This document shows, piece by piece, positions 1 to 42,290 of a DNA stretch of 42,290 nucleotides. Below the pieces are notes generated by a model. That model was not told the origin of the DNA and ran no database searches. It saw only the letters and a list, made by a program, of their open reading frames with translations. This DNA is from Dehalococcoidia bacterium (GTDB lineage: Bacteria > Chloroflexota > Dehalococcoidia > CAUJGQ01). Every line of letters starts with the position of its first letter. Position 1 is the first letter of the stretch. The DNA lies in NCBI GenBank assembly GCA_035310145.1, contig DATGEL010000073.1, forward strand, positions 1 to 42,290, read 5' to 3'. Position numbers and translations under genes: made by a program.

Positions 1-19
1 GTCATCGGCCCCTTCCTGC

Positions 20-50
20 GCGACCGACCGTCCTCACTACGGTCGGTCGC
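20..50 (+). terminator. Intrinsic terminator of a gene left of the window
   Basis: A perfect 12-bp inverted repeat (arms 20-31 and 39-50, 7-base loop) is followed by the T-rich run TCTGTTTT at 51-58. No gene in the window ends just before it on the plus strand, so it most likely terminates a plus-strand gene lying off the left edge and insulates moaA from it. Confidence 0.85.
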
Positions 51-173
51 TCTGTTTTCCTCGTTACCCTACTGCATCGCCACGCCTCGCCTCCGTCTCA
101 TCCCTGCACCGTGCTTCCACAACTTCTGGGCACACCCCGCCACGGCCACAGTCTGCGCTACAGCGATCTACGC

Positions 174-179
174 TACAAT
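174..179 (+). promoter_or_regulatory. -10 element (TACAAT) of a leaderless moaA transcript
   Basis: TACAAT lies six bases before GTG 186. No Shine-Dalgarno sequence precedes that GTG or the adjacent ATG at 189. With transcription starting about seven bases after a -10 element, the mRNA would begin at the start codon. No good -35 hexamer is seen. The same geometry recurs at three other genes in the window. Confidence 0.6.
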
Positions 180-185
180 GATGAC

Positions 186-1196
<1,011 letters not shown>

Positions 1197-1223
1197 GCCG
1201 CGCGGGCTGGCAGACGTGGGCGC

Positions 1224-1721
1224 TCAGATCGCCTTGAACTGCTCGAATGGCTGGCGGCAGGCGCGGCAGTAGTGGATGGCGCGGCAGGGCGTCGGCCCGA
1301 AGGGCGACTCCAGCCGCGTACTGCGCCCGCCGCAGTGCGGGCACGGCGAGACCGGCCAGTCCATCAGTTGCAACGGCAGCGGCGTGGGCGGCGCGATCCC
1401 GGCTGCTCTCAGCTTCTCGCGGCCCTCTGGCGTGATGCGCTCAGAGGTCCATGCTTCGTCTCGCACAGTCGAGACGCGCACCGAGCCGCAGGCCGCCAGG
1501 GCGTCTTCGATCGCGTCACGGATCAGGTCGAGCGCCGGACAGCCGAGGAAGGTCGGCATCAGCTCCACGGTGACTTCATCGGCCGCCAGCGCCACGCGGC
1601 GAATCATGCCGAGGTCGACCACCGAGAGGGCGGGCAGCTCCGGATCGGGCACGTCGCGCAGCCGCTGCCAAATCTGCTCCTCGGCGCTGCGGACGCTCAG
1701 GTCTCGATCGTCTGCCGGCAT
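1224..1721 (-). CDS. paaD: Phenylacetyl-CoA epoxidase subunit PaaD
   Basis: Accessory subunit of the ring-1,2-epoxidase of aerobic phenylacetate degradation, thought to act in iron or iron-sulfur assembly for the complex. The 165-residue chain has an N-terminal MIP18-like (DUF59) domain with DPELPALSVVDLG at about 26-38 and the conserved Cys in FLGCPA. It has a C-terminal zinc ribbon with CPHC at about 126-129 and CRAC further on, which is the PaaD arrangement. It is the last gene of the paaABCD operon, 36 bases after paaC, and ends 27 bases from the convergent moaA stop. No paaE-like reductase follows. The ATG at 1721 is preceded by a purine-rich stretch (GGAGAGG further up, GAGTGAG closer). 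Confidence 0.93.
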   Translation of the reverse strand: MPADDRDLSVRSAEEQIWQRLRDVPDPELPALSVVDLGMIRRVALAADEVTVELMPTFLGCPALDLIRDAIEDALAACGSVRVSTVRDEAWTSERITPEGREKLRAAGIAPPTPLPLQLMDWPVSPCPHCGGRSTRLESPFGPTPCRAIHYCRACRQPFEQFKAI

Positions 1722-1757
1722 GGACGCTCACTCTGCCTCTCCGCGCCGCCGCCGCCG

Positions 1758-2564
1758 TCACCAGGTCGCGGCCGGGTCCAGGCGGTAGACGCTGGTCATG
1801 TCGTCCCACTGCTGCAGCCACTCGGGGCCATGCTCGCCGCGCCGCCCGCCCAGGGCGGAACGCGCAAGCGGGGCAAGGCCGTCGGCGGGCACGGCGATCC
1901 CGTGCCGAGCCAGCTCTGCCCCGACCTGATCCGACCAGCGCGAGCGCAAGGTCTCGCCGGACGCGCCGAGGAGACCCTCGGCAACGAGCAGCGCCTCGCC
2001 GACCACCGGTTCGAACAGGCCCGCGACACCGGTGCAGCATTCGGCCAGGGCCGCGCTCAAGCGTCCGCGCGTGGCGGCGCGCTCAGCCAGCCGCGCGATC
2101 CAGGTCGAGGTGTGCAGCAGGTGATACTTCTCCTCGCGCTGGACCTTGTCGACGGCCTCGGCAAGCGGCTGCCAGGCGGATGACGCCACGCTCTCGAGCC
2201 GCAGCGCGTCGAAGCGGTCGTAGAGATACTGCCGAACGATTGCGAAGGCCCAGCCGCGGTTCGGGCGGTGCTCGCCCGACGGCTCGTAGCGCGGGGCGGC
2301 CGCCAGCTCGAGCAGGCGGGCATGCAGGAATTCCTGGGGGCGGCGTGCGCGGTAGTCGATGTTCTGCCCGGTCAGCTCGTGCAGCAGGGCGTAGAACAGG
2401 CGCGCATGCCCGATCTCGTCGATGCCGATCGAAGAGAAGGCGAGGTCTTCTTCGAGCATCGGTGCGGCGCCGGTCCACTCGGTGTCGCGGTAGCCGATCA
2501 CCAGCTCGTCGTCGGCCATGGCGAGCAGGTAGCGTGCCAGCGCGGCCCGCGCTCGCGGCGTCAC
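1758..2564 (-). CDS. paaC: Phenylacetyl-CoA epoxidase structural subunit PaaC
   Basis: Ferritin-like structural partner of the catalytic PaaA subunit in the phenylacetyl-CoA 1,2-epoxidase complex. The 268-residue product is of normal family length and carries the ferritin-like segment SIGIDEIGHARLFYALL at about 47-63. PaaC keeps this fold but does not hold the di-iron centre in characterised complexes. The GTG start at 2564 overlaps the paaB stop by four bases (GTGA), so translation is probably coupled to paaB. Confidence 0.93.
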   Translation of the reverse strand: MTPRARAALARYLLAMADDELVIGYRDTEWTGAAPMLEEDLAFSSIGIDEIGHARLFYALLHELTGQNIDYRARRPQEFLHARLLELAAAPRYEPSGEHRPNRGWAFAIVRQYLYDRFDALRLESVASSAWQPLAEAVDKVQREEKYHLLHTSTWIARLAERAATRGRLSAALAECCTGVAGLFEPVVGEALLVAEGLLGASGETLRSRWSDQVGAELARHGIAVPADGLAPLARSALGGRRGEHGPEWLQQWDDMTSVYRLDPAATW

Positions 2565-2869
2565 GCGTCGGCCTCCGCGCCGGCGGCATCGGCCACGCGT
2601 GCCTTCAGGCGCCGGCGCTTCTCGACGTTGGCGCGGTAGTAGCGGCCGAGCCGGTAGCGATGGTCGCCGGGTGGGCGCAGCAGGTCGAGGTCGACCTCCT
2701 CGTGGATCGCCGTGCGCGGCACGACCCAGAGGCGGAAGGCGTCTTCGCGCCGCGAGAAGCTGTTGCGCGCGTACTGCAGGGCCAGCGCCGCATCAGGCGC
2801 CTCAACGCTGCCGGCGTGAATGAACGGCCCGCCGGGATCTTGCTGGCTGAAGACCTCAAAGATCGGCAT
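2561..2869 (-). CDS. paaB: Phenylacetyl-CoA epoxidase subunit PaaB
   Basis: Small subunit that bridges PaaA-PaaC heterodimers in the epoxidase. The 102-residue chain opens MPIFEVFSQ and contains the family-typical AGSVEAPDAALALQYARN and FSRREDAFRLWVVPR segments. The C-terminus is basic and Ala-rich (RRRLKARVADAAGAEADA), a little longer than the minimal family. The start ATG at 2869 lies 22 bases after the paaA stop, and the end overlaps paaC by four bases. Confidence 0.93.
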   Translation of the reverse strand: MPIFEVFSQQDPGGPFIHAGSVEAPDAALALQYARNSFSRREDAFRLWVVPRTAIHEEVDLDLLRPPGDHRYRLGRYYRANVEKRRRLKARVADAAGAEADA

Positions 2870-2891
2870 GGCGCCTCCACGCCGTCACCCG

Positions 2892-3827
2892 CTAGGCGGC
2901 CTCGCCCAGCACCGCCTCACGCAGCCAGGCGCCCTCTTCGTAGCTGAGCCGGCGGAAGGCGAGCCGTTGCGAACTGGCCGGGCCGCCGCCGTTGCCGATC
3001 TGGGCGAGCTTCGTCCAGTCCGGCTCGGTGTACTGCCAGCGCCCGCTCTCCGCGTCCTTGCGGCAGGCAGGATCGGGCACGCTCAGCCCGATTTCCCGCA
3101 TCTGCGGCACGTAGCGGTCGAGGAACTCCTGGCGCAGCTCTTCGTTCGGCTTGGCCTTGATGCGCCAGGCGAGGTCGCCGTCTTTCTCGGGCGGCGTCGG
3201 CGGGCCGTGGAACATCATCAGCGGCTCCCACCAGCGGTCGATCGCCTCCTGCAGCATCGCGCGCTGCAGCGGCGTGCCGCCGGCGAGGGTGAGGCAGATG
3301 TCTTCGCCGTGCTTCAGGTGCACCGCCTCTTCCCAGCAGATGCGCTTCATGATGCGGGCGTACGGCGCGTAGGAGCAGCGCAGCAGGCCCGACTGGCTGA
3401 GAATGGCGGCGCCGTCCACGAGCCAGGAGATCGCGCCAACGTCGCCCCAGCTCTTCGTTGGATAGTGAAAGACGTTGTGGTACTTGCTCTTGCCACCGAT
3501 CAGGTCGGCAAACATCTGGTCGCGCGGCTTGCCCAGGTCCTCGGCCACGCGGTAGATGAGCTGGGCGTGGCCAACCTCGTCCTGGATCTTGGCGCTCAGG
3601 CCCAGCTTGCGCTTGAGCGAGGGCGCCCTGGCGATCCAGTCGCGCTCGGGCAGGGCGCCCATGATCTCGCTGTTGGCGTGCATCTCGATGAAGCGGATCA
3701 GCCGCCGGCGGTACTCGTCGGGCATCCAGTCGCTGGCCTCGACCTGCCCGCCGGCCTCGATGTGGGCGCGGAACGCGGCGGTGCGCTCCGCGATCTCGCC
3801 CTCTGCTCGCGCAACTGCTGCCGTCAT
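2892..3827 (-). CDS. paaA: Phenylacetyl-CoA epoxidase catalytic subunit PaaA
   Basis: Di-iron monooxygenase subunit that converts phenylacetyl-CoA to the ring-1,2-epoxide using O2. The 311-residue product has ferritin-like helices with carboxylate and His ligands visible in IEMHANSEIMGALPERDW and AKIQDEVGHAQLIYR, and in WEEAVHLKHGEDICL further on. I start it at ATG 3827 (MTAAVARAEG), which has a GGGAG ribosome site upstream. An in-frame upstream extension to 3905 shows no family similarity. This is the first gene of paaABCD. A TACAAT -10 box sits about 39 bases before the start. Genes for phenylacetate-CoA ligase and for the later isomerase and hydratase steps are not in the window. Confidence 0.95.
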   Translation of the reverse strand: MTAAVARAEGEIAERTAAFRAHIEAGGQVEASDWMPDEYRRRLIRFIEMHANSEIMGALPERDWIARAPSLKRKLGLSAKIQDEVGHAQLIYRVAEDLGKPRDQMFADLIGGKSKYHNVFHYPTKSWGDVGAISWLVDGAAILSQSGLLRCSYAPYARIMKRICWEEAVHLKHGEDICLTLAGGTPLQRAMLQEAIDRWWEPLMMFHGPPTPPEKDGDLAWRIKAKPNEELRQEFLDRYVPQMREIGLSVPDPACRKDAESGRWQYTEPDWTKLAQIGNGGGPASSQRLAFRRLSYEEGAWLREAVLGEAA

Positions 3828-3865
3828 CGTCTTCGCTCCCGCTTGCACGGCGCTGCTTCGATGAC

Positions 3866-3871
3866 ATTGTA
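3866..3871 (-). promoter_or_regulatory. -10 element (TACAAT) of the paa operon
   Basis: Read on the minus strand, TACAAT ends 38 bases before the paaA ATG, which leaves room for a short leader with the GGGAG ribosome site. No convincing -35 hexamer is seen. TGTACG/CGTACA half-sites flank the region, but I could not tie them to a known regulator. Confidence 0.4.
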
Positions 3872-3930
3872 CGCCGTACGCCGCGCCGAACCATGCGTCG
3901 TACACCTTGCGAACGGGCGGCGGCCCGCGC

Positions 3931-4776
3931 TCAGTCGCCGTCGTGCAGGCGAGCGGCTTCCTGGCGAAGAAATGGCGGCGTCAACCGCAGCCACGTGCGC
4001 GGTGGTATGCGCTCAAGGCCGAAGGCGGCGGCCAGGCCCGCGAGCGCCACCGCGACACCGGCGATCGCATCGAAGATGAAGTGATTCGCGGTTAGGGTAA
4101 TGCCGAAGAACATCAGCACCGGCCAGACCACGGCGATGGCAAGGCCGACGCGGTTGCGCAGCGCCAGCGCCACGCCGATGCCGATCAGCAGCACCCAGCC
4201 CAGGTGCAGGCTGGGCACGGCGGCGAAGGGATTGACGAACGGCCTGAGCGACTCCGCCTGGTAGCTGACGGCGCTGTACTGGCGCATGGTGTCGTCGAAG
4301 CCGTAGTTGGGCACCGGGCCGGAGATGCCGTACTCGTGAAAGCCGGAGGCCGTCATCAGCCGCGGCGGCGCCACCGGATAGACCGCGTACAGGAAGAGCG
4401 CAATCAGCGCCGAGACGAGGAAGGCGTTGCGGATGAAGCCGTAGACGGGCCGGTGACGAAAGTAAAGCCACAAGGCGACGACGACGATCGCGGGGCCGTG
4501 CAACCAGAAGTAGACGAAGTTCCAGAGGTCGATTTGAAAGCGATCGGCGGCGATCGCGCGCTGCCAGCCCGGCTCCCAGAAGAAGCCGAGCCGCTTCTCC
4601 AGGTCCACGATGCCTCCCGCGTGGGCGAAGGCGGCCGCCGGCTCGTCGACCACGTTGCCGCGGACGAGGAAGTAGATCAGCAGGCAGCCGCCGACGATGC
4701 CGAATTCGGCAAGTCCGCGGTGTCGCGCCAGCCAGGTGAGTGGGGCGGGGCGCTCCGTTTGAAGGGCGGTCGGCAT
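3931..4776 (-). CDS. PAP2-family integral membrane phosphatase/phosphotransferase
   Basis: Predicted polytopic membrane protein of 281 residues in the PAP2 superfamily, closest in layout to the PAP2_3 (Aur1/Ipt1-like) subgroup. Several hydrophobic helices are visible. The three phosphatase signatures appear in order as YPVAPPRLM (motif 1-like), AVPSLHLGW (PSxH motif) and TANHFIFDAIAG (His and Asp of motif 3). Such enzymes hydrolyse or transfer lipid-linked or free phosphate groups at the membrane surface. The substrate here is not evident. The start ATG at 4776 has no Shine-Dalgarno sequence but has TATACT six bases upstream, indicating a leaderless mRNA. It stands alone between the paa operon and a divergent hydrolase. 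Confidence 0.85.
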   Translation of the reverse strand: MPTALQTERPAPLTWLARHRGLAEFGIVGGCLLIYFLVRGNVVDEPAAAFAHAGGIVDLEKRLGFFWEPGWQRAIAADRFQIDLWNFVYFWLHGPAIVVVALWLYFRHRPVYGFIRNAFLVSALIALFLYAVYPVAPPRLMTASGFHEYGISGPVPNYGFDDTMRQYSAVSYQAESLRPFVNPFAAVPSLHLGWVLLIGIGVALALRNRVGLAIAVVWPVLMFFGITLTANHFIFDAIAGVAVALAGLAAAFGLERIPPRTWLRLTPPFLRQEAARLHDGD

Positions 4777-4782
4777 AGATCC

Positions 4783-4788
4783 AGTATA
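4783..4788 (-). promoter_or_regulatory. -10 element (TATACT) of the leaderless PAP2 gene
   Basis: On the minus strand TATACT is followed by exactly six bases and then ATG 4776. No ribosome site and no clear -35 are seen. The geometry matches that at moaA, nfi and the CYTH-CHAD gene. Confidence 0.7.
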
Positions 4789-4861
4789 CAGGCCGCCGAG
4801 AAGGACGGAGGTGTCGGCCAGCGGACAGCGGCCGGGCAGCTTCGCCGGCGCGGCGCCGCGC

Positions 4862-4890
4862 TTGACCGCCGCCCGCCGCCTGCCTACGAT
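4862..4890 (+). promoter_or_regulatory. Promoter of the CocE hydrolase gene
   Basis: TTGACC (4862-4867), a 17-base spacer and TACGAT (4885-4890) form a good sigma-70-type promoter. The predicted start point near 4897 leaves a leader of about 26 bases carrying AGGAG before ATG 4923. Confidence 0.7.
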
Positions 4891-4922
4891 CGCGGCGCGC
4901 CAGCCGGCTCAGGAGAAGATGC

Positions 4923-6797
4923 ATGACCGCAGGCGAACGCAGCGCAACCGCAGCTCCCCCGCGGCGGGCCGGGAGCTGGCAGCAGTACGACGTGCTGGTC
5001 GAACGCGACGTGATGGTCGCGACGCGCGACGGCGTGCGTCTCGCGACCGATCTGTACTATCCCGCGCTGCACGGCGAGCGCGTCGCCGGCGCCTGGCCGG
5101 TGATCCTCGAACGCACGCCATACAACAAGCTGCGCAACGACCTGGTCGGCGTGGGCCGTTTCTTCGCGCGGCACGGCTACGCCGCGGTGATCCAGGATGT
5201 GCGCGGCCGCTTCGCCTCGGAAGGCGAGTGGTATCCCTTCGCCAACGAGGGCGAGGACGGCGTCGACACGGTGGACTGGATCGCGGCACAGCCCTGGTGT
5301 TCCGGTAAGGTCGGCACGATCGGCCTCTCCTACAGCGGCAGCGACCAGACGGCGATCGCCACGCTGGCGCCGGAGGCCCTGGCCGCGCAGTTCGTCAGCG
5401 AGGGCATGTCCAACTACCACACCAGCGCCATGCGCCAGGGCGGCGCCATGGAGCTGCGCTTTCTGATCTACGCCTTCCATATGGCGCCCTCGTCGCCGGA
5501 GGCGATGCGCGATCCGCAGCTCCGCGCCGCGCTGGAACAGGCCCGCGCCGACGTGCGCACCTGGCTGGGCAAGCTGCCCCTGCGCGAAGGCGCCTCGCCG
5601 CTGCGCTTGTTGCCCTCGTACGAGCGCTGGGTGCTGGACGTCTTGCAGCACGGCGACTACGACGACTACTGGCGCGGTCATCGCGGCTACGTGGCCGACG
5701 AGTACTACGCCCAGCACAAGGACGTGCCGGTCTGTCTGCTCAGCGGCTGGTACGACTCCTATGCGCGTGCGGTGACGGACAACTACGTCACGCTCAGCCG
5801 GCAGAAGCGCGGGCCGGTGCGGCTGATCATGGGGCCATGGGTGCACGGCGTGGCGACGATGGCGCAGTCGTTCAGCGGCAACGTCGATTTCGGCCCGGAG
5901 GCGCCGCTGGACGATTACAACGGCCTGCGCCTGCGCTGGTTCGACCGCTGGCTCAAGGACCTCGACAGCGGCGTGGAGGACGAAGCGCCGGTGCGCATCT
6001 TTGTGATGGGCGGCGGCAGCGGCCGGCGCAACGCCGAAGGCCGCCTCGACCACGGCGGTTACTGGCGAGACGAGCAGGCGTGGCCGCTCGCCCGCGCCGT
6101 GCCGACGCCGTTCTACCTGCACGCCGACGGCTCGCTTTCGACGATCCAACCGAGGGAGTCCCAGGCTTCCACTACCTTTCGCTTCAATCCGCTGGACCCG
6201 GCGCCCACGATCGGCGGCAACATTTCGGTTGGCTACGACGTGATGCCCAATGGCGCCTTCGATCAACGCGGCGCGGCGTGGGTGCTCGGCGCGAAAGACA
6301 CCCTGCCGCTGAGCGCCCGCGGCGACGTGCTCGTCTTCCAGACGGGGCCGCTGGCTGAGCCGGTCGAGGTGACCGGGCCGCTGGAGGTGAAGCTCTGGGT
6401 CTCGACCAGCGCGGTGGACACCGACTTCACCGCCAAGCTGCTCGACGTCTACCCGCCCAGCGCCGACTTTCCGGAAGGCTACGCGATGAACATCGGCGAC
6501 AGCATCGCGCGGCTGCGCTACCGCAACGGGCGCGAGCGCGGCGAGCCGGCGATGCCGGGCGAGGTCTACGCGGTCACCATCGTGCCCTATCCGACGAGCA
6601 ACGTCTTCGCCGCCGGGCACCGCATCCGACTCGACATCTCCAGCAGCAATTTTCCCCGCTTCGACGTGAACCCCAACACCGGCGAGCCGCTGGGGCGCAA
6701 TCGCCGCATCGCCATTGCCGACAACACGGTTTACCACGACACGGCGCGGCCTTCGCAGATCGTGCTGCCGATCGTGCCGCCGGCGACCGCCTCGTGA
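4923..6797 (+). CDS. CocE/NonD-family hydrolase (S15 X-Pro-peptidase fold)
   Basis: Serine hydrolase of 624 residues in the family of cocaine esterase, glutaryl-7-ACA acylase and X-Pro dipeptidyl peptidases. The N-terminal alpha/beta-hydrolase domain contains the nucleophile motif GLSYSG with Ser136, and the catalytic His is likely that in MGPWVHGV. The C-terminal half (from about 400) is the jelly-roll domain, with VTGPLEVKLWVSTSAVDTDF and RIRLDISSSNFPRFDVNPNTGE typical of the family. AGGAG precedes ATG 4923 at normal spacing. No signal peptide is visible, so it is probably cytoplasmic. The substrate (ester, amide or peptide) cannot be read from sequence. The stop overlaps the next hydrolase gene by four bases. 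Confidence 0.93.
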   Translation: MTAGERSATAAPPRRAGSWQQYDVLVERDVMVATRDGVRLATDLYYPALHGERVAGAWPVILERTPYNKLRNDLVGVGRFFARHGYAAVIQDVRGRFASEGEWYPFANEGEDGVDTVDWIAAQPWCSGKVGTIGLSYSGSDQTAIATLAPEALAAQFVSEGMSNYHTSAMRQGGAMELRFLIYAFHMAPSSPEAMRDPQLRAALEQARADVRTWLGKLPLREGASPLRLLPSYERWVLDVLQHGDYDDYWRGHRGYVADEYYAQHKDVPVCLLSGWYDSYARAVTDNYVTLSRQKRGPVRLIMGPWVHGVATMAQSFSGNVDFGPEAPLDDYNGLRLRWFDRWLKDLDSGVEDEAPVRIFVMGGGSGRRNAEGRLDHGGYWRDEQAWPLARAVPTPFYLHADGSLSTIQPRESQASTTFRFNPLDPAPTIGGNISVGYDVMPNGAFDQRGAAWVLGAKDTLPLSARGDVLVFQTGPLAEPVEVTGPLEVKLWVSTSAVDTDFTAKLLDVYPPSADFPEGYAMNIGDSIARLRYRNGRERGEPAMPGEVYAVTIVPYPTSNVFAAGHRIRLDISSSNFPRFDVNPNTGEPLGRNRRIAIADNTVYHDTARPSQIVLPIVPPATAS

Positions 6798-7438
6798 GCG
6801 ACGAGCGGCTGGCCATCGCGTCGGGCGAGCTGCAGCTTGAGGGCGTGCTGCAGCTGCCGGAGGGCGTGGGTGCGCCAATTGCCGGTGTCGTTGTCTGCCA
6901 CCCGCACCCGCTCTACGGCGGCGACATGTGGAACGACGTGGTGGAGCAGGTCTGCCGGGAGCTGCAGGCCAGCGGCCTGGCGGCGCTTCGCTTCAACTTC
7001 CGCGGCGTCGGCGGCTCGCAGGGTGAGCACGGCGCCGGTGTGGGCGAGCGCGACGACGTCTGGGCGGCACTGGACGTGCTGCGGTCGCGGGCAGAGATCG
7101 ATTCGGCCCGGCTGGGACTGGCAGGCTACTCGTTCGGCGGCGGCGTGGCCCTGAACGCGGGGCCGGCGGCCGGCGTGAAGGCGCTGGCCGCGATCTCGGC
7201 GCCGCCGCGCATGATCGACTTCACGGCCATGCGGGGCTTCGAGATCCCCGTGCTGCTGATCGCCGGCGACCGCGACGAGTTTGCGCCGGCCGACACGCTG
7301 CCGCAGCTCGCGATCGCGCTGGGCGCGAAGGCCGAAGTGACCATCGTTCCCGGCGCAGACCACTTCTGGTGGGGGCACGCGCGCGAGCTGCGAAAGGGCG
7401 TGGGTGAATTCTTCGCCCGGGCGCTGGCCGCGTCCTGA
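6794..7438 (+). CDS. Alpha/beta hydrolase (small serine hydrolase)
   Basis: A 214-residue alpha/beta hydrolase of the dienelactone-hydrolase-like group found in many bacteria. The oxyanion region VVCHPHPLYGGDM is at about 35-47. The elbow GYSFGG has nucleophile Ser113, the acid is likely in AGDRDEF, and the His is in PGADHFWWG. The GTG start at 6794 overlaps the CocE stop (GTGA), so the two hydrolases are translationally coupled and may act on the same compound class. The substrate is unknown. It converges on the GNAT gene after eight bases. Confidence 0.87.
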   Translation: MSDERLAIASGELQLEGVLQLPEGVGAPIAGVVVCHPHPLYGGDMWNDVVEQVCRELQASGLAALRFNFRGVGGSQGEHGAGVGERDDVWAALDVLRSRAEIDSARLGLAGYSFGGGVALNAGPAAGVKALAAISAPPRMIDFTAMRGFEIPVLLIAGDRDEFAPADTLPQLAIALGAKAEVTIVPGADHFWWGHARELRKGVGEFFARALAAS

Positions 7439-7446
7439 GTCGGCGT

Positions 7447-7911
7447 TCAGGCGGAAAGCCGCTTCACCATGAACACGCGGCGGTAGCCTCCGTCGAGGCG
7501 CCGATCGACCTCGACGTAGCCGAGATGGGCGTAGAGGCCGAGGTTTTCGGTCATCAGCTCGTTCGTGTAGAGGCGCAGCTCGGGCAGACGCAGACGCCGC
7601 GCCTCGGCGTCCGCGAAGTCCAGCAGGCGGCGGCCGTAGCCGCGGCCCTGCGCCTCGGGCTGGACCGCGACGTTCTCGATGAAGAGGTGGTCCGGCTCGG
7701 CGATCAGGACGATCAATCCGCGCAGCGCGTTGTCCTCCACCAACACCCAGACATGGCCGGCGGCGATCAGGGCGGCGTAGTCCGCCAGCATCGGCGCCGG
7801 GCGCACGCCCATGCGCGGCAGGTACAGCTCATAAGCCGCGGTGACGCAGGCGGCCGCGGCGACCGCGTCGTGCTGCCGCGCCGGGCGAATCGTGACTTCG
7901 GCTGCAGGCAT
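7447..7911 (-). CDS. GNAT-family N-acetyltransferase
   Basis: Acetyl-CoA-dependent acetyltransferase of 154 residues. The acetyl-CoA pyrophosphate loop is seen as VQPEAQGRGYGRRLL (Q/RxxGxG/A type) at about 85-99, followed by LRLYTNELMTENLGLYAHLGY, the usual C-terminal strand-helix. I start at ATG 7911 (MPAAEVTIRP). The upstream open extension runs into the SDR gene and lacks GNAT similarity. It follows the SDR stop by 23 bases and is probably co-transcribed with it. The acceptor substrate is unknown. Confidence 0.85.
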   Translation of the reverse strand: MPAAEVTIRPARQHDAVAAAACVTAAYELYLPRMGVRPAPMLADYAALIAAGHVWVLVEDNALRGLIVLIAEPDHLFIENVAVQPEAQGRGYGRRLLDFADAEARRLRLPELRLYTNELMTENLGLYAHLGYVEVDRRLDGGYRRVFMVKRLSA

Positions 7912-7934
7912 GGCGGCGCACTCGAGGTTCGGGC

Positions 7935-8693
7935 TCAGATATTCGACTTCGACTGGCCGCCGTCGACCACGATCGAGGCGCCGGTCACCCACTCGCCGCG
8001 CGGCGAGACGAGGAAGGCAACGACATCGCCCACGGCTTCGGGACGGCCGAAGCGGCCCATGGGGATGTTCTGAGCGACGAACTGCTTCATGCCCTCGGGG
8101 TTCGCCTGCGTGGCGCGTTCCCAGCCGCCGCCGGGAAAGATGATCGAACCGGGGGCGAGTGAGAAGACGCGGATGTTGTCCTTCGCCACCTGGTTGGAGA
8201 GCGCCTTGGCGTGGCTGGTCATCGCCGCCTTGACGGCGTTGTAGGGCATACCGCCGCCGGCCTCGCGCCCCCAGATCGAGGTGATGTGGCAGATCACGCC
8301 CCCTCCGCGCTCACGCATCAGCGGCAGCACGAGCCGCGAGGCGCGCACCGCCGCCATCAGGTTCACGTCGATCGCCCGCTGCCAGGCATCATCGTCGTCG
8401 CCCGCCACCGAGCCGCCCGCGTTGTTCACCAGGATATCGACGCCGCCAAATTGCTGCGCGGCCTCGGCCACCACGCGCTCGAGGTCGGCCGAGGCAGTGA
8501 CGTCGGCCACCACGCCGTGCGCCTTGCCGCCGGCAGCGCGGGCTTCCGCGGTGGCGCCTTCGAGCGCCTCGGCGCCGCGCGCGCAGAGCGTGACGGAGCA
8601 GCCCTCGCGCGCCAGCGAAAGCGCGATGGCCTTGCCGATGCCGCGGCTGGAACCGGTCACGATCGCCGACTTGCCGGCCAGTCCGAGATCCAT
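7935..8693 (-). CDS. SDR-family NAD(P)-dependent oxidoreductase
   Basis: Classical short-chain dehydrogenase/reductase of 252 residues. The cofactor motif TGSSRGIG is at 13-20, NNAG follows in the usual place, and the catalytic residues are in HITSIWGREAGGGMPYNAVK (Ser, then YxxxK). The C-terminus GEWVTGASIVVDGGQ is typical. CARG after the second strand hints at NADP(H) preference. It is divergent from the class II aldolase gene, with a 13-bp perfect palindrome in the shared promoter region, which suggests common control. The natural substrate is unknown. Confidence 0.9.
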   Translation of the reverse strand: MDLGLAGKSAIVTGSSRGIGKAIALSLAREGCSVTLCARGAEALEGATAEARAAGGKAHGVVADVTASADLERVVAEAAQQFGGVDILVNNAGGSVAGDDDDAWQRAIDVNLMAAVRASRLVLPLMRERGGGVICHITSIWGREAGGGMPYNAVKAAMTSHAKALSNQVAKDNIRVFSLAPGSIIFPGGGWERATQANPEGMKQFVAQNIPMGRFGRPEAVGDVVAFLVSPRGEWVTGASIVVDGGQSKSNI

Positions 8694-8745
8694 CGTCCAC
8701 CCCGTTTTCCGCCGCGCTGCCTGCCGGGCGGCCCCAGGCGGAGCT

Positions 8746-8784
8746 TACCACGCGCTCTGGAGCGGAGGGGGAGAGCGCGTGGTA
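8746..8784. promoter_or_regulatory. Perfect 13-bp inverted repeat between divergent promoters
   Basis: Arms 8746-8758 (TACCACGCGCTCT) and 8772-8784 are exact reverse complements around a 13-base spacer. No T-run follows on either side, so it does not look like a terminator. Possible -10 hexamers sit at both outer edges: TAGCAT (8783-8788, plus) and TAAGCT (8742-8747, minus). An operator for a dimeric regulator controlling both the SDR and aldolase transcription units is the simplest reading; that is inference. Confidence 0.55.
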
Positions 8785-8854
8785 GCATGGCAGCGCGCCG
8801 GCGCCGGCCTGCCGCCGGCCGCCCGTGTTCCCGTGATCAAGTGAGGGCGGTACG

Positions 8855-9547
8855 ATGAGCGACTCTCTGGCGGAACTGAAGCAGCAACTAATCGACACGT
8901 GCGAGGCGGTGGTCCGCTCCGGCACGCTTTCCATGTCGGGGCACGGCAACATCAGCCTGCGGCTGCCGGGCAAGCCCGAGTTCCTGTTTACGGCCGGCGG
9001 CACCTTGCAGGGGCTGACGCCGGCCGGCATCGCGCGGCTGCGGCTCGACGGTGAGGTGCTCGAAGGCGAGCTGCCGCCCGTGGCGCACGAAGTGGTGCAC
9101 ATGCACACCGTCGTCTACGAGCAGCGGCCGGAGACGGGCTGTGTGATCCACACGCACTCGCCCTTTGCGACGGCCTTCGCCGTGGCCGGGAGGCCGATCC
9201 TCTGCTGGAGCGAGGCGGCGGCGCGCTTCGGCATGGAGGAAGGCGTGCCGCTCGCTGCCTACGGCCCACGCGGCTCGCAGGAGTCGGTCAACAACATCCG
9301 CGGCGTGATCACGCCGAAGAGCAAGGCGGTGCTGCTCGCCAACCACGGCATCCTTGCTTTCCACGAGCGCAGCGCCGATGCCGTGCGCGTCTGCGTGGCG
9401 CTGGAGGAGACGGCGCAGCTCGCGCTCTACGCCAGCGCGCTCGGCGGGCCGCAGCAGATTCCGCCGGAGATGCTGGCGTACACGCAGCAGCGTGTCGCCG
9501 AGTTCGCCGCGGCCGGCACCGTGCGCGGCGGCGCGGCGCAGCGATAG
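8855..9547 (+). CDS. Class II aldolase/adducin family protein
   Basis: Zinc-dependent aldolase-fold protein of 230 residues, in the group of L-fuculose-phosphate aldolase and L-ribulose-5-phosphate 4-epimerase. Visible elements are GTLSMSGHGNISLRLPG near the N-terminus (substrate loop), the HTHSPFATAFA metal-binding motif, and LANHGILAF with the third His. The catalytic acid region is PVAHEVVHMHTVVY. Ribosome site GAGGGCGG precedes ATG 8855. It is divergent from the SDR gene and followed by two hot-dog subunit genes. Which sugar or hydroxyacid it cleaves cannot be told; many family members of this type have unassigned substrates. Confidence 0.88.
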   Translation: MSDSLAELKQQLIDTCEAVVRSGTLSMSGHGNISLRLPGKPEFLFTAGGTLQGLTPAGIARLRLDGEVLEGELPPVAHEVVHMHTVVYEQRPETGCVIHTHSPFATAFAVAGRPILCWSEAAARFGMEEGVPLAAYGPRGSQESVNNIRGVITPKSKAVLLANHGILAFHERSADAVRVCVALEETAQLALYASALGGPQQIPPEMLAYTQQRVAEFAAAGTVRGGAAQR

Positions 9548-9586
9548 CCTGCTCCGTCCAGCAGTTCCCGCGCCAGGATTAGCCAG

Positions 9587-10048
9587 GTGACCGATCAACG
9601 CTCTCTGATCACGGACGACGTGCGCGCCATGATCGGCAGCGAGGCCGCGCCGCGCAGCCTCGTGATCGACCCGATCGTCGGCCGGCGGCTGGCCGAGGCC
9701 CTTGGCGAAGCGCCCGACGCGATCGCCGCCGCCGAGTTCGCGCCGGCGTTCTACTTCTCGGCCTTCGAGTCGTTCATTCCGCCCACCGGCATTACCGGCG
9801 AACTGGCCAGCGGCGTGCTGGCGGGTGACGAGTGGGAGCAGTTCCGTCCGCTGCGCTGGGGTGAACGGATCGTCAGCAGCGGGCGCATCGCCGACATTTA
9901 CGAGCGCTTCGGCGGACGACACGGCCAAACGCTCTATCTCCGGTACGAGTGGCGCTTCACCGACGAGCGCGGCGAGCTGGTGGCCGTCTCGCGGCGCATC
10001 TTCGCCCGCTACGCCACGAGCGACGGGGACGACGAGGAGGCGCCGTGA
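9587..10048 (+). CDS. MaoC/FAS1-like dehydratase, N-terminal-type hot-dog subunit
   Basis: Hot-dog fold protein of 153 residues resembling the N-terminal half of MaoC-like enoyl-CoA hydratases (the FAS1-like dehydratase domain). It shows an FYFSAFESFIPPTGITGELASG segment and the strand GERIVSSGRIADIYERFGG that precedes the conserved RYEWRFTDERGELVA. Such subunits usually lack catalytic residues and pair with a partner hot-dog subunit, here the overlapping downstream gene. The GTG start at 9587 is chosen as the only start near the family N-terminus. Possible substrates are 2-enoyl-CoA or hydroxyacyl-CoA thioesters, which is inference from family. Confidence 0.8.
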   Translation: MTDQRSLITDDVRAMIGSEAAPRSLVIDPIVGRRLAEALGEAPDAIAAAEFAPAFYFSAFESFIPPTGITGELASGVLAGDEWEQFRPLRWGERIVSSGRIADIYERFGGRHGQTLYLRYEWRFTDERGELVAVSRRIFARYATSDGDDEEAP

Positions 10049-10476
10049 GCGACTCGACGCTGCGCCTGAATGACGTGCACGAGGGCGACCGGCTGCCGCC
10101 GCTGGAGAAGCGCTTTGAGCTGATCGACGTCGTCAAGTGGTCGGGGGCGACCTGGACCTTTGTGCCGATCTTCTACGACCGCGACCTGGCGCGGGCACAG
10201 GGCCTGCCCGATACGCTGATTCCCGGCCCGATGAAGCTGGCGCTCTTTAACCTGTTGCTGCGGCAGTGGGCCGGTCCGCAGGTACGTGTGCGCAACGTCC
10301 GTGCGGCCTACCGCCGGCCGGACACGCCCAATCTGCCGCTCGCCTGCCATGGGCTGGTGACGGCGGTGCGGCGGGGCGAGAACGCCGGCGAGGTTGACCT
10401 GGAGTTGTGGGTCGAGAACGTGCGCGGCGAGCGCAGCGTCACCGGCGCGGCGACGATCGAGCTGCCTCTGCCCTGA
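10045..10476 (+). CDS. MaoC-like hot-dog subunit with altered catalytic His
   Basis: A 143-residue hot-dog protein that should pair with the preceding subunit. The GTG start at 10045 overlaps the upstream stop (GTGA). The hydratase-2-type segment is visible as FVPIFYDRDLARAQGLPDTLIPGPMK. In related acyl dehydratases this reads roughly NPIHYDRDYAR...G.P..IVHG. Here the position of the catalytic His appears to hold Phe, and the later His in VHG is Pro. The remaining fold (RNVRAAYRRPDTPNLPL) is conserved. It may therefore be a non-hydratase thioester-binding pair, or use a different catalytic residue. The alignment is by eye. Confidence 0.78.
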   Translation: MSDSTLRLNDVHEGDRLPPLEKRFELIDVVKWSGATWTFVPIFYDRDLARAQGLPDTLIPGPMKLALFNLLLRQWAGPQVRVRNVRAAYRRPDTPNLPLACHGLVTAVRRGENAGEVDLELWVENVRGERSVTGAATIELPLP

Positions 10477-10612
10477 TGCGGAAGCGGAGGGTTTTGGCGG
10501 CCAGGCGATGGCGTCGCTTTCGCCGGCGCCGCCGGCCGGTCGCGGCCTTGCCCGGAGGGGGAGACCGCGCGTGTCGCTGCCTGCGCGGGGTCCGGCGGGG
10601 TTGTGGAGCGAG

Positions 10613-11809
10613 ATGGACGATCGAGCGGACGCCGTGATCGTCGGCGGCAGCGTGGCCGGGGCGGCGACGGCAGCGTTTCTTGCCCGACGCGGCCGGCGGG
10701 TGGTCGTGCTCGAGCGTGCCCGCTTCCCACGCGACAAGCCATGCGGCGAAGGGATTATGCCGCACGGCGTGGACGTGCTGGCCGAGCTTGGCCTGGCGCG
10801 AGCGCTGCGGGAAGCCGGCGCTCGCGAGGTACATGGCGTGCGCTACACGCTGCCGGACGGGCGCAGCGCGTCGGCCAGTTTCTCGAAGCGGATCGGCGGC
10901 TCGCAGGTCGCGCTGGGCCTGCGGCGCCTGGCGCTCGACGAACTGCTGGCGCGGCAGGTTGCGGCCTTGCCTGGCGTTGACTTCGTTCAGGGTGTGCGCG
11001 TGTGCGGCCTGCGCCGTGCGCCCGACGCGGTCGTCGCGCTCGGGGACGGCGGGCAGACCTGGCGCGGCCGCGTGCTGGTTGGAGCGGATGGCCTGCATTC
11101 GCGCGTACGCGCCTGGCTGGGTTGGGATGGCGGCCGGCGCCGACCACGCCGCTACGGCGTCGTCGGCCATTTCCGCCTGCGCGCCGGCGAGCTGCCGCCG
11201 CTGATCGACGTGCTGATCGCGCCTGGCCTTGAGGCCTACCTGACGCCGCTAGACCGCGGTGACGCGCTGGTCGCGCTGCTCGGTGGAGAGTCGTTGATGC
11301 GGCGCTTCGCCGGCAGACTGCACGACGCGTTTGCCGCAATCGTGGCCGAACAGCCGGTGCTGGGCGCACGGCTACGCGGCGCCGAGCTGTTGCCCGGCGT
11401 GCGGGCGACGGGGCCGTTTGCAGCCCGCGCGCGCCGCGTGGCCGGCAGCCGCGCCCTGTTGGTTGGCGACGCCGCCGGCTTTCTGGACCCGATCACGGGC
11501 GAGGGGATGGCCTCGGCGCTGGTGCAGGCACGGGCGGCCGCGGGCGTGATCGACCGCGCCCTGCGCCGCGGCGAGCGTCCGAATCTCAGCGAATTCAGCG
11601 ACCTGCACCGCTCAATTACGCGCCAGGGCGCCGTCCTCACCTGGCTGGCGCTGGCGCTCTGCGCCTCGCCGGCGCTCAGCAGCCGGGCAATGTGCGGGCT
11701 GCAAAGACGGCCGGGGCTGTTCGGCAGACTTCTGGCGATCAACTCGTCTCGCGCCGCATTGAGCAGCCTGACGCCGCGCGACTGGCTGGCGCTGCTGACC
11801 GGCATTTGA
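10613..11809 (+). CDS. Geranylgeranyl-reductase-type FAD-dependent oxidoreductase
   Basis: Flavoprotein of 398 residues. The dinucleotide motif is VIVGGSVAGAATAAFLARRG at about 8-27. The signature PCGEGIMPHGVDVL, the GGR-family variant of the PCG motif, follows. A VGADGLHSRVR motif lies in the middle, and the second FAD motif is LLVGDAAGFLDPITGEGMASAL. Family members reduce isoprenoid double bonds or hydroxylate aromatic rings; the substrate here is unknown. I start at ATG 10613 behind GGAG. The in-frame upstream extension overlaps the hot-dog gene and has no similarity. The gene follows the hot-dog pair by about 135 bases in the same direction. Confidence 0.88.
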   Translation: MDDRADAVIVGGSVAGAATAAFLARRGRRVVVLERARFPRDKPCGEGIMPHGVDVLAELGLARALREAGAREVHGVRYTLPDGRSASASFSKRIGGSQVALGLRRLALDELLARQVAALPGVDFVQGVRVCGLRRAPDAVVALGDGGQTWRGRVLVGADGLHSRVRAWLGWDGGRRRPRRYGVVGHFRLRAGELPPLIDVLIAPGLEAYLTPLDRGDALVALLGGESLMRRFAGRLHDAFAAIVAEQPVLGARLRGAELLPGVRATGPFAARARRVAGSRALLVGDAAGFLDPITGEGMASALVQARAAAGVIDRALRRGERPNLSEFSDLHRSITRQGAVLTWLALALCASPALSSRAMCGLQRRPGLFGRLLAINSSRAALSSLTPRDWLALLTGI

Positions 11810-11815
11810 GCCGGG

Positions 11816-13048
11816 CTACTCGGCGCTCTCCAGCTCGAAGGCGCGGTGCAGGGCGCGCACCGCGGTCGTCACGTCGTCTTCGCCGATGATGCAGGTGATG
11901 CGGATCTCGCTGGTGGTAATGAGCTGGATGTTGATCCCGGCCTCGTAGAGGGTGCGGAACATCAGCGCCGCGTAGCCCGGCGTGTTCTGCATCCCCGTGC
12001 CGACGATGCTGATCTTGCCCAGCCGCGTGTCCGAGACGAGGCCGCCGGCGCCGATTTCGCCCGCGACCGGCTGAGTGAGCTGCAGCGCGCGGCGCAGATC
12101 GCCCTTGTCGACCGTGAACGTCAGATCGGTGAGGTTTTCCATGCTGGCGTTCTGCACGATCGTGTCGACCGAGATGTGCGCGTCCGCCAGCGGGCCGAAG
12201 ATCGCGGCGGCGATGCCCGGCCGGTCCGGCACGCCGCGCACCGTGATCTTGGCGACGTCGAGGTCATGCGCGATGCCGCGGACTTTGTTGGTCGGCTCCA
12301 TCGAGGCGGCTCCGTGAATCAGGGTGCCCGGCTCATCGCTGAAGCTGGAAGCGACGAGGATGGGCAGGTCGTAGAGCTGGCCCAGCTCGACGGCGCGCGG
12401 ATGCATGATCTGCGCCCCCTGACTGGCCAGTTCCAGCATCTCTTCGTAGCCGATGTCGCGCAGCTTGCGGGCACGCGGCTCCACGCGCGGGTCGGTGGTG
12501 TAGACGCCGTCGACGTCGGTGAAGCGTTCGCAGCGCTCGGCTTTGAGCGCCACCGCCAGGGCCACGGCCGTCGTGTCTGAGCCGCCGCGGCCAAGCGTCG
12601 TCACGTCCAGCTCGGCCGTTACGCCCTGAAAGCCGGCGATGATCACCACGCGGCCGCGCTCAAGCTCGTCGAGCACGCGGCGCGGGTCAATGTTGAGAAT
12701 GCGCGCCTTGCTGTGCACCGCGTCGGTCTGAATGCCCGTCTGCAGCCCTGTGAGCGAGACCGCGTCCTGGTTGAGTTCGTGCAACGCCATCGCCAGCAGG
12801 GCGCTGCTGGCGATCTCGCCCGTGGAAAGCAGCATGTCCAGCTCGCGGGCGCGGGGATGCGGCGTGATCTGGCGGGCAAGTGCAATCAGGTCGTCGGTCG
12901 CGTCGCCCATGGCCGAGACGACGACGACGAGATCGTTGCCCTCGCGCGCCCGCCGGGCCACGCGCTCCGCCACGTTGCGGATGCGTGCCGCATCGGCGAC
13001 GGAGCTGCCGCCGTACTTCTGCACGATAATCGGCTGCGCGGTGCTCAC
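11816..13048 (-). CDS. lysC: Aspartate kinase
   Basis: Phosphorylates L-aspartate at the head of lysine, threonine and methionine synthesis. The 410-residue chain starts with [11 protein letters not shown] (nucleotide and substrate binding) and contains [14 protein letters not shown] and [16 protein letters not shown]. It ends in two ACT regulatory domains, [20 protein letters not shown] and [19 protein letters not shown], so feedback inhibition by lysine and/or threonine is expected. The GTG start at 13048 overlaps the thrB stop (GTGA). Its placement with thrB links the first and the homoserine-phosphorylating steps of the pathway. Confidence 0.96.
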
Positions 13049-13974
13049 TCGATCGCCCCGTCATACCCGTCATAGATGATCTCAGCGCCGCGGGTGCGCG
13101 GCCGCGTGCAAAGATACCGCCCGGCTGTGCTGTGCCGTGCCGCCGCGCTCACCATCGCCTCTCCGATACGCGTACTGGCGCCGCTGGTGAAGGCCAGCAC
13201 GGCCGAGCCGCCGCCGGAGAGGTACGCGCCCCAGGCCCCGGCGCCGAGCGCGGCGTCGATCACATCGTAGAGGGCGGGGAAGAAGCGTGAGCGTGCCGAC
13301 TGGTGCAGTACGTCTTGCGTGGCGACGCGCAGGAGGTCCAGCCGACCGGCGGCCATGGCCGCGACGAGCAGCGTGGCGCGGCCGATGTTATGCACCGCCT
13401 CCTGGCGCGAGACGGCGGCCGGCAGATGCTTGCGCGTCTCCGTCGTGGGCATCTCCAACTCGGGGATCAGCAGCACCGCCTCGAGCTCTTGCGGGACCGG
13501 CACCTGCACGCGCGTGAGCTCGCCCTCGTCCCAAACGACGACCTGGAAGCCGCCGAACAGCGCGGGCACGACGTTGTCGGCGTGCCCTTCCAGCTCCGCG
13601 GCCAGCAACGCGAGCTGATCGACGCCCAACGGCCCGCCGAGCAGGGTGTTGGCGGCGACCACGGCGCCGGCGCGCAGCACGGCGCTGGCGCCCAGGCCGC
13701 GGCCGACCGGAATCTCACCCGCATACGCAGCCTGCAGGTTGACGCGCTGCGGCGCATCTGCACGCGAAAAGACGGCACGCGCGGCAGCAAGGGCGATCTG
13801 CTCGGCCCGGCTGCTGGGAACCGGTGCGGGGTGGTCGAGCAGGGCGATGGTGACATCGCCGGTCAGGTCAAGCGCGATGCCCATGGCGTCGAAGCCTGGG
13901 CCGAGGTTGGCGCTGGTGGCTGGTACGCGTACGGTGACCGAACGGCCGCCGGCCAATCCCCCAACTCCAGCCAT
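13045..13974 (-). CDS. thrB: Homoserine kinase
   Basis: GHMP-family kinase that makes O-phospho-L-homoserine for threonine synthesis. The 309-residue product has [20 protein letters not shown] near the N-terminus, the ATP loop [15 protein letters not shown], and [14 protein letters not shown] near the C-terminus. I start at ATG 13974, which has AAGGAAG upstream. The open frame continues far upstream, but that extension is antisense to a proline-rich secreted protein gene and shows no similarity. It is the first gene of the thrB-lysC pair. thrC is not in the window. Confidence 0.95.
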
Positions 13975-14011
13975 CGACGCCGCTTCCTTCGCGCGGGACC
14001 ACGCGCCGCGG

Positions 14012-14040
14012 ATCGTACCATCGGCGGTATTGACGCTCAA
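14012..14040 (-). promoter_or_regulatory. Promoter of thrB-lysC
   Basis: On the minus strand TTGAGC (14040-14035), a 17-base spacer and TACGAT (14017-14012) form a plausible promoter. The leader to ATG 13974 would be about 31 bases. Confidence 0.55.
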
Positions 14041-14168
14041 GGCGACGTTGCGCACGCCGGAACTGAAAGCCGATTGTCCGGCGCTCGACCGCCTGAAGCG
14101 CTTGATCGCGACGCCCAGGCGCGTTATGACTAGCCACGGCGCGGATTGCACAAAGAACGAATGCTTTC

Positions 14169-14197
14169 TTGACGCCATGCAAGCAGTCTGATATACG
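14169..14197 (+). promoter_or_regulatory. Promoter of the LPXTG protein gene
   Basis: TTGACG (14169-14174), a 17-base spacer and TATACG (14192-14197). The transcript would begin near 14204 and carry AGGAGG about six bases before GTG 14258. This and the thrB promoter fill most of the 283-base gap between the two divergent genes; I see nothing else in it. Confidence 0.7.
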
Positions 14198-14257
14198 GAC
14201 AGCAGTGCCCAGGGTTTTCGGGTGCGCACACGAACAGAGAGTCGCAGGAGGAATCGA

Positions 14258-14764
14258 GTGATCGAATCACGGATCCGCCGCGTCCGGCCGGGACGGCGGG
14301 CGCTGGCGCTGTTCGCTAGCGTGGTGCTCGTCGGCGGCCTTGCCGGTGGCATCGCCTCGCACACGGGAACGGCGCACGCGCAGGGCACGCCGACTCCCGC
14401 CGCGGGTGGGCCGCCGCCCCCGCCGCCGCCACCACCGCCCGCGGCGCCGTCCGCTCCGCGCGCAACCCCTGCCGCGCCCCCCGCGCCGCCGGCGCCGCCG
14501 CGTCCGGCCGCTTCGCCGACGCCGCCGCGTCCTGCAGCGACCGCGAAGCCCCAGGCTCCTGTCGCGCCCGCCGCGCAGAAGCCGCCGGCAGCCGCGCCCG
14601 CCGCGCAGAAGCCGGTCGTCGCCGCAGCACCCGTCCTGCCGAACACGGGCACGGGCAGCACCAACCACTCGAGCAGCCCGCTTGCGGCGCTGGCCGCGGT
14701 GTTCGGCGGCCTGACGCTGCTCGGCAGTTCCCTGGCACTGCGGCTCTGCAGCCGCAAGGGGTAG
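14258..14764 (+). CDS. Secreted Pro/Ala-rich protein with LPXTG sorting signal
   Basis: No enzymatic domain is recognisable. The 168-residue product has a basic N-terminus (RIRRVRPGRRALALF), a hydrophobic signal-peptide core and a likely cleavage after AHA (about residue 40). A low-complexity Pro/Ala stretch includes nine consecutive prolines and a duplicated APAAQKP unit; at DNA level 14564-14584 is repeated exactly at 14594-14614. The C-terminus has the three parts of a cell-wall sorting signal: LPNTG at residues 127-131, a hydrophobic helix (LAALAAVFGGLTLLGSSLAL) and the basic tail RLCSRKG. It is therefore expected to be covalently anchored by a sortase; none is in the window. The GTG start is set by AGGAGG at 14246-14251. 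A terminator follows. Confidence 0.82.
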   Translation: MIESRIRRVRPGRRALALFASVVLVGGLAGGIASHTGTAHAQGTPTPAAGGPPPPPPPPPPAAPSAPRATPAAPPAPPAPPRPAASPTPPRPAATAKPQAPVAPAAQKPPAAAPAAQKPVVAAAPVLPNTGTGSTNHSSSPLAALAAVFGGLTLLGSSLALRLCSRKG

Positions 14765-14797
14765 TTCGAACCCGCAATTTCACCCGAAGACCGCTGT

Positions 14798-14824
14798 GAG
14801 GGGCCGTGTGTCGCACGGCCCCTC
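14798..14824 (+). terminator. Hairpin terminator after the LPXTG gene
   Basis: A perfect 11-bp stem (14798-14808 with 14814-14824) closes a 5-base loop, 34 bases after the stop codon. The 3' flank is C-rich with few T residues, so termination may be weak or Rho-assisted. It lies between two convergent genes and could serve both. Confidence 0.65.
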
Positions 14825-14853
14825 CTCGCGTTCCCAACACCGGAAAGCGACGC

Positions 14854-15786
14854 TCAAGATCGCCGAGCGGACGATGCCCGGTCGGCCAGCAGCTCGGCAC
14901 ACGCGACTCCCCAGGCCCCGCTCGACGTGCGATCCTCCACCGACCAGCATGCCGAAAGCATCGCCTGCGCGAAGGCCCAGCGGCGGATACGCTCGGCGTC
15001 CAGCCCCAACTCCTCGGCGAAGATACCGATCCTTCGCCGCAGCAGCCGACCCGCCGATGGCGTGCGCAAGAGATCGGGCCGCCAGTTGCGTAGAAACGCG
15101 CCGGTCTCATACGCGGGCTCGCCGATCACCCCCTTCGGATCGATCGCGAGCCACGGCCGGCGCTCGGCCGCGAGGATGTTGCCGTGGTGCAGGTCGCCGT
15201 GCAACAACACGACCGGCGCCATGCTGGCGGCCAGCTCGGCAAAGGTACGCTCGGCCGCGTCGAACAGCCGCGGCGGCAGGGGACCGCTGGAGCCGCCGCA
15301 CCGCGCCCGGTGGCGACCAAAGCCGCCTCCCCAGTCGATCACGCTGGGGAACGCGTGCGCGTCCGGCGCGGGCCGCCAGAGCTGCCGCATCACCCGCGCG
15401 GCGATGCGCGTGGCGGCTTCGTCGTCGGTGAGCGTGTGCAGCGGCGTGCCGGGGCGCAGCCGCTCGATCAGCAGCGCGCCCTCGGCTTCGTCGGCGCCGA
15501 GCAGCAGCGCTGCGCCGCGGCCGTGCCAGTGGCGCAGCGCCGCGATCTCGGCGCGCAGCCCCCGTCCCGGAAGGCCAGCCTTGAGGATCGCCTCGGAGCC
15601 GTCGGCGCGGCGCACCAGCAGAACGAGGTTGAAGGAGATCTCGCCCGCCGGCTCTCCGACGGTCAAGCCCCAGCGCTCGGCGCAGCGCCGCACGATTTCG
15701 GGCAGCCGCTCCAACCAGGCGCGGCCGGACTCGCCGTAGATGCCGATCATCTTCTGGGCGAGCGCTGCGGGCGGCGTCGGGCTCAC
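14854..15786 (-). CDS. APH(6)/hydroxyurea-type phosphotransferase family kinase
   Basis: Small-molecule kinase of 310 residues in the family of streptomycin 6-kinase and hydroxyurea phosphotransferase. The catalytic loop VVLLHGDLHHGNIL is at about 199-212 and the metal-binding segment AIDPKGVIGEPAYE at about 221-234. The N-lobe region FNLVLLVRRADGSEAILKAG contains the ATP-binding Lys. Family membership does not establish drug resistance: many such chromosomal genes phosphorylate unknown metabolites. It follows metK by 33 bases in a SAM-cycle gene run, so a metabolic substrate tied to that pathway is possible (inference). Confidence 0.85.
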   Translation of the reverse strand: MSPTPPAALAQKMIGIYGESGRAWLERLPEIVRRCAERWGLTVGEPAGEISFNLVLLVRRADGSEAILKAGLPGRGLRAEIAALRHWHGRGAALLLGADEAEGALLIERLRPGTPLHTLTDDEAATRIAARVMRQLWRPAPDAHAFPSVIDWGGGFGRHRARCGGSSGPLPPRLFDAAERTFAELAASMAPVVLLHGDLHHGNILAAERRPWLAIDPKGVIGEPAYETGAFLRNWRPDLLRTPSAGRLLRRRIGIFAEELGLDAERIRRWAFAQAMLSACWSVEDRTSSGAWGVACAELLADRASSARRS

Positions 15787-15819
15787 CGCCGCGTGTTGCG
15801 TCGCCGGCGTGCTGGGCCT

Positions 15820-17046
15820 TCAGGCATGGGCGCCGACCGCGGCGCGCAGATCCTGCGCCTTGTCCGTGCGCTCCCAGGGCAGATCGATGTCGGTGCGGCC
15901 AAAATGGCCGTAGGCCGCCGTCTGGCGGTAGATCGGCCGCAGCAGGTCGAGCTTGGCGATGATCGCCGCCGGGCGCAGGTCGAAGTGCTGCTTGACCAGC
16001 TCGAGGATCTTGTCCTCGTCGATGCGGTTAGTGCCAAAGGTCTCGATCGCCAGCGAGGTCGGCTCCGCCTTGCCGATCGCGTAACTGACCTGGATCTCGC
16101 AGCGTTCCGCCAGTTCGGCTGCGACGACGTTCTTAGCAACGTAGCGCGCCGCGTAGGCGGCCGAACGGTCCACCTTGGACGGATCTTTGCCGGAGAAGGC
16201 GCCGCCGCCGTGGCGGGCGATGCCGCCGTAGGTGTCCACGATGATCTTGCGGCCGGTCAAGCCCGCGTCGCCCATCGGCCCGCCGATGGCGAAGTTGCCC
16301 GAGGGGTTGACGTAGATCTTGGTGTCGGCGTCAAGCAGATCGGGGCTCACCTCCTCGATCACCGGCCGGATCACCTTTTCGGTGATTTCGCGCTCGATGT
16401 AGTCCTGCGGGGTGTTGGGGTCGTGTTGGGTGGAGATCACGACGGCGTCGACGCGGCGTGGTTTGCCGTAGGCGTACTCGATCGTGACCTGCGACTTGCC
16501 GTCGGGGCGCAGGAACTGGAGCGTGCCGTCCTTGCGCGCTTCGGTCAGCCTGCGCGTGAGCCGGTGCGCCAGCGCGATCGTAAGCGGCATGTACTCCGGC
16601 GTCTCGTTGCAGGCGAAGCCGATCATCATGCCCTGGTCGCCGGCGCCTTGCAGGGCGAACTCGTCGACCTCGCCGGCCTGGCGCCGCGCCTCCAGCGACT
16701 TGTTCACGCCACCGGCGATGTCCGGCGACTGACCGTGCAGCGCCACGACCACGCCGCAGGTGTCGGCGTTGAAACCGTACTCGTCGCTGGTGTAGCCGAT
16801 GTCCGTCACCGTGTCACGTACGATCTTCTGCACATCTACCCAGCCGTCCGTCGTGATCTCGCCCATCACCACGACGAGGCCGGTGGTGGCGGCGGTCTCA
16901 CAGGCGACGTGTGCCTTCGTGTCTTGCGTCAGGATCGCGTCCAGCACCGCGTCGGAGATCTGGTCGCACATCTTGTCTGGGTGGCCCTCCGTCACCGACT
17001 CCGAGGTGAGAAGCAGCGAACGGGCGTTCATGAAGGTGGTGCTCAC
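15820..17046 (-). CDS. metK: S-adenosylmethionine synthetase
   Basis: Makes S-adenosylmethionine from methionine and ATP. The 408-residue product has [19 protein letters not shown] at the N-terminus (ATP and methionine binding), [12 protein letters not shown] in the middle, and [19 protein letters not shown], the P-loop-like motif. The GTG start at 17046 ([14 protein letters not shown]) is preceded by AAGGAG at good spacing. It lies 84 bases after ahcY on the same strand and is probably co-transcribed with it. No riboswitch is seen in that short gap. Any SAM control from the mtnA leader would have to extend through the whole run. Confidence 0.97.
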
Positions 17047-17130
17047 GCGATTCTCCTTCTGCGAGGTGACTGCGTTTGGTATCGATCCGGGCCACCGCCC
17101 GGGTGCGGCGCATCGGCCGCGCCCACGCCG

Positions 17131-19439
<2,309 letters not shown>

Positions 19440-19441
19440 CG

Positions 19442-20350
19442 CTAGATCTCCCCGAAGTAGGTGAAGCGCCGGAACTCGCGGCAGCGCTGCTCGACCTCGG
19501 CCCGGGTGAGGCTGCGCAGCCGCTCGACGCCGAAGGCCTGCACGGTGAAGCTGGCCACCGCGCTGCCGTAGATCACCGCTTGCTTGAGCGTGAGCGGCGT
19601 GACCGCCTCGGCTTGCGCGATGTAGCCCATGAAGCCGCCGGCGAAGCTGTCGCCGGCGCCGGTGGGGTCGTAGACCTCCTGCAGCGGGTACGCCGGCGCG
19701 GCGAAGTAGTCGTCCTCCGTGAAGAGCACGACGCCGTACTCGCCCTTCTTCACCAGCACGCCGCGCGGCCCCAGGCCGAGGATGTGCCGCGCGGCGGCCA
19801 CCACGCTGCTGGTGCCGGCGAACATGCGCGCTTCGGTTTCGTTGATGCTGACAAAATCGACGCGGCGCATCATCGCCTCCACCGCGTCGCGCTCGGTCTG
19901 GATCCAGAGGTTCATCGAGTCCATCATCGTCAGCCGCGGCGCCCGCGCCTGTTCGAGCACGCCGCGCTGCAGGCCGGGATGAATGTTCGCCAGGAAGACG
20001 AAGGGCGTCTCGGCGTAGTCGGCCGGCAGCTCGGGTTGAAAGTCGGCGAAGACGTTGAGCTCGGTGGTGAGCGTCTCGGTGGTGTTCAGGTCGTAGTCGT
20101 AGCGCCCGGCCCAGAAGAAGGTCTTGCCCGGGACGCGCTGCAGCCCGCCCAGATCCACGCCGCGCTCTGCGAGGAAGTCGTAGGCGTGCTCGGGCATGTC
20201 GTCGCCCACAACCGCCACGAGGCGCACGGGCGAGAAGAGGCTGGCCGCGGCCGAGAAGTAGATGCTGGAACCGCCAAGCACATGCTCCGCGCGGCCGAAG
20301 GGTGTCTCGATGTCGTCGAAGGCAGCGCTCCCCACCACCAGGATGCTCAT
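19442..20350 (-). CDS. PfkB-family (ribokinase-like) kinase, possible adenosine kinase
   Basis: A 302-residue ribokinase-fold kinase. It shows the N-terminal GSAAFDDIETPFGRAEHVLGGSS (substrate-binding GG), VAVVGDDMPEH, and the catalytic C-terminal motif DPTGAGDSFAGGFMGYI with the anion-hole GAGD. ATG 20350 overlaps the mtnP stop by four bases (ATGA). Known family substrates are sugars and nucleosides. Because MTA phosphorylase makes adenine plus methylthioribose-1-phosphate directly, no methylthioribose kinase is needed here. ahcY in the same run releases adenosine, so an adenosine kinase role would complete the cycle. That assignment is inference, not motif-based. Confidence 0.85.
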   Translation of the reverse strand: MSILVVGSAAFDDIETPFGRAEHVLGGSSIYFSAAASLFSPVRLVAVVGDDMPEHAYDFLAERGVDLGGLQRVPGKTFFWAGRYDYDLNTTETLTTELNVFADFQPELPADYAETPFVFLANIHPGLQRGVLEQARAPRLTMMDSMNLWIQTERDAVEAMMRRVDFVSINETEARMFAGTSSVVAAARHILGLGPRGVLVKKGEYGVVLFTEDDYFAAPAYPLQEVYDPTGAGDSFAGGFMGYIAQAEAVTPLTLKQAVIYGSAVASFTVQAFGVERLRSLTRAEVEQRCREFRRFTYFGEI

Positions 20351-21252
20351 CGCGGATCTCCAGCCACGGCCGCCAGACTCGGCGGCGACGCGGGCAGATA
20401 CTTGCCGAGAATGGGCGCCAGGTCTCGCTTCAGCTGCTCCGGCACCAGCTCGGGCATCGTAATCAAGGCCGTGGCGAGGGCCGAAGAGCAGCCGCAGGCG
20501 TCGCGATTCGGCAGCCGTTGCACCGCCGCGCGCACGATCTGCTTGGAGACCTCGACGTTCTTCAAAAGGTTCGCCACGATCATCTCGACCGTGACGTCCT
20601 CCTCGCTTTCGTGCCAGACATCGTAGTCGGTGGCGCAGGCGACGGCGGCGTAGCAGATCTCGGCCTCGCGCGCCAGCTTGGCTTCGGGCAGCGCCGTCAT
20701 GCCGATCAGGCTGGCGCCCCAGGAGCGGTAGAGCTGCGATTCCGCCCGCGTGGAGAAGGCCGGTCCCTCCATCACCACCAGCGTGCCGCCGCGGTGCACA
20801 CGCGGCCCCGCCTGCTCGGCGCAATCCGCCAGCACGGCCGCGAGCGCGGGGCAGAACGGATCGGCAAAGGAGATGTGGCCGACGAGGCCGTGGCCGAAGA
20901 AGCTGCTCTCGCGGCCCCTGGTGCGGTCGATCAGCTGGTCGGGGATCACCAGGTCGAGCGGCGCGATCCGCTCCTGCAGGCTGCCGCAGGCACTGATCGA
21001 GATGATGTGTTCGACGCCGAGCGTCTTCAGCGCGAAGATGTTCGCCCTGACCGGCAGCTCGCCCGGCAGCAGACGGTGGCCGACGCCGTGACGCGGCAGA
21101 AAGGCGACGCGCTGACTTGCGAGCGTACCAATCACGATCGCGTCGCTGGGCGGGCCGAAGGGCGTGCGCGGCCGCACTTCGCGCAGCTCCTGTAGACCCT
21201 CCATCTGGTAGAAGCCGCTGCCGCCGATCACGGCAACACTCGCCTCGGCCAT
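20347..21252 (-). CDS. mtnP: S-methyl-5'-thioadenosine phosphorylase
   Basis: Phosphorolyses methylthioadenosine, the by-product of polyamine and related SAM reactions, to adenine and methylthioribose-1-phosphate. The 301-residue chain opens AVIGGSGFY, has FLPRHGVGHRLLP, the substrate motif VVMEGPAFSTRAES, and IGMTALPEAKLAREAEICYA followed by ATDYDVWHE. The combination of MT..PEA.LARE and ATDYD.W matches MTA rather than general purine nucleoside phosphorylases. The ATG at 21252 directly abuts the mtnA TAG, with GGGAGGG inside the mtnA end as ribosome site. It supplies substrate to mtnA upstream in the operon. Confidence 0.94.
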   Translation of the reverse strand: MAEASVAVIGGSGFYQMEGLQELREVRPRTPFGPPSDAIVIGTLASQRVAFLPRHGVGHRLLPGELPVRANIFALKTLGVEHIISISACGSLQERIAPLDLVIPDQLIDRTRGRESSFFGHGLVGHISFADPFCPALAAVLADCAEQAGPRVHRGGTLVVMEGPAFSTRAESQLYRSWGASLIGMTALPEAKLAREAEICYAAVACATDYDVWHESEEDVTVEMIVANLLKNVEVSKQIVRAAVQRLPNRDACGCSSALATALITMPELVPEQLKRDLAPILGKYLPASPPSLAAVAGDPR

Positions 21253-22338
21253 CTATCGCCCTCCCTGCGCGGTGTTCACAGCCTCAGGTCTTGCCGCTTC
21301 GGCTGAGCTCGCCGCCTCTGCCAGCCGCGCAAGCTGCTCGGCATAGGGCGCCCGAGCTACGCCGCGATCGGTGATGATCGCGGTCACGAAGCGGGCGGGC
21401 GTCACGTCGAAGGCTGGATTACGCACGGCCACGCCCGGCGGCGCCGTCCGCCGTCCGCCGAAGCTGGTCACTTCCTCCGCCGCGCGCTCCTCGATCGGAA
21501 TCTCGGAACCGCTCGCCACGGCGAGATCGACGGTGCTCCAGGGCGCGGCGACATAAAAGGGGATGCCGTGCTCCTTCGCCAGCACCGCGACCTGGTAGGT
21601 GCCGATCTTATTGGCGACGTCGCCGTTGGCGGCGATACGGTCGGCGCCCACGACCACGCAGTCGATCGCGCCGCGGCTCATGAAGTGCCCGGCCATCGTG
21701 TCAGCGATCAGGGTCACGGGAATGCCGTCCTGCTGCAGCTCCCAGGCGGTGAGGCGAGCGCCCTGGAGCAGTGGTCGCGTCTCGTCTGCGAAAACCTGGA
21801 TCTCTTTGCCGGCTTCGACCGCGGCGCGCACGACGCCGAGTGCGGTGCCGTAGCCGGCGGTGGCGAGGGAGCCGGCGTTACAGTGCGTAAGCACCGTCCC
21901 CGCCTGCGGCAGCAACTCGGCGCCGAAGCGGCCGAGCCGGCGGCTCGCGGCCAGGTCCTCGGCGTGGATCGCCTGCGCCTCGGCCACCAGCGCCACGACG
22001 GCATCGGCAACGCTCTGCGCCGCCGCGGCGACCGCGGCCATGCGGCCCAGCGCCCAGAAGAGGTTGACCGCCGTGGGCCTCGTGGCTGCCAGCGTGTCTC
22101 GCGCGGAGGACAGGGCGGCGTCAAAGGCCGGCCGCTTCAGGCCGCGGGCTTCCAGCGCCGCGAGGGCCACGCCGTAGGCGGCGGTTACGCCGATCGCGGG
22201 GGCGCCGCGCACCCGCATCTCGCGGATGGCGGCAGCCAGCTGCCGGTAGTCAGCGAAGTCGAGGTAGACCTCCTCGAGCGGCAGGCGCGTCTGGTCGAGC
22301 AGTCGCACGCGATCTCCTGCCCAGGCCACCGTTTCCAT
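21253..22338 (-). CDS. mtnA: Methylthioribose-1-phosphate isomerase
   Basis: Converts methylthioribose-1-phosphate to methylthioribulose-1-phosphate in methionine salvage. The 361-residue product has the eIF2B-like fold signatures [36 protein letters not shown] (active-site Cys) and [21 protein letters not shown] (catalytic Asp). [11 protein letters not shown] follows. I start at ATG 22338 ([11 protein letters not shown]), with GAGGG upstream. The frame stays open into the leader, but that part overlaps the riboswitch terminator. It is the first gene of the run, preceded by a leader of about 290 bases with a SAM-I riboswitch. Later salvage genes (mtnB, mtnC, mtnD) are absent from the window. 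Confidence 0.95.
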
Positions 22339-22415
22339 GCCAACCCTCGTAGGCGCGGCGCAGCACAGCTCGAGTCGCCGCACCGCCGCCAACCGCAACG
22401 CGCTTCGCTCGGGGC

Positions 22416-22447
22416 AACAAAAATGGAGGCACGCGTGAGCAGCCTCC
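22416..22447 (-). terminator. Attenuator terminator downstream of the SAM-I aptamer
   Basis: On the minus strand GGAGGC (22447-22442), an 11-base loop and GCCTCC (22430-22425) are followed by ATTTTTGTT (22424-22416). This is a compact intrinsic terminator 15 bases after the aptamer and 77 bases before mtnA, placed as the off-switch of a SAM riboswitch. Confidence 0.85.
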
Positions 22448-22461
22448 AACCAGTCCGCACA

Positions 22462-22588
22462 CTCTCATCTTCCTCCGCGCGGCGCCGTCGCGCCGCCGTA
22501 CGGAGTCGGAATTAGCACCGCTGCCCGCGGTTGCGGGCTCGGTTGCCGGGCTTCGCAGGGCCAGTCCCTCGACCACTCTGGATAAGAG
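22462..22588 (-). ncRNA. SAM-I (S-box) riboswitch
   Basis: Read on the minus strand the leader contains CTCTTATCCAGAG, then GAGGGACTGGCCCTGCGAAG and CCCGGCAACC, then GGTGCTAATTCC, all in S-box order and spacing. P1 closes with CTCTTATC (22588-22581) against GATGAGAG (22469-22462), eight pairs with one G-U. P4 is a long GC-rich hairpin between about 22500 and 22473. It precedes mtnA and is followed by a terminator. High SAM should stop transcription of the methionine-salvage genes. Recognition is by the conserved strings and pairing seen by eye. Confidence 0.95.
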
Positions 22589-22633
22589 CGAAGATCGTAT
22601 GCGGTTGGTAAGCGCGGGCGGCGTCTGCGCAGG

Positions 22634-22663
22634 ATCGTACGATTCACCAGCCGTTGGTGTCAA
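22634..22663 (-). promoter_or_regulatory. Promoter of the SAM-riboswitch operon
   Basis: Minus-strand TTGACA (22663-22658), an 18-base spacer and TACGAT (22639-22634). The start point near 22627 gives about 40 bases before the aptamer. The riboswitch, terminator and this promoter account for the 400-base gap between mtnA and the divergent folD. Confidence 0.75.
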
Positions 22664-22738
22664 CGCCGGGGCGCGGTGCGGCGCCGCGGCGGCTTCCGCG
22701 GATGATACCCTGTGCGGGCGTACTGCTGGGGGCGGATA

Positions 22739-23635
22739 GTGCCGGCCACGGCGCGACTGATCGACGGTGCGGCGATCGCGGCGCAGCTGCGCGAAGAGCT
22801 GAGCGGCCGCATTGGCGCGCTGCGGGCGCGGGGAGTGGCGCCGGGCCTCGCCGTGATCCTCGCCGGCGACAACCCCGCCTCGATCTCCTACGTGCGCGGC
22901 AAGACTCGGGCCTGCGCCGAGCTCGGCATCGTGTCAGAGACGCTGCGTCCACCCGCGGCGATCAGCGAAGCGGAGCTTTTGGGGATCGTCGCCGATCTCA
23001 ACGCCGATGCGCGCTTCCACGGCATTCTCGTGCAGCTTCCCTTGCCGGGCCACCTGGACGAGCACCGCATCACCCGGGCCGTGGCGCCGCACAAGGACGT
23101 CGACGGGCTGCACCCGATCAACCTGGGTCTGCTGCTGCGCGGCGAAGGCCGGTTGCTGCCCTGCACGCCGGCGGGGGTGCAGCAACTGCTGCTGCGCAGC
23201 GGCCACGACCCCGCCGGCCGCCACGTCGTGATCTGCGGTCGCAGCAACCTCGTCGGCAAGCCGCTGGCGGCGATCCTGCTGCAGAAGGCCGAAGGCGCCA
23301 ATGCCACGGTCACAATCTGCCACACGGCGACGCCGGACCTGGCGCGCTTTTCGCGCACGGCCGACATCCTGGTCGCGGCGATGGGGCGGCCGCGCGCGAT
23401 CACCGCCGATATGGTGCGACCCGGCGCCGTCGTCATCGACGTGGGCACCAACCGCGTGCCCGACCCGTCGCGCAAGAGCGGCTACCACCTGGCAGGCGAC
23501 GTGGACTTCGACGGCGTGGCCCGCGTGGCGAGCGCGCTCACGCCCGTGCCCGGCGGCGTCGGCCCGATGACGGTGACGATGCTGCTCGCGAACACGGTGC
23601 GCGCGGCTGAGACGGCGGCCCTCGGCTATACTTGA
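22739..23635 (+). CDS. folD: Bifunctional methylenetetrahydrofolate dehydrogenase/cyclohydrolase
   Basis: Interconverts 5,10-methylene-, methenyl- and 10-formyl-tetrahydrofolate in one-carbon metabolism. The 298-residue product contains SYVRGKTRACAELGI with the catalytic Lys, VQLPLPGHLDEHRI, PCTPAGV, CGRSNLVGKPLA for NADP binding, and the end motif TPVPGGVGPMTVTMLLANT. I start at GTG 22739 behind a GGGGGCGG purine run; an in-frame GTG at 22712 would add nine residues. Divergent from the SAM operon, it supplies one-carbon units used in methionine synthesis. The stop codon lies inside the spacer of the downstream nfi promoter. Confidence 0.96.
   Translation: MPATARLIDGAAIAAQLREELSGRIGALRARGVAPGLAVILAGDNPASISYVRGKTRACAELGIVSETLRPPAAISEAELLGIVADLNADARFHGILVQLPLPGHLDEHRITRAVAPHKDVDGLHPINLGLLLRGEGRLLPCTPAGVQQLLLRSGHDPAGRHVVICGRSNLVGKPLAAILLQKAEGANATVTICHTATPDLARFSRTADILVAAMGRPRAITADMVRPGAVVIDVGTNRVPDPSRKSGYHLAGDVDFDGVARVASALTPVPGGVGPMTVTMLLANTVRAAETAALGYT
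23627..23632 (+). promoter_or_regulatory. -10 element (TATACT) of the leaderless nfi transcript
   Basis: TATACT overlaps the last codons of folD and is followed by exactly six bases and GTG 23639. No ribosome site precedes that GTG, so nfi is likely made from its own leaderless mRNA as well as by readthrough from folD. Confidence 0.65.
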
Positions 23636-23638
23636 TGG

Positions 23639-24319
23639 GTGAAATTGCAAGCGCCGCACGAATGGGACGTCACGCCGGCCGAGGCACGCGCGATCCAGGA
23701 ACGGCTGCGCGGCTCGGTGGTCGCGGCGGGCGAGCCTGAGCACGTGCGCCTCGTCGCCGGCGTAGACATCTCCGTGGGCGGCGAGGGACAGGACGGACGC
23801 GCGGCGGTCGTGGTGCTCAGCTATCCCGGGCTGCGGCCCGTCGAGCAGTCGGTAGTGACGGCGGCGGTGCGTTTCCCGTATGTGCCGGGGCTGCTCTCCT
23901 TCCGCGAGATTCCGGTGCTGCTGCCCGCGTTCGCGGCGCTGCGGGCCTCGCCGGACCTGGTGGTGGTGGACGGGCAGGGTATGGCCCACCCTCGCCGCTT
24001 CGGTTTGGCCTCGCACCTCGGCCTGCTGCTGGGCCTGCCGACGATCGGCTGTGCCAAGTCGCGGCTGACCGGTCACTTCGACCCGCCGGCGCGCGAAGCC
24101 GGCGCGGTCAGTCCGCTGCTTGGCGCGGAAGACGAATGCATCGGCGCCGTGGTGCGCACGCGTATGGGCGTAAATCCCGTGTTTGTGTCGGTGGGTCATC
24201 TGATCGCGCTCAGCGCGGCCGTTGCCTGGACCTTGCGCCTGGTGCGCGGCCTGCGGCTGCCGGAGCCCACACGGCTCGCGCACCGCGCCGCCGCCGGGGA
24301 GCAGGTCGCGCCCACCTGA
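23639..24319 (+). CDS. nfi: Endonuclease V (deoxyinosine 3' endonuclease)
   Basis: Cuts DNA one phosphodiester 3' of deoxyinosine and other deaminated bases. The 226-residue chain has VRLVAGVDISVG with the first catalytic Asp, the wedge motif FPYVPGLLSFREIP with the conserved Glu, and VVVDGQGMAHPRRFGLASHLG with the second Asp and metal-binding region. IGCAKSRLTG follows. This is the normal length and order for bacterial EndoV. The GTG start is supported by the leaderless promoter geometry. It follows folD by three bases and precedes prfB by 85 bases. Confidence 0.95.
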   Translation: MKLQAPHEWDVTPAEARAIQERLRGSVVAAGEPEHVRLVAGVDISVGGEGQDGRAAVVVLSYPGLRPVEQSVVTAAVRFPYVPGLLSFREIPVLLPAFAALRASPDLVVVDGQGMAHPRRFGLASHLGLLLGLPTIGCAKSRLTGHFDPPAREAGAVSPLLGAEDECIGAVVRTRMGVNPVFVSVGHLIALSAAVAWTLRLVRGLRLPEPTRLAHRAAAGEQVAPT

Positions 24320-24404
24320 CGCGCGCCGGCCGGTGCAGGCATAGATCGAATCTCAGACGAATCGAGCGGCGCCGTCGTGCGGCACGCGCCTGGAGTGAAA
24401 CAGC

Positions 24405-25521
24405 GTGGACGAGCTTCGAACGGACCTGGCGGGCCTGCTGGCCCGCATCGACACGATCATGGTGCGTCTTTGACCTGGCCGGACGAGAGAAGCAGGCGGC
24501 TGCGCTCGAAGCGCAGAGCGCCGAGCCCAGCTTCTGGGACGATCCGCAGTCCGCGCAGCAGACTATGCGCCGGCTCGCGGATCTGCGCGGCTCGATCGAG
24601 CCATGGACGGCGGCGCGCGCCAGGGCAACGGAGCTGCTGGAGCTGACCGATCTCGCCATCGAAGAAGGCGATGAGAGCGTCGCTGCCGATGTGCGCGCCG
24701 ACGCCGAGACGTTGGCCGGCAGGGTGGACGAGCTGGAATTCGAACTGATGCTCGGCGGCGATTACGACGATCACAACGCGATCCTCGCGGTGCACGCCGG
24801 CGCCGGCGGCACCGAATCGCAGGACTGGGCGGAGATGCTGCTGCGCATGTTTCTGCGCTGGGCCGAGCGGCGCGGCTTCAGCGCCGAGGTGCTGAGCCTA
24901 ACGCCCGGCGAAGAGGCCGGGATCAAGAGCGCGACGGTGGAGATCGACGGCCGCTATGCCTACGGCTACCTGCGCTCCGAGCGCGGCGTACACCGGCTCG
25001 TGCGCCTCTCGCCCTTCGACTCGGCGCACGCCCGGCATACGTCGTTCGCGCTGGTCGAAGTGATGCCAGCGATCGAGAACGAGATCGAGGTGCAGATCAA
25101 TCCCGACGACCTGCGCGTCGACGTGTTCAACGCCAGCGGCCACGGCGGGCAGAACGTGCAGAAGAACGCCACCGCGATCCGCATCACGCATCTGCCCACG
25201 GGCAAAGTTGTGACCTGCCAGAACGAGCGGTCGCAGCACCGCAACCGCGAGTCGGCGATGAAGGTCCTGCGCGCCTGGTTGCTGGAGCAGGAGCTGGAGC
25301 GGCAGGTAGCAGAGCGGGCGCAGCTCAAGGGCGAGCACGTGGCGGCGGGCTGGGGCAACCAGATCCGCAGTTACGTGCTGCATCCCTACAAGCTGGTGAA
25401 GGATCTGCGCTCCGGCTACGAAACGAGCGATCCGGCCGCAGTGCTCGAAGGCGACCTCGATCCGCTGATGCGGGCGTTTTTGCGCTGGGACATCGGGAAC
25501 TCGGGTGGGGCGGCGGCGTGA
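24405..25521 (+). CDS. prfB: Peptide chain release factor 2, programmed +1 frameshift
   Basis: Recognises UGA and UAA stop codons and triggers peptide release. The gene is in two frames: 24405-24470 encodes 22 residues (VDELRTDL...VRL) ending at an in-frame TGA (24471-24473). The main part reads from GAC 24472 to 25521 in the +1 frame, giving about 371 residues in total. The downstream part has the domain-2 recognition tripeptide in SPFDSAHARHTSF and the catalytic GGQ in SGHGGQNVQKN. GTG 24405 follows a GGAG. The frame open upstream of 24404 is not part of the protein; it overlaps nfi. Frameshifting is expected to autoregulate RF2 level. Confidence 0.95.
24461..24474 (+). other. prfB +1 frameshift site (CTT TGA C)
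   Basis: CTT (24468-24470) followed by TGA and C matches the classical RF2 slip site, where the tRNA on CUU moves forward one base to read GAC. Upstream, in the place of the E. coli AGGGGG stimulator, the sequence is ATGGTG, sharing only four of six bases, so the internal Shine-Dalgarno is weak. Confidence 0.93.
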
Positions 25522-25524
25522 TCG

Positions 25525-25548
25525 CGGCCCGCGTAGTTGAGCGGGCCG
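25525..25548 (+). terminator. Hairpin after prfB, weak terminator candidate
   Basis: CGGCCCGC (25525-25532) and GCGGGCCG (25541-25548) form a perfect 8-bp stem with an 8-base loop just after the prfB stop. No T-run follows, so it may be only a processing or pause structure. Confidence 0.4.
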
Positions 25549-25573
25549 TGGGCAACGGGCGGAGGGATGGGCG

Positions 25574-27007
25574 GTGGAACACAGTGAACATCGCGCGGCG
25601 CCGAAGACCGGGCAGCCGCTTCGGATAGGATTGCTGGGCCTTGCCGTGGCGCTGCTCACCGTGCTGGCGGGCGGCGCGACGCTGGCACGACCGGCCGCGG
25701 TGCGGGCCGACGATCCGCTGACGGTCAACGGCACGCCGTCGGTGCAGAATAGCTTCCCCAACGAGATGGTGTTCAACATCGACGCCGCCTCAGCGGCCGG
25801 CAATGTCACGGACGTCCAGTTGCACTACACGCTCGTCCCCGACCCGAACCAGCACATCGGCCGCGCCGACTTCGACCAGGGGCCGTCAGTGCACGCGCAG
25901 TTCCATCTGCGCACCTCGACGAGCCAGGGTTATCTGCCCCCGTTCAAGACGATTCACTACTTCTGGACGCTCGTGGATGCGGCCGGCAACAAGATGCAGA
26001 CGGACGCTGCCGATTTCATATATGCCGACCCGCGCTTTCCCTTTAAACAGCTCAGCAACGGCAACCTGACGCTGCACTACTACAACGGGACCGACACGGC
26101 CGCGCGCAACATCCTCAACATCGGGCGGCAGGCGCTGGACAAGGCGAGCCAGCTCGACGGCGCCCCGCTCGACTTTCCCATCCAGCTCGTCGTCTACGGC
26201 AACCAGGCAGAAGTCGCGGCGGCGCTCTCGCACGAGTCGAAGTCGTCCGACCCCAATATCCTGGGCCAGGCCAACGCCCCCGACATCGTCGTTCTGGACG
26301 CCGGCGATCTGCGCGGCGCCGAGAACGAGGACACGGTGCGCCACGAGCTGACCCATCTCGTCAACGCCCGTGCTGTGAAGGACGGCGTCGACGGCTCGCT
26401 GCCGCTTTGGCTCGACGAGGGCCTCGCCGTGTTCAGCCAGAGCGACCCAGGCGGCTTCCGCGATGCCGTCAATCAGGCGATCGCGCAGGACCAGGTGGTG
26501 TCGCTGAAGAACCTCTCGCCCGGCTACCGCGGCTCCAACCCGGACGTGTTCTACGGCGAGGCGTGGAGCCTGACGCGCTTCCTGGTCGGCACGTATGGAC
26601 CGGACAAAATGGCGAAGCTGCTGGCCGCCTTCAACGCCAGCCAGTCGCCGGACCAGGCGTTCACCGCCATCTACGGTCAGAACCGCGACGGCATCTACAA
26701 TGCCTGGCGCAAGAGCGTCGGCCTTCCGGCCGCCGCCGTGGCCAGCGGCACGCAGGCGCCGCCGGCGCGCAACGCCGCCGCCGCCGCGCCTGCCCCCTCG
26801 GCCGAGAGCGCGGGCGCCGCGAACGCGCAGGGCACCCAGCCGCCGGATACGGCGCCGGTACGCTCCAAGCCCGCGACATCATCGTCCGGTGATACGACCG
26901 TGACCGTCGTGCTGGCGGTCGCCGGCGTCGCCATTTTCCTCGCGCTGCTGGCGATTGCGATCACGGGCGGGCTGATGTTGAGTAAGCGCGGGGGGCGGCC
27001 TTCTTGA
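25574..27007 (+). CDS. Membrane-anchored gluzincin-type zinc peptidase (Peptidase MA-like)
   Basis: A 477-residue exported protein. It has an N-terminal signal segment (LRIGLLGLAVALLTVLAGG) at about 16-34. An Ig-like or beta-rich domain runs to about 155. The peptidase domain has HELTH at 257-261 and a likely third zinc ligand Glu282 in LWLDEGLAVF, the gluzincin HExxH...E layout. YGEAWSLTRFLVGTYG follows. An Ala/Pro-rich linker (about 385-435) leads to a C-terminal transmembrane helix (VTVVLAVAGVAIFLALLAIA) and a short basic tail. The active site would lie outside the membrane. Substrate is unknown. The GTG start at 25574 has GGAGGG upstream. It converges on the glutaredoxin-like gene. Confidence 0.87.
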   Translation: MEHSEHRAAPKTGQPLRIGLLGLAVALLTVLAGGATLARPAAVRADDPLTVNGTPSVQNSFPNEMVFNIDAASAAGNVTDVQLHYTLVPDPNQHIGRADFDQGPSVHAQFHLRTSTSQGYLPPFKTIHYFWTLVDAAGNKMQTDAADFIYADPRFPFKQLSNGNLTLHYYNGTDTAARNILNIGRQALDKASQLDGAPLDFPIQLVVYGNQAEVAAALSHESKSSDPNILGQANAPDIVVLDAGDLRGAENEDTVRHELTHLVNARAVKDGVDGSLPLWLDEGLAVFSQSDPGGFRDAVNQAIAQDQVVSLKNLSPGYRGSNPDVFYGEAWSLTRFLVGTYGPDKMAKLLAAFNASQSPDQAFTAIYGQNRDGIYNAWRKSVGLPAAAVASGTQAPPARNAAAAAPAPSAESAGAANAQGTQPPDTAPVRSKPATSSSGDTTVTVVLAVAGVAIFLALLAIAITGGLMLSKRGGRPS

Positions 27008-27028
27008 CCGGCCGGAAGCGCATTACCG

Positions 27029-27802
27029 TCAGCGGCCGGGGATGATCAGGCCGCTGGGACGGACGTTCTTGCGCGGGGCTTGTTCCGGCCACGCGAGTGG
27101 CGTGGCTTCGCCGCGCGGCGGGGCGGTCAGGGTGCGGCTGGTGGTGGCCTTGACGATCTGCTCGGCGAAGACCTCGGGCTCGACCAGGCCGGGAAAGCCG
27201 GCGCGGTCCTCGATCACCGTAAAGGGCACCTGCTGCACGGCGTAGCGATCCGCGAGCCGCGGAAACTCGGCGATCTCGATCACCTCCGCCCTCACCTGCT
27301 TGCTCTCGACCGCGAAGGCGAAGGCCGCGGTCATCATCGGCCCGCAGTACTCCGACTCGGGGGAAACGAAGACGCGGACCCGCACCGGCTGATGCAGCCG
27401 CTTCAGCAGCTTTGCCGCGCGGGGCGGCAGTTGGGCCTTGTTCTGCGACATCAGCAGCAGCGTCTCGACCAGCGGCGCAAACAGGTAGCTGATCGGGATG
27501 CCGTAGAAGGTGATCGGGCGGTTGAGCACGCCGCGGATCACCGTCGCCGGCACACGCTCGATCCCGAGCCGCGTGTCGAGCGCCTTGTCCGCGCCGCGTT
27601 CGTGCACGGTCAGGCGCAGCAGCGAACTTACGCGCGCCAGGTCTTCGAGCAGCGCCTGTGCGTCGTTGCAGAACCGGCACTCCTCGCGCCCAGGCACCAG
27701 CATCGCCAGCGGCTTCTGCGTGAAGAAGTCCAGCTTGACCGGCTGCTGCAGCCTCTCGGCGAAGATCGCCTTGACCTGGTCGAGCTCCGCAAGCGGAATC
27801 AC
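27029..27802 (-). CDS. Glutaredoxin-like double-thioredoxin-fold protein with one degenerate site
   Basis: A 257-residue protein with two thioredoxin-like units, as in archaeal-type protein disulfide oxidoreductases. Unit 1 has an intact CxxC (C42-R-F-C45) and a cis-Pro in RVPATV. Unit 2 has the cis-Pro segment QQVPFTV, but its active site reads S150-E-Y-C153 where the family has CPYC, so the nucleophilic Cys is Ser. A single redox pair is thus left, in the N-terminal unit. The GTG start at 27802 is preceded by GAGGG. It sits 39 bases after the CDP-alcohol phosphatidyltransferase stop and may be the last gene of that operon. The physiological role is unclear. Confidence 0.8.
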   Translation of the reverse strand: MIPLAELDQVKAIFAERLQQPVKLDFFTQKPLAMLVPGREECRFCNDAQALLEDLARVSSLLRLTVHERGADKALDTRLGIERVPATVIRGVLNRPITFYGIPISYLFAPLVETLLLMSQNKAQLPPRAAKLLKRLHQPVRVRVFVSPESEYCGPMMTAAFAFAVESKQVRAEVIEIAEFPRLADRYAVQQVPFTVIEDRAGFPGLVEPEVFAEQIVKATTSRTLTAPPRGEATPLAWPEQAPRKNVRPSGLIIPGR

Positions 27803-27841
27803 CCCTCTACCCTCATGGCCGCGAGCGGCGGCGCGCTGCCC

Positions 27842-28465
27842 TCAGTGCGGCACTTCGGCGCCGAGCTGGCCGCGCAGCTTCTGCCAGGCATGGTATAGCC
27901 TCTGCACGGCGGTGAGGTTCGTCATCACGGCGAGCAGCCAGACTGTCGCCGGCAGCACCCAGCCCCATCCGGGCCGCCCGGCCAGCAACAGCGCGCCGGC
28001 GAGCAGGAGGACGCGCTCGCTGCGAGTGAAGATGCCCTCGTTCAACTGCTGGCCGATCGCCTCAACGCGTGCCTTCACGTAGCTCGTCTGGATCGAGCCG
28101 GTGATCGCGGCGAAAAGCAGGAGCGGCTGCACGCGGTCGCCTTGCGCGACATAATACGCCAGCAGGCCGAACAGATTGGCCGCCTCGGCGTAGCGGTCCG
28201 CGGTCGCGTCGAAGACGGAGCCGAACAGCGAGGACTCTCCTGTAGCCCGTGCGACGGCGCCGTCGAGCAGATCCAGGGCGCCGCCCGCCAGGATCAGGCC
28301 GCCGCCCGCCGCAAAGTTGCCGGTCGCGATGGCGGCGCCGGCAAGGACATTGAGCGCGAGGCCGCCCGCGGTGATCATGTCCGGCGTCATGCCGGTGCGG
28401 GCGATCACTTTGGCCACCGGGTCGGCGTAGCGCCGCGGAATGGCGTGAGGGATGAGCGAGGGCAC
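27842..28465 (-). CDS. CDP-alcohol phosphatidyltransferase (PgsA / PI-phosphate synthase type)
   Basis: Integral membrane enzyme of 207 residues that transfers a phosphatidyl group from CDP-diacylglycerol to an alcohol. The diagnostic motif Dx2DGx2ARx8Gx3Dx3D is complete: DLLDGAVARATGESSLFGSV followed by FDATAD. Several hydrophobic helices follow. I prefer GTG 28465 over GTG 28471 because AGGAGG lies five bases before the former and directly abuts the latter. It follows a PimA-like glycosyltransferase by 33 bases. In that context phosphatidylinositol-phosphate synthesis is more likely than phosphatidylglycerol-phosphate synthesis, but the motif alone does not decide it. Confidence 0.88.
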   Translation of the reverse strand: MPSLIPHAIPRRYADPVAKVIARTGMTPDMITAGGLALNVLAGAAIATGNFAAGGGLILAGGALDLLDGAVARATGESSLFGSVFDATADRYAEAANLFGLLAYYVAQGDRVQPLLLFAAITGSIQTSYVKARVEAIGQQLNEGIFTRSERVLLLAGALLLAGRPGWGWVLPATVWLLAVMTNLTAVQRLYHAWQKLRGQLGAEVPH

Positions 28466-28498
28466 GCGCACCTCCTGGGTCCGCCGGCATGCCGGGCG

Positions 28499-29653
28499 CT
28501 AGCTCTGCGGTCCCGGGCAGACCTTGCCGGGATGGATGCCGCGCTCGTACAGCAGCCGTTCGTAGTATGAGAGCACCTTGTGAGCGATGCGGTCCCAGCT
28601 GTACTGCTGAGCGCTCAAGCGGGCGCGCTCGGCCATCTCGTGGCGGGCGCGGTCGTCGGCGAGCAGGTGCACCAGCGCCAGCGCCAGCCCCTCCGAGTCC
28701 TGGGGGCGGGTCAGGCGCCCCTCAACCTCGTCGGTGATCACGGAGGCGTAGCCCTCGATGTTGCTGGCCACCAGCGGCTTGCCCGCCGCCATCGCCTCCA
28801 GCAGCACGTACCCCTGGCTTTCGTTGCCGGTGGCGGGAAAGCAACACACGTCCGCCGAGTGATAGTAGCGCGGGATGTCGGCGTCGCTCACATACCCCGT
28901 GAAGATGACGTCCGCCAGCTCGTGCTTGCGCACATAGCGCTCGTAGCCCTCGCGCAGGCGCCCGTCGCCGACGATCACGAGGCGGGTGTTGGGCAGCTCG
29001 CCCTTGATCAGCGGATAGGCGCGCAGCAGGTAGGCCAGGCCCTTGCGCTTTTCCATGCGCCCGACGAAGAGAATGTTGCGCTTGCCGTCACAGAGCTGCG
29101 GCAGCGGCCGCGGCTCGCCGCTGAACGGCGTCAGGTCGACGCCGTTGGGAATGATATTGAAGTAGCCGGCGAAGTAGCGGCTGACCAGGTGCTCGGCCGC
29201 GGGCGAGACGGCGATCTTGCCGTCAAGCCGGCGGTAGTAGCGCCGCAAGAGCGTGCGCGTGTAGGAGTAGAGGCGGTTGCCGCCCTCTTTGGCCGCGTGG
29301 AATGTGCCGACATTGACGGTTTCAGAATGGCGAAGGAACTGGATCGGCAACACGGGCATCAAGGGCTCGTGCACATGCACGACGTCGAAGCGCTCCTCGC
29401 TCAACACCTCTTTCACGCGGCCGCTGAGGCGCAGGTTCAGGGCGATGCGCGCCACCGAGCCGCTGGCGGGAATGGAGCGCGGCTTGCCGATCACAATCGT
29501 GCCGCGCGGCGCCGGCGCCAGCTCGTCCGACGATGGTCCGATGATCCTCGTCTCGTGGCCCAAAGCCGCGAAATTCTGCGCGAGGCGCGTGATGTGCGTG
29601 TTGACGCCGCCCGGCACGGCGAGGTCGTAGGGTGAGACGAGGGCGATCTTCAC
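28499..29653 (-). CDS. PimA-like GT4 glycosyltransferase
   Basis: GT-B fold glycosyltransferase of 384 residues. The N-terminus IALVSPYDLAVPGGVNTHI closely follows the phosphatidylinositol mannosyltransferase PimA pattern (CPYSFDVPGGV). The middle has DVVHVHEPLMPVLPI and VNVGTFHAAKEGG. The donor-binding domain has FVGRMEKRKGLAYLLRAY and the ESQGYVLLEAMAAGKPLVAS motif of GT4 retaining enzymes. It probably uses GDP-mannose or another nucleotide sugar on a phosphoinositide at the inner membrane face. The GTG start at 29653 overlaps the PHP-gene stop (GTGA). Alternative: another lipid or cell-wall GT4 acceptor. Confidence 0.88.
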   Translation of the reverse strand: MKIALVSPYDLAVPGGVNTHITRLAQNFAALGHETRIIGPSSDELAPAPRGTIVIGKPRSIPASGSVARIALNLRLSGRVKEVLSEERFDVVHVHEPLMPVLPIQFLRHSETVNVGTFHAAKEGGNRLYSYTRTLLRRYYRRLDGKIAVSPAAEHLVSRYFAGYFNIIPNGVDLTPFSGEPRPLPQLCDGKRNILFVGRMEKRKGLAYLLRAYPLIKGELPNTRLVIVGDGRLREGYERYVRKHELADVIFTGYVSDADIPRYYHSADVCCFPATGNESQGYVLLEAMAAGKPLVASNIEGYASVITDEVEGRLTRPQDSEGLALALVHLLADDRARHEMAERARLSAQQYSWDRIAHKVLSYYERLLYERGIHPGKVCPGPQS

Positions 29654-30405
29654 GATCCGCGCACTCCCGCGGCCATACGGCCGAGGACTTTGCTCGGCGT
29701 CGCCCACAGCGCTCGCGCGGTTTGCCGCGCGATCTGGCCGGCGCCGATCTCGCGCAGTCCGATGTGGCGGCCGAAGGCCGCACTGGTCGCGCCGCTCTCG
29801 ATCGCACGGCGCAGATCCGCGGCGCTGGAACCCGGAAAGCGGGTGAAGGCCGACCCGATCACCGGCAGATAGTGCGCGTCGCTGCCGCCCACTGGCGCCA
29901 GGTGCAGGCGCTCGCGGTTCAGCCCCGCGGCCCGTCGCCGGCTGATCCTGCCCGCCGGCGACGGGTTGGCCAGCTCGATGCCGTCGAACCACAGCCCATC
30001 CGCCCGCCGCGCCAGCACCCGCTCGATGCCGTGCCGCCCCAGGCTGCGCGTCAGCGGGCTGAGCGGATGCGGGATCACGGCCAGGCCGCCCTGCGCGTGA
30101 ATGCGATCCAGTGTTTTCGCCAGCGAGCGGAAGCTCGGCACGCGCTCCTCGATGAAGAGGGCGAGCAGGTGTCCCTCGAGCGTGGTCACTTCCATGCCCG
30201 GCACGAAGGCGAAGCCGTAGCCGCGCCCGGCGTGCAGCTCGCGCGCCCGCAGCGCCGGGGCAAGGTCGTCGTGGTCGGTGATCGCAATCGCGCTCAGGCC
30301 GCGGCTCGCCGCCTCTGCCAGCACCGCCGCGGGCGTGCCCATGCCGTCGCTGCCCGTGGTGTGGACGTGGAGGTCGGCGGTGCCCGTCGTCGCGCTGGCG
30401 CTCAA
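29650..30405 (-). CDS. PHP-domain phosphoesterase
   Basis: Metal-dependent phosphoesterase of the PHP family, 251 residues. Metal-ligand motifs appear in order: ADLHVHTTGSDGM near the N-terminus, ITDHDDLA, PGMEVTTLEGHLL, VIPHPLSP, and GGSDAHYLPVIG near 180. This matches the stand-alone YciV/TrpH-like type that acts on nucleotides or RNA ends. The start is a TTG at 30405, supported by GGGAGGGG upstream and by a TTGA overlap with the acyltransferase stop. It lies between acyltransferase and glycosyltransferase genes; its role there is not evident. Confidence 0.85.
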   Translation of the reverse strand: MSASATTGTADLHVHTTGSDGMGTPAAVLAEAASRGLSAIAITDHDDLAPALRARELHAGRGYGFAFVPGMEVTTLEGHLLALFIEERVPSFRSLAKTLDRIHAQGGLAVIPHPLSPLTRSLGRHGIERVLARRADGLWFDGIELANPSPAGRISRRRAAGLNRERLHLAPVGGSDAHYLPVIGSAFTRFPGSSAADLRRAIESGATSAAFGRHIGLREIGAGQIARQTARALWATPSKVLGRMAAGVRGS

Positions 30406-31361
30406 CCCTGCCCCTCCCGACCAGCGGCGGACGGCCGCTCGGCTTCAGTATACGCTCCGTCCACGGCCGCGGCCGGGGTGACGAACCACGGCTCAAGCAC
30501 CAGCCATTGCTCCGGATGCGCCCGCAAATAGGGGAGATAACGCCGCAGCAGGGCGGCCAGCGCCGCGCGCTGCGCCTCGGGCGCCCGCAGCGTGCGCTCG
30601 ATCGTGATCGGCGGCAGGAAGATGGCGCGCGTGCCGCGCCGCGTCCACTGCGCGATGGCCGGGATGATCGGGGCGCCGCTGGCGCGGGCCAGATCGATCA
30701 CGCCCGTTGGCGCCCGCACACTGCCGCCGGCGAACGGCACCGCGACGCCCGTGCCGGTGACGTCGCGGTCGATGAGCAAGGCGACGATGCCGCCGGCGCG
30801 CAGCGCCTTAAGCAGTGCACGCGCCCCGGCTACGTCGGCGTATACATAGCGCTGGCCGTGCGCCTCTCGCCACTGCAAAAACAGCGCATTGAGCTGCGGC
30901 GGCTGCAACCGCTCGATCATGGCGGTGTAGGACACGCCGCGGACGGCGAAAGCCTGCAGCAGCAGCTCCGTCGGACCGAGGTGAATGCCGGCCACGATCA
31001 CCCCGTGTCCGGCCGCGCGCGCCGTTTCCACGATCTCGTAGCCTTCGACGGTCATCGCAGCGTGGATGGCGCGGAGATCGCTGACGGGCACGCGCGCCAA
31101 CTCGACATAATAGCGAACCACGGACCGAAAGGCGCCGATCGCCGCCTGGCGAACGCGGCCCGGCGGCGCTTCGGGCAGCAGGATACGCAGGTTGGTCGAG
31201 ACCGCCTGGCGCTGAGTCGGCGCCAGCATCCAGGCGAGGCGCCCCGCCAGCGGCGCCAGCAGCCGGCCGCTGGGGCCGCTTCGCTGCAGCACGGCTCCCG
31301 CGAGCTGAAAGCCGCGCCAGCGCAGGCTCGCGGCAAGCGGCAGATGGTGGCTGGCGCTCAC
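30402..31361 (-). CDS. Lysophospholipid acyltransferase, HtrB/PatA-like (second copy)
   Basis: A 319-residue acyltransferase of the lauroyl/myristoyl (HtrB-MsbB) family, which includes mycobacterial PatA. The catalytic HX4E reads GIHLGPTE, and LIDRDVTGTGVAVPFAGG matches the second conserved block. RAHPEQWLVLEPWF is the C-terminal block typical of the family. The GTG start at 31361 overlaps the stop of the first acyltransferase (GTGA). Two copies side by side suggest acylation of two positions or two lipid intermediates. Acceptor identity is inferred only from neighbours. Confidence 0.87.
   Translation of the reverse strand: MSASHHLPLAASLRWRGFQLAGAVLQRSGPSGRLLAPLAGRLAWMLAPTQRQAVSTNLRILLPEAPPGRVRQAAIGAFRSVVRYYVELARVPVSDLRAIHAAMTVEGYEIVETARAAGHGVIVAGIHLGPTELLLQAFAVRGVSYTAMIERLQPPQLNALFLQWREAHGQRYVYADVAGARALLKALRAGGIVALLIDRDVTGTGVAVPFAGGSVRAPTGVIDLARASGAPIIPAIAQWTRRGTRAIFLPPITIERTLRAPEAQRAALAALLRRYLPYLRAHPEQWLVLEPWFVTPAAAVDGAYTEAERPSAAGREGQG
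30447..30452 (-). promoter_or_regulatory. Possible internal -10 element before the PHP gene
   Basis: TATACT on the minus strand, inside the end of the acyltransferase gene, lies about 42 bases before the TTG start of the PHP gene and upstream of its GGGAGGGG site. No -35 is seen. It could give extra transcription of the last genes of the operon. Confidence 0.3.
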
Positions 31362-32254
31362 GTGGCGACGGCGCGGCCGGCCGCAACCGGAGTGCGCCGC
31401 GGCCACATGCGGCGGAACATGTACCACTGCTCCGGATGGCGCCGAATCACGCGCTCATGCGCCTGCAAGATGCGCCGGGTAAGCAGCCGAACGTCATGTT
31501 CGAGGTCGCCGCTGTTGGGCAACTCGATCTCGAAGTCCGCGATTACCCGCACGCGGTCGCTCCAGGCGTGGCTGCGCAACTGGCTGACCGCGATCACCTT
31601 GGCGCCGGTGCGCAGGGCGATGCGGGCGGGTCCGGCGGGCACGCGGATCGGCGCGCCGAAGAACTCGACCTCGATGCCGCCGTCGTCCAGCGGCCGGTCG
31701 ATCAAGATGGCGAGCGTTTCATTGCGGCGCATCGAGCGGATGATGCCGGTCGCCGCCTTCTCCATCGGGATCAGCTTGACGCCGTGCTTCGTTCGCGCGG
31801 CGACCAGATCGTCGTTCAGCCGGCCATGGTCCTGCGTCTCGGCGATGGCGTTGAAGGCGTAGCCGCGCTGCGCCAGCACCGGCCCGCCGAGGTCCCAGTT
31901 GCCGAAATGCATGAGCACGAGAATGCAGCCACGGCCCTGCGCCAGCGCGGCGTCGTAGCGCTCCCATGCGTTGAACTCGAAGCGTTCGGCGAGCTGCGGG
32001 GCCGTCAGCTCGGGCAGGCGAATGAAGTCGACCAGGTACTTGGCGTAGTTGACGAACGAGCGTCTGGCGATGCGGCGCGCCTGCCGCCGCCGGCCCGACC
32101 CGAGTACACGACCCATGTTTGCGCTGGCGTTGGCGCGTTGTTCCGGCATGAAAAGCCAGGCCACGTAGGCGCCCAGCACCGCGCCGGCGTAGGAGAGGCG
32201 CAGCGGCGCCCGCACCACCAGCCAGCGCGCCAGGCAGAAGAGCCGGTAGACCAC
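31358..32254 (-). CDS. Lysophospholipid acyltransferase, HtrB/PatA-like (first copy)
   Basis: A 298-residue HtrB-family acyltransferase. An N-terminal hydrophobic segment (SYAGAVLGAYVAWLF) is followed by the catalytic MHFGNWDLGG (HX4D), then LAILIDRPLDDGGIEVEFFG and RRHPEQWYMFRRMW. Membrane-associated acyl transfer to a lipid or glycolipid is expected. The GTG start at 32254 has a GGGAAG stretch upstream. It opens the acyltransferase-PHP-glycosyltransferase-phosphatidyltransferase operon and diverges from an acetyl-CoA hydrolase gene. Confidence 0.88.
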   Translation of the reverse strand: MVYRLFCLARWLVVRAPLRLSYAGAVLGAYVAWLFMPEQRANASANMGRVLGSGRRRQARRIARRSFVNYAKYLVDFIRLPELTAPQLAERFEFNAWERYDAALAQGRGCILVLMHFGNWDLGGPVLAQRGYAFNAIAETQDHGRLNDDLVAARTKHGVKLIPMEKAATGIIRSMRRNETLAILIDRPLDDGGIEVEFFGAPIRVPAGPARIALRTGAKVIAVSQLRSHAWSDRVRVIADFEIELPNSGDLEHDVRLLTRRILQAHERVIRRHPEQWYMFRRMWPRRTPVAAGRAVAT

Positions 32255-32301
32255 GGCATCGGCTTCCCGCAGCGAATTGCGCGCCGGAGCACGCGCGCCC
32301 G

Positions 32302-32331
32302 ATCATAGCGAGCCGGCGCCGGCGCGAACAA
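32302..32331 (-). promoter_or_regulatory. Possible promoter of the acyltransferase operon
   Basis: Minus-strand TTGTTC (32331-32326), an 18-base spacer and TATGAT (32307-32302), about 48 bases before GTG 32254. In the rest of the 289-base gap (32255-32543) I see only the ribosome site of the divergent gene. Confidence 0.4.
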
Positions 32332-32543
32332 ATGCCGGGCCCGCGGCGCCGCCTGGGAAGGATACGGCCGCCGCCCCTTCCGAGACCCGCAACCGCTGCT
32401 CGTAGCCGATCGCGACACAAGCATCTGTGCCATGATTGGGCCAGGGCCGGCGCTGGCGCCGGTGGCCCGGACGGATGCCGCTCCGGCGGGCAGCCCGGAA
32501 CGGGTCGGGTGTTGTGCGTAGAGCAAGGCGTGGGAGGCTAAGA

Positions 32544-33875
32544 GTGAACTGGCAGCAGCGGTACGCGGAGAAGCTGGCGACTCCCGAGCAGGCGGTCAAG
32601 CGCATACAGCCCGGAAGCGTGGTCGGCGTGGCGCCGTTCAGCACGACCCCGTACACGCTCTGCGAGGCGCTGATCGCCCGTGTCGAGGCCGGTGATCTGA
32701 CGAACATCCGTATTGATCACCCGGCAGCGCTGGTCTCCTGGACGCAGCCGAGTCTCGCCGGCCACGTCGAGTTGCACGACAACTACGCTACGCCGCCCAA
32801 CCGCGCCGCCTGCCACGCCGGCGAGATGGAGTACCTGCCGATCGGTATGTGGCGCAGCTACGAGATGCCCGCCGGCTTCACCGCCGCCCCGGATGTGTAC
32901 ATGGTGCCGGTCTCGCCGCCGGACGCGCAGGGCTATTGCAGCTTTGGCCCGGGGGTGTGGTTCTCCGGCACGCTCTGCCGCAATGCGCGGCTGGTGATCG
33001 CCGAGGTGCACGAGGACTTCATTCGCACCGGCGGCGAAAACTACGTGCATATCGATGCGCTCGATCTGCTGGTGGAGGGCACGAAGCCGACCGGCGCCCT
33101 GCCGGCGCCGCCAGCTAATCCCGAAGAGATCGCGACCGTGGAGGTGATCTGCACGCTGGTCGCGTCGGAACTGATCAACAACCGCGACACGCTGCAGATG
33201 GGCGTGGGCACGGTCTCCTCGGCGCTGGGCCTCTTTCTCGGTGAGAAGGAAGACCTGGGCGTGCAGACGGAGCTGATCACCGGCGGCATCGTCGATCTGG
33301 TGGACAAGGGCGTGGTGACGGGCAAGTACAAGAGCATCCACAAATACAAGGTCGTGGGCAGCGCCCTGGTCGCGCTCACGCCGGAGGAGATGCGCCGCAT
33401 CCACGACAACCCCGTGTTCGAGCTGTACGACTTCGGCTACACTGACGACCTGCGCCGGCTAATCCAGATCGAGAACTTCGTCACGGTGAACAACGCGCTG
33501 GTCGTGGACCTGACCGGCCAGGTCTGCGCGGAATCGCTCGGCCACCGCATGTACACCGGCGTGGGCGGGCAAACGGCGTTCATGATCGCCGGCGCCTACT
33601 CGCCGGGCGGCAAGTCGGTCAGCGTGGTGCCGTCCAGCTCAGTGCCTTCGGCCACGGGCCAGCGCGTCTCGCGCATCGTGCCGATGCTGGATGCGGGCAG
33701 CATAGTCACGGTGCCGCGCACGCTGGTGGACTACGTGGTCACGGAGCAAGGCATCGCGACGCTGCGCGGCAAGACGATCCGGGAACGGGTGCAGGAGATG
33801 CTGAGCGTCGCCCATCCCGACTTCCGCGCCGAGCTCGGGCGGCAGGCCAGGGAGCTGTACAGCGTACAGCCGTGA
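32544..33875 (+). CDS. Acetyl-CoA hydrolase/transferase (4-hydroxybutyrate CoA-transferase type)
   Basis: CoA-transferase family I protein of 443 residues that moves CoA between acyl groups or hydrolyses acyl-CoA. The catalytic Glu is likely E330 in VCAESLGHRMYTGVGGQTAF, followed by the family's GGQ block. The C-terminus has RIVPMLDAGSIVTVPRTLVDYVVTEQGIA and LRGKTIRERVQEML, both typical. It starts at GTG 32544 behind GGGAGG. The open frame upstream is not supported. The short-chain acyl specificity cannot be read off. It is monocistronic and followed by a gene-poor gap with a strong promoter. Confidence 0.92.
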   Translation: MNWQQRYAEKLATPEQAVKRIQPGSVVGVAPFSTTPYTLCEALIARVEAGDLTNIRIDHPAALVSWTQPSLAGHVELHDNYATPPNRAACHAGEMEYLPIGMWRSYEMPAGFTAAPDVYMVPVSPPDAQGYCSFGPGVWFSGTLCRNARLVIAEVHEDFIRTGGENYVHIDALDLLVEGTKPTGALPAPPANPEEIATVEVICTLVASELINNRDTLQMGVGTVSSALGLFLGEKEDLGVQTELITGGIVDLVDKGVVTGKYKSIHKYKVVGSALVALTPEEMRRIHDNPVFELYDFGYTDDLRRLIQIENFVTVNNALVVDLTGQVCAESLGHRMYTGVGGQTAFMIAGAYSPGGKSVSVVPSSSVPSATGQRVSRIVPMLDAGSIVTVPRTLVDYVVTEQGIATLRGKTIRERVQEMLSVAHPDFRAELGRQARELYSVQP

Positions 33876-33898
33876 CCGCCCTTGCAATCTTGAAAACC

Positions 33899-33927
33899 TT
33901 GACAACGCTGCTGTCAGGAAGTACGAT
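33899..33927 (+). promoter_or_regulatory. Strong promoter in the 33.9-34.3 kb gap
   Basis: TTGACA (33899-33904), a 17-base spacer and TACGAT (33922-33927): the best -35/-10 pair in the window, 24 bases after the CoA-transferase stop. The next convincing coding start is more than 410 bases away. Confidence 0.75.
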
Positions 33928-33933
33928 CATGTA

Positions 33934-34260
33934 TCTAGTGGTGGGTGGCTGTTCCGCCGGTGATCGCCGATCGCTCCCGCACGTCGCTTCCGCCTGCACC
34001 CCTTGTGTGATCGAACGCACAGGGCGCCGCAACACGCGGCCATCCGCTTTGCCGTCTCCGGCGTAGTATCGCCGAAGGGCGCGGCGAGTTACCGGTTCCG
34101 TCGCGTCGCTGAGCATAACTCGCGCAGATCTGCAAGATACTTCGCAGGCCTTAAGCAGATCTTAATGCGCCGGACGTACGATGGGGTAGCCACAGAGGCT
34201 TCGCGGCGCGGGGGCGGTGCGGGTGTGGTGGATCTGCGAAGCCGGCTCTGTTGTTCTTTC
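33934..34260 (+). ncRNA. Candidate non-coding RNA or long leader with a terminator-like hairpin
   Basis: From the predicted start point near 33934 no open frame looks real. At 34192-34204 ACAGAGGCTTCGC pairs with 34236-34251 (GCGAAGC, CGG bulge, CTCTGT), a 13-bp stem with a 31-base G-rich loop, followed by TGTTCTTTC. That would end a transcript of roughly 325 bases, or act as an attenuator for the zinc-ribbon gene downstream. A GCAGATCT sequence occurs twice (about 34124 and 34155). I recognise no known RNA family with confidence. A second small hairpin (CCCCGC/GCGGGG) lies near 34283. Confidence 0.35.
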
Positions 34261-34348
34261 ACTGGTTGCACGCGATCGACCCACTCCCCGCCTGGCGGGG
34301 TCGCGAACAACCGGCGTTCTACCGGGCGAACCGGGTCGAGGTGCGGTG

Positions 34349-34528
34349 ATGTTGTTCCTCAAAGCGTGTCCACGGTGTCGTGGCGACATGACCAACAATG
34401 CGGCGGATCCAGGCGAGCGCGCCTGCCTGCAGTGCGGCTACGTGACCTACCCCACGCCGCCGCTGCCGTTCGTGCGCGAGCGCAGCGGTCAGTCCAGCCG
34501 CTCGCGCAAAGCCAAGCAGGTCGCCTAG
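34349..34528 (+). CDS. Small zinc-ribbon protein
   Basis: A 59-residue protein, MLFLKACPRCRGDM at the start, with two Cys pairs (CPRC and CLQC) 18 residues apart forming a zinc ribbon, then VTYPTPPLPF and a basic Ser/Arg/Lys tail (SSRSRKAKQVA). AGGTG lies six bases before ATG 34349; GTG 34346 is an alternative start. No enzymatic domain is present. Such small ribbons occur as nucleic-acid-binding or regulatory proteins, but the role is unknown. It could be transcribed from the strong promoter at 33.9 kb through the hairpin at 34.2 kb. Confidence 0.7.
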   Translation: MLFLKACPRCRGDMTNNAADPGERACLQCGYVTYPTPPLPFVRERSGQSSRSRKAKQVA

Positions 34529-34598
34529 CCGGGGACGCGATCACGGTTGAGAGGGCGGGCGCCGGTGGGCCTCCGCCCTCTCGGCGCGCTTGGATTGT

Positions 34599-35198
34599 TC
34601 AGCCATGCGGATCGCCCCGCAGCTCGGCAAGCGCCGCCTGCCACAGTTCGGGCGTGTTGACGTTGTCGAACGAGCGCAGGCCGGGGTCAAAGGCGCGCAG
34701 CTCGGCCTCTTCGACGCGGCGCACGCGCACCTGCGGGAAGAAGCGGTCGATCTTGTAGTCGCCGGCGGCGATCTGCGCCTCGATCGGCGGCAGGCAGCCG
34801 GGGCCATAGACGGCGTGTAACTGCTGTCCGCGGCCGGCTACCACCGGCAACACCACGTCGGCCTGCGTGGCGAAGGCGGCGAGCTGGCCGAGCAGCGTTG
34901 TGTTCAGGAACGGCATGTCCACCGCAACCGCGAGCACGTGACTGCCGGGCCGGGCGCGCAGTGCCGTGGCGATGCCGCCGAGCGGCCCGATCCCCGGCCA
35001 GACGTCCTTGACCACCGCCACGCCGGGCGCTTGTCTGGCCCGTTCCGGCGGGCCGACGATCAGCAGAGAATCCGTCGCGGGGCGCAGGGCGGCCAGGGTG
35101 CGGAGCAGCAGCGTTTGTCCGCCCAGCTCCAACAGGGCCTTATCGCGGCCGAAGCGGGCGCTGCGTCCGCCGGCAAGCACCACACCGACGACGGGCAT
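34599..35198 (-). CDS. mobA: Molybdenum cofactor guanylyltransferase MobA
   Basis: Transfers GMP from GTP to molybdopterin to make the guanine dinucleotide cofactor. The 199-residue protein has the nucleotidyltransferase motif VVLAGGRSARFGRDKALLEL at about 6-25, then WPGIGPLGGIATALR and VAVDMPFLNTTLLGQL with the metal-binding Asp. FDNVNTPEL at the C-terminus is a MobA hallmark. ATG 35198 has AAGGA upstream. It is a single gene; moaA lies at the left end of the window, so cofactor genes here are scattered rather than clustered. Confidence 0.93.
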   Translation of the reverse strand: MPVVGVVLAGGRSARFGRDKALLELGGQTLLLRTLAALRPATDSLLIVGPPERARQAPGVAVVKDVWPGIGPLGGIATALRARPGSHVLAVAVDMPFLNTTLLGQLAAFATQADVVLPVVAGRGQQLHAVYGPGCLPPIEAQIAAGDYKIDRFFPQVRVRRVEEAELRAFDPGLRSFDNVNTPELWQAALAELRGDPHG

Positions 35199-35302
35199 CT
35201 TGCGATCCTTGCTGCAAGGGCGTTTACTTCCCGTATGCACGGCCGCGCGCCGCGCCGCCGGCCTGCGAGCCGTTTGCCCATCCGAGTGTTGAGGTGAGGG
35301 GT

Positions 35303-35386
35303 ATGCCAGACAAAGGGAAGAGCGGACCAAAGGGCAAAGGCGGCGCCAAGCCGCCGCCCGGCAAGACCGGGAAGGGCAAGAAGTAG
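35303..35386 (+). CDS. 27-residue Lys/Gly/Pro-rich peptide
   Basis: A short open frame starts at ATG 35303 with GAGGGG three bases... upstream as a ribosome site, runs 27 codons and ends at TAG 35384-35386, six bases before a perfect terminator hairpin. The peptide has nine lysines, eight glycines and a PPP turn (MPDKGKSGPKGK at the start, KTGKGKK at the end), no hydrophobic residues and no Cys. The compact unit of ribosome site, ORF and terminator argues that it is real. It could be a nucleic-acid- or polyphosphate-binding peptide; function unknown. No clear promoter was found between it and the divergent mobA. Confidence 0.55.
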   Translation: MPDKGKSGPKGKGGAKPPPGKTGKGKK

Positions 35387-35391
35387 GCAAC

Positions 35392-35419
35392 GAGGCGCCC
35401 GGCAAAGGATGGGCGCCTC
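35392..35419. terminator. Hairpin terminator between convergent genes
   Basis: GAGGCGCCC (35392-35400) and GGGCGCCTC (35411-35419) form a perfect 9-bp stem with a 10-base loop, then GCTGTTT on the plus strand. It sits six bases after the small peptide stop and 11 bases before the end of the convergent MIP18-like gene, so it may serve both. Confidence 0.8.
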
Positions 35420-35429
35420 GCTGTTTCCC

Positions 35430-35768
35430 CTACCAGATGCCGAGCATCATCTTCACGTCTTCGGACGCCATCGTGCGCGGATCCCACGGCGGATTGAACG
35501 TGATCTTCACATCCACGTCCTTGACGCCCGGTAGATCCTTAAGCACGGCATAGGCCTGCCCCTGGATCAGGCCACCCAGCGGGCAGCCGGGGCTGGTCAG
35601 CGTCATCGTCACCTCGATCGTGCTGGTCTCCGGGATGAACTCCGCGCCGTAGACCAGGCCGAGATCGATGATGCTCATGCGCAGCTCCGGGTCCTCGACG
35701 ATCTTCAGCCGCTCCATGATCTCGTCGACGCTCGGTTCTGCGGCGGTGGAGACTGGTTTCTCTGCCAT
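35430..35768 (-). CDS. MIP18/SufT-family iron-sulfur assembly protein
   Basis: A 112-residue DUF59 protein. The core reads IVEDPELRMSIIDLGLVYG, then EVTMTLTSPGCPLGGLI with the conserved Cys, and FNPPWDPRTMASEDVKMMLG, the typical end. Members help mature or transfer Fe-S clusters (SufT, the MIP18 group). I start at ATG 35768 with AGGAG upstream; the longer open frame overlaps the kinase promoter region. It stands alone, not in a suf operon. It shares its fold with the N-terminal domain of paaD at the left end but lacks the zinc ribbon. Confidence 0.88.
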   Translation of the reverse strand: MAEKPVSTAAEPSVDEIMERLKIVEDPELRMSIIDLGLVYGAEFIPETSTIEVTMTLTSPGCPLGGLIQGQAYAVLKDLPGVKDVDVKITFNPPWDPRTMASEDVKMMLGIW

Positions 35769-35913
35769 TCCGTCCTTCTCCTGAACCGTCGGGGTCGTGC
35801 CGTCGGTTCGGCTGCCCCCATCGTAGCAGCGATCGCATGCAGCGGGGATCGCCGCCCCTTGCGCGGCGGCGGTGCGCCCGCGTTCGCCGCGTACGGGCCA
35901 AGGTTCGGCACCG

Positions 35914-35919
35914 TATACT
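35914..35919 (+). promoter_or_regulatory. -10 element (TATACT) of the histidine kinase gene
   Basis: TATACT ends 48 bases before ATG 35968. The predicted leader of about 42 bases carries AGGAACGGGAG. Here the six bases after TATACT are not followed by a start codon, so this is a leadered promoter, unlike the four leaderless ones. Confidence 0.5.
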
Positions 35920-35967
35920 GTGCAGAGCGGACCGCGGGTTGCGGGCGCGCAGGAACGGGAGAGCGCC

Positions 35968-38900
35968 ATGTCGGCTCCCTCGCAATCGCCGCCGCAGGAT
36001 GCCGCCGCGTGGCTGGCCGCGCTCAACCGCGTGATGGCGCGTGTCTCGGCCCACGCCGACAGCGAGAGCGGTCCGGCGGCGCTGGCGACCGGGCTGCTCG
36101 AAGAGTTCGGCGTCGAAGTGGCGCGCATCTACAGCTACGACCCGGGCGACGATGCGCTGCTGCTGCGCGCCCGCGCCAGCCAGCGCTTCCCGCGCACCAG
36201 CTTCCCCGATCGCGTGCCGCTGGACACGGTGGAGGCGCCGATCGTGCGCGCCGTGCGTGCGCGCGAGCCGCTGATCCTCGACCCGATCCGCGAAGGCGAC
36301 GTGCTCCAGAATCGCGAACTGTTCGCCCGGGCGGGCCTGATCAGCTACGCCGGCTTTCCACTTGCGGTTGGCGGGCGGCTGGTCGGGGCGATGTCGATGT
36401 TCCTGAGCACCCCCTGGCCGCCGGCGATGCTAGACGCCGTGCGCGTGCTGGCCCAGCAGGCGGCGCTCGCGCTCGACCACACCCGCCTGATCGAGGAGAC
36501 GCACGCGCTGCAGGGCATCGCCGCCGACCTGGCCACCTCGCGCGAGACCGAGACGTTGATGAACGAGCTGGTTGAGCGCGCCGCCGCCGTGTTCGGCGCC
36601 GATGCCTCCGCCGTGTGGATGTTCGACGATCGCGGCAACTTCCGCACGCGCGCCAGCCGGGGCCTGCCCGCGCCGCTCCTGCGCTTGTTGGAGGTCAACA
36701 CGCCGCCGGCGCACGCCTTCTTTGAACAGATCCGGCGCAATGACCGGCCGCAGTTCTTCGCCGATTACCCGGCGGTGCTTGAGAGAGCCGACCCGAAGAT
36801 CGGCCGCGCGGTGACAGAATCCGGCATTCGCAGCGCCCTACGGCTGCCGCTGTTCGAGGCCGGCGGCAGCGTGCACGGCGTGCTCACGCTCTATCACCAC
36901 CGCGTGCGTAGCTACAGCGCCAGCGAAATGCAACTGGCGCAGGCCTTTGCCGACCAGATCTCGGTCGCGATTCACAACACGACGCTGGCGGAGCACGAAG
37001 CCGCGGCGCGCGCCGCGGCCACGCGCCAGCTCGACCGCCTGACCACGCTCGCAGGTATCGGCGAACAACTGCTGGCCACCTCCGACGCTGACGCCGTGCT
37101 GCGCGTGGTGGCCGAGGCGGCGGTGCGGCTGTCGGGGGCCGGTGCGGCAGTCGTCGCGCTCGTGCAACCGCCCGACAACCGCCTGGTGACCGCGGCTGTG
37201 CACGGAGAGTTCCAGACCTGGTTTGCCTCGCTCGGTGAGCCGGTCGTCGATGATGCCTTCTTTGCCGAGACCGTGACGGGGCGGGCGTTCCGGCGCGGCG
37301 AGGCCGTGCTGGTGGATGATTTCGCGGCGTTGCCGCTGCCACGCGCTAACCAGTCGCGCATGGCCGCGGCGGGCGTGCGCGCCTTCGTCGCCGCGCCTCT
37401 GCGCAAGGCTGGGGTGCCGCTGGGCGTGTTGCTGGCCGCCGACGCCGCGCCCGGTCGATTCGGCGCGGAGGACGCCGCCTTGCTGCAGGCCCTCGCCGAC
37501 CAGGCAGCCCTGGCGCTTGAGCAGGCGCGGCTGATCGAGGAGTCGCACGCGCTGCAGTTGGTCGCGGCGGAGCTGGCGACCACGCGCGACACCCCCGCCC
37601 TGCTTCAGGAGATCGTGCGTCGTTCGCGGGCGGTGCTGGGCGCCGACGCCGCGGCGGTCTGGCTGCTTGACCCCGTTGAAGAGCAGGTGCTGTGCGGCGC
37701 CAGCGACGGCCTTCAGCCTGAGCTGATCCGCGCATTCGAGGTGATGGAGGAGAAGTCCTCGGCCACCTACGCGGCGCTGCGACGGGCACGGCGGCCACTG
37801 CACATGCGCAATGTGTCGCAGGAGCTGCGGCCGCGATGGAGCGGACTTGCCGGTCTTATGGAGCAGGAGGGCATCGTCAGCACCCTGCGGCTGCCGCTGC
37901 TCGCCGCGGGTGGAGAGATCCTCGGCCTGCTGATGCTCTATCACCGGCGCGAGCGCATCTACGGCGAGAACGAGATTCGGCTGGCGGAGGCGTTCGCCGA
38001 CCAAACCGCGGTGGCCATCTACAACGCGCACCTTGCCGAGCAAGAGCGCCGCGCCCGCGAAACGGCGGCCCGGCAGATCGAGCGGTTGGGGGCGCTCGCC
38101 GGCATCACCGAGCGAATGCTCGCCAGCACCGACACCGATGAGGTGTTGCGCATCGTGGCGGACGCCGGTTGGCGGCTGTGCGACGCGGCCGGGGCGATGG
38201 TCGGGCTAATGGACGAGCAGCGGCAACGGCTGATTCCGCTGGCCACGACGGGCGAGCCGCGCGCCCTGTTTGACGCGGCCGCCGTGGCAACGCTCAACGA
38301 GGAGTTCTACGAGGGTACGGCCACGGGCAGGGCCCTCGCCAGCGGCCAGGCCGTGCGCGTTGATGACTACTCGCTGTGGCCCACTCCGTCCCAGTCGCAG
38401 CGCGAGACGGTGGCCGCCGGCGTCCGGGCGTTGATCGCCGCACCACTGCGGCTCGAGGGCACGCCGATCGGCATTCTCTGGGTGAACGACACCCGCCCGC
38501 GCAGCTTCGCCGACGGAGACGTGCGCCTGATCCAGGCCCTGGCCGATCAGGCGGCGCTGGCGGTCGAGCGGGCACGTCTGCTGCGCCGCGGTCAGGAGGC
38601 GTCGGCGCTGGAGGAGCGCGCCCGCCTGGCGCGCGATCTGCACGACTCGGTTACGCAGTCGGTCTTCAGCCTCGGCATGCTGACGCGGGCAGCGCAGGCG
38701 CAGCACGAGAAGGGCTCGGCGCGCCTCAGCTCCACGCTGGAGCGGATCGGCACGCTCGCGGAGGAGGCGCAGCGGGAGATGCGCGCCCTGCTCGTGCAGC
38801 TGCGCCCGCCGGGGCTGGACGAAGGACTGGTCGTCGCCCTGGAGCGGCTGGTGGACTCGTTTCGTCTGCGCAGCGACAGCTCCTTCGAGTTTTCGGCCGA

Positions 38901-39219
38901 GCGCGGCTGCCGGCTGGCGCCGGCGGCCGAGGCCGCCGTCTTTCGTATCGTGCAGGAGGCGCTGGGCAACGCCGTCAAGCACGCCGGCGCGGGCACGATC
39001 GAGGTAGATTTGACCGCGATGAACGGCATGCTGACGATCGAGGTGCGGGATGACGGCGAGGGCTTCGACCCGGCCTCTCCGCCGGCGTCCGGCCCGGGGC
39101 GCGGCGGCATCGGCATGCGCTCGATGCGTGAGCGGGCGGTCGAGGTCGGCGCGCTGTTGCGCATCGAGAGTGCGCCGGGCGCCGGAACGGCGGTGATCGT
39201 GGAGGTTCCGACCGCCTGA
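35968..39219 (+). CDS. Five-GAF-domain sensor histidine kinase (NarL/DegS-type)
   Basis: Cytoplasmic sensor kinase of 1,083 residues without visible membrane segments. GAF1 covers about 5-173. GAF2 to GAF5 follow as two copies of a 348-residue two-GAF unit (174-521 and 522-869). The HisKA_3 dimerisation domain has LARDLHDSVTQSVFSLGML with phospho-acceptor His892. The HATPase domain has the N-box QEALGNAVKHA (Asn1001) and the G-box DDGEGFD at about 1028. GAF domains bind small molecules, haem or light-absorbing pigments; no bilin-type Cys signature stands out. ATG 35968 is chosen for its purine-rich ribosome site. No LuxR/NarL-type response regulator lies next to it, so the partner is elsewhere. 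Confidence 0.93.
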   Translation: MSAPSQSPPQDAAAWLAALNRVMARVSAHADSESGPAALATGLLEEFGVEVARIYSYDPGDDALLLRARASQRFPRTSFPDRVPLDTVEAPIVRAVRAREPLILDPIREGDVLQNRELFARAGLISYAGFPLAVGGRLVGAMSMFLSTPWPPAMLDAVRVLAQQAALALDHTRLIEETHALQGIAADLATSRETETLMNELVERAAAVFGADASAVWMFDDRGNFRTRASRGLPAPLLRLLEVNTPPAHAFFEQIRRNDRPQFFADYPAVLERADPKIGRAVTESGIRSALRLPLFEAGGSVHGVLTLYHHRVRSYSASEMQLAQAFADQISVAIHNTTLAEHEAAARAAATRQLDRLTTLAGIGEQLLATSDADAVLRVVAEAAVRLSGAGAAVVALVQPPDNRLVTAAVHGEFQTWFASLGEPVVDDAFFAETVTGRAFRRGEAVLVDDFAALPLPRANQSRMAAAGVRAFVAAPLRKAGVPLGVLLAADAAPGRFGAEDAALLQALADQAALALEQARLIEESHALQLVAAELATTRDTPALLQEIVRRSRAVLGADAAAVWLLDPVEEQVLCGASDGLQPELIRAFEVMEEKSSATYAALRRARRPLHMRNVSQELRPRWSGLAGLMEQEGIVSTLRLPLLAAGGEILGLLMLYHRRERIYGENEIRLAEAFADQTAVAIYNAHLAEQERRARETAARQIERLGALAGITERMLASTDTDEVLRIVADAGWRLCDAAGAMVGLMDEQRQRLIPLATTGEPRALFDAAAVATLNEEFYEGTATGRALASGQAVRVDDYSLWPTPSQSQRETVAAGVRALIAAPLRLEGTPIGILWVNDTRPRSFADGDVRLIQALADQAALAVERARLLRRGQEASALEERARLARDLHDSVTQSVFSLGMLTRAAQAQHEKGSARLSSTLERIGTLAEEAQREMRALLVQLRPPGLDEGLVVALERLVDSFRLRSDSSFEFSAERGCRLAPAAEAAVFRIVQEALGNAVKHAGAGTIEVDLTAMNGMLTIEVRDDGEGFDPASPPASGPGRGGIGMRSMRERAVEVGALLRIESAPGAGTAVIVEVPTA
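36487..38574 (+). repeat. Internal tandem duplication of a GAF-GAF unit
   Basis: The segment 36487-37530 is repeated as 37531-38574 within the kinase gene, with an exact period of 1,044 bases (348 codons). Junctions are near identical in DNA: CTGATCGAGGAG then GCACGCGCTGCAG begins both copies. Protein pairs such as ALQGIAADLATSRET / ALQLVAAELATTRDT and RQLDRLTTLAGIGEQLLA / RQIERLGALAGITERMLA show clear but diverged copies. Confidence 0.85.
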
Positions 39220-39263
39220 CCGAATCCCCGGCTCCTCGCGGACGGTCGCACAAGGTCGCTCGC

Positions 39264-39269
39264 TATACT
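39264..39269 (+). promoter_or_regulatory. -10 element (TATACT) of the leaderless CYTH-CHAD gene
   Basis: TATACT, then exactly six bases, then ATG 39276. No ribosome site is present and no -35 consensus is seen. The spacing is the same as at moaA, the PAP2 gene and nfi. Confidence 0.7.
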
Positions 39270-39275
39270 GTCGGC

Positions 39276-41447
39276 ATGGAGACCGAGGCCAAGTTCAGCT
39301 TTCGCGACGCCGCGGCATTCGAAGCGTGGCTCGGCCGTTCCCGGCTCGGACCGTTCTCACTGAACCGCCCCCGCTCGGTCAGCGTGGTCGACGTCTATCT
39401 TGACGGCGAGGACTTCGCCTGCCTGCGGGGAGGCTACGCCTGCCGCATTCGCCGGCAGGGCGGCGGGCTGACCGCCACGCTAAAATCGCTCGGGGATCGC
39501 GGCCCGGCGCCTGCTGCCGGCGTACGCCGGCGCGACGAGTTCGAGGTAGAGCTGGCGGTCTCGGACGGAGCAAGCGCCGGCGCCGCGCCGGCGACGATCG
39601 ATCTTCCGCAATGGCTGCAGCCCGAGGCCTGGCCGGGAAGCGCCGCGCGCACGCTGGCCCTGCGGCTGCTCGCCGGCGCCCGTCTGCGCCCGATCGCCAG
39701 CGTGCGGCAGGAGCGGCACGAGCGCGACATCTGCGAGGGGACACGCCGCCTCGCCACGCTCAGCCTCGATCGGGTCGAATTCGACCGTGGCCAGCCTGCA
39801 ATGTTTGAGCTCGAAGCCGAGCTGACGCCTGAGGGCAGCGAGGCCGATCTGGGCGCAATCGTCGCCAGCCTGCGCTCGACCGCCGAATTCACGTCTCAGG
39901 CGCGCTCCAAGCTCGAGCGGGCGCTTGCGGGCGTGCCGGGCGTGCCGGCGCTCGACCGCGCCGACGACCGGCGAGACCAGCGCACCGTCGCCATCGCCCG
40001 GACACTCACGGCGGCGATCGACCGGCCGGATTTCGCCATCGACAGGCATGAACGCCTGTTGACGGCGATTCTCGAGATTCGGGCGCAGGCACGGTCGTCG
40101 CGGCCGGACGACGCGGCGCGGGCGGCGCGTGATCTCGCCGCCGTCGCGCCGCCGCCGGGGCTGGACGCTCACGAGCACGGCGTCCTCGTCGCGGCGCTGG
40201 CGCTGCTGAGCCTGACCCGCGACGATCGCGGCCGGCGGCGAGCGCGGCGCCAGCTGCTTGCCGTCGCCGGCGCCGATCCATCGGTTTCCGCGCTCGGCGC
40301 TATGCCGCGGCGTCGGGCCCTGGCTCTCGCGGCGTTGACCGCTGCTGCCGAGGCGCTGGCCGAGCGGGAAGGGCGCGGCGGGCGGCTCAGTGCGGTCACC
40401 TCGACCGAGCGCACCACGCTGCTGAAGCTGCAATCGCCCGTGGTTGGCGAAATAGCGCACGGCGCGGAGCGCGGGGCCGCGACGCTGTGGCGCGCGGCCT
40501 TTGGCCGCCGCCTGCGCTTTCGGGCGTCCGGCGAACCGCCGCGGGGGGTCGGCCTGCGCTTCGACGCCACCCTGGCCGCGAGCGGCCGCAGCCTACTTGC
40601 CGCGCAGTTGGCTCGGCTTCGCGGCTTCGAGGCCGCACTGCGCGCCGATCCCTCGGAAGACCAGATCCACGATGCCCGCGTCGCCGTGCGCCGGCTGCGC
40701 ACACTGCTGCGCGTGTTCCGCCGCGCCTACACCCGCAGGGACGTGCGGGCGATTGATGGCGGCGCGAAGCGGCTGGGCGACGCGCTGGGCGCCGTGCGCG
40801 AGCTGGACGTGCTCAGCAAGGCCCTGAGCGCGCAGGCCGCGCGGCAGCACCGGCGCGAGGGCCTGGACGATTTGCTCGCGGTCTGGCGGGCGGAACGGGA
40901 AGAGCGGCGCGCCGAACTGGCTGCCCATGTATGCGGGGCGGAGCATGTCGCCTGGCAGCAGCGCATCACGGCGTTTCTCGCTGACACTGCTGCCGGCGAG
41001 CGCGGCGCTCGACTCCTCTTCCAGGCGGCGCCGGCGCAGCTTTGGCGCAGCTACGGCGCGGTACGGGCGGCGGGGCGGGATGTGAGCGACCTTACGCTTG
41101 ACGAGCTGCACGAACTGCGCAAGGTGGTTCGGCGCCTGCGCTATCTGCTTGAGGCGCTGCGAGAGGTCCTGGGCAGCGACGCCGAAGGGACGATCGCCGC
41201 GGCCGTCGCCGTGCAGGACGTGCTCGGCGAACTGCACGATGCCGACGTGCTGAACCGTCGCCTGCGCGAGCGATTGGAGGGGGCCGCGCGGGCAAACAGC
41301 GGGAACCTACCCGCGGGCCTGGTTGCCGTGTCCGCCGGGATCGCCTCCGAACTTGCGGCGCGGCGCCGAGCGTTCGAGGAAGTCTGGCCGGCCCTGGCGA
41401 GCCGGCGCTATCGACGGCGGCTCGGCCGCGCGGTCGCGGCGGTCTGA
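39276..41447 (+). CDS. CYTH and CHAD domain-containing protein
   Basis: A 723-residue protein. The N-terminal CYTH (triphosphate tunnel) domain begins with ETEAKFSF, the ExExK signature, and runs to about 210 with charged strands such as RRDEFEVELAVSDG and FELEAELTPEGSEADL. A helical Ala/Arg-rich middle (about 215-405) has no recognised domain. The C-terminal CHAD domain has IHDARVAVRRLRTLLRVFRR and LHELRKVVRRLRYLLEAL, the repeated basic helices that bind polyphosphate. Together these point to inorganic polyphosphate or triphosphate metabolism. It lies 56 bases after the kinase gene but has its own leaderless promoter. Confidence 0.92.
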   Translation: METEAKFSFRDAAAFEAWLGRSRLGPFSLNRPRSVSVVDVYLDGEDFACLRGGYACRIRRQGGGLTATLKSLGDRGPAPAAGVRRRDEFEVELAVSDGASAGAAPATIDLPQWLQPEAWPGSAARTLALRLLAGARLRPIASVRQERHERDICEGTRRLATLSLDRVEFDRGQPAMFELEAELTPEGSEADLGAIVASLRSTAEFTSQARSKLERALAGVPGVPALDRADDRRDQRTVAIARTLTAAIDRPDFAIDRHERLLTAILEIRAQARSSRPDDAARAARDLAAVAPPPGLDAHEHGVLVAALALLSLTRDDRGRRRARRQLLAVAGADPSVSALGAMPRRRALALAALTAAAEALAEREGRGGRLSAVTSTERTTLLKLQSPVVGEIAHGAERGAATLWRAAFGRRLRFRASGEPPRGVGLRFDATLAASGRSLLAAQLARLRGFEAALRADPSEDQIHDARVAVRRLRTLLRVFRRAYTRRDVRAIDGGAKRLGDALGAVRELDVLSKALSAQAARQHRREGLDDLLAVWRAEREERRAELAAHVCGAEHVAWQQRITAFLADTAAGERGARLLFQAAPAQLWRSYGAVRAAGRDVSDLTLDELHELRKVVRRLRYLLEALREVLGSDAEGTIAAAVAVQDVLGELHDADVLNRRLRERLEGAARANSGNLPAGLVAVSAGIASELAARRRAFEEVWPALASRRYRRRLGRAVAAV

Positions 41448-41478
41448 TTCTGGCCGTTCTCCTCCGTGCCGGCCGGGG

Positions 41479-41715
41479 TTACGGGTCCTCCTCGTGGTGC
41501 AGGCGCTCCAGCAGCGCCCGCGCCGCGTCTTCACGGGTGTCGTAGCTGTCGCCAACCAGGACGCCGCGCCAGGCGGCGCGCCAACGGCCGTCTGCCAGCG
41601 CGTAGCCCACCGCCCCAATCGGCCGTCCCTGGTGCTTCGCGAGCCACACATCCTCGTGCGAGCCGGGCTCGAAGCTGAATCCGGCTTCGCCACCTGCGCC
41701 CGTCCCCGCGTTCAT
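41479..41715 (-). CDS. Hypothetical 78-residue protein
   Basis: I do not recognise a family. The acidic product has a Gly-rich start (MNAGTGAGGEAGFSF), then DVWLAKHQGRPIGAVGYALADGRWRAAW, and ends with a helix-like YDTREDAARALLERLHHEEDP. It looks like a small beta-strand/helix protein without membrane segments or Cys. ATG 41715 has GGGAGG eight bases upstream. It converges on the CYTH-CHAD gene and is divergent from the epoxide-hydrolase-like gene. Confidence 0.6.
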   Translation of the reverse strand: MNAGTGAGGEAGFSFEPGSHEDVWLAKHQGRPIGAVGYALADGRWRAAWRGVLVGDSYDTREDAARALLERLHHEEDP

Positions 41716-41805
41716 GGCGCTGGCCTCCCGCTGTGTGACATCCGCTCGATCTTACGCTCCTCCGCCCGAGGGATGCGCGTCGGCGCGAGCGTCGGGTCAG
41801 TCCTG

Positions 41806-41811
41806 TATGCT
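41806..41811 (+). promoter_or_regulatory. Possible -10 element of the epoxide-hydrolase-like gene
   Basis: TATGCT preceded by CTG, 35 bases before ATG 41847. The leader would contain AGGAGGG. No -35 is clear. Confidence 0.35.
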
Positions 41812-41846
41812 GCAGCGGCAGTGCACAGCCAGCACAGGAGGGTTGC

Positions 41847-42290
41847 ATGGCGCAGAGTGCGACGGCTGAGATCACGCATCGCTTCGTAGAGACGAACGGC
41901 ATCCGCATGCACCTGGCGGAGGCGGGCCGCGGGCCGCTGGTACTGCTCTGCCACGGCTTCCCCGAGAGCTGGTACTCCTGGCGCCACCAGCTGCACGCCC
42001 TCGCCGGCGCCGGCTGCCATGCCGTCGCCCCGGATCTGCGCGGCTACGGCCAGACGGCGCGGCCGCAGGATGCGGCGCAGTACACACAGCTGCACCACGC
42101 CGGCGACATGCTGGGCGTGCTGGACGCGCTGGGGGCGCGGCAGGCGGTGATCGTGGGCCACGACTGGGGGGCGCCGCTGGCCTGGCAGACGGCGCTGCTG
42201 CGGCCGGAGCGCATCCGCGGCGTGGTGGGCTTGAGCGTGCCCTACACGCCCCGCGCCCCCACGCCCCCCATCGCCGCCCTGCGCGCCGCC
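41847..42290 (+). CDS. Epoxide-hydrolase-like alpha/beta hydrolase (partial, runs off the right edge)
   Basis: The first 148 residues of an alpha/beta hydrolase are present, with no stop before the window ends. The oxyanion-hole motif is CHGFPESWYSWRHQL at about 33-47, followed by APDLRGYGQTARP. The nucleophile elbow is VGHDWGAPLAW, with Asp as nucleophile, the pattern of soluble epoxide hydrolases and haloalkane dehalogenases. HGFPESW and GHDWG favour epoxide hydrolase. AGGAGGG precedes ATG 41847 at good spacing. The His and the lid domain lie beyond the edge. Confidence 0.85.
   Translation, partial: MAQSATAEITHRFVETNGIRMHLAEAGRGPLVLLCHGFPESWYSWRHQLHALAGAGCHAVAPDLRGYGQTARPQDAAQYTQLHHAGDMLGVLDALGARQAVIVGHDWGAPLAWQTALLRPERIRGVVGLSVPYTPRAPTPPIAALRAA

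Follow-up and report, generated by a model that had tools for sequence, protein, structure and literature searches.

The window, the whole stretch of 42,290 nucleotides that was analysed, belongs to a 5.3 Mb genome of the phylum Chloroflexota (probably of class Dehalococcoidia, to judge by relatives that have small Dehalococcoides-like genomes and by named hits) and carries, between positions 27842 and 32254, a set of five genes on the minus strand in the order AT1-AT2-PHP-GT4-PIPS, in which every open reading frame is intact (Table 1). AT1 and AT2, as well as PHP and GT4, overlap at GTGA, AT2 and PHP overlap at TTGA, and a gap of 27 bp lies between GT4 and PIPS. A preliminary description made from the sequence had listed two acyltransferases, a PHP phosphoesterase, a GT4 enzyme and a phosphatidyltransferase on this strand, joined by GTGA and TTGA overlaps; the reading frames and their Pfam domains agree with this list, and the overlaps are present at three joints.

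Table 1. Genes of the five-gene cluster, with their positions in the window and closest matches
Gene product	Position	Strand	Domains and best match among solved structures
AT1, HtrB/PatA-type acyltransferase ('first' type)	31358..32254	-	Lip_A_acyltrans (PF03279); M. smegmatis PatA, E 1.2e-26
AT2, PatA-type acyltransferase ('second' type)	30402..31361	-	Lip_A_acyltrans (PF03279); PatA, E 2.8e-13
PHP-family metallophosphoesterase, candidate PI-phosphate phosphatase	29650..30405	-	PF02811 + PF13263; CehA/McbA-type domain
GT4 glycosyltransferase, PimA-type, GTG start	28499..29653	-	Glyco_transf_4 + Glycos_transf_1; PimA, E 1.1e-56
PIPS, CDP-alcohol phosphatidyltransferase	27842..28471	-	CDP-OH_P_transf; mycobacterial/Renibacterium PIPS, E 5e-26

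The next gene on the same strand (27029-27802) encodes a thioredoxin-like protein disulfide oxidoreductase, which was not seen in the cluster of the relatives examined. In addition, a secreted Peptidase MA-type protein is encoded on the plus strand at 25574-27007; two relatives that belong to this class encode a protein resembling it close to their cluster.

PIPS retains all 12 residues of the M. tuberculosis PI-phosphate synthase that were tested (D68, D71, D89, D93, R94, S132, Y133, K135, R137, R152, R155 and R195), the roles of which have been described for PgsA1 (PMC6506517). Among them are all four aspartates of the CDP-alcohol phosphotransferase motif D1xxD2GxxAR...GxxxD3xxxD4 (D68, D71, D89 and D93), which is intact as initially described, and a complete inositol-phosphate pocket formed by R94, S132, R155 and R195 together with Y133, K135, R137 and R152. 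The 12 residues are near-invariant in the PIPS proteins of other Chloroflexota clusters, with K135 often replaced by R, and the set is broken in most of the other CDP-alcohol transferases of the same genomes. In a quick tree, for which support is given as SH-aLRT only, the protein falls with the PI-phosphate synthases (93) and is well separated from the main set of PgsA-like proteins (99), although the inner order of the PIPS group is weak and two long odd rows lie inside it. The best NCBIfam scores, 138 bits for archaetidylinositol-phosphate synthase and 127 bits for PIPSynth, are both below the curated cut-offs (170 bits for PIPSynth); since other Chloroflexota homologues likewise score below the PIPSynth value, this cut-off, as judged from sequence, divides subfamilies rather than active-site types. 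PIPS-type proteins occur in 286 of the 301 sampled Chloroflexota genomes, and the synthesis of PI-phosphate by the enzyme of the cluster is very probable.

The host genome encodes a second CDP-alcohol phosphatidyltransferase with a full PIPS signature (contig C41, L302:6527-7303), and no PgsA-type enzyme was seen in it, its PF01066 matches being two in number and both carrying this signature. In a Dehalococcoides-like genome of 1.5 Mb, PIPS is the sole CDP-alcohol phosphatidyltransferase found, with MIPS and GT4 adjoining it and neither PHP nor an acyltransferase; this gene content predicts a membrane in which every CDP-DAG-derived phospholipid is inositol-based. With regard to the supply of inositol, a genome search recovered one inositol-1-phosphate synthase (MIPS, 439 aa) in the host, at a separate locus on another contig than the cluster, and in relatives an inositol-phosphate synthase of a 360-aa type is encoded directly upstream of the cluster.

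The glycosyltransferase had been called PimA-like, and this description holds, as PimA is its best PDB match (1e-56, with the best non-PimA match at 6e-22) and the catalytic residues are kept. When 91 sequences were placed in a maximum-likelihood tree, the GT4 proteins of the cluster formed a clade of 34 rows (33 from Chloroflexota and one from Goldbacteria; support 99/96) that is sister to the actinobacterial PimA clade (100/94), the latter including M. smegmatis PimA. All 29 GT4 paralogues, several of which come from the host's own genome, fall outside both clades, and one long-branch actinobacterial row is placed just outside them. In PimA numbering, the enzyme keeps the catalytic and acceptor residues G16, S65, R68, H118, R196, K202 and E274, while the acceptor site has the changes Q18N, Y62A, N63S and R70A. 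The actinobacterial PimA proteins themselves vary at Q18, Y62 and R70, and N63 is kept in nearly all of them. PimA-type GT4 proteins are found in 213 of the 301 sampled genomes. It appears highly likely from these comparisons that the acceptor is of the PI type.

Both acyltransferases have PatA as their best match among solved structures, as expected from their original description as HtrB/PatA-type proteins, and their best NCBIfam model is that of the PIM acyltransferase, with 170 bits for AT1 and 123 bits for AT2, which are below its cut-off of 209 bits. PatA uses a catalytic H126 and the acidic partner E200 (PMC4792965). The catalytic histidine is kept in both proteins, within HX4D in AT1 and within HX4E in AT2, and both have D at the position of E200. 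In a quick tree, again with SH-aLRT support only, the acyltransferases of Chloroflexota split into two old groups, 'first' and 'second', with AT1 in the one and AT2 in the other, so the duplication appears to be ancient and, on the sequence comparison, AT1 and AT2 are anciently diverged and both belong to the operon as it normally occurs throughout the phylum. The acylation of the glycolipid by these two proteins is likely, and members of the second family are candidates for adding a further acyl chain to such lipids. A plain PgsA or lipid A reading of the locus was rejected on the active-site residues and the trees.

The complete set recurs in identical gene order across many families of Chloroflexota, Thermogemmatispora carboxidivorans being one species that has it, and the operon is common to the phylum, its usual form being MIPS-AT-AT-PHP-GT4-PIPS. 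Among the matches listed for both genes, the distance between GT4 and PIPS is no more than 3 kb in 96 of 101 genomes of Chloroflexota, and the GT4-PHP pair is as close in 56 of 76, which is clustering far above chance. A scan of named genomes yielded, besides others, 26 loci of the type MIPS-AT-PHP-GT4-PIPS and 10 of the type AT-PHP-GT4-PIPS; rarer forms are MIPS-PHP-GT4-PIPS without an acyltransferase (four loci) and PHP-PIPS alone (three), and at 24 loci PHP has none of these genes as a neighbour. The duplicated acyltransferase and the inserted PHP gene, which had first been noted as differences from the mycobacterial genes, are indeed present, but they are not a local oddity, because both are conserved across the phylum; a local insertion of PHP is likewise ruled out by its conservation across families. 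In a genome of the same family as the host, AT-AT-PHP is retained, GT4 and PIPS do not adjoin it, and a PAP2_3-family protein is encoded just upstream on the opposite strand. A related cluster with the order PIPS-MIPS-AT-GT4-AT-PHP was seen outside Chloroflexota and Actinomycetota in a Candidatus Goldbacteria MAG, for which mis-binning is possible.

The PHP protein has the intact set of metal ligands typical of its family, and its AlphaFold2 model (pLDDT 93.8) has a PHP fold with a best Z of 21.5. The nearest solved folds are 3e38, 2anu, RNase AM and 2yb1, the substrates of which are nucleotides, RNA or unassigned. In fold and metal ligands, the protein resembles known PHP phosphoesterases such as RNase AM, the 3',5'-nucleotide bisphosphatase and the CehA/McbA group, yet it differs from them in having lipid genes as neighbours, in a C-terminal helix (222-250), and in that proteins of its type are fused to GT4 in Actinomycetota. 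Most homologues have a basic, amphipathic helix at this place, as would fit an enzyme acting at the membrane surface.

PHP matches were obtained in 184 of the 301 Chloroflexota genomes, some of them likely paralogues, and the company kept by this gene is informative. It is present without an acyltransferase at the four MIPS-PHP-GT4-PIPS loci (L087, L095, L096 and L099), which rules out that it is bound to acylation. It also adjoins PIPS without GT4 or an acyltransferase at three loci (L118, L126 and L128), including Ktedonobacter racemifer, and at about ten Ktedonobacterales loci, which rules out that it is bound to GT4 only. Within Ktedonobacterales, PHP either adjoins PIPS or sits within AT-PHP-GT4. 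No PimA-type GT4 was found in K. racemifer, where the best match reached 4e-20; in Dictyobacter halimunensis, which also belongs to Ktedonobacterales, PI has been measured as a major polar lipid (PMC12453558). Among 149 sampled Actinomycetota, a PHP match at E 1e-18 or better was obtained in 14, and in six of these it forms one protein with a PimA-type GT4, the GT4 being N-terminal and the PHP part C-terminal. The GT4 half of the fusions falls inside the PimA group, and their loci contain PIPS in all six cases and MIPS in five. Apart from the fusions, few Actinomycetota have the PHP orthologue, and hence PHP does not identify the mycobacterial enzyme. Finally, genomes of the Dehalococcoides type retain MIPS-GT4-PIPS without PHP and acyltransferases, so that PHP cannot be the sole solution, and another phosphatase would have to act there if PHP is the PI-phosphate phosphatase. 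A phosphatase of the PgpA type (PF04608), the only family so far identified as a bacterial PI-phosphate phosphatase, was absent from 39 of the 40 Chloroflexota genomes tested, the host included, which rules it out as the general solution in this phylum.

Taken together, these data suggest that the operon probably makes a glycosylated and acylated phosphatidylinositol, as the mycobacterial pgsA1-patA-pimA genes do. In the proposed pathway, PIPS would combine inositol phosphate from MIPS, encoded at a separate locus in the host, with CDP-diacylglycerol to form PI-phosphate, from which the phosphate group on the inositol would be removed, most likely by the PHP enzyme, to yield PI. The PimA-type GT4 would then glycosylate the inositol of PI with a first hexose, which is probably mannose, and AT1 and AT2 would each attach one fatty acid, the two at different positions. 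Glycosylated, acylated phosphoinositides had been anticipated in the preliminary description, and the PIPS signature, the GT4 tree, the MIPS gene and the PatA-like acyltransferases support them; a lack of MIPS, a phosphatidyltransferase of the plain PgsA type or a GT4 grouping with unrelated enzymes, named there as grounds against the idea, were all not what was found. The cluster would accordingly encode a genuine variant of the PI-mannoside pathway of mycobacteria that extends through the phylum, an assignment that is well supported by sequence.

The role of PHP is the part of this pathway that is drawn from genomic context, and we favour it as the candidate PI-phosphate phosphatase with some reserve, because only the step between PIPS and GT4 fits every setting in which the gene occurs. 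It is possible, if less probable, that the pathway runs as proposed and PHP has a side role, for instance on soluble inositol phosphates, on a by-product that is a cyclic or glycosyl phosphate, or in glycolipid trimming. The promiscuity of PHP enzymes, the nucleotide and RNA substrates of the nearest solved folds where a substrate is assigned, and the retention of GT4-PIPS without PHP in the Dehalococcoides-type genomes would all suit such a role; however, PHP still adjoins PIPS where GT4 and the acyltransferases have been lost, in a second phylum it forms a fusion with GT4 next to PIPS, the PIPS-to-GT4 step is the one step common to all its settings, and the PgpA-type phosphatase is absent. 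The same Dehalococcoides-type clusters could be read to mean that GT4 acts directly on PI-phosphate and that PHP takes the phosphate off afterwards, but this order of events is improbable given that PHP adjoins PIPS also where a PimA-type GT4 is absent. We therefore lean, by a modest degree, towards PHP being a previously unrecognised family of PI-phosphate phosphatases that has no relation to the Bacteroides PgpA-like enzyme and that would act in the synthesis of PI and glyco-PI across Chloroflexota and, as the GT4-PHP fusion, in some Actinomycetota.

GDP-mannose is the donor of PimA and its relatives, and the relation of GT4 to PimA makes mannose the probable sugar, a preference that is weaker than that for the PI-type acceptor. 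Another sugar, such as glucose, glucuronate or a hexosamine, would give a glyco-PI and not a PIM; it would be compatible with R196, K202 and E274, which are found in the paralogues too, but it seems unlikely with GT4 being sister to PimA, no non-PimA family lying closer, and PimA and its relatives using GDP-mannose. Lastly, an ordinary PgsA/GT4/HtrB set for a different phosphoglycolipid might be read into the scores of PIPS and the PatA-like proteins below the curated family cut-offs, and is very improbable in view of the complete PIPS residues, the separation of PIPS from the PgsA-like outgroup, the grouping of GT4 with PimA, and the presence of MIPS next to the cluster in relatives.

PI and PI mannosides are commonly regarded as an actinobacterial trait. 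According to a 2022 paper, bacterial inositol lipids were previously thought to be largely limited to Actinobacteria and Spirochaetes. The occurrence of PIPS and of the PimA-type GT4 across the sampled genomes suggests that inositol lipids probably belong to the basic make-up of Chloroflexota envelopes. Searches for PI mannosides in Chloroflexi, or for PimA together with Chloroflexota, returned no open-access paper, which is a weak sign of novelty, with subscription journals outside the scope. The PI-phosphate phosphatase has been called unidentified for mycobacteria (PMC6506517) and is PgpA-like in Bacteroides (PMC9246714), and the conserved PHP gene offers a testable candidate for a step to which no enzyme is assigned in mycobacteria. 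The Bacteroides cluster BT_1522-BT_1526 likewise combines MIPS and PIPS and includes a dedicated, PgpA-like PI-phosphate phosphatase (BT_1525, the deletion of which in Bacteroides thetaiotaomicron makes PI-phosphate accumulate), in a pathway leading to PI and an inositol sphingolipid (PMC9246714), whereas the Chloroflexota cluster lacks PgpA and has a PHP-type candidate, GT4 and acyltransferases. The mycobacterial pgsA1-patA-pimA genes also place PIPS, a PatA-type acyltransferase and a PimA-type GT4 next to each other on one strand; in Chloroflexota, a different phylum, the order is reversed (AT-AT-PHP-GT4-PIPS), two diverged acyltransferases are present, PHP is added, and MIPS often lies directly upstream in relatives. 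The order PIPS-AT-GT4 is found in many actinobacterial loci, that of Actinoplanes among them. Actinoplanes sp. TBRC 11911 also has a PHP orthologue that stands isolated, apart from the PIPS-AT-GT4 cluster of that genome and beside an acyltransferase that groups with the 'first' type of Thermogemmatispora, and this pair of genes looks like a transfer from Chloroflexota.
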